From assembly GCF_032854445.1 (NCBI RefSeq), contig NC_088300.1, forward strand, positions 19,511,608 through 19,575,607: a stretch of 64,000 bases of DNA, in the 5' to 3' direction. This document shows, one piece after another, positions 1 through 64,000 of this stretch. The notes beneath the pieces were generated by a model. It searched no databases. It worked only from the letters and a program-made list of their open reading frames with translations, and was not told the origin of the DNA. Within the stretch, counting starts at the first letter, position 1; every line of letters starts with the position of its first letter. A program made the translations under genes and the position numbers. Source of the DNA: Liolophura sinensis. Lineage: Eukaryota; Mollusca; Polyplacophora; Chitonida; Chitonidae.

Positions 1-487
1 TGCAGGGTAGAATTTTCTTCACGTGACAGCTTAAATCGATGAGAACTCAGAGCTTTTACGACGCCCAGATATTTGATTCCACCGTTTACGAAATGCAATA
101 TGCGGCCACAGAAAATATGCTTGCTAATTCAACAACTTTGAAAATGCAAACACATGGGTCATCATCAGTCCATCAAACAGGTGACGAGGAAAGTACAACT
201 ATATAGTATAACTGTAGGGTTGGTTTCTCTAGACTTATGTTCGTTCAAAACTGTCTTTAAACAACAACGAAAGAATGCTTCAGTTGTACACAAACGAAAA
301 CTAAATTTTATGATGTACTAGCGTCACGCTGCTGAGAAGTATTTGTTGATATTCACTCGGCCGTATGGTCATTTATACGGACAGCCATGTACAATCCAAA
401 ACTGGAATCTGACAACCGAGGAAAAATACTGATGCCGATTGTTTACCTAGGGTTAACAAGATGCCTGACAAACATTTCGACTTAAAG

Positions 488-592
488 CCGCACTTGAAAT
501 AGCCAGAGATGGATTCGAACACGCGACCTCATTCGCCAAGAGCATAACGTGTGAGCCAGCGAGGCAGCTGACCCACTCATCTGGAATGACAA
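488..592 (-). repeat. tRNA-like SINE head
   Basis: Read on the minus strand, this stretch has a type-II-tRNA-like order: an A-box-like GTGGGTCAGCTG, a long variable-arm-like part, and a clear B box GTTCGAATCC. The acceptor arms pair only imperfectly, so it looks like a SINE head or decayed tRNA copy and not a working tRNA gene. No simple tail is obvious. Confidence 0.45.
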
Positions 593-3500
593 GTGATCAG
601 AAAAGATAGAGATATTTCAACGACTATAGTGTAGTTTATTGATTAATTCTAGGAGAACAAGGGACATCTAATCTGTTTATTACACACGGTCACAGCTAAC
701 TGAAGGCATTCACCAGAGCTCAACCTTACAAACACAACAAAGAGCTGTAATCACTTCTTGGCTAGTACAAAGTATTGGGAAGATAAATAACAAGCCTCCA
801 TTATAATAATTTATATCAGCATGTAAATTACACACACCCAACAATACATGTAAATTGCATAAAACTAAAGGAAATCAAAAGAAAAAAAAAGAAAATCACA
901 AAGAACATTGTATCACAAGCTTCGACAATACGTAGATTATGCTTAGCATGAAATGAAGTAAAATAAAAATACGTATAAAAATGAATCCCAATGAAATGTT
1001 TATTGATTAAACAACTTCTTTTTAAATACCTTCCTTTTTTTCATATCTCGCTAAAACTTATTAACTTTAAGTTAAAAACAACAGGGATAAGATAGATTAT
1101 CACAAAAACTTGTCCTACATAATTATCACATTTCTACACAAAACAAACTGTGAATTTATGTTTCTTTAGTAACATGACAACATCAAGGAACAGTTCACAG
1201 CACTATCAAGTAATTCTCAACAGCAATCTGATGAGTACATTGCAGTACACTGCAATCCTTAACAGGACTGACGAGTTCCCATTCAGCACTGGACATTTCT
1301 TGATCAGTACTGAAAACTTCACAAATCGCACTAAGCAGATCACATGGACACTAGGCCACCTAAACCACTGATCATTCCACAATAGCATTGAGCATTACAC
1401 CTTAACAACACATGCCATGGATTCTATACTTCATTTTCTCGCCAAAGAATCAACCCAGAATTACAACAACTGCCACTTTTCTCCAAGTTCATTCCGCCAT
1501 GACATCTTGATGACAGTGATAAACATTCAGTACACTGCAGTAGTGATCATACAGCAGTCGTAACAGTGTCCACAGTTCTGAGATCCGTGATACTGGCCGG
1601 TATGAGGACACATTATAGCAGAAGTGCATAGCAACAACTATAGATGGATTGGTCTTTGATCAGTAGGGATGCCATCAGTTCAAATACCTTTCGATGGAAT
1701 GGTTTCATTTTTGCAGCGTATATATTTTACCAAGAGTTATAGGGTATCAGTGGAGATGTTTTTTGAGGCTAGTGTATCACTACAATGGGGACTGGTCATG
1801 CAAAACTGGGCATTGCTCAAGGGAAACCACTGGATATTGCTCCTGAGATACTACTGGACATTGCTTATGGGACACCACTGGACATTGATCACAAATTTCT
1901 TTTGGATCGTAAGACATGAGGTTAACATCTACAACTGTTCATGATCAAATGAAAGCAGAGAAGTCATGCTAATGGGACAACAGGGAAGATGTCCTGAGTA
2001 CAGCAGCAATCAAGCTACTGAAAAACTGCCATGAAGAATGTTGATGGTCATGAAAATCTGTCAGAAATGGACCATGCATTGACAGCAGAAAGAAAACATA
2101 CAAATTCCTTTGAAATTGGTATTTTCTTTCATAGCATATGCATCATGAAAATTTTACCATACACTCTTGAGGTCAACAACTTGTCCAATTTGGCATTAAA
2201 ACTTCCTTAAACATTGTCCTTAAAACTTTCTCAAGACCTTTCCATCACAGGCCTCCAATCCGACTAGGGGGCTCCTATACCGGAACTCCATATTGAATTG
2301 TGCATTTTACATCATTGTCCAGGATCACCTCAGAAGAAACTAATGTGAAACCATGAAAACCATACATTGTACTGATTTACAACACCGCAGCAGGAAGGAT
2401 CCAATGAGAAAGCCGCCAGGAGAAATCGTTCCCAGTTTAACCATGATATGCCCATACAGTAACACATCGACCTGGAACTGTCTCACCAATACATACATGT
2501 AACCACTACAGATTTATAGAATGATAGAATGAGTAGGACAGAATGGGAAAGAAGGAAGGGGAAATCATTCCACGTCACTCCATCCATCCCATTCACGCAT
2601 AAAGAACACAGACAACTAAGTGTCAGTAACATGATATATACGCTATGGCGTAAAGCACTAGAAGGTCAAAGCGTCAGTTAAGGCTAGAAAGTGTGCATGA
2701 GGAAGTTCCAGTACACAGGATCAGAGCACCAGAAACAGCGGTGTTGAAGCTTTCAAGAACTACACAGGGCAATAAATAAGTCATATAGGTCTTACATATT
2801 ATGCTAATGAAGTTCTCTTACTAGGGACAATGACAACACAAGCATTGGACTAGACAGCCATAGTTTTGTAGGTGGTGATAAGTATGACTGCACGGTAATG
2901 ATAAAAGAGCTTGATTTAACCATGTGCATATTAATCACATCAGAACAAGTCCGCAGCCGTTTTGTACCACTGTATAGGCTTCACTGTCAACTAACAATCC
3001 CCAATCACAGGATATCACATCTTAACAAATAAGGCTGATGGATGAAGAACACATGTCTCTACAAAGGAAGCAGCTTAAAACAAATACATAGCAACACACA
3101 ATTCAATTAGCTCCAGTACACTACCAGATACATATACAGTGTACACATATGTCCTATGATAAACAATTTTACACAGGTTAAATACACTCCACTCCAAAAG
3201 CTTACAATGTAAGAAGTCAATGTTGGTATGTAAAGCTGTAGTCAAATAATTTTAATACTCTCCACCAAGACTATAAATACAATGAATCAAAACAAAATGA
3301 GGTACAATGAAAACTGAACAGATTAGTTGTACCCTTAAGAGAGCCACTGAGAGAGTAAGTAAAGGTACATGAAGTTCAAATTTTCAACTGGTAATAACCT
3401 TGCTGAAAAGCACTATATACTTCCTGGTTGTGAACTCAAATACTGATACATTGCTAAAAAGCTTCAACACCAAAAGCAATAAATATTTCCATAAAAATAT

Positions 3501-4129
3501 TTAACTAATACTCTTAGTAATAAAAAGACATTCAAAATTGACATCAGCAAATAGATTTGTAATAGTATAACCAACAAAACAGAACCCAGATAACCAAAGA
3601 ATAAAACAGCTGAATAACAAATGCCAATGCTCTGATGATAGCCTGTGATGCATTACAATGTACATGAATGTAAGCAACCTTACAAACTCTACATCAAGTG
3701 TTACCTTTTGATAAAGGTTTATCATGTGCCTCATGTGTTATCATCTCAATGCGAACCAAAGAGATATGATATAACACAAAACTAACTCAATTTATGGAAA
3801 ATTAAGACAAAGCAGATTTTCTGCTCCCAATAAGCAAAACTAGGGTAAATTATTTTAGCACGAGTTTTGTAGATCATGCCAAAATCAGTGAATAAAGAGT
3901 TCTATTGATGTAACCAAAAAGAAAAAATTAAGGTAACGTAATTGCCAATCATTAAGCCTTATCATTACCAATGCTAGTCTGATGCTTGCACCAAAATGAA
4001 TGATGAACACATCGGCAATATACAATGTACTAAGAGTCAGCATATATTTCATTGTATGCAAATGTGAGCAGCCATCTCTACACTATCAAATGCACTGACG
4101 CCAAGTACTGGCATACCACTTAATCTGTT

Positions 4130-4480
4130 GACATACAGTAAAGCACAGACAGAGTGAGTCACTAACTTAACAATATTCATACTGCGGACATGTAGCGCAG
4201 CCCTGGAAATTTTTAATCATTTAATCGCTTGGACGCTACATCATTATACATCAGTCAGTAGACTGCTTATAAAGCAAATCACTAAACTACCAGCTTATGT
4301 TGAATCACAAAATAGCTAATAATGCACTTCTGACATACACTGAATCACCAAACTGCTTAAGTACAGTGAATGACTTAACTGCTCATATATAGTGAATCAC
4401 TTAACTGCTGACACATATGTACCATGAATCAGTAAACTGATAATGTAAATGTAAAGTGAATGAGTTATCGACTCACTAGA
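4130..4480. repeat. degenerate ~30-bp tandem repeat
   Basis: Variants of a motif like GTGAATCACTTAACTGCT recur about every 30 bp, for example near 4,270, 4,300, 4,350, 4,380, 4,410 and 4,435. Divergence is high, so this is an old array. It is noncoding. Confidence 0.5.
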
Positions 4481-5649
4481 CATGCTAAAATGAAAGGCTT
4501 ATGAAAGACTAAACTTTAGACTTACAGTCAATCAGTACCAATATACTGTTTAAACAGACTATTTCAAAAGTTTAAGACACAAAGTCAAAATGAAGACACA
4601 GAATAAAATCATCATGTATACATTCATCAAGGAGAACTACATCCAAAAGTGAACTGAAACATGGTAAATAGAGACACATTTACACTGTTGGCCCAGAAAA
4701 ATACACATACAATTCAGTTCATAAAACATGATGACAGTAAAGGAACTACGCATACGTGTGTCTTTCTGTTGTTCCTGATAGACTATGAAGAAGTATACCC
4801 AATTCAACAAAGACCAATAAACAAACCAAATGAGAACCTTATTGTTTCTTGCAACAGTGATTTAACAATAATTTCATTTGATAGTACAGTATAACAGTGT
4901 TGAAATAAATAATGAAAATCATCTATTTGTCCGAGCACAAACCATACGATATGAATCAATATTGGCACTTACAGTTTCACTTATTCAGCCATGCACCAAT
5001 CCCCTATAAAGAATCAAGTGTGTCTGAGGTGAAGTATTATGACAGCCCGTGTCCATGAATGAATCCATAGCTCGGTCCTGCATGACTATGAACTGAATAG
5101 TCAAAACAGCACAATTTTCACTTGACCAGCAAGTGACACAAGCTAAATGTAGTGCAGTGTAAAGCACTATGTCCATGCAAGTTTCTATATTCATGTACAT
5201 GAAGAATGTTACAGAGACTAAACTGCTTTCATGTGAATTCCACACAATAATGTATTACACCTAAGCTTTAGTTTTTGTTTTCACAACACAGATTTTGAGT
5301 GATTCTGATTAATTCCTCCACCTTACAGGATCACTTAGAGCTTTTCTGTGAAGTTTGATTAATTTCTTATCCAAAAAAAAAATATAGGTGTTTTCAAATC
5401 AAAAGTATGCTTTAAGGCCTTTATGTGCCTCTGAAAGTGCATTTTTACAGGCCAATGTTAGGGGTGACATACAGTACATGAATGACCATGAACTAACAAA
5501 GATTATCATTACACTTCAATCCTAACAACAATGCTACTTTAAGGGAAAAAACATTTTTATATTGACAGAAAATAAAAATATTGCATGGTATACTCCATTT
5601 CAATGATCTTAAAACCACTCAAGTCTAACAGAATATCAAAAACATTTAA

Positions 5650-5965
5650 AGAAACTTTGTTCAATCCATCCACTTTTAACCAGAGAAATCCTCAAAACTT
5701 TGTTAACAACAGAATAATAAATTATAAACCTTGTCCATTTCATCTCAGTTAAAATTTAACCAACACAGCAACCTTGTTCACTACATCTAAATTCTAACCA
5801 GAAGAACATTAGAAACCTTGTTCACTTCATTCTAGCTTTAACCAAAACAGTATTGCCAATAGAATCATTGTTCACTTTATCTCAGTATTAACCAAAACAG
5901 TTTTACAGATAGAAACATTGTTCACTTAAGGCGGGTTTAAACCAGAACAATACTGTCAATTATTT
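5650..5965. repeat. degenerate 44-50-bp tandem repeat
   Basis: A motif built on CCTTGTTCACTTCATCTCAG followed by TTTAACCAAAACAG recurs with the CTTG/ATTG anchor at about 5,655, 5,729, 5,772, 5,816, 5,866 and 5,916. The last three spacings are 44, 50 and 50 bp. The first copies are the most diverged. It is noncoding. Confidence 0.55.
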
Positions 5966-7008
5966 AATTCATGTACTTTCAAAGAAGAAAAGAGATAATT
6001 TGTTGAATTCATTTCAACTCCAGAACAAATATCAGAAACCTCAGTCAATTATTATACCAGCTATAAAAGAACTATATTAAGCCTTGCTTGCATCTAACAA
6101 CAATATAATAAACACTTCTTAATTTATCTCCACTGTAAGAGCTATACCACATAATACATCTGAGATATCTCTACATTTATCAGCAACCTTCATACAAATC
6201 ACTCGGGCAATACCTTTTCAACAGTAACACCATCACCACAAACTGCACCCAATGCATCAAGACTTGGTTAACTTTACCACTGAAGTGCCCAGTAACTCTG
6301 ATATCATGCGACTTAATTCACCAAATTTGTTTGAAGAAACTGTTAAAAAACTCAAATTCGTTTCTTCTGCTGAGGATATGTGAATAGGAGTGAATTTAGG
6401 AGTAGTGATAGACAATGTAGACTAGGGCGTACTTACATGTACATTGTATGGTTCACACCCAAGTTCCATAGTTAACAGTTGCCTATACATCCATTATTAG
6501 AAAACAAATTCTACAGGTGATCACAAAGGTCCAGAAATACATGTATGTACCTCAAATTACCCAGAGATGAGTACAATGACTAAACCCCTTATAACTAGCA
6601 AAGGAATACCCCAAAAATAGAGCAAATATGGGAACAAACTATCCACAACATCTACACATGGTAGCCCCCTCTTACAGGTGCAACTGGAGAAACCCAGTGC
6701 CTTCGCTAAACCACTTGCCAAATCGCTAAAACTACTTGTGTTAATGCGTGTAGCTTGACATGACTGCAGATGCTCTTCTTTACCTGCACATATCTCACCA
6801 CATGTGTTCTATTACCTGAAAGGCTGGAACTGCGAGGTCTTCCTCAATAACCTATTAAAGGCTTCCTTAATACACCACACTTCAACTCTTCACTACTTCA
6901 CATCACTACTGATAAGGTGAGTACCACACAACCTTGTTTGTCTTATCAAGAGTCAATGTACCCTTGCACCAAATAACCTTAGATTGCCTAACGAGAATGG
7001 GTGTGGCC

Positions 7009-9412
7009 TCAGGGAGGGGGCGTGGTCTCAGGCGTGGAGGCAGGTTCGGAGTCTGTCACCTCTGGTTTTGAAGCCGTAGAGTCTGGGGAATCAAGACAGG
7101 TAGCCTCTATTGATGTGAGAGGCTGAAGAGGAGTGGTGACACCACGGCTATCAGCCAAGAACCTGTCAGGAGTATTTCCTCTTGGATGGCCTGTCACTCC
7201 ATGCCCTGTACGTATCCTGGCCACAACAAGTCTGCTGTTTCTAGAGCCACCCAGCTGTATCGTGTAATTTTCTGTGGCATGATGGGAGTTGGCATTAAGA
7301 GCACGTATAGCCTCTTCATAGGTGGGTGGGGGTTCTGTATCGGCTGCAGTGGCCGGATAGTCCCGGCTTATCGTAGACACACCCATTTCCTGTTGAGTTA
7401 CCTCGTAGTATGATGGTGGGGCATACTCCCTTGTATAAGCCCTACAACAGACATTAAGGTTTTATGATATCTGGTGGTTGGTGATAAATGCAAAGAGACA
7501 AAAGTATTGTCTTAATCTACAAGAAACTACAGTTCCAATGATGTTATTATCCTTGAATGATAAGCATTTAATATAATGGAGACGGCATGAAAAAGAACCA
7601 GGTCTAGGATAAAAAAAAATAATAAAAAAATGAAGAATCCAGTAACAGCCACAAACTATTTTTTTGGAATCATACAATATTTGCTAAAATTAGAATATTC
7701 TTAAATGTGCTTCATTTAATCGACAATGTATTTTCTCACCATTGGGGGAGGGAGAGAGATAAACTGTGTTATCCTACCAGATTCACTCCCATACATGGTA
7801 CAGCCCATAAAACTTTTCGTACATAAAACAAGCGGAAGTTTCGTTAGAGTTATCTCCCTTACCTCCAAGTAGTATCCCCATCACTGTCCTCTCTGCCAGT
7901 GTCCATGATGACAGTGACTGCACCAATGTGGTCATCTCGGTCAATGACCAGTGCTGCCACAGCCCCTCGGCCCACTGGTTGAAACTGGCAACAAGGATTT
8001 AAAAAAAATTGTATTCATATGTGTAACTGAAAATACCCAAGAAAATAAAAAAAGTCCTCAGACTTAAATGACTTTTTCTTTGCATGGATGCCACACATGG
8101 TCTCCCCTGGTGTGTGCCACTCACTATAAGAGATGGACCACCAAGTTCTTTGGTTAGAGAATGGCTACTAGTCAGCCATATTGTCAAGGCATACACAGCT
8201 CTTAGTTTCCTTGGTTGTCTTCTAGATGTACTTTATTATGATTTCTCTGTTATTTGGAGAATGTGATCATCTAGAGAAGTGTATGAGAGCCCCAAACCCA
8301 TATTATTAAATTACCTGATTTCAGAGCAGCTGCATGGCATTTTACTGTCCTTTATTTGATATAAATAGGTGGATCGATTACACTGTTGCTTTACCAAATC
8401 AACCACGTGGGATTCGGCTTACCTTCATATTTAATTTAATTATTTTTGTAAACATTGCACTGTCTACACTGCAACAGCATAAAGTGATGATATTCAAGAG
8501 GAAACCTTCATGACTAAAATGAGTTTTACAGAACTTGGCATCAAACAGGACAAACTCGCGATTTAGATGTGTAAAGTAAGCCAGGTGTGTTGACCACATG
8601 ATTTGGCAGTTTCCGGCAGCTCTAATTTGTGCGCCGTTAAGCAGTATGAAATGAGACCAGCAGATGCCTCTGTAATGCTTTACTCAAGTTTTGAACATAA
8701 GAAACAATGACTGCTATTATGTAGATTCTTGAGATGAGATACCTGTATCCTGCCCCTGGCATCTAAGGTCCTCTTCTTGGCAATGAGAAACTGTCTGGTG
8801 GAGAAGAGGAGCAAGAGGACAGACAGAGCGATGAGCAGTGGCCCAGTCATGGAGGCTTCACCACCAAACACATCATTAAAACCTGCAGGTGAGACCAGAT
8901 CACATTTAATATTACACCTACATGCCAAAAGAAATCTGGCTATCAGATTGGGTAAAGCGCTGACTTACACTGAAATTTACATTGATCATATCTCAATAAA
9001 ATGTGTAAGATCACAAACCATGAGAGCTACAGAAATTCCCAAATCAATAGATTTGATTAATTCTTACTTTGATTTGGGAACATATCTTCATATTTATCTA
9101 GGAAAAAAATTTCTAACAACTAAGAGCAGTATAACATACAAAACACAAAACTAAAATGAGAACATAACTGAGTATTCACTGACAAAGAGCTATCCAGGTT
9201 AAAAACAGCTGAGTATACAAACAGATCTCCCTACCCAGCCAGGTGAGGATTCCTCCAACAAGGAGCAGAATCCCAGCCACAGTGACGAAAAGGATCCCAC
9301 GTCTGAAGGGTTCCCGGCCTGGTCCCAATGATGATGAGTGAATGTAGGCACGAAATGCTCCAGGTTGGCACCGCCTGTTCGCCCGCGGTAAAATATTAGC
9401 GGTGTGAAACAT
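7009..9412 (-). CDS. two-pass membrane protein with PPxY tail (TMEM51-like topology)
   Basis: A four-exon gene on the minus strand: 9412-9235, 8882-8743, 7984-7863 and 7441-7009 (stop included), with all phases joining to give 290 residues. Residues about 39-59 and 72-94 are hydrophobic membrane spans. They are separated by a short loop and followed by a basic stop-transfer stretch (AKKRTLDARGR). The tail carries PPSY (155-158) and PPPTY (184-188), the class of motif bound by WW domains of Nedd4-type ubiquitin ligases, and a Ser/Thr/Pro-rich C-terminus. The order span, loop, span, basic residues, P-x-Y-E tail resembles vertebrate TMEM51, but I cannot show orthology, so I give no symbol. The start is the first ATG of the open exon. 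An upstream exon is possible. The gene points away from NPHP1, with 2.8 kb between the two start codons. Confidence 0.8.
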
Positions 9413-12220
9413 AACCGACGAAATTTTGCAGCCGTAAATGGTTACACCTTATAATGCATCCTTCACATCCTGAAGCATTTGTCTGCCCTGAAATAAGGGA
9501 GGACTTCACTTGTTATACCACACAATGTATACATTGTCATAAAAGTCTATAGGAATGTTCTGATTTTGTATTGGTTGGACATTTGCAGATGTAGACACTT
9601 TGACCTGCTCCCCAATATGAGAGCTGAGGTTTTATAAAAGTGATGTTCATGCTCCTTCAATATAATTTGGATGACTTAAACAGTTAATTGGTCTCCTACA
9701 GTGCCCTGATTCAACATCTGTGGTGTCTGGCCGAATTAAAACTAACCTTTAAAAAGATTAGCTCTGGCATCTTGAACTACATATACAGGTAGACATACAC
9801 TTAGTCTGAGATTGCTCTGACGTTAGGTTTGGCGAAATTTTGTTTGGCCAAAGATGATCTCATACCAATATGAGAGTTTGCCCTGGCACAATTCTAGGGC
9901 TACTCTTGTAATAGTCTAGATCTATCACATCGCTATGCTTTAACATGGTGGTAGGTGAGATCACACTGGGAGCACTCCAAACTTATGCTCTTATTGTTCC
10001 TACATGTATTTTAGTAAATCCCCCATATTGCTTGGTCGTTCGCCTATCTTGTTAGATAGGCTCTTTGAATTCAAGGATTAAAAGTCAAGGCAGGTAAATA
10101 TCAGAAATTGTTGAAAATAGACCTCAACATTTAATTTAGTTGAACTAAGTCATCGGGCAGAATTCAACCTTTTCCTAGAGTAGATGAAGGCTACTGATGC
10201 CAAAGCGAAGCCAAACATGGCAGTGAAGGAAAACACCAAGCCGGAGTTTTGATGTTTACCTTCACGTTTCTTTCTAACAATTTATGCCAACGACCAAACA
10301 ATACCAGTTTTACTAAGAACACATGTAGGAACATTCAGAGCACAAGCTTGATGAAGTGCTTCAGTGCTATATCACAACCTCCCCTATCACTAGGTTAAAG
10401 CAGAGAGGTGTGGTAGGGCTAGACTATTAGAAGTCTAAGTGTGCCCCACTTGAAAACCTGCAGTTGTTGCACATACCTGCCCTTGTCCAATATGTCAAGG
10501 CTACCAAAACAGCCGCTTGCTTTGAGCGTCACAAAGGAACCTCAGGCCTAGGAAATAACAGATCAGTGTTGGGCTTGTGATGGTTTGGGTCCATCCTTGG
10601 TCGAATAAAATGTAGCCAAATCTAACGTCAGAGCAATCTCGGATTAACAAACATTGGAATTAAGATAGTACACCTAGATGGATTCAGTGTGCTATTTTAA
10701 AATTCTCACATTCACCGTAACACTGAGTCCATCAATACCTCTCAAAAAAGATGGTGCAGATTTCAAATTCCCATCTCCTCCCCACTTGTGGCAATCTAAC
10801 TCACCTTCCCTGCTCTTTCGTATGTAATTCTATGGTGGAATCTTTAATACTAACTTTTTCATTTACTATTCTCACTTATGAAACTAATTAACTCGCTGCT
10901 GGGGTGGTCACTGTGACTGGTAGAGCTTTGCCACAACCATTTTGAAGTGTCAGGTGAACCACTTCTGGGTTTGAAATGCCACTGAATTTTGGTATTAAAA
11001 TCCTCCAGAAAACTATGATGTTCCCATTGTCGTCTGCAAGAACAACTTCAACCTTCTTCATTCAACCCAAAAATGCATAAAAAAGAACTTCTTTAGTGCA
11101 GGTAGGTTTGGTTGTGAGTGCAGACCTCGTTGAGATCGGCTCAATTGAGTTGGAGTATGCAGATGTGCGGTGATTTGTTTAAGAGGCATTCGTGGATGAT
11201 GAAGGGATTTTAAAACATTTTAAATTACGCACTGGGTTCAACTAGATGGACAAGGATTAAGATATATTGACGTCCACCCTAATCACAGCATACACGACTA
11301 GCACTACCTAGCATTTTGAGTTAAAATTTTCCTGGGAAAAATATTTTGACTGCAGCTCTCGGAAATTTAAACTGAAGTATGAATTTAACGATTCAAACAT
11401 GCGTTAGTTTAATAGAATTTCCTGGTCGAGACTGTAGTTTAGATAATCTCATCTGCTACGTTGTCTGATTAACTTTTATGTGGCGTAAATTGGGGTTTCG
11501 ATAAAGGGGGCATGGCGCAAACATTAAAATGTCCATAATCATAATACTCACCATACGTTAAGGAGAATATTTAGCATGTCCCTACTTTTTTCTGTGCATT
11601 GTAAACAACGTATATTATGTATGGCGCATAATAGCGCTCCTAGAGACAAACGGTATCAAAATAAGGTCACTTTCACGGAGAAACGAACTGTCAGTGTTCC
11701 GCGATGCTCACCAGTACAGTTTGAGAAAATTGTTACAAAAGATTAACCTGGAATAATCTCGATGAGGACCTTTCTACCTCAACTGGTTTAGACTGAATTG
11801 GAAATAATCAATGTTCATGAGTAAAGAAAAGAATAGTCACACATTATTACTACTAATCTGTGTGCGGCATTTGATTTGAAATTCTTTATAACGGCATAAT
11901 CAACTAAACTAAATTATTTACATTCCGCATTTTTATTAAAATTTAACTGTTTGATACGCCATTAAGTTTGAGTATGGATTGAACAAACTGAATTCGGTTT
12001 AACTAAATCCATATGATGTTTTGTTAATATTCAAACAGGTCAATCTTATTTTGTACGCTAATTTTTTTTTACACGGATGCAGGAATACTACTTTTTAAAA
12101 TCTTGGTTGCAGTGCATGGTGTTTGTTTGTTGATGGCGGCAATGGTGGAGAGTGAGGTCTCATCCCGTTGATTAGTATTGGTTTTCTTTTAGTTGCAAGA
12201 ACCCATTAAAACCCAGAAAT
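9413..12220. other. intergenic head-to-head region
   Basis: This region separates the divergent membrane-protein gene and NPHP1. Its main content is the foldback element at 9,801-10,647. No TATA box or CpG-dense promoter is obvious. Near 12,133-12,171 there is a short open frame (ATGGCGGCAATG..., 12 codons, then TGA) that would be an upstream ORF if the NPHP1 5' UTR starts before it. A pyrimidine-rich TTTTCTTTTAG at 12,182-12,192 could instead be a 3' splice site for a noncoding first exon. Confidence 0.5.
9801..10647. mobile_element. foldback element with long inverted arms
   Basis: The outer 33-34 bp (9,801-9,833 and 10,614-10,647) are inverted copies sharing GAGATTGCTCTGACGTTAG. Inner parts also match in inverted order: 9,987-10,050 against 10,268-10,345 share TGTTCCTACATGT and TTGGTCGTT, and 9,905-9,960 matches 10,380-10,440. 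The arms are several hundred bp with indels, around a spacer of about 200 bp, and no ORF is present. This fits a non-autonomous DNA transposon. TTAG/TTAA at the ends hints at a TTAA-type target, but no clean target duplication was found. Confidence 0.7.
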
Positions 12221-15200
12221 ATGCCATTTAGAGAGCTTGGTCATCTGGCTAAAGCTCAGAAGGAAGGTGATGTTGTGAAAAAGAAGGTATGGTGGTAAAT
12301 TTGTTGAAAGAGAAATGTTGAAACGCAAAAAGCGTTCTTGGTAACGCATTGACATAATTACCTCCCTTTAGTTTTGCCCAGACACGATTTAAAAAAAAAA
12401 AAAATCTAATATTTGCGATATATTGATTAATTTGTTCAGTTATAATAGCCTTTGTTGTTGACCCGCTTCTTCAGATATCCATTGTGAAAAGCAGACTCTT
12501 AAGTGAACTGACATCCCATCCTCAATGTATCATAGCCAACAGCCTAATGAAGTAGACATTGCAGTAATACGCTAATTTACAACGTCAAATAGGCTAATGA
12601 ATTAGACGTTGTATGGTATGCTAACGATACATTGTCTAACAGAGGTCCCTTACCATAACGCTGGTCATTTTCCTAACTACATTTAGAGCTTCCGTAGCGT
12701 TATGGTTTCCTACCTGGCATTTTCTCAATCAGCAATCCCTAGCAAGCTCCATGTATATGTTCATGACTGCAGTTCTGCACTGTGTTGCATAGTTATGGAG
12801 TGGGGTAACTCTCATTGCAGTATTGCAAGTGCAGGGTCATGAGGAAAAACAGCCTCAAATGTATTTAGATCTATGGTAAGGAACATTTACAGCTGTTCAC
12901 ACCTGCATTAAAACGTCCTAGCACAAATTGTTGTCAACTGATTGACAGTATCCAAAATTGTTTGATCGGCCATAGTTGGTCGTAGGAAAGTTATAGTACA
13001 TGTGTGAACAGTGGTAAATGCTCCTTATTATAGATTCAACACATTGTGGCTCTTTCATAAACTCTTGTCACTGCATTTCTTGAATGAGAGTTACCATAAT
13101 CCGCAACTACATGTATGTGTTGTGTGGCTATTTACTGTGGGTATCAAGATGCAATTTCCTCACAGCGCTTCCAGAATTGCTTTGCTGTGTAGTTCAATTC
13201 GCTCTCCTCCCCTGCAGCATTGGCCAGCAGACAAGGTGAAAGATAACATGGAAAGGTGACAGGAAATTTTAATGAACAACAATGAACTACAGTGTATAAT
13301 GAGAACTATGCCTGATAATCCTTGTAATTTAATAGCATCACAGTAGGTGATAACAGAGCATAGCATGTATAAATTATTAAGGTCACTAAAGTTTTGTATT
13401 AACCTTCAGGTTATTTTTTCACCATTCATCATGACTGCACAAGAAAAGGTGGTGGCAAACTTACACTTCTGAAAATGTATTTAACAAGTTCCTGTTATGA
13501 GTTTTTTTTGCATCTCTTTTTTGAAAGTGAAAAATGTTCAGTGATAGAGACCCCGACATTAAAACTACAATAAACTTATTTCTTTTATGTTAATGAAAAA
13601 TCACTGTTGTAAAAATTCACCTATCTTGGCTCAGTGGGGAAAATGTTCAGGTTATTTCACATCCTAGAAACAGAGGAGAACACTTACACTTCTGAAATAT
13701 ATTAAATGGTGCAATTTCAGGAAATATGTATGAATATAGGTTTTTATGTTATGTTTATTTATGTTTTGATTTATTAACTTCAGTGAAATAAATGTTTATC
13801 TCTACAGACTGTAAATACATGACAATAACGGATACCGGTATGTAAAAATTATTTCAGGTTGATTCTGCCATTAAGGAAAGTGAGAAGTCTATCAAAAACT
13901 TAAAGCTGAAAGATAGAGAAGCTAAACTTACAGAATTATATTCAAGGTAAGTTGAGTCTGTATCTGCAAACCGGTTAAATGAATACATTAGAAATTTTTG
14001 TTCCCCTGTTTTTGCTTTTTAAAGCACCAGAATATCCCTCTTCCATGTGGTGTGTTATTGCAGTTCTGAGATGTTATTGTACAAAAACATGTCTAATACT
14101 TAGGGACTAACAGAAAAGTGTCAGTATTTTTATGTATCAAAGTCTATTAACCTTGTGTAGCAAGACCAAAGAAACAAATTGATAGATTAAGTACAAAGCA
14201 GTTTCTCAAATGCACAGCCCCAAGTCAAGAGCACAGTGGCGGAATAAAAAATCTAAATTATGGCACATTGTAGTCCAGATGTCCAGCTATCTGGCACAGT
14301 GGTTTATAGAACATACATGTACTCAGCTCCAGCAGTAGAACAAAGTTGTGTACATAATCTGTAGTATAGTGTTAAAAGAGCAAGTACAGTTATGCTGTTT
14401 TATTCTTTACATTGAAAGGGTCATACAAGCCTTTTGTGGTATAAACAATTTTTCACCATCAGTTCCAAATGTTCAGCCTGCTTTGAAACTTGGAGACCTC
14501 TAAAGGGTGTCCTGAACTTCAGAGTTATTGAAACAGCGGTCCACTACCATGATATCCAACAGCCTTTAGTAGTGTTTGGTGGCAAACCATTGAACAGGAG
14601 AATTACATTGGAATGAAATCCGAACAAGTGAAAATGACACATGGGGTCAAATTTCAGAACCTTTGTTTAAAGGCTCTTGACAAGTTTCCTGCTCTCCATA
14701 CATGTAATAATGGTTGTACTGGGAATGTTGAGACCATGCTGTTGTCTTCATTTGAACACTACACTTCCGGTAATGTGAACATAGTGGTTTTTTACTGGGA
14801 TTCTCCACACACAGGCCTAACCAGTCTCATATATACATGTGTTCATTTCAGTTTTTGTTTTCGTCATCTTGAGAAAGAAATAGTAATTACCAGTAAATCA
14901 TTAAACTGGAACCAAAGAAATTGAACTTCATTACTTTAACTTAACTTATCTATATTGTGTATATATATTGTATTCTTTTGGATAAGGGTCACCAGTGTGT
15001 GACACTTTTGTTGAAACATGTACTTTTCGACCTCTAATGCACCATTTCCGGAGAATTTATGCATACAATTTTTATGAAGATGACGCTGAAAGGATTTGTT
15101 AGTGTCACTAAAGCGGCAAGCTTCATAAAACTTTGCAAATTGTTTCTCTACACCCCTTAGTTATTTTAGAATGTTTCAAAATACTGGGTGCTGAGGTGAT

Positions 15201-16392
15201 TGAAAAGGTTCAAGAACGAGGGTACATTTATGGGACGGTAATGTATGTAAATGTACATGTAAATGGAATCATACCATGCATGTGTTAATTAATGAATACA
15301 TGTGGGTTTTCAGGAATTCTGATAATTATTGGTGATAATTTTCAAATTTCTTGGCATTACAGGTGTTCTGATGCCAGTACAGAAGTGTCACAATTGCTGG
15401 TCACTGTTAAAGAACTGAAAGAGGTACACCTGGTTTTATGGTTGATTTGTTTGTCTGCTTTTGTAATCAAATTTCAATCAATTTGTGATCCATTATTTTA
15501 TACTCGATGATAGTAAGAGACTTGGCATATTTCCATTGTGTAACAGTTGAACTGATATAAAAGTAACTGTTAGTGACAAAAAATCACTATTTTGTAAAGT
15601 GCAATGTAAGATTTCAGGTATCTTTTCAAGCGTGAGTGCTCATCTTTGTTTGCACTTCTTTAAATTTTCTGTTTGACAGGAAGATGAACCAAAAGCTATT
15701 AAGGGATTTGACACCAAAAAAACCAATGAAATTAAACGTCTGGAACAGTTTAAGGTAGAGTTATGACCCTGATAGATATGTACATATACTTTTATGAATT
15801 GAATCTAGCAAAAGAAGGTGTTTGCCATCACAAAATTGTTTCTCTGAATGATTTTGGCACATGTTTAAAATGTCTCTGTTTTTTATAGAATTCATGTTTT
15901 CAAATATTCTCATAAGCTACAGTGCATCAGACTCTAAAATTGGCCATGTTGGTGTATCCTAGCAAGGTATTCAGCATATGAAGGTGTTGGTGCAAAGTAC
16001 TGGCCAGCCTGAGGGTAGCATTCTCTGAGTGGCTTGGCATCATGGTTGGTGTCCTTACCAGGACACTCTGGGGTTTTAGCTAATAAAACATGCTGGCTCC
16101 AAAGATGCCTATTTCTGATATCCAAAATAATGTTACAAGACCACTTGTAAGCAGGTATTTAATCTGGAATGCAAATCTTAAGATGTGTTACACATTGCTG
16201 TGTGTGTATTTCTTTCTTTTGTGTATGCAAGTGTTATTAGTGCATTGGGTGTAATATTTTCTTTTGCTGCTTCTAAAGGCTTAAAATGTAAGGCAGAGAG
16301 TATGCTTTCTAATGTATTGTCCATCCTTACCGACTTTTTCAGACAAGACTTGAAGCTGCCCTAGCCAACTTTCCAGAAGAAGTCAGACCTGA
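12221..16392 (+). CDS. NPHP1: NPHP1 exons 1-5: N-terminal coiled coil
   Basis: These five exons encode residues 1 to about 113. The sequence is rich in Lys, Glu and Leu with no helix breakers for long stretches ([20 protein letters not shown], then [10 protein letters not shown] and KRLEQFKTRLEAAL). This is typical of the N-terminal coiled coil that mediates self-association and partner binding in nephrocystin-1. Exon 1 ends in phase 0 at AAGAAG/gtatgg. Exon 2 ends in phase 2 and joins exon 3 across an Arg codon. The introns hold a foldback structure (intron 1), an anonymous minus-strand ORF (15,934-16,125) and anonymous AT-rich DNA. Confidence 0.9.
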
Positions 16393-19300
16393 GTATGTAT
16401 GAATGTTGTATATCTCATTTTATTATCTGTTTTAATTCTTCAGCCTTTTGGCTTGTTGAGGGCCTCCGTGACTCAGTTGATTAGCACGCTATGTCAGCGT
16501 AATGACCCATTAGCCTGGGGACCAATGCGGTCGCTCTGAGTTCAAGTCCTGCTCATGCTGGCTTCCTCTCGGGCTGTACGTGGGAAGGTTTGTCAGCAAC
16601 CTGCGGATGGTCTTGGGTTTCCCCAGGGCTCAGCCTGGCTTCCACCCACCATAATGCTGGCCGCCATTGTATAAGTGAAATATTCTTGAGTACGGCGTAA
16701 AACACCAATCAAATAAATAAATAAATTTTGGTATGTTTGCAAGGTTTTTATTCAGGTATATGTGGAAGGCATTATTTTGTGTAAACTGATAAAATTACAT
16801 TTTAGCTGAGGCTGTGAAATTGGCCAATTGAACCAAAATAATATTCCCTGTGCAAGCATATTAAAAATTTACATAAATTGCGCTGACAGTTGCTGTTTCA
16901 TATGTTAATAGGTTGAGGAATTAGGTTAGTTGCAAATTGTTGACTTGTATACATTTGTCAAAGGATTTATTCAGGATTCTTTTGTATTTCTTTAATCATA
17001 CGTTTTTCATTTTAAAGTAATGCTATAAGTTCTGGATGTTCTCATCTACCTACTTGTACCTGAGATTCCATGAGTGAAGGTACTTGTTGATAAATAGAAA
17101 ACAAAAGCATTGAATACCTGTACCTTGGTAACTGATTTGTATTTGATACAGAGAGATTAGTCTGTTGAAATTGATACCAACGGTCAAATACTGTTTGTCA
17201 ACAAGTCCTTGGTTCTGTTTGTAGCGTAGAGAAACCTGGTGCTGATAACGAGGAAGAGGAGGAAGATGATGGAGAAACTGGAGAGGAAGAGGATGAGGAC
17301 GATGAAGAAGAGGATGATGATGAAGATGGTATTTGTCTAATGTGCAGATGTGTTCTGTTTGCATACCAAGCCTGTCTGTGTATATTCTTCTTATACCTTT
17401 GAAGTTAAAAGCAGTTCTTTGCGATGTACATGTAACTGTCAGTTTCAGTACTTTTGTGTGATTTTCAGTTACATGAAGTCTTTACAGCATTAAGTCATGT
17501 AAATAGGGTTGGCTGCAGAAATAACCGGAGTGAGGGATGAACTCTGTTCAATGCATTATTCCCCGCTGGAACCGTAACTGCTTACTTTAGCTTGTAACTT
17601 AATCAGACTTAGTTGAAAACTTAGTTGTTTTTGAGATGTCAAAATAATATTGAATATTTAATCCTTATTATGTGCTTTTACAATAATTAAACAGTCTAAT
17701 TTCTTTCTACTGTTTCTGCAATCTGTATTCAAAGGTGTTTGTTCTCTTTGTTATTTATTTGTGACCTGTCACTTCCATGCTAGGCAAGACACTGGATACA
17801 TACCTACACAGCGACTTTTAGTAGATACTGAATAAAGGCAGGCAAGACTATTAAGTAGTAAGATGCAAGATGGAGTATTTTTTGTTGTCAGAATAACTCC
17901 ATATTCTTCTAAAGTCTGGTCAAAGATCCTGACGTAATATTCAATCCCTGAGATTTTTCTCTGAGGATTAATCCCTGCTGTATGCTGTTAATTTTCAGAC
18001 GAAGAGGAGAGTGAAGAAGGGGAAGACACATTGGAGCAGCCAGCCCAACCAAGGTCAGGGTCATGCTAACTCTCATAGGTCAAGTCGGCCTGGCAGTGTT
18101 GTATTCTGATTTTCTGAAGTCTTACAGTTACTATCTGTTTTTGTCATGAATATGGTTGTGAATTTGTCTCACTCCAGCATATTCATTATTTTCTGACTGT
18201 TAAGTGTAAACAATAGGTTTCCTCCACCCGTGAGAAATTCTTGTATGCTGTTAAACACCAAATAAACAAATGGATGTTTATTATTGTGACTTAGTATTAA
18301 TTTTCTCTCCTCGTCATGTTTTGTCAGTGTTAATTGCTTTCGTATTACTAGAAACATCTTTCGTTGATGGTTTTGTGATTTCTTGACAGTGGTGGTAAAC
18401 AGAAATTAGAGGTCAAAAATGAAGACAATAAAGCAGAAGTAAAGGCATCCATAATGAAGGGAAAACAGGAAGATGAAGATGATGACAATGATGAAGGTGA
18501 TGAAGAAAATGATGAGGATGAAGAGGATGATGAAGAAGAAGATGATGATGATGAGGATGAAGAAGAGGATGAAGAAGGGGAAGATGATGATGAAGAGGAT
18601 GAAGAAGAAGAGGAGGAAGAAGATGAAATGGAATTCTCATCAACTGTAAGTCTGGAACAGGAGAGCTGGAAGTCCTTTTTGTTGTGCGAAGGTTATGAAG
18701 CAGACTTAGGCTTTATAGTGATGTGTTTATCTTAACAGAATATCAGAAGAACATGATGTTAATAAGTCCAGCTCATACTGGCTTCTTGTTTGGCTGTATG
18801 TGGGAAGGTCTGCCAGCCACCTGTGGATTGTCGTGGGTTTCCTTTGAGCTCTGCCCGGTTCTCTTCCACCATAATGCTGTCTGCCTTTGTATAAGTGAAA
18901 CATTCTTGAGTATGGCGTAAGACACCTGTCAAATAAATAAATAAGTTGTAGGACGTATTATTGGGTTTTTCACTGAGTCAGTAGGACACTAGTGTTCCAT
19001 GAATATAGCACACACACCTTCTCTCTTCAAATGGAAATGTGTACATGGGAAAGTTTATTTATGTAGTTACTTGCCAAAGGCTCCTGGTTTACTCTGAGCA
19101 CTCCAGTTTCCTCCATCCATAGAACTGACAGCTGACGTAGAAGTGAAGTACTGTTGTCCTGTGAAACACCAATGAAAGAAATATATATGCTAGTGTAAGT
19201 TTATTTATCTTTGTATTCTTGTATCATGGTGATTGCAGATGAGATTATTTGAAGCTATCAGTGACTATGAGAAAGAGCAGCCAGAAGACCTGAGCTTCAA

Positions 19301-22300
19301 AAAGGGGGAGATTCTCACCATTGTCAACACAAGGTACTATCTCTCTTTCTTTATACACATACATATGTACAAGAACAGTACTTTTGTAGAAAATTCTCTG
19401 CTGATCTCGGGGAGTGGGGGAGGCTTCACTGTCGTACGTGGGAAAGTCTGCCAGCAACCTGTGGATGGTCATAGGTTCAAGCCCGGTTTTCTCCCAGTGT
19501 AATGCTGGCCGCCATCAAATAAGTGAAATATTCTTGAGTACGGCATAAAGCACCTATCAAATAAGTAAATAAATCTACTGAACTCAACCTTGAAAACAGC
19601 GGGATGTAATCCCTCCATTATGCAGTAAAAATAATCTGTCCTGTTGGATTAATCTTGTATCGTTATCAATTTATTTCATGTTTAGGCATATTACATTGCA
19701 TTAATATTTTTGGCCTTGGTGACAATAAGCAGTTGATGGTCAGTTTGTGCAGTTTGTGCAGTCATGTTTGTTGAAAACCAGTGCCAGTGGTTTACACTGG
19801 GCATTCAAGTTTCCAGTGCCCAGTTGTTTACATGTAAGTGGAAAAATTCTTGAGTATGGCACTAAGGGTGAACAGCCGAGATTTCTATTCTCAAACTGAT
19901 AGGCATGGTAATAATTGTATCAGGGTTTTGTGTTAATTAGCATACAAGAGTGTAAGTTGTAGTTTAAATTTGACATCGAGGTGACTGTGGTTCATTCATC
20001 TCCTCACCAATCTCACAAAAGCTGTTCCATTTTTTAAACATGAATGGCTGGTACAACCAATATTTGGCATTACAACATTCTCAAAACAAAGAGTGATATG
20101 CAGTAAACATTTTCCAGCTGTAAGGATGTACATTGAAAATGTTTAATTACATTCACTATGAAAATTTTCTTAATCTTTTACGATAGCAGGATAAGCAGCA
20201 ATTTGGCGAAGATTGAAAGAATTGATATTCACATTTAAGTAAAAAACTGAGATATAAATTTCTATTGTAAATGCAGCATTTCTTTTGTGTTTTCAACAAG
20301 GTGAAGTTAATAGTAATTGATATTATTTCTGATTGGATTTTTTTTTTAGCTTATTTGTCAGAAGATTTTAACATTGTGTTGTTCCCTTTGCAGTGAAGAT
20401 GGCTGGTGGGAGGCTGTTAATAAAAATGGCGACAAAGGAATTGTCCCAAAAACCTATCTCAAGGTACTCTTCTGTCAAGCTAGATCTGGTTTACAGTAAA
20501 TACAGATGTGCAGGCAGTTCTAGCAGGCATTAAAACTTTCAGCTCTACTCGATAGTGAATCTTTTGGACTATTTGGTTGAAAAGAAATTTTTTTGTGCAT
20601 GTAAGAAAATCATTTATCACTTTTTTTCAAGACAAATGTTAAATGACCTAATATTTAAACAGATTACATTTTCCCAAGAGAATATTTTCCAAACTTTTAA
20701 TCAAACCTTAGAACACTTTCATGACTTTTCTAAAAGCAGAAGAACTCAGAGAATCAGGCAAAATGAGCAACTAAGTCATTGATAAATTTTAGGTCATTTC
20801 CCATAGATGTTCATTTGGCATAGGGGACCTTCACTAGCTCATTCAGCTAAACCATTTGTACAAGCACTTGTGCTATTTGTTTTTTCCAGTTACATAATAA
20901 ATACAAGCATTTGCAAGAGACAGAAACTTTGGAGGCAGATGAAGTTATAACCCCTACTGGCAAGAGAAGGTAAAGTTCTGAGTGTATTAAAGAGCATTTG
21001 AAAAGGAAATAGTTCTGCCTCTTCCATGCTGATATCAGGTGTGACACTCATTATTGTCCTCTACCACACAAATGGTGAGGGGACATTGAGGTACTTTGCA
21101 GCTTTCCATCTCTTCATCACACAAGAGGTTTTTGTGGACAAGATATTCACAGTTTTCAACCAAAAGGTCATTGAGAGGACATTCAGGCCATTAAGTACTT
21201 CAGTATGGTTTCTTCCTTTTTAGATTTTGTAGACATCACATCTGTCTCTGTGAACATCTTGACAAGCAGTCAAAAGCCAATCAAATTTACACTTAGTGAT
21301 TTGAGATCACTGAGTAGACTGTTGGGGTTGATTTTTCCTCTCTATAGATAATCCAGTATGGCTGCTGTCAGGTAAACTTGTTCTGTGTTAATGTAATTTT
21401 TATGTCAAAGCAGAAATGTCTGAAGTCACATTAGGTGAAATGCAAAGACTCCCAAAAAATTGGATTTTTAATGCAGATTCATTTTTATGCACATGAAGCT
21501 GTTCTGTGAATCAGTAGTTTTAAAACATTCTATGCAAAGGAAGACTCAAGGATGAGTTTCACAGAAGGTCCTAATCCCTGTAGAACACATTGTTTTATTC
21601 TGTGCGATTCAGTGGTTGTGTGCTTCATATGTGTTTTACATATATATTCTTCATATATATGTATATGTGTTTCTTCATATGTGAGCACACACACACTGAT
21701 TATTGTGACGCAGTAAAGCAAAGAACAAAAGTTCACGGCTTGAGACCGTTTTGTTACAGGAGGGAAGGAGTTTTGCAAGTTCCCCATTTCTAACATTTGA
21801 ATGCATTTTCTCTACTGAACAGGAGCAACTCATTAACATGAACATTTATATGCCTTATACCTTGTTGTTTCAAGTGCAAAGGAGCTGTGGAAAGGTATCA
21901 AGACAGCTTTAACAGAGGTAATCATTTAGATCTTCCATTCTTCCCAGATAAGTCTGACATAAGAGATGGAACAGCCAAATTTATTTTTCTTTATATTTCC
22001 CCGTTATTTCATTATATTACCCATAATTTCTCCCATCATTATTTTGTTTATTTTGACAAAAAAAAAAGCAAACTACAAGACAAGTGAAGTAGAGAAAGTA
22101 AATCAGATCTTTAATTAGGGGTTGAAGCCATTTAGGCTTGAATCCCTATTGTATCTGTTAGGATTATTTGTTTATCTGTTAGGATTATTTGTTTATCTGT
22201 TAGGTTTTTTTGTTTTTATCAGTATTATTCTCACCCAAATTGTCCCAAGTTTCTAGAGAAAACTATGAGTCTGAAGTTTATGAAATTTTAACATGTTTAT

Positions 22301-25300
22301 CTGTAGGACTTGAAGTTGTGCATCATAGCTTTTGAGCAGATTTCGTCACGTGACCTGGTGACCATCTTGCATTTTGATGAAAACCTTAAAAATCTTCTCC
22401 TCCCAAACGGCTAATGCGAATGAGCTGAAATTTGAACTGCAGTTGCACAAAACTAGGCTTGTTAAGTTTGAGAACGAAAACTTTCTTCGTTGAAAATCAT
22501 ACAAGCTCACTGTTGGGTGAAAATGTCGTGTGACAAATAAATTTCTACAAATCCAAAGATAATGTCCGGCAAATAGTCCTATCTGATGCAGTTTTTGACG
22601 CTGATTCCGAATATGCAATTTTTGCAAAACCGAAAGTGACTTCATCAAAACTTTAAATGGGTATATCTCCTAAACCAATGAGGCCAGAGATGCAATCTTA
22701 AGGCCTGAAATCATCCCAAGGCAGGCAGAAAACTTTTACATAAACTGGAAGTAGTACATGCCAAAAAAAAAAAATGGCCATTTTTTCATTTTTCAAAGTT
22801 GAAAAACTTCTACACCTAAAACATCTGATCTGAAATGCATGAAATTTTGGTATGAGATAGGTCCTGTGATGTGCTCTTACGAGTTAAAAGTTGGGTTACC
22901 CTAGTCACATGATCTGGCAGCCATTTTGGGTTGAAGTAAAAACATTTGACAGCGATATCTTCCAAAACGTAATGTCCGGTTGACTTAAAATTTAGCGCAC
23001 ATAACAAGTGTTCCATGGAGGCTATTTGGACAGGAAAAGGATGCAATATGCATGCAAATTAGGCTTTGAATGAAACATATGATGTGACGTCATGGGAAAA
23101 CAAAAAATGTGATTCTTTAAATGCTGTCTGATGTAGTTTGAGCTCCTGATCATGAATCCAGTCTTATTTTTGCTCTGTGATGTATGTTTTTGTCGCAAAT
23201 TGAAAAAATGAGAAAAAAACACAATTTGCACCATATTTGGAGGTCGTGTGACAGAAAGCTGTTACAGCTGTAAAGCGGAAAATCACTGAGTGCAAAGAGC
23301 TATACATATCCTCTGTGTGCTGAAAATTGTTGAGCTGTGTTAAAAAACAAAGAGGGGACATGCGTGCCTTCAAATATTATCCAAAGGTCGATTTACTCCA
23401 TTTGGCACATCTGCATATACAAGCTGTACATTGTACTTACAATGCACAAATGACTATGAAGAATGTAGGCTTTCTAATTAAGTTGGTTATGTATCTATAC
23501 ATGGACACCAACAAGGTAACCGGAAGTGACACCATATAGGTCAGCAATACCAACTTGAACTCTGGCGTTGCTGCTTTAGCAGCTATATTTGCCTTTGTTT
23601 TGCACAGGAACATTCTGTTAAACAGTGAATTGACTGTTACAAATGGTACTCTTGCTATAGTCTAATGTATTTTGTACCGGCAGACAAGTGTGTCGGATGT
23701 ACTCCATGCTATGGGAGCAATCCCATCTGGGTTTAGACCATCCACGCTGGCCCACAAGTTCAAGGATGGTAAGTGATTAAATCTTTACTACCTGTATTCT
23801 GTAAAACTATTAAATTATATGTTTTATACAGATAAAGTCTGTTTTCATTTTGTATTTTATGACAGGTAGGAGGTGACAGTTTTGTTTCTCTGCCTTTGAT
23901 TCAATATCACAGATATTTTCCTTTTTGTAATTACAGGTTCACGTGTCTGTCTGTCTTTGTTTGCTAATTTCAGAGTTCCACAGAATGAAGCACTTCTTGG
24001 CCCCCAAACTCAGCACATCTAATGTGACATATAGAGACCTCTTCATAGATCCATCCAGAAACAGGGTATGGTCTTCTTGTTCTAGGGGGAGCCACCATGG
24101 CCGAGAGGGTTAGTGCGTCAGTGAGGCGTAATGATCTCCAGGAGTTTCCACCAAAGCAGTCACTGTGAGTTCAAGTCCAGCTCGTGCTGGCTTCCTCTCC
24201 AGCTGTATGTGGGAAGGTCTACCAGCAACCTGCTCATGGGTGGTTGGCCCCTGGACTCTGCTCGGTTTCCTCACGCCCCCATAATGCTGTTTGTATAAGA
24301 GAAATATTTTTGAGTACTGCATAAAACACCAATGAAATAAATAAATAATAAATAAATCTTGTTCTAAATTCACAGCTATTCAGTATCACTCCAGTTAAGG
24401 GTGTGTGAGTGGGAGAAAGTGTGGTGTGGAATTGTCTGTGTACAAATATTTACATGCAGGCATTGTTGAAGGAAGCACTAAGCTCTTCAGCTGTACTTTG
24501 GTGTACTTTGGTTTTTCTCGCAGCATTGGTTTTTGCATGATCAAAAATAGCTCTATGACATATGTTGAGGAAGTTATGATCCTAATTTGATCTGTGTCCT
24601 GATTTGCAGATCATTGGGATTCCAGGCTCTGATACTCCTAATAAGTAAAGTTGATTTAAATTAATGATGGTTGGTTTTCGCTGTTTACAGATTCGTGAGC
24701 GAACCGTGTGGATAGAGAAGACAGTAACGTTGACTGCGTGTCGTCAAATTCCTCCTCCAGGAGCTGGTAATTAATATGTATTTATATGTACATCTCTGTC
24801 AAGTAGCTGTCAATCTTGAAAATGATAGATGGTTTCAGGTGCAACACACTATAAACAGTAGTCAGATAGCTTCTCTTCTAATTTTTGACTCGCCGGCACA
24901 AAGTACAGGCTAGAGCTGATCTAGGCCGATTTTGAACCCGATATAACGGGTTTGGGCGTCGCCAGTTTGGGCGCCCCAAACGAGTGACAAAGAAAAACAA
25001 TATTCGCGGAAAAATGAACTTCACTGCTTGTATGGATCGGTCTAAACAGTAGGAAACAAAACGACATCAAAACACCCTTAAATAGGCCATTACAATCACA
25101 ATTGGTAGCTAGCGTGATGTATTGTTTAAATCTCTGCAAAGAGGATACAGAATATGCATTGTCACATGCTGTTTGAATCTGCGCGGAGAGTGGAACTCTT
25201 CTCCCAATAAATGTTAGGATAATCAGGTCACACGTTCAAGACAGTGACCTCAGACAGGTTGAAGGACATCGCGCATACAAAGCCAATGCAACTGAACGTG

Positions 25301-28300
25301 CGCGGTGACCCCGAAATCGTGCACTAGGCAAGAAATGGCAGGCGAGGTGATAGCGAGACGTACCGGTTGATTGATGCCAAAATGCCGCGTCCAAAGACGA
25401 CTAGAGTTAGCCATAACAAAAAAGCATCAACGTATAGATCCGGCCGATTAAACAGCACAGAGGACCTGAAAAATCCACAAAAAATAACAGATTTTTTTGG
25501 CGGTAGTGGTCGAAAAAAGGCAAGGATTTCAGAAGCAAATGAAACACGTGACGGCATCGATAGTGAGGGAAGTGCTGCAGAGCCAGAGGTGCCGGAGTCG
25601 GGCGTGCTGATATCCCCTAGCCCCGAACCGGCGTCGGCAAGCACCAGCGAAACACCAAGCACTTCTAAACTTCACACCCAAGAAAACTTGGAAAATATAC
25701 AGGAAAATGTCGACAGCGATAGGCCTTCAACACCAGAACAAACCGAGCCTTTAGACTATAGCACAACGGAGGGCAAAAGATTTGACGGACGAACAAACAG
25801 GGACGGTCAATCACAGGCCCAGTGGGAAAAAATGTTTTCTTGTCTTTATTACAGTCATGACCAACAAGGTTGGAAGTGCAAATTATGTGAGGAATATGCT
25901 GTAACAGGTGACGAGACATGGAAAAATAAAGCAGTTAAACTAGAAGGCCATCCAAAAAGGGTTTTAGAAAATCACAGCCGTGGCAGTAAACACCAGAATG
26001 CCATTACTCAGAAAAGAGCTATACAAGCCATGGTTTCCAAGGGAAATATAACACAGCAGATAACGAGTTCTTTGGCAAAACAAAAACAAACAGAACAAGC
26101 CCGAAATCAGAGAGTAGTCGAAAAATTGATAAAATCAACATACTTCATTGCTAAGAAAAAGTGGGCAGTAAAACAGAACTTTCAAGAATTTGTGAATTTT
26201 ATTGCAAATTTGGGAGAGGAAGACTTACGATGGCATTGCCAATCTAGTGCTAAAAACGCCACATACTTGTCATCTACAAGCGTTGAGGAATTTCTGTGTG
26301 CGATAAACTGTTGTTTAGAGACAGATCTTCTCGATAAGCTGGCCTGTTGCTCTGGCTTTACCATCTTAGCAGACGAAAGCACAGATGAAAAAGATCGAGA
26401 ACAACTCACCATCTTCATCAGGTACGTGGACAGAATAACACACAAGGTTAGTGAAGAATATTTATCAATTGTTCAAATCAAGGCTGATAAAACAGCTGGG
26501 TCGCTTTTCACTGAGGTGATGGGCGTTTTAAAACAGAAAGGACTTGAACCGAAAGAAATTCGATTTACTGGGTTTGATGGGAACAAACACAATGTCTGGT
26601 GAAAAAAACGGACTTCAGAGAAGAATTAGGGACATATCCCCTCACGCAATATACCAGAATTGCAGAAATCACAAACTGGCTTTAGTATTCGTACACTTAA
26701 TGAAGAAATTCCCATTACTTCAGCAGCTGGACAAAGTATTGCTCACAGTTTGGAAACTTTTCAAACACTCAACTATCAAGTTCGCCGTTTTTGAAGAAGC
26801 ACAGGCTGTTGAAGGCCTCACGCCTGTTAAAATTTTGAAGGCTTGCACAACACGGTGGCTGAGTCACGGAGAAGCATGTGTGAGGATATTGTCACGCTGG
26901 GACTGTTTGCTGGATTCTCTTGACACTCTGTTCGCTAATCGAGGCGAACCTGAAGTAAAGGGCTGTAGAGATCAGCTTATTGAAGTGTGCTTGATGGCAG
27001 TTTTACTCGCCGACGTGCTGATCGCCATAAATCAGTTCTCTAAGTTTCTTCAGAGAAAGAACCTGGATTTCACATCTATTCCGGCAAGATTTCAAAAACT
27101 GAAATTAGCTATTTCAGAGCTTTCTGCAAATTTGGATCTAGGCAAATACTTTTCACAAGCAAGAAAATTTGTGGAAAAGAACAAGACAAGAGCAGAGATG
27201 GGGAGACGCCTCAGACGAGAAGACAGCTTTCTTGATCACGATCAGTCTGTTACAGAAACTGTGGAACAATTCAAACAAACTGTAGCAAGACCATTTTTGC
27301 ACAGTCTTCTACAAGAATTGGAGGATGCCATATCAATCAACAACCCTGTGTTAAAACATTTTGATGTGTTTAATCCTTCACTCAAGCCTCAAGTTAGTGA
27401 CAGGCTTGCTCACTTGGATGCTCTCATTGAGTTTTATGGTGACACACAGTTGGATACTCACGGGGGTGAAACAAACACTTCCTATCCTTTAATTAATAGG
27501 CAGGAAGCAGTTGGAGAGAGGTCAGATTTTCTACAAGAATTTGATCAGGCTTACGAAACTTGTTGCTACGATTTCAGGACAGAAGTTGCTAAGATGGTCC
27601 GAGAAAAGAAAATCAAAAAGATGGACACCAGTGACTACATTGACAGTCATCCCATGGAATCTGCCTCAGTTTATCAGCAAATGTGTGCTTCTGGGAGCTT
27701 AACTACCACAAAGCACTGTATGAAATTGTTTGAATTGGCACTACTAATCCCGCCTTCCACAGCAAACGTAGAAAGAGGTTTTTCTGCCATGAACCTCATT
27801 TGCAGCTCACTGAGAGCCTCACTCAACCAAACAAGCTTGGATCGTTTCATGAGAATAAACCTGAATGGCCCTGACAGCCTTTCAGAATCATACGTGAAAA
27901 GAATAGCGGAGAAATGGGCTTCAATGAAAGATCGTAGGATCCTGCCTTGCTGAATCATAATGTGCTAATTTTCATTTGAAAAGATGAACTTGGTGAGTTA
28001 ATACACAATTTGTTTGAGACTTTTTGCACATTATGGTTCTGAATGTATCTATTATGTGCATGTCTGACATACTGATAGTTATCAAGTCAATACATAAGAA
28101 ATAGAATGTTTACTATAATGAGCAAGTAAATGAACTCAAAGCAGTGCTTGGGTGAAAGTCAAGGTACATTGTGCATGCACTTGTTTATTTACAACAACAA
28201 ACCTGCTGACATATATGTGATGGTATGTGTTATAAATTAAAACCCGAGGGTCTGCGACAAAATGCACTGTTTCATTATTTGTCACATGTATGTATGTCAC

Positions 28301-31300
28301 ATCTAAAACTCAGGGTCAGTCCCAGTTCGTAGGCCTACAACAGAGACGTATATCGTTATATTATTAAAACGTATATATATAGATGTAAAATATAAATGTG
28401 TGGATAGTATTAACTAATATTTTAAGCTGTTTAAAATACCTGAGAGTGCTTTTCATAACATCTATCAAAGTGCTTAATATGGCCTAGAATGCATTTCTGG
28501 GCGTCGAAAAAATCTAGCGGCTGGGGGCCTGCGGCCACCAGACCCCCGGCTAATAGGCAACGCCTCGCTACGCTCGGCCCAAGGGTGCCCAAACTTTGGA
28601 CCTAGAATAGCCCCAGACAGGCATTGCTTATGTCGTACTTTGAGCATCAGGTTTAGTTCCAATAACTGGGAAAGCATTGTTAAACGAAATGTTAGGGGTG
28701 CTATCTTATAAATTGCTGCTGGTATTGAGATCAGGATTTGCATGTAGAACACAATGATGAGGGGGATATTCCATTGTTAATTCGGTGTGTACATATTAAC
28801 TGTGTATTGTGCATTAGAATCAGTGTTAAACAAAATGTTAGGGATGGTATTTCAAAAAGTACTGCATTCATAAGGCCCTGAAATTTTGCACCAGACCAGC
28901 CTGGATATCACAGTTGGTAGATCGTCCGCTTCGGGAGCGGTAGATCCATGATCAATTCTGGGTTGAGTCAGTCATGTACTGTACTCTTAGTTGGCTAGCA
29001 GTGGAGGAGAAAGGTGACATTCAATTTGATCAGACCGGCCTGGATAGCAGAGTTGGTAGAGTGTCCGCTTCGGGAGCGGTAGATCCAGGATCAATGCTGG
29101 GTCGAGTCACACCTAAGACTTTAAAAGAGGAAGTTGTAGCTTCTTCGCTTGGCGTTCAGCGTGAAGGGGATAGTGCAATGACTTGTTGACTCGTATCGGA
29201 ATAATGGCTCAGGCAGGGCTGTTTACTTGCCTTCGGTAAGTCGTCTCAGTGAAGCATCACTAGATGAAAGAGTGGTGGAAGTGCGTCCTGCAACAAGGAG
29301 GTACATTACATACACCCTAAGGATTCCTTCATCGTGATATGACTGAAAAATTGTTGAGTACGATGTTAAACCCCAAGCACTCACTCACTCACTCACTCAA
29401 TTTGATCAGACTTAAACTTTTACAAGTCAACAACTTTCCATGAGCTGGTCATCGTTGACATTCCCTCGTGTGAATGGTTACATTATTTCACCCTGTGGAC
29501 AAAACTATTTTATCAGACAGGGATGGTGAGGGCTTCATAAGCAGGTTGAATATTACACACGCCACAAGCAGCTAACTATTAAATAATAAAGTAATTATTA
29601 ATCATTGAAAGAAAATAAAAATACTCAGGAATATAACACACGCTGGTTTAGCCTTGAAAGCCATGTAATATGCTCCACTCTGATCCACTCTGATCATTGT
29701 TCATGCTTTTTGCCCCCACCCCCCCCCCCCTCCTCATGTAGACATTGTGCAATCCGAGGATTCCGCTGGACATGTATGATGGCGGACTGTACTGCAATGC
29801 AACCAACTTCATACGCAAATTAATATTCTTTGGCGAAGTTACGGTAAGTAAAGGTAAAATTATGCTAGGAAGTATGGTAGATGGCTTTATAAGCCACATG
29901 TTCACATAACCAATTGCGCGAACGATTGGTATGTTTTCAGGTCGTGGCGAAACCAAACATTTGGTTATTCAAGGCTTAAAACACGTAGCCGATTTTTGGT
30001 AACGTCAACCACCCAAATTCCATGGCCTTATTTATTGAGCTCAGGGTTTGCACGCATGTACATGTAGAGCACAGTCACACGAGGGGGATACTCTATCGCT
30101 CATTTAGCGTTCAGCATCAAGGGGATAATGCAACGACTGGTTGACCTGTATCAGTATAATGGCTTGGGTAGGGCTGCTTACTTGCCTTCGGTAAGGCATC
30201 TCGGTGAAGCAGCACTAGATCAAAGAGGGGTGGAAATCTGTCCTGCAACAAGAAGGCACATTACATGCACTCTAAAGATTCCTTCATCGTGATATGACTG
30301 AAAAATTGTTAAGCACTACGTTAAACCCCAAGCACTCACTCACTCATGCTATTGCTGATGTGCATATTAGATACTGTAAATAACCACATTCTTCGCTTAG
30401 TGTAGTAGACAGTTAAAATCAAAGTTAAACAAAATGTTAGGGGTGGTACATCAAAAAGTGTGGCAGGTTATAACCTGGAGTTTTACGTGCACATAAAGCA
30501 CAATGACACAAGGGTGATAATTCGATGCTCTGTGTGCATATTAATTACCTTAAATTACCAAATTCATGATTTTAGTACTTCGTGTATTGAGCATTTAAGT
30601 TTTGCACTTGTGTGTCTCCTACAGGGGTGCTCTTTGGTAGCCTTGCTCCTAAATTTAAGTTATCTCACCTTAACAAGTACAAGTGTAGCTAGTGCCACAC
30701 CCCTTATGTTGGTGTTGGCATCTAGTAACAATGAAAGCAATGTCAAGGTAAATGTTAACTGTGGTATCTTGAAAAGTACTGAATGTATTGAGTTCCGGTT
30801 TTGAATTCATGTAAAGCACATTAAAGGTAATGTTCCATGATTGCTGCCCTATGGGCATATTTTGGTACCGAAATTACAGAATTCTCGTCTCTAGTGTTTT
30901 GAATCAATGTTATGGTAAATATTCAGGTTGGTATATCAGACATGTATTGAGCTCCTGTTTTGCATACATGTTATGCACAATAACACGGGAGGGCTGTCCC
31001 ATTGTTGATGCCCTGCATGCTTGGTAATTACCTTAAATTACAAAGTTTCTTACCTTCATGACTACTTTGTATATAGGAATCCATTTTAAGGTGAATGTTT
31101 AATTACTTCATGTGTTGAGCTGATGCTTGGCATTCATGTGTCTCCTACAGAAGAGCTCTTCAGTAGCTGTGTTACCAAATCTAAATTTTATGTGGAGCAT
31201 GAATAACAATTTTATTTCAAGATTTAACTTGATACAAGTGAGCAAACGATCAAAACATGTTTCACTTTGAGGTGTTCTCGTAAACCTGTGATGTCATCGC

Positions 31301-34300
31301 AGTGGCAAGTGTTCTGTGAAGAAGGACAAAGAAAACATTCTTTATTCATTCTTTTCTTCAAGATCAACACTGACTTATTTTTGTATATTTTGTATTTGCA
31401 AACATGTATGCAAATATTTGCATGTATGATTTAAAATTGTTGTAGTTTTTAGATTAGAAATAAGAACTTGTATCAATTTTTTATCTCTGGCCATTTGTTT
31501 CTAACTCGACAATATTGTTCAGACTCAACATCAGGGAAACCTACTGTGTTACCTTTTTATATACAAATGTCAAAAGCAACAGTTTGAGTAATTTTTTTTC
31601 CAGCTCTCCTTTTCATTATGTGAAGTTGTATAGGTTTGTGAATATGACATGTCAGCTTATGCTGTTTTACACTTTTTTTTCTGTGAAGTTATTATTAAAT
31701 TTAAGTTGCATATGGATGAGTTATGTATTGGTTAGAATACAACGGTCCTCAATAGGCTTTCTCTTTCATATGAAGTTAATATGATCCACCTGTACCTTTT
31801 GTCTACCAGTATCAAACCAAGAAAGTAAGTATATGAATGGTGTGAGACATGGCACTGTTAGACGTCCTACCCCACACACCTGTTTGCCTCCTCCCACTGC
31901 ACTCTAATAAGTCAGTGACAGGTGTTTAACAACCTCACCCCCTACAAGAGTTAGTGATTTGTGTGTTGTGCTAAAGACTTGCATTCATGTGCTTCCTACA
32001 GACTAGCTTTTTATCAGCCTTGCTACCAACTCTAAGTTATTCTTATCTAATGATCCAAATGTGCAGTAATTATGCACTTCTTGTGTCATAAATCATATTA
32101 AATATGAAGCCCTTTAGGTCAGTTCTGTGTAATGTGTTTAAACTTGTATCCTGCCATATAAATTGTGTACAGTATATATAATGGTGTCATGTTCAGTCAG
32201 CTCATTGGCACTAGGAGCAAATTAGAATTTACTGTAAATATTAGTGTAACAGCACCTTGAATTGAAATTATTTGTTGTTGCTACTGATCATTTAGAACAT
32301 ATGAAGTATGCTATCTGTACATTTCATGACTAGATCTTCAGTGAAGTTTTAATAGATATCATATATTCACTGAAGGTCCTACATGGCGTTTTTAGTTAAA
32401 AAAAAAATTCATGATTTACTTTCTACATCTACGAGTCCCAGGCAGTAGTCAGACAGTTGATGGTGTGAGGGGGACAGTAAACAAAATTTTTGAAACATTT
32501 TGTTTCTGATGTGGTAATGTTTACCCCAGCAGGTTTAAAAATATGTGAGAAAACATAACTCCATATAAGCAAATCTGACAGCAACAAATACATAGCAAGT
32601 TGTATTCGACTTCCTTCAGCATCTGCAAGCGGGGGTAACAGATTGTGGAAAGGCATGTGACTTTCCATGCATGTTGGATTACTTCACTTGACACAGGTGT
32701 ACTTACCATCGTTACCAACTGATGTCAGAATATAAATCATTCTTCTTCTTTCCAAATGCTTATTGCTGATGTGGCGTCAAGCCATAATCATTCATTTATT
32801 CCTTCCACATCTGTGTTGGTACATACATGTATGACCTTATTTTTTCCATGGCATTGTGTTTAGAATTTTTAAGGATGGCCCTATAGGGACACAGTAATTG
32901 TGAGAAAACACTTGCATCCATACATGTATATTATCCCACAATAAACACCCCGTAAACCAGATTCACACACAGGGTACATGTATGATAGACACAGTGAAAT
33001 GACACAAGAGTTCAGTCAACCAGCATGACCACTCAGCTTCAAAACTATTATAAGTGACATTCATTGAAACATTTTGATTACATCTATATTATGTGCTTTC
33101 TGGTTGTCTTTTTTTTACTTTTATAATAATAATTATAATAATAATTATAATTTACATGGCATAGTTTCTAGCATGTAGTATCCATCAAAAGACCTGTAGT
33201 CCCCGTCATGCTGATAGTTTTGTTTCGCCAGGGCTAATACTATATCTACATCTCAAAGACTCACTCATTTATTATTGATTATTATAAGTGACTCACTTAT
33301 TATTCACTCAACTAATATTCAACCACAAGATTAAGGTTCAGTCGCAAACAAATCGGAGGGATCTGTGAAGATGTCTGAGTGATGCGTCAAGGGTGATTTT
33401 TGTCTGTAGCACCCGTCACACTTTGCAAAATAGCATCTATTATGATTGGTTGATGTCTCTTAGTAACTTTGGCTCTCTTGATAGCACTGTGTTAAGAATG
33501 GCGTTGTCCTTACGGTTTTTAACTGTTTATTTGATAATTGAATGAGTCAGAAGACAATCTAAATGTAGCACCCGTCACATGGAATTCACCTTTGGGCGTG
33601 TTGCCGTGAGTCCATGCAACCATTTTTTTTCTCAGTGTGTCCCCATTTGTTGTCATTGCATTTTCTCTGATTGAAGGAAAGTTCACGAAATTTTGTAGAA
33701 AAGATCATTGTAACTCATAGATGTGCTTTCTGACCATTTTAAATTAATCCATACATAAATTTGCATATTAATCAGCAAATTTTGCTTAACGATCTCCATT
33801 TTTGTTATGTGATATCTCTGAAGCTATTGATTGATTTATTTATTTGATTGGTATTTACGCTGTACTCAAGAATATTTCACTTATACGACGGCAGCCAGCA
33901 TTATGGTGGTAGGAAAGCGGGCCATCCGCAGGTTGTTGACAGACCTTCCCACTTACGGCCAGAGAGTTAAAGGAAGTTCATGAAGGTCTAACAGCCTATG
34001 TAACTCACATACTGCAATTCTTCAGCTTTTTTGCTTGTTTGTAATGTGTCTTTTCGGGCATATTCTGAAGGCATTATTCTGTGTTGACTGATAAAATCAT
34101 GCTTTTTGTGAAGCCCTGAAATGATCTTCACAACGCTATGCTGTGCTGCAAACTTTTATACATTTGTAACTTACTTTCCAAGGTCAGACTTCATCATTAA
34201 TTTGTTAAGTCTTGTATAACAGAATCTGTAAAACTGTGCTAACAATTTTTATCAAAATAAACGACATAAGAATTCCAGTGTTAAAAATCGTGGCAAGCAA

Positions 34301-37300
34301 GATTTGTGCAAAAATTTGTGAGATTTGTCTTATCTTAACTGTATATTTCACCTTGGTTTGTATGATGAATCGACAGTGCTTTCCTTTCAAAGGTGTGTTT
34401 TTAAAATCAAAATGCCCCATATTGTTCCGTCAAACTGAGTAATAATAATAATTTAGTAATAATAAGTGTTCAGGGCTGAGGAGTTTTGAAGTTTGACGTT
34501 TTTGAACTATTTTTGTAGATTATTGATAAGATTTGGCAGACCTAATTCAGCTTGTGTAAATTTGTATTTCTGCCTTGTTTCTGCAGGACTAGAAGTAATT
34601 GACAGACGTGTCCGAGTTTGTTTGTTTGATGGGGAAAATGTGAGTACATGTAATCAAAGTGCTGACTAAATGATCTAAAATAGGGCTTTTCCTTGTGGGT
34701 AGAAATACAAATTTTCAACATCTTTCTTGTGATATTATAAGGTGCAAACACAGTCATATCGTTGTAAATGTTGAATTGAATTTAGTTGATATAATGACCT
34801 GTAAGTTGAGGATGGGAAAATAAATATATTTTATTTATAGTTTAATTGTAAGTTTGGTTTGTTATAAACAGCATATATATTTCAGAAGGAAACCATGATG
34901 GGCCAGCAGGCATGGCTATTATTAACACCTCTACAGTTATGTTTGCTTTCTTGCATGTTATAATTACACAATGTGCTTGACTGTTATGTTATGCAGATAT
35001 TGAGCAACATCCACTGCATTCAAGTGTCAAGTGTTGACAGATCTCAACGCACCTGGAACTTCTCTACAAAAGTGAGTGTAAACTTGTAGTATATAAGCTC
35101 ATTCACCCTTGTTTAATATCACATGGTCACCAGTTAAATATTCAGTAGCCTTAGGTCAGTTTACAGATGACTGTTTCACTGTCTGACTGTGGATCTATAA
35201 ATGGTTTGCACTGGATATCAACACTTCAGCGAGACAACAACTCATCAGCCATACATGCCTCTAAGATTGATCCCCGATTTCTGTTTCTAGCAGTCATGAC
35301 AGGAATTTCCTATCTGCTGGACAAGCAGACCCACGTGGCTGGTCTGTTCATGTTAAAGCACTGTAACATTTGGCAGACTTTACATGATTTTGTGCGTAAT
35401 TTCAGCTCAGAAACTACCCTAATTCTTAAATCTTTTCAACCCTTTCTGAGAAAACTATGGGATGTACAGAAATAATTTGCACAGTTTAATGAAGCTTGCA
35501 TCTTTACAGACACAAAAAAGGTATTTGTTGCATCATTTTCATGATAACTGTATGCATAGGTTTCTCTGAAAAAAGTGATTTGATGGTTGAGAAGTTTGAA
35601 GATTTACAGTAAGCCAGATCTGGGACTAATATAACAGTTATATTAGTCTCTGTTAAAATACACTTAAATGACATGAACAGAACAGGCCTGTCACCTAAGT
35701 GTATAATATTTTGGCATGGGCATAAATTTATGGGCATGTGGTCTCACATAATGCACATTTTGCATATCTCTACTGATACGCCCCTCGAAACAGCTATCTG
35801 GCTTATCATAGAGATGTCAACATTGGCTTGTGCAATGGGCCAGTATAGTGCCCATTAGGGGACAGGACAAACCTTGTGTACAGCAGAGAAGCCTGGGTAA
35901 TGGATAGTTGTGGACCTGATAATCAGTTTTCATTAGCTGTGTTATTTCTTATTCTCTGTCTCAGTGGATTAACAGTCCACCTTATGATTGTACTTAGTTC
36001 TGCTTGCCCTTGTTGCTGTTATAACAATAACTGCTGTTGCTGCTGTGGTTAACATTATGCAGCATTTTGTCATTTCATGGTAACAGAAGAATAAGTTCTA
36101 ATCTTAAGAACAACACATTAGATTGTCTTAATGTTTCACATTGTTTCAGTTGACAGATAACATGGACACATTTAAACATGCAGAGATTTTTGTGCGGACT
36201 TCACACAATGTTTCAAACCTGGGTAAATATGTACATATATTATAAGAGTGCAAATATAGTTTGATTTTCTTACCAAGGCAAATTTTGAAATACTTAATTT
36301 CAGTTTCTTTCAAAACATATATATGAAAAGCTGGTAACTGCCTTTATTGAAAATTGAATATTATGATCCATTGAGTATGTCTTTGTAATTTGGAACAATG
36401 TTTTTCATTGCCTCTTCAGAGTTGCTGTTTGAGCTCTCTATTGTTTATGAAAGGACGGTAAGTATGTAAATAATTTTGGTGAATAACTCAATACAAATGT
36501 TCCCTGTTTGTGTTATTTTGCTTACACATATATTTGTAATAACCTTTCTAGCTATGAAATCTGGTTTTGAGCTTCAGAATATCTATTCTAAATAATGATT
36601 ATGTTTGTGTTTTCACTATGGGGGATGTGGTGAAGAATATGACTTTAAAAAAAAAAAAGAAAAAAAAGAAAGCTATATAATCATATTTAAACTCCGATTC
36701 CATAATTTTACCTGGATTAAAAATTGTAAATCCTTATCTCATACTTAATAATTATCCGTATATACTTTTCCTTACTCACGGTTTTGGATTTTAAGTACTG
36801 GAAGACACAGTAAAAGTATGTCAAAGATTTAAAAACAACAGTAAATGTATCAGGTGTGCTCCCGTGCTTTTACCTGAGCATCAGCAGAAATGTAGTGTGC
36901 ATATTTATGTTATAGAGCACAGGTGAGAGAGGTGAGCTTAGCTGTGGATGGTCAACCTTACCTCTAGTGGAACCTGACGGCTCCTGTGTAGTCAACAGGT
37001 AACAGTATATCACACCATTACTTACCACTTGGATTATTGTCAGGGTATAGGGATACATTTTGGACTTGTAGTATATCAAGTTGATTCCACACTTCAGTTG
37101 GAGCCGTTGACTTCCCCCACACAACTGACAATCACGCTGTGAAGTACACAGGGCTGCAGCACCTTGCAGTCTATCACCGGTAATCCATCACAGAAGGATT
37201 TTGTTATGGCATTCAAGAACAAGGCAATTTCCTCTCATAGAAGCTTCCCACTAATTTGACCTCCCAGGGCTTCTGTGCAGGGAACATGTAATATGCTGTT

Positions 37301-40300
37301 CTCACTCTGCCATATTAATTTATTGGATGTACTGTATTAAAGCTAGTGTCATGATTTGGTTTGGGGTGTGCTGACCTTACCATGACAGATTTGTCCGTCT
37401 TGCACCATATGTGGTAACACTATTGTATTTAACATGTGACTCCATCATTACCACCTCATGTCAATGTGTCTATAGAAATAATTGCAAAACACTTTAGGAT
37501 CCGCAAGAGCTTGGTGTATATGTAGGGCTTCCCCTTAACTTGTACATTTATGTGGTTTTTCTTATTGTCTCAGTAAAGATGATCCCAGTTTTACACAACA
37601 GGCGGACTACTTTTCTGCTTGGATTCTTCCACATTTGGTTGAAAATGTCCTGGACATACATGTATAGGTTAAAATGAAAAGAAATTGTCATGTTGGTCGT
37701 GAAATGCTGTATCTGTGTACATGCATACTTAGTACATCTTTAGACAACCTGTTGAGATGTGTACATTTATGTGGTGCCTATATTTTTCAGGGGATATGAT
37801 ATGTATGTTAATGGTGGGACCCCGTATGAACATGGAGTGGAAGTGGACCCCAGCATCAGCAGAAGAGGTGAGATACTTGTATTGTGATCATTCGCTCATT
37901 TTAAAACCAGCAGGTATTGCAGGAACACATATGATAATAATATCATATGTCAGACTGTTTGTGATACATGTTAATGGCCCAGGTACGTGTGTAAACTGCA
38001 CTGGCAGAGAGCATTTGTAGGTATTTCATCACCATAGTTGTTACATGTATATGTGGCTTGACTTTGAATATCTGCTGGTAGAGACTCATGATGTAAACAG
38101 AGGAACTCATGCAAAGAAACAGCATTCAGTAATATGGTAATAGCTGAGGATTTGGGTGCTGAGGCACTCATCATTATGGTTTGTACCCCTCCATCACTCA
38201 GTCAGTAGCAATGATAGATTGGGATTACTTTGTCATGTATTGTCATCCACCAGACATTTTCCCCATACAACATTTTTTTAAAATTCTTCAGCCAAAAAAG
38301 TTTGATAGTCTTATTTTATGTTGAGAACAAACAATTTTGACGTAAAACATCTGAAAAAATTTTCAAAACCTTGAGGTGTCCTTGTAAATGTACAGTGTCT
38401 TCATTCACAACATTTTTTCTGTGGACAAGCCCAAGTTTAGTATTGATTTATTTTGGGTATCTGCAAAATGTGCTTTGAATTTTGTGCTTTATAACAGATT
38501 TGGGTGCATTATTTTTTAATGTTATTGTAGTTCTTACAGTTGAAAAGTAAACTCTAAGGCCATCTGTTTCTATGTCTCAGACATTATCGGCCTCAATTTT
38601 GCATGGAACTCCACCTCAGGGATACCTGCTATGTTACAGTTTATGTACACATGGTGAAGACAGCAGTTTGGTGTCAGTCTTTCCTCCAGCTCAAGATTTC
38701 ACTGAGTTTGGTTCGGACATGTGATTGGTATAAAATTTCTGTGAATTGATTGTTAAGTTGCATTTGGATAATTGGTATATTCTCTTACATACATACTGTA
38801 ATTCTTCAACTTTTTTGCATGTTTCAGAGGTGTTTATTCAACCATATTCTGAAGGCAATATTAGGTGTAGACCCATAAACTTACACTTTTTGTGAAGTCC
38901 TGAAATGGGCTAATCCAACCAATGTAGTTTTGTCTCCAAAATCAAATTAAAAATATGTGTGCGGTAAATGACCTAAAGTTTCGCCTTGAGACGTGAAAAG
39001 TATATCCCAGGATTCATTGCATTGTTGTGGTTGTTACTTACTGGGCGGCACTGGAGAGCATCAGGGGTGGTTAGGGGATTATACTGACAGTTCAAAAATC
39101 TACACAGGCTCAAGCTTCACTGAGCAGTTAGTCTATGCTCCTACCACCAACACTTCATGTTGTCCTTAGTTTTAAGCATAATAATTTTAGTACATGCACT
39201 TCGCCACTGGTCGATTGTTTTATTACCGTTAATTCGTGATAAATGAGAATTTGGGAGAAAACTGTGGAGATTAAGCATAACCAGCCTAGCCGGTACCTTT
39301 ACATGTAGATACAAGTGACTTACTATCATAGAACTGAACATTTCCTCGTGTCCACACATCGAGCAGCTAAAAAACACTTGTACAAACCATTCGTTGCATA
39401 ATGAGGGCTCTCAGCAGACAACTTTTCATCAGATAATGGTGTGAGGTGACTTCCGCATAGGCTTATTCACTCTCTCCTGTCATCTTGCCACCAACTCAGA
39501 TCCTGGCAAAGTAAACAATAGTAACTCACATGCGAAACTTTAGGCCATATACTGTGAATTGTACTCATAGTTGCTCCTTCATATGCGAAAAGGTTGAGGA
39601 GTTAGGGTGTATATTTAAGAATATGATGATCTTCAGTAGGCTTTCTGTTTGATATTAAGTTAATATGAGATGCCTGTAACTTTTGTCTGTACCAGCGTCA
39701 CACCAAGGGAGTAAGTATATGCACTGTGTAACATACGGCACCCTTGGACACTCTACTCCCACACCCCCATGCCTCCCCCACAGCACTCTAACTGTCTAGG
39801 ACAGGTGTTTAACAGTCCCACCCTGTACAGTCAAGAGTTGATTGCTGTAGTTCTGTACTGCTCTTATCCTTTTTATGTTTTTCATCTAAATAAAATTTAT
39901 AACGGTACAGAACAGGACAAGTATGACAGTTTTCAATTCTAAGCCAGACATTATTTCTCTGGATGTCAACACCCCTGCGGGATAACAACTCATCAACTAT
40001 ACATATAAGAAGGAACACAGATTTCTGTAGGCAAGGAGTGAATTTCATTTATACGCAAAGTTTTCCAAACTTTTCTTTGTGTCATGACTGTATTTAAGTT
40101 ATCTGACAGTTTCAAGAATTCATCTACTCGCATAATTTTGTGTCATTATAAACATCTTTTTGTTCTTTGGCTAACTTGTCATGTACGTGATAAGGGCTTG
40201 TACCCTATTCCTTTTAATTTTTGGGACACATGGTTTGCTCATATTAGCTAGTATGTATGTAGTTGTATTAGGAATATTGACTTTTTTCTCACATGGTTAG

Positions 40301-43300
40301 ACAATCTAATGAACTACATACTCATATCTTTACTTTCCTAAAAGGCTGGTAAAGAAATGTAATATTCTACCTTCAACACCACTAATATCTGTCCCAAATT
40401 TTAGAAGAATTGGGGTATACTGAAATGGCTATTAGTGGTCACACCTTCTGAGAAAGTTCACATCTCAGAAGTTCAGCAGCATATATTGGTAATTAAGTGG
40501 CTGCTCCAGTAAACAAAATTATAAAAATATATTTTTTGAAGAAATATTCCAATGAATTGCTGTTCACTCAGTGTAATATAAAAAGTGGTAGAAATATATC
40601 TTAGAACTATAGGAATAACAAAGCGAAAGCCCATCAAAAAGGGCTCATTAGTTGTCATTCAGTCTCCTTTGCATACTGAGATTCAAATAAAGCTTTAAAG
40701 GTCTAAATAACTGGTAAATTGTAATCTGCCTTAACCAAGATCTTCCTTGGGCTAAGAGAAAAAAAGATGATGGACTTCAATAGTTTATGTATAGGAGGAG
40801 CAATGTAAGCATGATACAAAGCAAAAAATTTAATTAGTACAGCATGAATGTCTATCAAATAAGTAAATGAATAAGTTGAAAAGTCCTGGGAGAATAATTT
40901 ACAGCTTTTTGAAACAGAGAATTATGAGTCTCCTCTGTAATTCATCATGTGAGTAAGATAAATTGCTACTCATTGTTTCTTTATGTTCTTTGAGAACTAG
41001 GATGGTGCTGTTTGAAAAAAGAAATAAAAATGAACTTTAGCTGTCTGGAAGTATCTTCCATTGGTGGGGAAAACTTTTAAAGGGACCTGAAACTACAAAA
41101 TTTTAGTTTTTATTTTGTAGATTATTTATTTATATAAGTTTTAAACTTGTAATGGTGAATAGGTGTTTTTATGCTATTAACAACAAAGGAAGTGATATCA
41201 GTACACTCAAAAAAACCTGTGTTGCTTGAATTGATATGCTTCACTGCAGTTATATCTGTGAAAGAGAATATAAAAACAGTAATTAAAAGAGTAAGGGTAT
41301 CTTCAAATGCACCCCTTTAAACTCCTAGTGGTATGTAAGGTCATTAATAATAATAATAATGAAGTTGAGGCATCGCCTTTTGCATTTACATGGTGATGCC
41401 TCGACTTCAGTATTATTGTTATCTTCAAATACTGTAGTTTCTAGATCTTCCAGATTTTTGTCCAGTTGGCATCTTAAAATACATGTATATGTTTTATTTC
41501 ATGGAGATTGCAGTGCAGTTTCTTTTTGTGTTGTTTTGTGTTATGTTTGCCTTACATTATGTAACACTGTGTGTAAATATTGGCTTTGGAGTGAAAACTG
41601 TGTGACTTGTTCTAAAATCTGTAATACTGAACAGGATTGTCAAACTCCAGGGTGTCCTCACAAGTGGCTTGAAGGAGAGCAGATAATCTCTATTTCTCTC
41701 AAGCAAACTTCCCTCTGCCCATGACCAGTATTAACCACATACTTGCGTCAGTTAAGTGGCCTCCCTTCGTGGCTAAAGAGTATTCTCTGCCTCAGTTCAG
41801 ACGAACTGGTAGTAATGAATTAGGTCATTTGTTCAAATCCAGCTCAAGGTGATTTTGCGACAGCCATTTAGTGGGAGGTTCGTCATGCACCTGTACCTGG
41901 CTAGGTGTGTTGCTTTTCTCAAGCCATAAACTTGACTGCAGTCATAGAGGTGAAAGTCTGTTCAACATGGTACAAATCACTCTTAAAGTAAAGAAACTGT
42001 ATTTAAATGTCTTTGATCAATAGAGTTTAAATACCTGTTCATGTGAAGTAGCTAGTGGTGTTGGGGGTCATACTGCATGGTGTGACTGTAGATTTCCTTC
42101 CCTCCCCTCAGCTGCCAGCAGTGCCCTAATGTCCCTAGTGTCTGGAAACAAACAGCCCCGCATTGTGGCCAGGGTGAGCGCCATGAAACAGTACCAGAAA
42201 GAATGGCTAGAGTAAGTATGATACTGGCAATGTGTTTCTGAATTACAGTGAATTACCAAGTAATATTTGTTCAGAATGAGAATCCAATGTTGTAGACCGG
42301 CCCGGATAGCATAGTTGGTAGAGCGTCCGCTTCGGGACCGGTAGATCCAGGATCAATCCTTGATCGAGTCACACCTAAGACTTTAAAAGAGGAAGTTGTA
42401 ACTTCCTCGCTTGGCGTTCAGCATGAAGGGGATAGTGCAACGACTGGTTGACCCGTATCAGTATAATGGCTCGGGCGGGGCGGCTTACTTGCCTTTGGTA
42501 AGTCGTCTCAGTGAAGCAGCACTAAATAAAAGAGCGGTGGAAATGGCGTCCTGCAACAAGGAGGCACATTACACGTACATGCACCCTAATGATTCCTGCG
42601 TCGTCATATGACTGAAAAATTGTTGAGTACGACGTTAAACCCCAAGCACTCACTCACTCACTCCAATGTTGTAATTTTTGGGTAGTGAGTTGTTTGTATT
42701 TATTTAATTGGTGTTTTATGCCGTATTTTGTTTCCAAGTGGAAAAGTTGCTTGTCTTTCAGTTGCTGGGACACACAAGGCGCAGATTTAAACTGTGCCTT
42801 GAACAGGCAATTGGTAAATTCCCTAACTCTCACCGTTTCTGAGATCTTGGGTGACAGTAAGTGGTAGATGCTAGTCTGACCATTGAATACCGTCTTCCAC
42901 CAGTATGGTGTGTATATCTCTGGGCCTGACCATTGAAGACCGTCTTCCACCGGTATGGTGTGTATATCTCAGGGTCAGACCATTGAAGACCGTCTTCCAC
43001 CGGTATGGTGTGCATATCTCTGGGCCTGAACATTGAAGACTGTCTTCCACCAGTATGGTGTGTATATCTCTGGGCCTGACCATTGAAGACCGTCTTCCAC
43101 CAGTATGGTGTGTATATCTGTGGGTCTGACCATTGAAGACCGTCTTCCACCGGTATGGTGTGTATATCTCTGGGCCTGACCATTGAAGACCGTCTTCCAC
43201 CAGTATGGTGTGTATATCTCTGGGCCTGACCGTTGAAGACCGTCTTCTACCGGTATGGTGTGTATATCTCAGGGTCTGACCATTGAAGACCGTCTTCCAG

Positions 43301-46300
43301 CGGTATGGTGTGTATATCTGTGGGTCTGACCATTGAAGACCGTCTTCCACCAGTATGGTGTGTATATCTCTGGGCCTGACCATTGAAGACCGTCTTCCAC
43401 CAGTATGGTGTGTACATCTCTGGGCCTGACCATTGAAGACCGTCTTCCACCAGTATGGTGTGTACATCTCTGGGCCTGACCATTGAAGACCGTCTTCCAC
43501 CAGTATGGTGTGTATATCTCTGGGCCTGACCATTGAAGACCGTCTTCCACCAGTATGGTGTGTATATCTCTTGGTGTGACCATTGAAGACTGTCTTCCAC
43601 CAGTATGGTGTGTATATCTGTGGGTCTGACAATTGAAGACCGTCTTCCACCAGTATGGTGTGTATATCTCTTGGTGTGACCATTGAAGACCGTCTTCCAC
43701 CGGTATGGTGTGTATATCTCAGGGTCAGACCATTGAAGACCGTCTTCCACCGGTATGGTGTGCATATCTCTGGGCCTGAACATTGAAGACTGTCTTCCAC
43801 CAGTATGGTGTGTATATCTCTGGGTCTGACCATTGAAGACCGTCTTCCACCAGTATGGTGTGTACATATCTGGGTCTGACCATTGAAGACCGTCTTCCAC
43901 CAGTATGGTGTGTACATCTCTGGGCCTGAACATTGAAGACTGTCTTCCACCAGTATGGTGTGTATATCTCTTGGTGTGACCATTGAAGACTGTCTTCCAC
44001 CAGTATGGTGTGTATATCTGTGGGTCTGACCATTGAAGACCGTCTTCCACCGGTATGGTGTGTATACCTCTGGGTCTGACCATTGAAGACCGTCTTCCAC
44101 CAGTATGGTGTGTATATCTCAGGGTCTGACCATTGAAGGCCGTCTTCCACCAGTATGGTGTGTATATCTGTGGGCCTGACCATTGAAGACCGTCTTCCAC
44201 CAGTATGGTGTGTATATCTCTGGGCCTGACCATTGAAGACCGTCTTCCACCAGTATGGTGTGTATATCTGTGGGTCTGACCATTGAAGACCGTCTTCTAC
44301 CAGTATGGTGTGTATATCTGTGGGTCTGACCATTGAAGACCGTCTTCTACCAGTATGGTGTGTATATCTCTGGGCCTGACCATTGAAGACCGTCTTCCAC
44401 CAGTATGGTGTGTATATCTGTGGGTCTGACCATTGAAGACCGTCTTCCACCAGTATGGTGTGTATATCTCTGGGTCTGACCATTGAAGACCGTCTTCCAC
44501 CAGTATGGTGTGTATATCTCTGGGCCTGACCATTGAAGACCGTCTTCCACCAGTATGGTGTGTACATCTCTGGGCCTGACCATTGAAGACCGTCTTCCAC
44601 CAGTATGGTGTGTATATCTCAGGGTCTGACCATTGAAGACTGTCTTCCACCAGTATGGTGTGTATATCTGTGGGCCTGACTATTGAAGACCGTCTTCCAC
44701 CAGTATGGTGTGTACATATCTGGGTCTGACCATTGAAGACCGTCTTCCACCAGTATGGTGTGTACATCTCTGGGCCTGACCATTGAAGACTGTCTTCCAC
44801 CAGTATGGTGTGTATATCTCTTGGTGTGACCATTGAAGACCGTCTTCTACCAGTATGGTGTGTATATCTCTGGGCCTGACCATTGAAGACCGTCTTCCAC
44901 CAGTATGGTGTGTATATCTCTGGGTCTGACCATTGAAGACCGTCTTCCACCAGTATGGTGTGTATATCTCTGGGTCTGACCATTGAAGACCGTCTTCCAC
45001 CAGTATGGTGTGTATATCTCTGGGCCTGACCATTTGAAGACCGTCTTCCACCAGTATGGTGTGTACATCTCTGGGCCTGACCATTGAAGACTGTCTTCCA
45101 CCAGTATGGTGTGTATATCTGTGGGTCTGACCATTGAAGACTGTCTTCCACCAGTATGGTGTGTATATCTGTGGGCCTGACTATTGAAGACCGTCTTCCA
45201 CCAGTATGGTGTGTACATATCTGGGTCTGACCATTGAAGACCGTCTTCCACCAGTATGGTGTGTACATCTCTGGGCCTGACCATTGAAGACTGTCTTCCA
45301 CCAGTATGGTGTGTATATCTCTTGGTGTGACCATTGAAGACTGTCTTCCACCAGTATGGTGTGTATATCTGTGGGTCTGACCATTGAAGACCGTCTTCCA
45401 CCGGTATGGTGTGTATATCTCAGGGTCTGACCATACCGTCTTCCACCAGTATGGTGTGTATATCTCTGGGCCTGACCATTGAAGACCGTCTTCCACCAGT
45501 ATGGTGTGTATATCTCAGGGTCTGACCATTGAAGACCGTCTTCCACCAGTATGGTGTGTATACCTCTGGGTCTGACCATTGAAGACCGTCTTCCACCAGA
45601 CGAGTATGGTGTGTTTATCTCTTGGTCACTCCTGGGAAATTTCGCCAGTAACTTGCCAGAGATTGTGGTTTATGATAGGCACTCTGGGATCATCACCCAT
45701 AAAATTGACAGTTGAAGTAAAAACATTTTGAGTATGCTATTCTTATATAAAGTTTGTTAAAGATCAGTTTTCTTCCACCAAGTTGGATATAACAGAAGTC
45801 TGTGTGTCGCATGTAGTGTACTCGTGGGCCCTCCAACTTCCTCCACCCATTCACCAGACTGCCATTGTATAAGTGAAATATTCTGGAATATAGCATTAAA
45901 CATGACTGATAAAGAATTAGTCCTTGCAATAGGTAAAGTGATTTGTAGTGGGTGAAAGTCTACGTCTCATGATTAGTCTGTATAAGATGCTAATTTAGTT
46001 GTTTCCTTCTGGGTTGCTTTTGGCATTATAGGACATTGCCTGACACGATCATTGGGAGCACCTGTTTGCTGAATTTCTACGCCTACTACAGACATTTGCT
46101 GGCTGATAACCTGATCAGGGAGAGAATTGACCTGGATTCAACAGGTATGCAACATAATACATTACACTTTAACAATCTTTTGTTTGTCTGCCAAATCATG
46201 GCAGTAACCGTTTTCTTTTTTAGCAACAAATGAACAACATTCCAAAGAAAAGAATATTTTCTGCTGTATTAGTTAACCAAGAGATGCATGGTGATGACTT

Positions 46301-49300
46301 TATGTGCGTATGCCTTTATATTCCCCAGAGCCTATACACAGCCCTGTACTGGTCAATTTCCCCATTGTAGCTGACCAGCTTGACATCATGACCTTCTTCA
46401 GGGTAAGTAGCCTCATCAGTTGTCGTCTGACTTATAGACTTGAATGTCTTGACTCTTAGCTTGTCATTACATGTTGGTGAGGCGTGGGATTAAGAGATGG
46501 AGGGATATGAAATACACTTGCTATTGTTTTAGCGCGAGCTGTGGCGCCACAAAGTCTGGGTAGCTTACGGCAAGCCCGAACACATCTACACTGCTTCAGG
46601 AACTATCGTCGGCTGCCGGACAGAGCCGAAGTCAAGACGCCTGCCGCTGTTTGCTTGTTCATATACATGTACACGGAAACTGTGTAATACTAGTATTAAG
46701 TAATTTGTTTTATATACCATTTCCACTCTGTTTTCCATTTGTATGCATTACTGTGGTAATTAAATGCAACAAACACTAAAAATAATTGTACTGAATTCAA
46801 TTATGACGGCGCAAAATTATTTACATGGCAGTTATGGTCCCTACTACCAGAGTCGTCTTGTAAGGGTTTGTTTTTGAACGAATTGACCCCATAGCGTTGC
46901 AGTTTTTAAGTCTGATTTCCATACCGTTCTTTTCCATTTGTGTTGAAGGTAGTGGAACCAAATGTTAATGGTACATGCACACTGGTTTAATGAAAGGATT
47001 GCAAAAGTTAGATGCCAAAAGAAAACAAAATCAGACTGTATCACACAATGGTAAAAACAAATCACACAAGGTAAATCCTATTTCTTAGACATTTGTGACA
47101 ACAGAAAAAATGCAAGAAATGGCGCAACACGAACATATATTTACCATAGGTACATTTTCTGAAATCATGTTGACTCAAATTCAGCGATGTCCAGGCTTGG
47201 GATGAATTGATGTTTCTTTGAACAGAATGAAAATGACCCCCAGCCCAAACCGGCACACATTTGAGCAGACGTCATATTGCTGACACTCTCCATAGTATCG
47301 CTAGAAATGAACAATCAATTTCAGAGTTACTTTCACGTCAGATTTCTGACAGTTGAATTAATAATTAGGTAGACATACAATACTGACCTCCGTGGCCTTT
47401 CCAGGAATCTGGCCGTTAACTTTAAGCATATTGTGACCCTTCTGTGACAACGGTTAAGCGTTGTCGTCTTTATCTGTGCTGTAGCAAGTGGGTTAATCTC
47501 GGACTACTGCATGGTCAAGCGAAGCGAGGGCATGATTCTCAGGCCTGACTGAGCAGGAACAATAGAGCTTCATATCACTCCGTCTATCTTAATCCTAGGT
47601 AAGGCTGAGAAACGTCAACACCGGGGAGAGTAGCGAGATCATATTACAACCAGGAAACAGTTGTCTTTTCACATGAAGATGATAATATCCAAAATCAGAT
47701 GAAGTAGTAAACAGCTAAAATAAACAAAAGTGTGTTAAAATTCGAAAATCACACAAAATATAGTTCTGTAGAAATACAGAGCCAACTGTCACTTGGAACA
47801 CATATGCAGGAATAGCCTCCATCAGGACAAGATTATGTTACAAACCTAGAAATATAGTTCTGTAGAAATACAGAGCCAACTGTCACTTGGAACACATATG
47901 CAGGAAAAGCCTCCATCAGGACAAGATTATGTTACAAACCTAGAAATATAGTTCTGTAGAAATACAGAGCCAACTGTCACTTGGAACACATATGCAGGAA
48001 AAGCCTCCATCAGGACAAGATTATGTTACAAACCTAGAAATATAGTTCTGTAGAAATACAGAGCCAACTGTCACTTGGAACACATATGCAGGAAAAGCCT
48101 CCATCAGAACAAGATTATGTTACAAACCTATTCTGTTCACTGACTCTACATGGGAGACCATTGGGTTAGTCATCTTTTGTAACAAGCTTGGTTAGTGGGC
48201 TGAGGTCTTAATTACTCTTTCTGGATTCCTAAAAATTAATGTCCTGCATTGTTTAGGTTAAGGTGGATTTCACATTGATTATATAATAGTTAGAATGCCT
48301 AAGTATGAAGCGTACGGTATTAGGTAAATCTCAGTGCGAGATTAAGCTCATGTGTGTACTAGCATCTTACTTGTATGTTACAGGAGTGCTGGCAGGAGCA
48401 GGTGAAAAAAGTGAGCTACTCTGACAAGGTGGGTACTGATACAATGACTCCATAACTTCTGTTATATGACCACAATATCTAGATAACTGTTGACACATAT
48501 CTACAATGACACCTTACCTACATGTAGATTTATTTAAGTTAAAAGTTCAGTTTTAACACTGAACCCCTGGTCTGTGTTTCAGCGTGATGAGGAGTATGTG
48601 AAGAGTCTGTTCCAGAAGGTGTTCATGGAGAGTGTGTACCCTGTGATGATGTCAGCCAGCATCCCAGCCTACAAGGAGGAAGACCCGGATGTGGCCAAGG
48701 TAATGAGACATGGACCGTGACAGACAGGGGTTGAGAAGAGATTGGCATGGGAGTGTCCGCCAGGGGTTGAGAAGAGATTGGCATGGGAGTGTCCGCCAGG
48801 GATTGAGAAGAGATTGGCATGGGAGTGTCAACCAGGGGTTGGCAAGAGACTGTTGATCAGGGGTTGAGGAGGGGTTGGCAAGGGAATGACATTCAGAAAG
48901 TGAGGGAGTGAATTCCAGGGATTGGTTAGGGATTAGTTCATAGGGGTTGGTTGCTGCAGATTGACAAATGACTGAGTGCCAGACAGAGATTGACAGCCAT
49001 GAAATGATAAGTGACTGATAGGAAGAGGAATGACTGACAGCAAGGATTGAGGAATTTACACCCTGAGATTGGTAAATGACTGACAGCCAGGGATTGAAGA
49101 ATGGCAAGCAGTTGAGGATGAAAGAGTGCCTGACAGCCAGGAATTGAGTACTGGGTATTGGTAAGTAACTGACAGTCAGGCATTGAGAGGGATTGGTAAG
49201 TAACTGACAGTCAAGAATTGAGGAATGACTCAAATTTGGATTGGGAAATAACTAACAGTCAGGGATTGAGAGGGATTGGTAAGTAACTGACAGTCAAGAA

Positions 49301-50290
49301 TTGAGGAATGACTCAAATTTGGATTGGTAAGTAACTGGCAGACAGGGATTGGGAGGCATTGGTAAGTAACTGACAGTCAAGAATTGAGGAATGACTCAAA
49401 TGGGGATTGGTGAGTAACTGACAGGAATTGAGGAATGACTCAACAGGCCATTGGTGAGTAACTAACAGTCAGCTATTGAGAGGGATTGGTAAGTAACTTA
49501 CAGTCAAGAATTGAGGAATGACTCAATTGGGGATTGGTAAGTATGTGACAGGAATTGAGGAAAGACTCAAATGGGAATTAGTAACAATTTATTTATTTAT
49601 TTGTTTGATTGGTGTTGTACACCATTCTCAAGAATATTTCACTTATACGATGGCTGCCAGCATTATAGTCAGAGATTGAATGATAACTCACAACTGGGGA
49701 TCCCTGACTAACAGGGATTTGAGGAATGACTTACAACTAGGAATTGGTGAGTAATTGACAGTCATGGATTGAGGACTGACTGACAACTTGGAATTTGAGA
49801 GATTTCAGCCAGGGGTTGGTGAGTGGCCAATAGTCAGTAATTGAAGAATGATATACAACATGGAATTGGTGAGTAAGTAACAGCCATGGATTCTTGAGTA
49901 ACTGTATGAAGTAAATCGCTCAGTATCTACAGTGTATGGTGATAACTTTAAATAATGCTTATAAATTAAGGTGATACAAAATAGAATAAATGATTTGTTA
50001 CAAAGTACTAGTATATGGAGACAAGTGTCCTTGTAAGGGGCATGTTCTATGAAGTGGAGAAACGTTTGTTTAGCCAGAGTTTTACTGTATTGTAGGAGAG
50101 GCAGCAGGAGATCAGGAGGTTTAAGCTGTTCAAACAGGACCATAATTCTATGCTGGCTGCATTGTGCTCTCAGGAAATCAACTTCCTGCCATTCCAGATG
50201 TCTGAGGTGTCCTTCAGTGTCATAGGACGTCACTGTCTGGATAGACCAATACATGTAGGTCTGATTTCTTCATCCGAGAATAACCATTAA
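12221..50290 (+). CDS. NPHP1: nephrocystin-1, complete 27-exon gene
   Basis: Nephrocystin-1 is a scaffold of the ciliary transition zone and cell junctions. Exons: 12221-12286, 13858-13946, 15363-15423, 15680-15754, 16343-16392, 17225-17328, 17999-18053, 18390-18645, 19239-19333, 20394-20463, 20890-20969, 21875-21917, 23684-23768, 23974-24065, 24691-24766, 34587-34639, 34997-35071, 36150-36222, 36420-36457, 36916-36998, 37791-37867, 42112-42211, 46032-46144, 46329-46402, 48384-48428, 48583-48699, 50096-50290. All have AG/GT borders and every phase joins, giving 2,340 nt and 779 residues (human about 732). Order: coiled coil, acidic tract, SH3, nephrocystin region. Family landmarks include [39 protein letters not shown] and VDPSISRR. 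I recognise these from the vertebrate protein. The start is the first ATG of exon 1. The largest intron (24,767-34,586) carries an hAT transposon. Confidence 0.95.
12760..13140. repeat. foldback repeat in NPHP1 intron 1
   Basis: Two nested pairs of inverted arms share one centre. The inner pair, 12,877-12,902 and 13,002-13,027, matches almost perfectly (TAAGGA.CATTTAC, CTGTTCACAC). The outer pair is 12,779-12,843 and 13,061-13,128, sharing AATGAGAGTTACC-type sequence with indels. A separate perfect 11-bp pair, ACCATAACGCT/AGCGTTATGGT, lies just upstream, near 12,653 and 12,696. No ORF is present. A MITE or foldback transposon is the simplest reading. Confidence 0.6.
16420..16870 (+). repeat. 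older interspersed repeat split by a SINE
   Basis: The pieces either side of the SINE (about 16,425-16,460 and 16,740-16,870) together match two uninterrupted copies in later introns, near 33,995-34,175 and 38,780-38,960. Shared landmarks are AATTCTTCAGC, GGCATTATT.TGTG and TGATAAAAT..., then TGAAATTGGCC. This gives relative dating: the SINE entered after the older repeat had spread. The repeat's class is unknown. Confidence 0.6.
16461..16726 (+). mobile_element. full-length tRNA-derived SINE, family 1
   Basis: It has an A-box-like GACTCAGTTGATTAGCACG and a B-box-like GAGTTCAAGTCC. The central domain carries GTGGGAAGG, CCACCATAATGCTGGCCGCC and TTGAGTACGGCGTAAAACACC, and the tail is AAATAAATAAATAAA. 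The flanks (TTTTGGCTTGTT on the left, TTTTGGTATGTT on the right) look like a target-site duplication. It sits in NPHP1 intron 5 and splits an older repeat. It is the best reference copy of this family in the window. Confidence 0.85.
17225..18645 (+). CDS. NPHP1: NPHP1 exons 6-8: long acidic tract
   Basis: Exons 6 (17225-17328), 7 (17999-18053) and 8 (18390-18645) encode about 139 residues, residues 114-252, dominated by Glu and Asp. A short neutral Gln/Pro piece (LEQPAQP) and a Lys-containing linker ([20 protein letters not shown]) interrupt it. From about 18,463 to 18,630 the DNA is almost a pure GAA/GAT/GAG trinucleotide array, so length variation by replication slippage is likely. Vertebrate nephrocystin-1 has acidic clusters on both sides of SH3. 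Here nearly all the acid lies before it. Confidence 0.9.
18755..18946 (+). mobile_element. SINE family 1, 5'-truncated
   Basis: It begins within the B-box region (AGTCCAGCTCATACTGG) and runs through the central domain to an AAATAAATAAATAAG tail. It lies in NPHP1 intron 8, directly after the acidic exon. About 100 bp downstream (19,070-19,185) is a much more decayed relative. Confidence 0.75.
19239..20463 (+). CDS. NPHP1: NPHP1 exons 9-10: SH3 domain
   Basis: Exons 9 (19239-19333) and 10 (20394-20463) encode residues 253-307. The SH3 signature is complete: an ALYDY-like AISDYE, the acidic RT loop with [11 protein letters not shown] at the end of the n-Src loop, and GIVPKTYL at the C-terminal 3-10 helix. 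In nephrocystin-1 this domain binds proline-rich partners such as p130Cas-type adaptors. The intron between the two halves interrupts the domain just before the tryptophan pair. This intron carries a truncated SINE at about 19,415-19,574. Confidence 0.93.
19415..19574 (+). mobile_element. SINE family 1, truncated
   Basis: The central domain (GTACGTGGGAAAGTCTGCC through TTGAGTACGGCATAAAGCACC) and the AAATAAGTAAATAAA tail are present and the tRNA head is missing. It sits in the intron that splits the SH3 domain of NPHP1. The plus-strand reading frame that runs from the SH3 exon into this element is read-through into the intron and is not real protein. Confidence 0.7.
20890..24766 (+). CDS. NPHP1: NPHP1 exons 11-15
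   Basis: Exons 20890-20969, 21875-21917, 23684-23768, 23974-24065 and 24691-24766 encode residues 308 to about 432. They contain a segment like the vertebrate linker ([10 protein letters not shown]) and the strongly conserved [13 protein letters not shown]. Exon 11 ends and exon 12 begins across a Ser codon. A candidate 15-nt microexon (21,357-21,371) lies between them and would keep the frame. The 1.77-kb intron before exon 13 holds a diverged interspersed repeat (22.3-23.6 kb), and the intron after exon 14 holds a SINE. Confidence 0.9.
22300..23640. repeat. diverged interspersed repeat, two related halves
   Basis: Two stretches, about 22,335-22,470 and 22,890-23,010, share a layout of CACATGATCTGGCAGCCATTTT-like, AAAACGTAATGTCCGG-like and TGAAATTT-like blocks, spaced about 570 bp. 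The intervening DNA has no long ORF. It resembles an old transposable element that has lost coding capacity. Its class cannot be assigned. It lies in the NPHP1 intron before exon 13. Confidence 0.4.
24087..24357 (+). mobile_element. SINE family 1, near full length
   Basis: A head with GGCCGAGAGGGTTAGTGCG, B box GTGAGTTCAAGTCC, the central domain, and a tail of AAATAAATAAATAATAAATAAA. It is in NPHP1 intron 14. The antisense frame across it is not a gene. Confidence 0.8.
24906..28620 (+). mobile_element. hAT-superfamily DNA transposon
   Basis: About 3.7 kb around a transposase in the large NPHP1 intron (24,767-34,586), on the same strand as the gene. Putative terminal inverted repeats start CAGGCTAGAGCTGATCTAGG at 24,906 and, read inward from 28,620, CTGTCTGGGGCTATTCTAGG. 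They agree at most positions. I could not find a matching 8-bp target duplication, so the exact ends are uncertain. GC content inside the element is higher than in the surrounding intron. Confidence 0.7.
25367..27953 (+). pseudogene. hAT transposase, one frameshift (ZMYM/ZNF862-like, DUF4371)
   Basis: Two overlapping frames, 25367-26602 and 26544-27953 (stop TGA at about 27,951-27,953), are one transposase broken near 26,580 by a single extra base in a GGGAACAAACAC stretch. Domains in order: a basic N-terminus with KITDFF (PCNA-box-like), a TTF-type zinc finger (C-x2-C at about residue 170, histidines about 35 residues on), the DUF4371 RNase-H-like core with ADEST, the GFDG block exactly at the break, [10 protein letters not shown], and the C-terminal dimerisation region with [17 protein letters not shown]. 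The break falls at a catalytic-region motif, so this copy should not make active enzyme unless the shift is an assembly error or is bypassed. The start could be the first ATG or the ATG 15 bp later (MPRPK). Confidence 0.88.
28898..28985 (+). mobile_element. SINE family 2 head, truncated
   Basis: A tRNA-like head (CCTGGATATCACAGTTGGTAG, then CCGCTTCGGGAGCGG) matches the full element about 130 bp downstream, but the body and tail are missing. Confidence 0.6.
29033..29399 (+). mobile_element. full-length tRNA-Pro-like SINE, family 2
   Basis: The head folds like a tRNA: A box TAGCAGAGTTGGTAGAG, an anticodon arm CCGC-TTCGGGA-GCGG with CGG at the anticodon position (proline), and a B-box-like GGATCAATGCTGG. 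The body contains GGGGATAGTGCAATGACT and TTGAGTACGATGTTAAACCCC, and the tail is CACTCACTCACTCACTC. The 14-bp TCAATTTGATCAGA occurs on both sides (29,021-29,034 and about 29,397-29,410) as a perfect target-site duplication, which marks a recent insertion. Confidence 0.88.
30100..30349 (+). mobile_element. SINE family 2, 5'-truncated
   Basis: The body (GCGTTCAGCATCAAGGGGAT through TGTTAAGCACTACGTTAAACC) and CACTCACTCACTC tail are present and the tRNA head is missing. Confidence 0.75.
31260..31965 (+). repeat. intronic repeat, copy related to 38.3-39.85 kb
   Basis: Blocks here recur in the same order in NPHP1 intron 21: GAGGTGTTCTCGTAAA against 38,375; TCAGGGAAACCTACTGTGTTAC against about 38,612; and AATAGGCTTTCTCTTTCATATGAAG through GACAGGTGTTTAACA against 39,635-39,815. 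Identity is moderate with indels. These are two copies of one old mobile element, or an ancient segmental duplication. No coding capacity is evident. Confidence 0.55.
33828..33962 (-). mobile_element. SINE family 1, 3' part, minus strand
   Basis: Reverse-complement tail TTTATTTATTTGATTGGT, then the central domain back to CAACCTGCGGATGGCC and GTGGGAAGGTCTGTCA. The tRNA head is missing. Confidence 0.75.
34587..42211 (+). CDS. NPHP1: NPHP1 exons 16-22: nephrocystin homology region
   Basis: Exons 34587-34639, 34997-35071, 36150-36222, 36420-36457, 36916-36998, 37791-37867 and 42112-42211 encode the core of the C-terminal nephrocystin region. This is the part that binds nephrocystin-4 in the vertebrate protein. 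Landmarks are [57 protein letters not shown] and, in exon 22, [18 protein letters not shown]. The 4.2-kb intron 21 contains old repeat copies and the hairpin at 41,347-41,422. Confidence 0.93.
37868..42111 (+). other. NPHP1 intron 21 (4.2 kb)
   Basis: This intron holds second copies of the repeats at 31.3-31.96 kb and 34.0-34.17 kb, and a relative (39,936-40,050) of a block at 35,167-35,300. It also holds the long hairpin at 41,347-41,422 and a possible tRNA-like SINE at about 41,750-42,010 with a TTTGTTCAAATCC B box. I see no coding exon. Confidence 0.5.
41347..41422 (+). repeat. 31-bp-stem hairpin (MITE- or pre-miRNA-like)
   Basis: Left arm 41,347-41,377 and right arm 41,392-41,422 pair along 31 positions with three G-U pairs and one mismatch, around a 14-nt loop. 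The core is GAAGTTGAGGCATCGCC against GGTGATGCCTCGACTTC, extended by ATAAT/ATTAT repeats. Size and shape are compatible with a pre-miRNA in the sense strand of an NPHP1 intron. A small palindromic transposon is equally possible. Confidence 0.55.
42295..42661 (+). mobile_element. full-length SINE family 2
   Basis: A tRNA-Pro-like head (GCCCGGATAGCATAGTTGG, CCGCTTCGGGACCGG), body, and CACTCACTCACTC tail. The 12-bp TCCAATGTTGTA occurs at 42,283-42,294 and 42,662-42,673 as the target-site duplication. It lies in the same NPHP1 intron as the 50-bp minisatellite, 200 bp upstream of it. Confidence 0.88.
42874..45625. repeat. minisatellite, 50-bp unit, ~55 copies
   Basis: The array lies in NPHP1 intron 22. 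A unit runs GACCATTGAAGACCGTCTTC then CACCAGTATGGTGTGTATAT then CTCTGGGCCT, and is exactly 50 bp through most of the array. Each unit holds the small palindrome GAAGAC-C/T-GTCTTC. Variants such as TACATATCTGGGT (43,861; 44,711; 45,212) and CTTGGTGTGAC mark a higher-order pattern: a block of several units is shared between about 44,680-44,840 and 45,180-45,340. One unit near 45,033 has an extra T and one near 45,430 has lost several bases. Long open frames on the minus strand exist only because the unit lacks stop triplets. Confidence 0.95.
45626..45915 (+). repeat. decayed SINE family 1 fragments
   Basis: Directly after the minisatellite, pieces such as ATAAAATTGACAGTTGAAGT with TTTTGAGTATG (45,700-45,735), and CTGCCATTGTATAAGTGAAATATTC with AGCATTAAACATGA (45,860-45,905), match the 3' domain of SINE family 1 with many changes. 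Confidence 0.5.
46032..50290 (+). CDS. NPHP1: NPHP1 exons 23-27 and stop
   Basis: Exons 46032-46144, 46329-46402, 48384-48428, 48583-48699 and 50096-50290 encode the C-terminal about 165 residues. They include [45 protein letters not shown], the aromatic ECWQEQ segment and [15 protein letters not shown] near the end. TAA at 50,288-50,290 closes the frame. No AATAAA lies close by. AATAAA at about 51,230 is the first good polyadenylation candidate, which would imply a 3' UTR of about 950 nt. Confidence 0.9.
46403..47754 (+). other. NPHP1 intron 24, anonymous part
   Basis: There is no exon here. A GC-richer patch occurs at about 46,530-46,650 (GCGCGAGCTGTGGCGCC...). A short perfect inverted pair GACAACG/CGTTGTC lies near 47,446-47,465. 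This could be the remains of an inserted element, but I cannot define ends. Confidence 0.4.
47755..48130. repeat. 94-bp tandem repeat x 4
   Basis: The unit starts at ATATAGTTCTGTAGAAATAC and recurs with anchors at 47,761, 47,855, 47,949 and 48,043, exactly 94 bp apart. The four copies differ at only a few bases (AATAGCC/AAAAGCC, AGGACA/AGAACA), so the duplication is recent. It lies in the NPHP1 intron upstream of exon 25 (48,384). Confidence 0.95.
48720..49800. repeat. GATTG-rich minisatellite, 36-bp and 83-bp units
   Basis: In NPHP1 intron 26. The first part has a 36-bp unit (anchors CAGGGGTTGAG at 48,725, 48,761, 48,797). The later part has an 83-bp unit (anchors AGAATTGAGGAATGACTC at 49,214, 49,297, 49,380) that carries GGATTGGTAAGTAACTGACA. 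Looser copies fill the remainder. A truncated minus-strand SINE family 1 fragment (49,590-49,675) interrupts it. Confidence 0.85.
49590..49675 (-). mobile_element. SINE family 1, 3' fragment
   Basis: Reverse-complement tail TTTATTTATTTGTTTGATTGG followed by GAATATTTCACTTATACGA and GCCAGCATTAT. Only the 3' third is present. It sits inside the GATTG-rich array. Confidence 0.7.
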
Positions 50291-51526
50291 CTGTAATATT
50301 TTTTTTCTTTCGAAGTTGCCTATTTCTTATATTTTGATGAGAAATCTCCTTGAAGCCTCATAAAAGCTTCAATTGTGATCCATGATTTGTCAATGTGGCA
50401 CGTCTTACCAATGGTGAAAAATGTATAAAATGTGAAGGAACAACTTTACCTTGTCGGGTACCGAACAAACCCCCTGACATAATACTACAGTTGTCTAGTG
50501 GAAATTGAATTCCAACGTAAACTTTACTGCTGTATCGTTAGTATTATGATGGGGGAATGCAGGGTATCACTTGGTCAGAGAGTAATCAGATTAGATTTCA
50601 TTATTAAACTGCATTTACTTTCAGGTGAAAGCGTCTTGATGTTCGTGAATGAACATAGAAGGCTGCGTGATCCGTCCTGATGCTGAAATTCTGTCACCTA
50701 TATTGAGGTACAGCTTTGTATCTTATATCATTGATGAAGGTTACAACATGGTATCCTGTAATTGTACACTTATTGGACAACATATTTGCAGAACATGCAC
50801 CAGGTATTTTACTGACTTGTTGTACATGTAACTATGCTACATGTTTTATTTATTAAGTCTTTATTAGAAAATGCTCTTGAATGTTTGTGTATAAAGGTGA
50901 CAAGATCTATACCTGTAAACTAGACTGTGATATTAGAATGGCCTGTGACATTATCACTTGCTTGTTACTGCAGTAACTATTTTACCAAGTTTAATGGTTC
51001 GTAATACTGGAATCTGATGAGAGCATTTCTTATTTCCGTATATAAGATTTTTAAGTAGGTTAGTGTAGATCCTGCGGTAATAGTGGATAATATTCTTCAG
51101 TCGTCAGTGGTGTATATTACATTAAACCTATTTTTATTGACGTAGAAAGTGAAGAATTTTGCCATAACTCATAGATTTAAGCTGCCAGACAGCAAAGCTA
51201 TTTTGGTGCACTTTTATAGACATGTTCTACAATAAAAAATCACACGAATTTAGTAAGAGAATTTTTCCTGTTTGTGCATCAGAATCCATGCTCATTGTAT
51301 CAATGTCAGAAGGTCCGTCCATCAATAAAGTCCGTACATTGAATACAAGTAGGCCTAATCTGTCTTTATGTTGTTCATTTTATACTTGTGTTGCCATTTG
51401 CGTGCATATTTGTCATCATTGTGAAGGAGAAAACGGTTTTCAGCCAATCTGGCGTTATGCCTTAATCATCCAATGAGGAACATTGCTCTGTTTTGTGGAT
51501 ACATTAGGCTTAGACCTATTAAGGCG

Positions 51527-51894
51527 ACACAGATACACTGACTTGAGAGGGTCGGTTGGTGATCTTCCAGTCGCTAGAACTCACGAGGTGCAGGTTCAAT
51601 CCCAGTCTCGGACATGAAATTCTGGATGTGGTGAAGGGAAACAGAGGTCAACAGCTTAAGGTCGTCTTGCACGAAGTTTGTTAGAGGTCACTTGCCTTCC
51701 ATCATTATGATATCTCACCTTGAGATCGCTTGGCAGACGAAAACGTTCGTGTCGCAAGTTGGACAGTGCATCAGTTACTGCCAATTCAAGATTTGTGTTT
51801 TACTTTCTTGGTTTCCTTCACCATTAAAGTTAACTGTCCTTGTACATGTGAGAAATTCCCGAAAAGGGCGCTACAACACCGAATAAATAAATAA
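51527..51894 (+). mobile_element. tRNA-derived SINE, family 3
   Basis: The head contains GGTCGGTTGGTGATCTTCC and a B box GCAGGTTCAATCCCAG. The body ends AAATTCCCGAAAAGGGCG then CAACACCGAATAAATAAATAAA. The AATAAATAAA tail resembles family 1 but the body is different. It is the only copy I noticed. Confidence 0.7.
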
Positions 51895-52599
51895 AAGTAC
51901 ATGTACTTAGTGTTGTGAATGGGTTCAAAACAGGTCAGAACTGTGCGTCAAGAATTTCCGATTTTACATTGTTTACTAGTTCTAAGCGCATGGAGTAGCC
52001 AAAATGAAAGTGTTAGTGATATTATGCATTAACGCTTGTATTTGTCCAAAAAGTCCACCATGCATAGAATTCAAACATTTGATTTCATTTTATTCAGTAA
52101 AAAAAAAAAAATAATCAAACAAAGTTACGATTTATTTGGCAATCTTTCACTTCAAGAAAATAGGAATGCTTAGGTGTCGTGTCATTTAGTTTTCACTTGA
52201 AGATTATTGGCTACATCTTCGTCAGTTAATCGAAATCACATAGCACATTGTTCGACGCTTCACCATATGCATGTACATACTGGAGACGAAGGGTCTGTAC
52301 AGTAGACATGGTAGTTCAGCAAACGGTGATGTCTGTAGGAATGCTGACAGGTATGAACAAGACGGCCGATTTTATTTTCTTTCATGTCATTCCATGCTTT
52401 CAGTAATTAGTGTGAGTGTCTCTTTGACAATTCCATAGAGTTTAGAGGTATAGGTACGATTGGTACACTAATCTACGTTGTATAGAATGACTTAATACAG
52501 GATTCTTCAAATGACGTGGTGGTAAGACGACGCCATACAATCCTGAGCTGGCTTCGCGGTGAAATCATACAGAGCATTGGCGTTAATGGAAGAACTTTG

Positions 52600-52735
52600 T
52601 GATGGTCGAGTGGTCTAGACGGTTGACATGTATTGCTGGCGGCTTGGTGCTTGACTCTGAGGTAGCTGGTTCGAAACCCCCAGTGGCCTCAGTCAAATTT
52701 CAGCACTAGAATCTGTGCTATATTCAGAAAGTGTA
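52600..52735 (+). mobile_element. tRNA-Leu-like SINE, family 4
   Basis: A box TGGTCGAGTGGTCTAGACG and B box GGTTCGAAACCCCC, with a long variable-arm-like middle (GGCGGCTTGGTGCTTGACTC), as in type II tRNAs. The downstream part contains CACTAGAATCTGTGCTATAT. A second copy lies on the other strand at 62,960-63,100. Confidence 0.65.
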
Positions 52736-52861
52736 ATCCCTATAAAACGATAATACTGTGATATGTTGATAATTTAGCATATTGGTCAAACGTGGAAGAT
52801 TAATGGGTTATATATATCTAAATGGGCCAGATGTTCTGGTAGTCGTTTCATCCTGTACCAC

Positions 52862-53148
52862 CGGCCCGGATAGCACAGTTGGTAGAGCGTCCGCTTGTAA
52901 CTTCCTTGGCATTCGGCCAAGTGCAACGACTAGTTGACCTGTATCAGTATAATGGCTCGGGCGGGGCTGCTTACTTGCCTTCGGTAAGTCATCTCAGTGA
53001 AGCAGCACTAGATAAAAGAGGGGTGGAAATCCGTCCTGCAACAAGGAGGTACATTACATACGCCCTAAGGATTCATTCGTCGTCATATGACTGAAAAATT
53101 GTTGAGCACGACGTTAAACCCCAATCACTCACTCAATCACTCATTCCC
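52862..53148 (+). mobile_element. SINE family 2 with internal deletion
   Basis: The head (GGCCCGGATAGCACAGTTGG, ending at GCGTCCGCTT) is joined directly to the body at CTTCCTTGGCATTCGG, so about 75 bp including the B box are missing. The tail is degenerate CACTCACTCAATCACTC. CTGTACCA on the left and CCGTACCA on the right suggest a target-site duplication. Confidence 0.75.
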
Positions 53149-53537
53149 GTACCATCAACCCCTTCAGTGGAAATGTCAGGCGGATATATGCGTACTTACA
53201 GTATTAAGTGTAAGCAAGCAGAACCCAAAATAAACAGCACTAACTGTCTGGAAACCTGTCCAAGCCCCACATGTATCCTCATGCTATACCTACGTATATT
53301 AGATAATTATGGCTACTGCAGCCATAATTATGATTACATGCATGGATAACTGCAAGCTTAAATCCTTGCCTTTGTTATTTGAAAATTTTCCAACGGATTT
53401 ATCGAAATCAGTCAAAACGTCCGTCAAACTTGAAGACATTTTAACCTACACGTTAGGCATACCACGAGATAAAGTCCATGGATCTAAATATATTTGGTTA
53501 TCAACGTAATTAGACAGTTATTGTAAACATTTATATC

Positions 53538-53764
53538 CGAATGGTTAGCGCGCCTCTCACCAATGCGGTTGCTGTGAGTTCAAGTCCAGATCATGCTGGC
53601 TTCCTCTTCGGCGGTACGTGGGAAGGTCTGTCAGCAACCTGCGGATGGTCGTGGGTTTCCCCTGGGCTCTGTCCGGTTTCCACCCACCATAATGCTGGCT
53701 GCCGTCGCATAAGTGAAATATTCTTGAGTACGGCGTAAAACACCAATCAAATAAATATATAAAT
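53538..53764 (+). mobile_element. SINE family 1, nearly complete
   Basis: GAATGGTTAGCGCGCCTCTC, B box GTGAGTTCAAGTCC, the central domain, TTGAGTACGGCGTAAAACACC and tail AAATAAATATATAAATAT. The 5' end is shorter than in the 16,461 copy. Confidence 0.8.
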
Positions 53765-54509
53765 ATATCCGAATCCGTTTTTAAACTTAAATAGGGTATA
53801 TAAGAATACCAAGATCCATCTTTATAATTGTCAATAAATTAAGCTGCGAATCAATATACTGGTTGCCGTACGAGGTCTACAAGTGTACAAGGCCGTACAT
53901 TTGACCCTTTATACAGCAAATCAGTTTCTCTTTATGATAATATTGTGCCTTTATTTATCATAAACACATCAACATTTCCATTATATAAAAGGCAACTGTC
54001 TCCAAACAGGAATATGTTGATAGGGAAGAGACCGTCGAAGATTACATTTTAGATTGCTGAGGACACAGTGCAATAGAAAGGTGTTTTCCACTTTGTGATC
54101 ACATCTACACGGTGGGTTTCCTACAAGGCAGCGGTGAAACATAGGCCTGGGTTCATATATATTGTTGCTTTGTTCATATTATATTGTTTTGAACAATTCT
54201 GTTCCCAAAAACTATCATCCGGTGTAACCAATGTTGGGTATAGTTCCAACAGTAAATGATGCCTTTTCCAGGGGATGGGGAAGCAACAGTTTCCTGTGAG
54301 ATATCCAACATATATCAGGTACTGAAAATAATTTATTCAACATTGTAGAAGTGAACTAAATGAAGTAATTTCTAAATTAATGCTAAATTAGCGTATTCCA
54401 GAAACTATGCGGAAATCAACATGTAACAGTAAAATATGACAGTGTGCTCATGCGTTGTCTTTTGAGCCAAACGTGTAACCGCGCCAAAAGGACGTGCCCT
54501 ACAAATGAA

Positions 54510-55057
54510 AAAGTAGATGATTAAACTGGAAGCTTTTGTAATTGGTGTCATGCTGGTAGATTCTGTGAGAATTATCTGGCAGATACTCAAAGGGACAACA
54601 TGTCTAGGAGTACTGCTAGTCTTCTGTTAGTTATTAACCTTAAACAAAAGCATAATCAGGACGTCCCGTGAACAATATGCTGACTGCAGCACGTAATCCA
54701 AGCTGAAACATCCATCTCGGTGTTAACAATTTACCAGAAGGATTTGGGAGGGGAGGTGGTTACGGATCCGACCCCCAGCAGTGTCCAGGTGAGATTCATC
54801 CACGCCATCCAGCTGAACCGAAATTCTCAGACTGTCTAGTGATGCTAACTAAACCCGTGAGAGCCTGAAAATTCGACAGGGGTCCTGATGAGATATGACG
54901 TCATTATACAAATTCCATGTTTCAAGATGCTGTAGACAGTATACAGTAGACATGCACTATATACGTTGGATCGTGTTATGCAAGTCAGAATACTGCTAAC
55001 TGTTCCAGGTGACGCAACGACTTCATCTGACATTGACCCTGTCGGGCCATTGTGACT
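54510..55057 (+). promoter_or_regulatory. promoter region of cluster copy A
   Basis: A G-rich block (TTTGGGAGGGGAGGTGG, 54,744-54,760) is followed by CCGACCCCCAGCAGTGTCC and, 136 bp further on, a perfect CRE TGACGTCA (54,896-54,903) joined to TTATACAAA. About 400 bp of this flank matches the flank of copy C (63,530-63,960), including AATCCAAGCTGAA and CCCCAGCAGTG. Full CREs bind CREB/ATF bZIP factors (established knowledge). Confidence 0.65.
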
Positions 55058-55663
55058 ATGGATCATTTCACACCTTTACACGTCGATACCAACACAGAAT
55101 ATATTTTGGACATGGCCAAATTCCCACAACTAACCGACACCTTAAACTATTTGGAAGCAGCTCTGGTGATTGATACATACAGTTATCTACCTTGGGATCT
55201 TGCTCAGATGAGTCTGGATATGATGTCATCCTCAGATTTGTTACTGGTCAGGAGCCATGAAGGACTTTTCGACCTCATTGGTGCGTTGATTACTTTATTT
55301 CTTGGTTTCCAAAATACTTTATCAATTTCCATCTGTAATTTATCAAGACTACCTTCTATTTCCACACAAAGACCTCTTGTTCCTATTCCATCAATCATGT
55401 ATGTATGTATATACATGTACACGGTTTATAGAGCGTAGTGGGATTTTAAAGGCACATCCGATTTTCATTTCATTCTTTAAGGGTAGAGAACAGTTCATAT
55501 TGAACATATCAGAGTTTATAATGATCACTTCGATATTTTCATTTTCGTGGCAGACACTTATGGCATTGGAGATCTACGTGATGCGGATTTGAATGTGGGA
55601 TTAGTGGATTTGCAGCCTTCCAAACCGCGGAGTCTGCTTGAATCCAGTGTTGAGGCGGAATGA
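55058..55663 (+). pseudogene. cluster copy A: shortened, decayed paralog
   Basis: Exon 1 is 55058-55280 and exon 2 is 55554-55663 (stop TGA), phases joined, 110 residues. Exon 1 matches copy B closely (HFTPLHVDTNTEYILDMAKF, LTDTLNYLEAALVID, FDLIG). Exon 2 begins DTYGIGDL like B's DIYAIHDL but stops after 36 residues, before the degron and basic regions. The start ATG used in B is altered here (ATTGACC at the same place), so the first ATG is 11 codons later. A remnant of the lost C-terminus (RRFKRKIRAHV) lies downstream at 55,770-55,832 in an open frame that ends in TAG. It could be a decayed gene or one making a short product. No known family was recognised. Confidence 0.6.
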
Positions 55664-55769
55664 CACGTGACATGAAATTGAGTGCTGACTACAGCGTGTC
55701 CGCATGATGAGTCTGGTAATATTTTAAACAAAAAACCAAAAAACAAAAAACACGAGCTGTGTTTCCAGG

Positions 55770-55832
55770 GAGATGACCAGGCGATTCAAGAGGAAAATAC
55801 GTGCACATGTCACGTCTGAGAATACACAGTAG
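55770..55832 (+). pseudogene. detached C-terminal remnant of copy A
   Basis: The frame REMTRRFKRKIRAHVTSEN, ending in TAG at 55,830, lines up with the C-terminal basic end of copy B (YKRRKIRVSDDRDL). It follows an AG that could serve as a splice acceptor (TGTTTCCAG, 55,760-55,768), so a third exon is conceivable. The stop in exon 2 and the A-rich filler between argue for decay. Confidence 0.45.
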
Positions 55833-58800
55833 CAGGCCAATTGGCGCGCTCGTGCAGCTTCAATAACAATTAATGTGACACAGCAGAGTTTTGGAGCCAC
55901 AGGAAAGGACGTGCTGTTGGAATTGTATAGCCTGACCAACCTTCTCTTCACCCCGGCTTTCGTCAGTCACTTGCTGAGTTGTTTTGTGTCAGAAAATCAA
56001 GCAGGCTTTAAAAGAGAACAATGAATCGCAACTCTTGATATGTAAAGTGCTTTATACATGGGTTTTATTATTCATTCTTGCGAAAACATGTTTTTCAAAG
56101 TGCTTATATGCATGTTTAATAGATGTATTTATAAACTGTTGCAATAAATTTAATTTATCTGGAATTGTTTGGTTCATTCATAACGCGATTTTTCTAACAA
56201 TTTCCCTGAAAAAAAATCATGCAAATCGATTTGCGACATTTCTCGCGTCAAATCAAAGCGGGATAGTTCGCGGATGGACGCCATTTTATACAAATTACCG
56301 ATATTTATTACAGAGATTATCGTAACAAGTATAAGTATAGGGTAATCAACAATTTCAATTACTTGCAGAACGTTCAACTCTCTCAGGTGTGGACGCAGCC
56401 AAGGCCGATTTCTCTTTGTCCCAATCACTCAATGCATTCATTGATAGGGATTGTGTTTTGATAATTACTCAGTGTATGATTGAATCTTGTCGTTAATTAT
56501 ATATCACCTTAGTTACCATGCACTTCAGGCCTGCGCAATGAGGTGTAAATAAATCTTCAAAAGACATCCAAGGACGAGGACGCCAAACCCAAGCAAGTCA
56601 ATCAGTTGGGAAGTCATGCTGACGGATATGGATAATGTAAGAACATCGCTAATATTGGTCGGATTTAGGTTATTACAACGAAAGGAATAAGCCACAGGTG
56701 GAATCAAGGGTCAAATATATAGAGGTAGTCCTGTTCCATACATGAACCCGCCGCTAAGTGCTCTGTAACAAAACAATTTGTAATAAAAACGCAACTTACA
56801 ATAATTATTACAAAAAGGAACTCCAAAAGTGTTTTTTTTTAATAAATTATTACAAATTTGTCACTCCAAGAGTGGCTTTTTGTAATAACTTATTCCTTTC
56901 AATAATTTATTACAAATTGCCACTACCAGAGTTACTTTGTGTAAAAACTTATTCCTAGCAAGAATTTATTGCAAACTGCATTGTTACAGTGCTCCGAGTA
57001 ACGACTGTGGGAAACAAACAATATTAAGTGTAAAGTGCATACACATGCACAGCGAATCATAGCGAAAGTATTATAATCTGAACTGTGTACTATAAACGTA
57101 TGAACGTTTCAATGGGTGTCCTGTGCATGTCGTATGATAACCGTAGTGGAGTAATAACCATGTCATTTGTAACTTCTAGCCGTAATCTGAGCATTAATCT
57201 GACCTTTACACTGACTACACAAAACATAGAAAAAAAAATTACGACACCCTTCTTACTTACATTTTCCTTAGCGCGTTTTTATAAGTATATTTGTTTGTTT
57301 GCGTAATTAAAGAAGTTCGATTTGAGCGACGTGACTTACGTAATACTAATCCAACAATGAATCATTCATATCGGGTTTAACATCCCAACATCTGCGTTCG
57401 AACGTGTTCCTGTTGTAAAAAACATACTGCCATGGTGCATGCAATTTTGAACAGTTTCGACACATTTGCATGCCAGAAGCACTGGGATTGTCCTTAGCCT
57501 ATGTGATCATTCACATCCTGAGAGAATCACACATACAGAAGCTTTGACAATCATAAAGCAAGCCGAGGGCTAGTGCATGCTGAGTGTTCACAAATAACTT
57601 ATTTTTTTACAAATCCTGTTTGCTGTTTGCATATCAGGTATTTGTTTTACATTTTCACAAGCTAATTAACAAGCTTTTCATATATCATATCACAAAGGTT
57701 TTAGAAATTCAGGATTCCCTTTTTTCATGCAAATCCCAACAACTATTTTACATTTTGGGGTTCATTTACATTTTCTGTCTATTTAACATTTTTGGGTTGT
57801 GCAAAGTTGCTATTCTATCTTGTCGATGGGATTGCTGGTCAAGCACAAATAGCCTTCATTGACTATGGTAGTTTATAGAATCATTTGTATTTACCCTCCC
57901 ACAATGGCTCATATGGCTTCAGTAATTTTTTCACACAGGTATGATTTATTTTCAAAGCATTGACATGCTGTGCTTTAGTACCATTTGAAGCCAGCAAGCA
58001 AAATTATGCATTTACAATGTCTTCGTTAAGGAGTAACATATAGTACGATGTATGTGATGTTATACCCACGGTTCCACATTTATAGTAACTTACATAGGCT
58101 ATATCTTGGGCAACATACATTGCGAGACGCAAAATCTGTCCGGATTAAGCACGCGTAGATACATGCACAACATTCTGAACAATTCACACAAAATCCGAGT
58201 AGCTCCGTCTAAAAATTAAGAGGCGTCTACCTGTGTGAGACACTTAAATTAAGAAAAAAAAAGGTGCGTGAAGAAGAAAGAAAACAGATACATCATACTA
58301 TATGCTGCCAGTGAGCCGTATCTCCCAAAATATCACACATTAAACTGGTAAAGAATTTTATACAGTATTCACCAAAGACATTGTAAGTGAGATCGTGTGG
58401 TGGTTGATGTAAATGTACATTATACGTCACAGGTTACTGTGTTATGCATTCTGTTGTAAAATGCCCAGAGTCAAATTAGACAGATTACCACCTATTTTTA
58501 AAACCCAACTCACAATAAATCTGAACTGTGGATTTGCCGAGGCTAAACCTGTTCAGGAACGTGGAAGCCAAGCCGTCTTGGTAAACAATGTCGAATAGGT
58601 AAACAAAGCACACAGTGAAAACAACATCAGCACGATAATGGCATATGTATTTTGTTAACAGATGGGTTTAGGTAAAAGGGGCTTCTGTACAGGAACAAGC
58701 TGCTGATGGAACCAGGCTGCTCAGGGTGAGAATGGTCACGCTATTTGCAATAAACTGGGTGGTGGCTTAACCCCCACCCCTCCTTGCTCTCGATCCCTCC

Positions 58801-59200
58801 CCGTCGTTGATCTGTTCTGAAACGACCTTATAATCCCTAAGCTTATTAGAAGATTAGAAGCACTTCCGTCACTGTAGAATGTGATAACACTTTTTACCAG
58901 GACTTCCCCAGGACATGGGTGTATACGAATAACGAAAACATATATATTTAGTCTAAAAATTATTTTCAAGAGCCCTTTTCTCTTTCAAGAAAAATCGAAA
59001 ACATATAGAAGACCACATTGACAACTAACTTTTCGCACTGTTTCATTTGTACTTTATGTAATTTTCAAGTTTTCTCCACCTTTAAGATTTGTAAATGTTG
59101 TTTTTGCATAGGATGTTACTGTAAGAAGTAAATAAGTTTGCCAAATCTGAAGCTACTTGACAATGGACACGCATTTGCTTACGTCTAAATAAACGCAAAT
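55833..59200. other. spacer between cluster copies A and B
   Basis: I see no gene here. The region around 56,440-56,510 (TTTTGATAATTACTCAGTGTA) resembles 62,055-62,090 downstream of copy B, so the duplicated unit includes 3' flank. The inverted-repeat element at 56,756-56,998 is the other recognisable item. Open frames here are short and have no family features. Confidence 0.5.
56756..56998. mobile_element. MITE-like element with internal ~67-bp repeats
   Basis: The ends are inverted: GCTCTGTAACAA at the left and, read inward from the right, GCACTGTAACAA (11 of 12). Inside, a block of TTATTACAAATTTGTCACTC then GAGTGGCTTTTTGTAATAAC recurs about three times. The inverted ACAAA/TTTGT pieces make it self-complementary. 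It is AT-rich with no real coding capacity. Confidence 0.55.
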
Positions 59201-59216
59201 TGACCTTTGAAGTATC

Positions 59217-59503
59217 CGTCATACTGTGAGAACGGCTGGGGTGGCACAGGAGAACTTTTTGTTTGGGTGGGGGTGTTTGGAATAACCCCCACCCCCAGCC
59301 GGGTTCGGACCACAGCTGACAGTTACCTGACGACTCACCTCCCCCTAAATCTACTCTTACGTTCCACTGAACTAATCAAAGAAATGCAACACCGCAGGTG
59401 ATCTGAGTAAACCATGACGTCATCTGCTATATAAGGTGATAAGCTTTGTACCTAAGTCAGAAATTTCTGTTAACAGAACACGACCACTTCACATATCCAT
59501 ACC
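59217..59503 (+). promoter_or_regulatory. promoter of cluster copy B: G-hairpin, CRE, TATA
   Basis: A perfect 10-bp inverted pair GGGTGGGGGT/ACCCCCACCC (59,265-59,274 and 59,285-59,294) forms a G/C-rich hairpin. Then come a full CRE TGACGTCA at 59,415-59,422 and a TATA box TATATAAG at 59,428-59,435, 69 bp before the ATG. That spacing puts transcription start near 59,460 and gives a short 5' UTR. Confidence 0.8.
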
Positions 59504-60308
59504 ATGGACTTCCCCTTACCCATACGGTCCGTGACGACTGTGGATTATTTCACACCTTTGCACGTGGACACCAACATAGAGTACACTTTGGACATGGAGA
59601 AATTCCCTGAGCTAACTGACCCCTTACATTATTGGAAGCCAGCTCTGGTGATTGACTCACACAGTTATTCCCCTTGTGACATGTCTTTTGCGGTCCAGGA
59701 AGTGACGTCATCTTCACTTGATTTGGCGATGAGTGAGAACCATGAAGAACTTCTTGATCTCATAGGTGTGTACAAACGTAATAAAATATGTAGGTTATGG
59801 CAGCCAAACATTATGTATGATCATTTTCCATAATTGCTTTTTTTTTTTCGGAACTAGTACAAACATGAGATACAAATGTGTGTACATGTATGATAAATGT
59901 GTACAATGCATGCCCGATTTAAGCCAGTTATGTTAATTCAACTATCTATTTGTTACAGACATTTATGCCATTCATGACCTACAAGGAGACGATCTGGATT
60001 TTGGATTCGTAGATTTAGCGCCCTCAAGTTCACAGACTGTGTTGGCAACCACAGGAATTTACCAGGAAAGCCCTCTCACCTGTCCAAGCGTTGACTCTGT
60101 TATGTCCTCACCGGATATGGATGACTCGGGTTTTGTGAGTGAAACAGACGAGGACGTCGATCACCAGAGCATTCCTGCGGAGACTGTCCTCCCTTGTCAA
60201 GAAACAAGACGTGGACGCAAGAGGAGGCGATGTGCGCCAGCAAGCATAGAACACATCACAGTGTACAAGAGACGGAAGATAAGGGTCAGCGATGACAGAG
60301 ATCTTTGA
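59504..60308 (+). CDS. cluster copy B: intact acidic/basic nuclear-type protein
   Basis: Exon 1 is 59504-59765 and exon 2 is 59959-60308 (TGA), split in phase 1, 203 residues. No known family was recognised. The first 165 residues are acidic and rich in aromatic and hydrophobic residues (VDYFTPLHVD, LDMEKFPEL, DLQGDDLDFGFVDL), in the style of an activation domain. DSGFVS (143-148) exactly fits the beta-TrCP phosphodegron DSG-hydrophobic-x-S and is followed by ETDEDVD. The C-terminus has two basic clusters, RRGRKRRR (171-178) and KRRKIR (191-196), likely nuclear localisation and possibly nucleic-acid binding. There is no signal peptide or membrane span. The start is supported by the TATA box 69 bp upstream, and AATAAA follows the stop by about 100 bp. 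It is the intact member of a tandem array. I infer a short-lived, cAMP/stress-inducible nuclear regulator, and this is untested. Confidence 0.8.
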
Positions 60309-60411
60309 TGGCCAGACACTGTCCCTCCAACCTTCTTGAATTTGGCTCACGAGATTGCAGAAGGCAGCTTCTCCTGTTTCAATATGAGAAAGACTTTAAG
60401 TGAGAACCTTC

Positions 60412-60417
60412 AATAAA
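60412..60417 (+). terminator. polyadenylation signal of copy B
   Basis: AATAAA lies about 100 bp after the stop codon. Together with the TATA box it makes copy B a compact unit of about 1 kb. Confidence 0.7.
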
Positions 60418-60439
60418 AACTCTTCATTATTTAAAATAT

Positions 60440-63400
60440 ATAAAAGTGCTATACATCAGGGACCAGTACAAACAAATATTACTTTATTTATATGTGCTAT
60501 TACAAATGTCCTTTTTTGGCAAAGGATGATTTCATGTGGCAATCTTTTAAATGTAGTGCTGTGTAAGCGCTCTGATAACAAGAGCGACGTTGTGTTACTG
60601 ATTAAAATGGAAGTTTTTTTCATGAAAATCAATACTTTGGAGTTATGGATGTGCTGTTCTGATCGACATTTATTTACATGGGATAAGATCGTTGACAATG
60701 TGTTCTTGTTTTTGGCGTGGTTCGAGCTCATTTTGGCAATGTGAGCAATATGTGCAACTGAGCGTTGACCTCATCAGCTAAAACGGTAAGACCAATTAGT
60801 ATTAATTGGTGGCTCTCTGTCCATAATTACTGAGGGTAGAAGAATGTTGTCTGAGGCGTGGGTAAGGTCAATGCACAAATCAGAATGGAGAAACTCAAAA
60901 AGTACAGCGATGGAATTTACGAGACCATCTTGGTACAAGCAGCTAGCGATGCTGTGAAATCAAACGGAGCATCGTCGTTAATGGCAAAGGACAGTTCGGG
61001 AGTTCAGAATAACCATCAAATTCAAAGGTCTACTTGAGGGAACAAAGCATATGTTAAATCGGTGGTAATCTAATGGAAAGTGGGGGTCTGAGTGAGACAT
61101 TTCATCATAGACATTGCATTCCACCCCTCCACAACTGCTGTTAAAGCCGTCTGGACAGAAGCAACTTAAAGCAAAGTTAAAACGAGCTTAAACTTCACAA
61201 AGAGTGTGACTAATAAGCATACCGTCGGTTTAGCGCTGCACGTTGTCCAACTCTTCGTGGAGAGTCTGCAATACGGCAACAATGCCAACAAGTTGAAACG
61301 CTGAATTCTGGCAAGTGCACATAACTTGGCACCAGATCAGCACTTTGTCTCAATTAATTCATCTCCTGAATTTATAGAATAAGTGTTCAGTATTGGATTG
61401 ATTGAACGCTATCGGGGATGTATGTGTATTAGGTTTGTGTAGATTTGAAGCTTCAGAAAACAACGATAGAATGAGGACACCACGAGCAGCAGACCAAACT
61501 CTTAACGCCGTTTTCAAGTATAAGGAAACAATGATGGGAAGAGCAAATTAAGTCACACTGAGAGGATTCACCCACTGAGTAAAGATGGGTTGAATAATGT
61601 CTTCGGTCGATTGTGTATGTTTCAGTGAAGCAAATGGAGATGGTAGTTATTCCACCCGCCCCGCCCACCCATGCAAACCCGACACTCATTGGTATCATGG
61701 AAGTAGAATGAGAGTCGCGCATACGGTGATGGGTATATTTATTATATGTACTTCTAATTTGCTATACAGCAACTTCAAAACATTTGTGGTAAGAGTATTA
61801 TGATGTTTATTGATATCATACTATACCGCTTACCAAAGTTTATCCCATTTTTTTTAACACTTTCCTTAGTACTCCTGGGACACCAAACGTGTATTAAATC
61901 GTTTAAAACCAGTGAGAATTATTTTTTATTTATGGAAATAGTAGACTATTATCACAAAGAAGGGGTTAAATATTCATACTTAATAATTTTATAGTCAATT
62001 AACAATATAAACAATTGATGCAACGTTGGATGAAAAGGGTGGCGGACTGGTGTGTTGATTATTGCTCAGTGTATAATCGAAGTGGCCATTGTCTTCACTA
62101 TCAGTGAGGTTGTGACATTAATCAAATGTACAGAATGATTGACAAGGTAAAGAACCGTGGGGTGGACGCTGAACTCAACAGGCTGTGAAACCGTCTTGTC
62201 ATGAGTAGGACAGTATTGTTGAGTCGTAAGAATAACTGAACCAACAAGGCACCGCTAGTACAACCCACTGTGTACATGTCTCAAACAATCTTTTGCAATG
62301 GAGGTCGTGTCAAACCATGATCGACTTAAAACTCAAATTATCAACATTTGCATACCGTAGTGTTAAGGCTCTTTGTACAAATACATATGTATGCTTAATA
62401 CTTTGCTTTTGTATGACTACATTTATTGTTATTGTTTTTTAATATTCGCATACTGGCGTCTTTTTCTGTCGAATTGCTAACGATATTATACATTTTGTTC
62501 TGTAAGTTTTGACGCCTTAGAATTAAGCTATACTCAAAATAACAGCTCTTACTCTATGTTGTGCATAGTCAAGTCGAAATATAAGCAAAAAAAAATGAAA
62601 TCAACAAATTATTAAAATATTTAGAATATACTTTTCAAATGTGTAGCTGAAATAGGTTATAATAATGTGTTCTCTCATGTATAGTTTCAGCATAAATTAT
62701 AAAATGAACAACCCAAAATAATTCCACGCACATTGTACTTTATTTGTATACAGATTTGTTATACAATACAGTGATTTGTGATATCAAACGTGGCTATCTT
62801 CATAATTGTCTTGTTAAAGGGGCGATGCGTAAGAAACAAATCCAATGTTTTAATGGGGTTATCATCCGGTATCGCTTGGAATGAGGAGATGGCAAAAGTG
62901 TGGGCGTTGGTGATCCATAATTTTCAAATGTAAAGGTTTGTTTGAAGATCTTATTACGATATTGTGGTTAATGGATATAGCACAGAATCTAGATGAATAT
63001 TGGCCACTCCGAGTTTCGAACAAGCGACCTCAGAGTGAGGCACCAAATCGCCAGCAATACATTTCAGTCGTCTAGACCACGTAACCAAGAGGCTTTACGG
63101 CGAACATGTATCATCCCTCTGATGGAGCTCCCTAAGCTGGACAGATAAGACAGGTAGATGCCATTTAGAAAGTATTATCATTATCAGGGAATACACTTTG
63201 TGGATCTTAATACAGACTTCAGTCGCCTCCTGGGTACAGGTAAACTGACATGGTATTATCAGCTAAATGGTCAGTCGGTACAAGTCAGTATTTGTCCATT
63301 CAACCTATTATGTAACCAGAAACAATATAACACACTTTCTCCAAGGCGACTGAGATTAGTTTCATAGCCTTACATCAGCTTAATCTCTCCCATCTCCGTT

Positions 63401-63520
63401 TTAGCAGACTGCAGAAAAATGCGCCATTCATGACTAACGGATATATTAAATTTATGTCCGAGGGTGTTTCAGGTATGGTATTCATCACTGTCAAAATGAT
63501 AAATGCAAACCGACAATGGG
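60440..63520. other. spacer between cluster copies B and C
   Basis: I see no gene here. It contains a stretch near 60,954-60,985 (TGAAATCAAACGGAGCATC) that matches 52,560-52,590 upstream of copy A, and the minus-strand SINE at 62,960-63,100. The remainder is anonymous. Confidence 0.45.
62960..63100 (-). mobile_element. tRNA-Leu-like SINE, family 4, minus strand
   Basis: Read on the minus strand: GTGGTCTAGACGACTGAAAT, TATTGCTGGCGATTTGGTGC, B box TGTTCGAAACTC, then ATTCTGTGCTATAT. It is the second copy of the family seen at 52,600. Confidence 0.65.
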
Positions 63521-63529
63521 CTCATTAAG

Positions 63530-64000
63530 CCACAAGCGTTGGTAATTGATGTCATGTGGATATAGTTTAATAATTATGTGACAGACACACAAAGAACAAG
63601 CGTGTCAAAAACAGTCCTGTCGGCGTTGTAGTCATTGTTTTCCATTAAGAACGCCATAAACAAAACCGCCATCGAGAAATTCGGTGCCAATGGTGGAAGT
63701 TATAATCCAAGCTGAACCACCCATCAGGGTATTAACACTTTATGAGAAGAGTTGGGGGAGTTGGGGAGGGTGGGGTGGGGGTGGTTGTATACCAATCCAG
63801 CCCCAGCAGTGCTCCTATGAGAACTATCCACACCAGATAAATGAAAAGAAATCTCGTCACTGTCCTGATATGTTGATTAGCTAGACCACAGCGAGCCTGG
63901 AGCAGTGCAGGTGTTCTATTGAGTCATGACGTCATCATACAAAGGCCACAATTCACCTGATTAATAGTTCTATAGACTTTCCTCTATCCGTCGCGAATGT
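63530..64000 (+). promoter_or_regulatory. promoter region of cluster copy C (gene beyond window)
   Basis: It matches the flank of copy A: TATAATCCAAGCTGAACC (63,702 onward), a G-rich block at about 63,754-63,784, CCAGCCCCAGCAGTGCTCC, and a perfect CRE TGACGTCA at 63,927-63,934 followed by TCATACAAA. By analogy with A (CRE to ATG 162 bp) and B (89 bp), the start codon of copy C should lie at or just past the window end. Confidence 0.65.

What the first reader, a model, noticed from the sequence alone, without database searches (positions are those of the whole stretch)
54510..64000. Tandem cluster of an unrecognised two-exon gene family (A decayed, B intact, C cut by the window edge)
Copies A (ATG 55,058) and B (ATG 59,504) share exon structure, intron phase 1 at the same residue and clear protein similarity in exon 1 and early exon 2. 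Copy C is predicted from a homologous promoter at 63.5-64.0 kb. The spacing of about 4.4-4.5 kb is regular. I know of no named family with this layout, so this is the best candidate for an undescribed system in the window.
Basis: partly seen in the sequence, partly recalled or inferred. Interest (0 to 1): 0.82.

Follow-up and report, generated by a model that had tools for sequence, protein, structure and literature searches.

The report
Undescribed chiton nuclear-protein gene family
The window holds two members of a real gene family that has no name in the databases we could search: a chiton carries at least 17 intact copies, most in one 180,000-base cluster, and they look like small, switchable nuclear proteins that help control other genes, though that job is only inferred.

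Summary
Copy B is an intact two-exon gene (203 aa). Copy A shares its exon 1, phase-1 intron and early exon 2 but is truncated. Copy C is not where it was predicted: the promoter-like stretch at 63.5-63.9 kb is an orphan relic, and the next real copy starts 2,069 bases beyond the window and is broken. The spacing is not regular. The genome is that of the chiton Liolophura sinensis (published as L. japonica). It holds at least 17 intact copies: 12 within C6:19.487-19.667 Mb and 5 on C1, C5 and C9. All 17 have a phase-1 intron. Six broken copies were also seen. In the 10 copies tested, exon 1 is under purifying selection and exon 2 evolves faster. Of 11 copies scanned, none reached a Pfam cut-off, and an exon-1 profile matched no PDB chain; eukaryotic proteomes could not be searched. 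Best reading: a birth-and-death family of small nuclear co-regulators, with an LxxLL-like motif at the end of exon 1 (12 of 17), a two-part basic cluster in exon 2 (12 of 17) and, in part of the window's subfamily, a CRE-TATA promoter and a degron-like motif. The family is secure; the function is inferred.

The parts
54896..54903 (+). CRE palindrome TGACGTCA upstream of copy A
   Evidence: the DNA search
55058..55280 (+). Copy A exon 1 (MDHFTPLHVDT..., ends in phase 1)
   Evidence: alignment with B, C, D
55554..55663 (+). Copy A exon 2, stops after 36 codons; lacks the basic region of most intact copies
   Evidence: end coordinate counted by hand
59415..59422 (+). CRE palindrome TGACGTCA, starting 89 nt before the ATG of copy B
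59428..59433 (+). TATA box (TATATA) of copy B, starting 76 nt before the ATG
59504..59765 (+). Copy B exon 1: conserved module (PLHVDTNIEYTLDMEKFPEL...PALVI) ending in LLDLI
59766..59958 (+). Copy B phase-1 intron, 193 nt
59959..60308 (+). Copy B exon 2 with stop codon; acidic first half, basic C-terminal part
60123..60140 (+). DSGFVS, a DSGxxS phosphodegron-like motif in copy B (present in 4 of 17 intact copies)
   Evidence: coordinates counted by hand
60207..60275 (+). Two-part basic cluster (RRGRKRRR...YKRR), predicted nuclear localisation signal
   Evidence: coordinates counted by hand
60412..60417 (+). AATAAA, polyadenylation-signal-like, after copy B
   Evidence: read from the sequence
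63534..63943 (+). Relic matching the upstream region of copy A in two pieces (63,534-63,594 and 63,703-63,943; CRE at 63,927-63,934); no related coding stretch in the next 2 kb

Best explanation
Copies A and B belong to an undescribed family of two-exon genes in the chiton Liolophura sinensis, expanded by local duplication into a cluster with at least 12 intact copies, plus 5 intact copies elsewhere. Exon 1 encodes a conserved module of about 45 residues (roughly P-L-x-V-[DE]-T-x3-Y-T-[LI]-x4-F-P-x-L...P-[AST]-L-x-[IL]) and, in 12 of 17 copies, ends in L-x-x-[LI]-[LI] right at a phase-1 intron. Exon 2 is a faster-evolving tail that in 12 of 17 copies carries a two-part basic cluster. I propose that these are small, mostly disordered nuclear co-regulators. 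In this model a signal-responsive CRE-TATA promoter switches on at least some of the window's subfamily, the basic cluster carries the protein into the nucleus, the exon-1 module and the LxxLL-like helix dock onto transcription factors or coactivators, and in some copies a DSGxxS motif lets the protein be destroyed quickly. Shown: the family, gene structure, motifs and selection. Inferred: disorder, nuclear location, partners, inducibility and turnover.
For: 17 of 17 intact models share a phase-1 intron. Distant members are supported by genome-wide E-values: Q to U 1.0e-7, Q to S 2.5e-5, Q to R 5.7e-4; U to V 1.2e-4; the one shuffled control (Q) gave a best match of E 1.53. dN/dS is 0.17-0.37 in exon 1 for 21 of 21 pairs among 10 copies, upper 95% bound under 1 for 19 of 21. 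L..[LI][LI] forms the end of exon 1 in 12 of 17 copies (no shuffle control was run for it); a two-part basic cluster is in exon 2 of 12 of 17, each seen in at most 42 of 1000 shuffles of that tail; DSGxxS is in 4 of 17. TGACGTCA: 5 in the window against 0.87 expected, 0 of 100 shuffles reaching 5, and 4 of the 5 lie at 54.9-63.9 kb; it stands just before a TATA box in B, F and G.
Against: No recognised domain supports a transcriptional role: 11 of 17 copies scanned in Pfam, exon-1 profile against PDB. M, Q, S, T1 and V lack the two-part basic cluster; F, G, S, U and V lack the strict LxxL[LI] pattern (F and G have ILDLI); exact LxxLL is in only 5 of 17. The exact CRE was found upstream of only 3 of 17 intact copies, in flanks of 124-230 nt. 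One of the four CREs in the region is inside exon 1 of B and one is in the orphan relic. Exon 1 is acidic in the window's subfamily but not in U, which is basic. The copies are related, so motif counts are not independent. In exon 2 the 95% bound of dN/dS reaches 1 or more in 8 of 21 pairs. The only fold prediction, on two sequences, was uninformative (mean pLDDT 48.2); no disorder predictor was run. No transcript or protein evidence was available.
Confidence: 0.45

Rival explanations
1. The family is real, but the proteins are small disordered inhibitors or adaptors (for example of a kinase, cell-cycle enzyme or ubiquitin ligase) rather than transcriptional co-regulators. The basic cluster is a nuclear signal and the exon-1 module is a docking peptide for an enzyme.
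For: Short proteins without a recognised domain in the 11 of 17 copies scanned, with a basic tail in 12 of 17, fit disordered inhibitors as well. The tail layout is loosely like that of p21-type inhibitors (recalled, not tested).
Against: No CDK-inhibitor match in those Pfam scans at E <= 10. The LxxL[LI] position at the exon junction in 12 of 17 copies fits transcription partners somewhat better, but does not exclude this rival.
Confidence: 0.25
2. The genes are relics of a longer transcription factor (for example an ETS or bZIP protein) that lost its DNA-binding exons and kept only the activation region.
For: LxxLL-like end of exon 1 and basic C-terminal part resemble the non-DNA-binding part of such factors.
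Against: No ETS, PNT, bZIP or other DNA-binding domain in the 11 of 17 copies scanned. All 17 models, the dispersed ones included, have the same two-exon layout and end in a stop codon. I did not search systematically for further exons downstream.
Confidence: 0.15
3. The copies are a multicopy mobile or viral element rather than host genes.
For: Many copies, several broken, close together.
Against: Copies keep an intron and upstream region, and sit in one local cluster plus five single loci rather than being scattered. No transposase-like Pfam match in the 11 members scanned. In viral contigs one peptide pattern gave 5 stretches, none confirmed. Terminal repeats and target-site duplications were not specifically searched for.
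Confidence: 0.04
4. The open frames are chance or dead sequence with no protein product.
For: 6 of the 23 countable copies are broken; no transcript data.
Against: Low dN/dS in exon 1 in 21 of 21 pairs tested and usable splice sites with long open frames in 17 models.
Confidence: 0.02

Closest known systems
LXXLL (NR-box) nuclear receptor coregulators
   Same: A short L-x-x-[LI]-[LI] motif at the end of exon 1 (12 of 17) in proteins that mostly have a predicted nuclear signal (12 of 17).
   Different: Exact LxxLL in only 5 of 17 copies (O, P, X, Q, R); no known coregulator domain in the copies scanned; receptor binding untested.
Beta-TrCP substrates such as I-kappa-B, beta-catenin and ATF4 (recalled)
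   Same: DSGxxS motif in B, D, F and G, followed by an acidic stretch.
   Different: 4 of 17 copies only; no ankyrin, armadillo or bZIP match in the Pfam scans of B and G; D and F were not scanned.
CRE-driven immediate-early genes of animals, such as Aplysia C/EBP and ICER (recalled)
   Same: Full CRE starting 13-17 nt upstream of a TATA box in B, F and G.
   Different: No bZIP match in the copies scanned; inducibility untested; 14 of 17 copies lack an exact CRE in the flank examined.
ETS proteins with a PNT/SAM domain (my first guess)
   Same: Superficially similar acidic-then-basic layout in the window's subfamily.
   Different: No PNT or ETS match in Pfam at E <= 10 in 11 of 17 copies scanned.

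Membership tests
Tandem birth-and-death gene family | Several homologous copies with the same exon structure close together, some broken | tested here: met
   12 intact and 6 broken copies within C6:19.487-19.667 Mb; 17 of 17 intact models with a phase-1 intron
Nuclear receptor (NR-box) coregulators | LXXLL motif | tested here: inconclusive
   L..[LI][LI] at the end of exon 1 in 12 of 17; exact LxxLL in 5 of 17
Nuclear receptor (NR-box) coregulators | Binding to a receptor ligand domain | not testable with these tools
   needs two-hybrid or pull-down
Nuclear proteins | Nuclear localisation signal | tested here: inconclusive
   two-part basic cluster (a pattern of my own) in 12 of 17, in at most 42 of 1000 shuffles; localisation itself not tested
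Beta-TrCP substrates | DSGxxS phosphodegron | tested here: inconclusive
   4 of 17 intact copies; phosphorylation and degradation not tested
CRE-driven immediate-early genes | CRE close to a TATA box | tested here: inconclusive
   exact in 3 of 17 (B, F, G); near-matches by eye in D, I, J
ETS/PNT transcription factors | PNT or ETS domain | tested here: not met
   no such Pfam match at E <= 10 in 11 of 17 copies scanned
bZIP (ATF4, C/EBP, ICER) | bZIP domain | tested here: not met
   no such Pfam match at E <= 10 in 11 of 17 copies scanned

The most novel reading that the evidence does not exclude
A chiton- or mollusc-specific family of signal-induced, short-lived nuclear co-regulators built on a new docking module (the exon-1 motif). 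Its constant module docks on one partner while the freely evolving exon-2 tails give each tandem copy a different output, so the cluster works as a diversified set of inducible adaptors for one transcription pathway.
Probability: 0.2. Interest if true: 0.62.

Novelty: new variant of a known kind. Interest (0 to 1): 0.42.

Why it matters
If the reading is right, it adds a protein family without a Pfam match that expanded in a molluscan lineage and looks like an inducible regulator, a kind of lineage-restricted regulatory gene often left as 'uncharacterised'. The constrained exon-1 module gives a concrete handle (a peptide of about 45 residues) for finding its partner, and the cluster, with young duplicates, a sign of gene conversion and dying copies, is a good place to watch such a family diversify. 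If it proves to be a lineage-specific family with a mundane role, it is still a missing annotation.

Tried and rejected
ETS/PNT origin: my first guess from the acidic-then-basic layout; rejected for lack of any such Pfam match in 11 of 17 copies. Weak Pfam matches (AATF-Che1 0.14 in R, Lep_receptor_Ig 0.15 in O, BNIP2 0.78 in M, GM130_C 0.16 in S, DUF4620 0.13 in V) are far below the curated cut-offs and differ from copy to copy; discarded as chance.

A's upstream region as a dispersed repeat: a genome search with 54,694-54,912 found only itself at E <= 0.001, although blastn with short words found related pieces at 63.5-63.9 kb and at L011 3.9-4.3 kb. So it looks local, not a common repeat.

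Structure: AlphaFold2 on exon 1 of B with A gave mean pLDDT 48.2, pTM 0.15. With two sequences this says nothing for or against disorder; no fold search was made.

Tree of 17 exon-1 proteins: 2 of 14 inner branches well supported (X/N/O/P together; O with P); deep order unresolved, with long branches.

Literature: four motif strings gave 0 papers. A search on chiton gene-family expansion held 605 papers, 10 listed; one on molluscan LXXLL coregulators held 33, 10 listed. In both I saw only titles and starts of abstracts, and none of those listed concerned this family. Other molluscs could not be searched.
Full report
What was checked. The finding describes two related two-exon genes, A and B, and predicts a third, C, at the right edge of the window. 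I translated and spliced A and B, searched the window's whole genome with B and with more distant members, read the DNA around the matches and built gene models. Parts of the cluster between the fetched pieces were covered by those genome searches only.

Where it is. The window is C6:19,511,608-19,575,607 of a 609,464,459-base assembly with 632 contigs. Three contig lengths (96,433,062, 37,343,639 and 19,479,325) and the number of scaffolds equal those printed for the chiton published as Liolophura japonica (PMC11068029, passages seen), which the authors have since corrected to L. sinensis (PMC12441733, whole text seen). The printed total, 609,495,693, is 31,234 bases larger than the one held here.

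Copy A and copy B. B reads as 87 codons, a 193-nt phase-1 intron with GT..AG ends, and 116 more codons including the split one, 203 aa in all. A uses the same intron position and phase. It lacks B's start codon, can start at a Met that aligns with the start of the chromosome-1 copy T1, and stops 36 codons into exon 2. Exon 1 of A against B has dN/dS 0.36, so constraint has acted over much of their divergence; A may be recently dead or a short protein.

Copy C. The 63.5-63.9 kb stretch matches A's upstream region and holds a CRE, but the next related exon starts 2,069 bases past the window. That copy has an upstream region that matches B's, an in-frame TAA in exon 1, and an exon 2 that ends in a repeat-like sequence also seen, by eye, inside exon 2 of copy H. 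Spacing along the cluster runs from 3.7 to 17.2 kb, leaving out the 58.5-kb gap between P and A.

The family. I count 17 intact models: X, N, O, P, B, D, F, G, I, J, M, Q on C6 and T1 (C1), R (C5), S, U, V (C9). Six broken copies (A, C, E, H, K, L) and four small fragments are also present. All 17 have a phase-1 intron at the end of exon 1. The distant members rest on genome-wide matches: with Q as query, U at 1.0e-7, S at 2.5e-5, R at 5.7e-4; with U as query, V at 1.2e-4. Q, S, U and V align from their first Met; R has about ten extra residues in front. One control, a shuffled Q, gave a single match at E 1.53. Counts are lower bounds because the search scores only the best candidates.

Selection. 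Ten of 17 copies were tested in two groups; M, Q, R, S, T1, U and V were left out as too divergent. By a Nei-Gojobori count, exon 1 dN/dS was 0.22-0.37 in 15 of 15 pairs of B, D, F, G, I, J and 0.17-0.32 in 6 of 6 pairs of X, N, O, P; the upper 95% bound was under 1 in 19 of 21 (not I-J or O-P, which are young pairs). Exon 2 was looser: 0.32-0.65 in 14 of 15 and 0.49-0.72 in 5 of 6, with F-G (1.66) and O-P (1.38) above 1 but with intervals that include 1; the bound reached 1 or more in 8 of 21 pairs. Pairs share branches and are not independent. So exon 1 is the more constant part and exon 2 the more variable. F and G are 98.5% identical in exon 2 but 93.8% in exon 1 (Fisher p 0.001), which suggests gene conversion.

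Motifs. L..[LI][LI] is the end of exon 1 in 12 of 17 copies (one residue earlier in R); F and G have ILDLI; S, U and V have none. A two-part basic cluster, by a pattern of my own, lies in exon 2 of 12 of 17 and in at most 42 of 1000 shuffles of each; M, Q, S, T1 and V lack it. DSGxxS is in B, D, F and G only. That these motifs mean coactivator docking, nuclear import and beta-TrCP turnover is from general knowledge, not from any call.

Promoters. TGACGTCA occurs 5 times in the window, 0.87 expected, 0 of 100 shuffles reaching 5; 4 of the 5 lie at 54.9-63.9 kb: before A, before B, inside exon 1 of B, and in the orphan relic. In B, F and G it starts 13-17 nt before a TATA box; D, I and J have near-matches by eye; N, O, P and X have AATAAATA instead; a TATA box was seen in 8 of 17 (B, D, F, G, I, J, M, S); the flanks examined were 124-230 nt. 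This fits cAMP- or stress-inducible transcription, which is untested.

Known families. None of the 11 members scanned (of 17) reached a Pfam cut-off, and the exon-1 profile matched no PDB chain at E <= 10. I could not search eukaryotic proteomes, so 'undescribed' means no Pfam match, no PDB match, and nothing seen in three literature searches of which two listings were capped at 10 papers.

Verdict. A real, sizeable and apparently undescribed gene family with a constant/variable design, most likely small inducible nuclear co-regulators. The existence of the family is secure; the function is a reasoned guess.

Noticed in passing
window 25,328-27,950 (+): Two overlapping long open frames that look like a hAT-type transposase (DUF4371 E 3.8e-7, 30.7 bits against a cut-off of 32.1; weak hAT dimerisation match E 0.053), apparently split by a frame change.
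   Followed up: partly
window 42,833-45,669 (-): Overlapping long open frames made of one tandem repeat ([13 protein letters not shown]... units), by eye a large minisatellite.
   Followed up: no
window 52,603-52,688 and 63,002-63,087: 86-nt inverted pair, 83% complementary; looks tRNA-derived (SINE-like) by eye.
   Followed up: no
window 56,805-56,947: 47-nt inverted repeat rich in TTATTACAAA, between A and B.
   Followed up: no
L015 6,258-7,166; L016 868-1,109, 4,375-5,293 and 8,768-9,012: Intact I plus broken L and intact J plus broken K look like a recent block duplication of about 8 kb (I-J exon 2 dS 0.018).
   Followed up: partly
L012 8,113-9,022 and L013 8,495-9,408: F and G are more alike in exon 2 than in exon 1 (p 0.001), a sign of gene conversion.
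   Followed up: yes
L017 5,138-5,673: Exon 2 of copy M found no convincing relative elsewhere in the genome although its exon 1 is B-like: a swapped or very fast tail.
   Followed up: partly
L011 3,895-4,296: Several pieces related to A's upstream region, about 105 nt apart in part, behind copy C.
   Followed up: no
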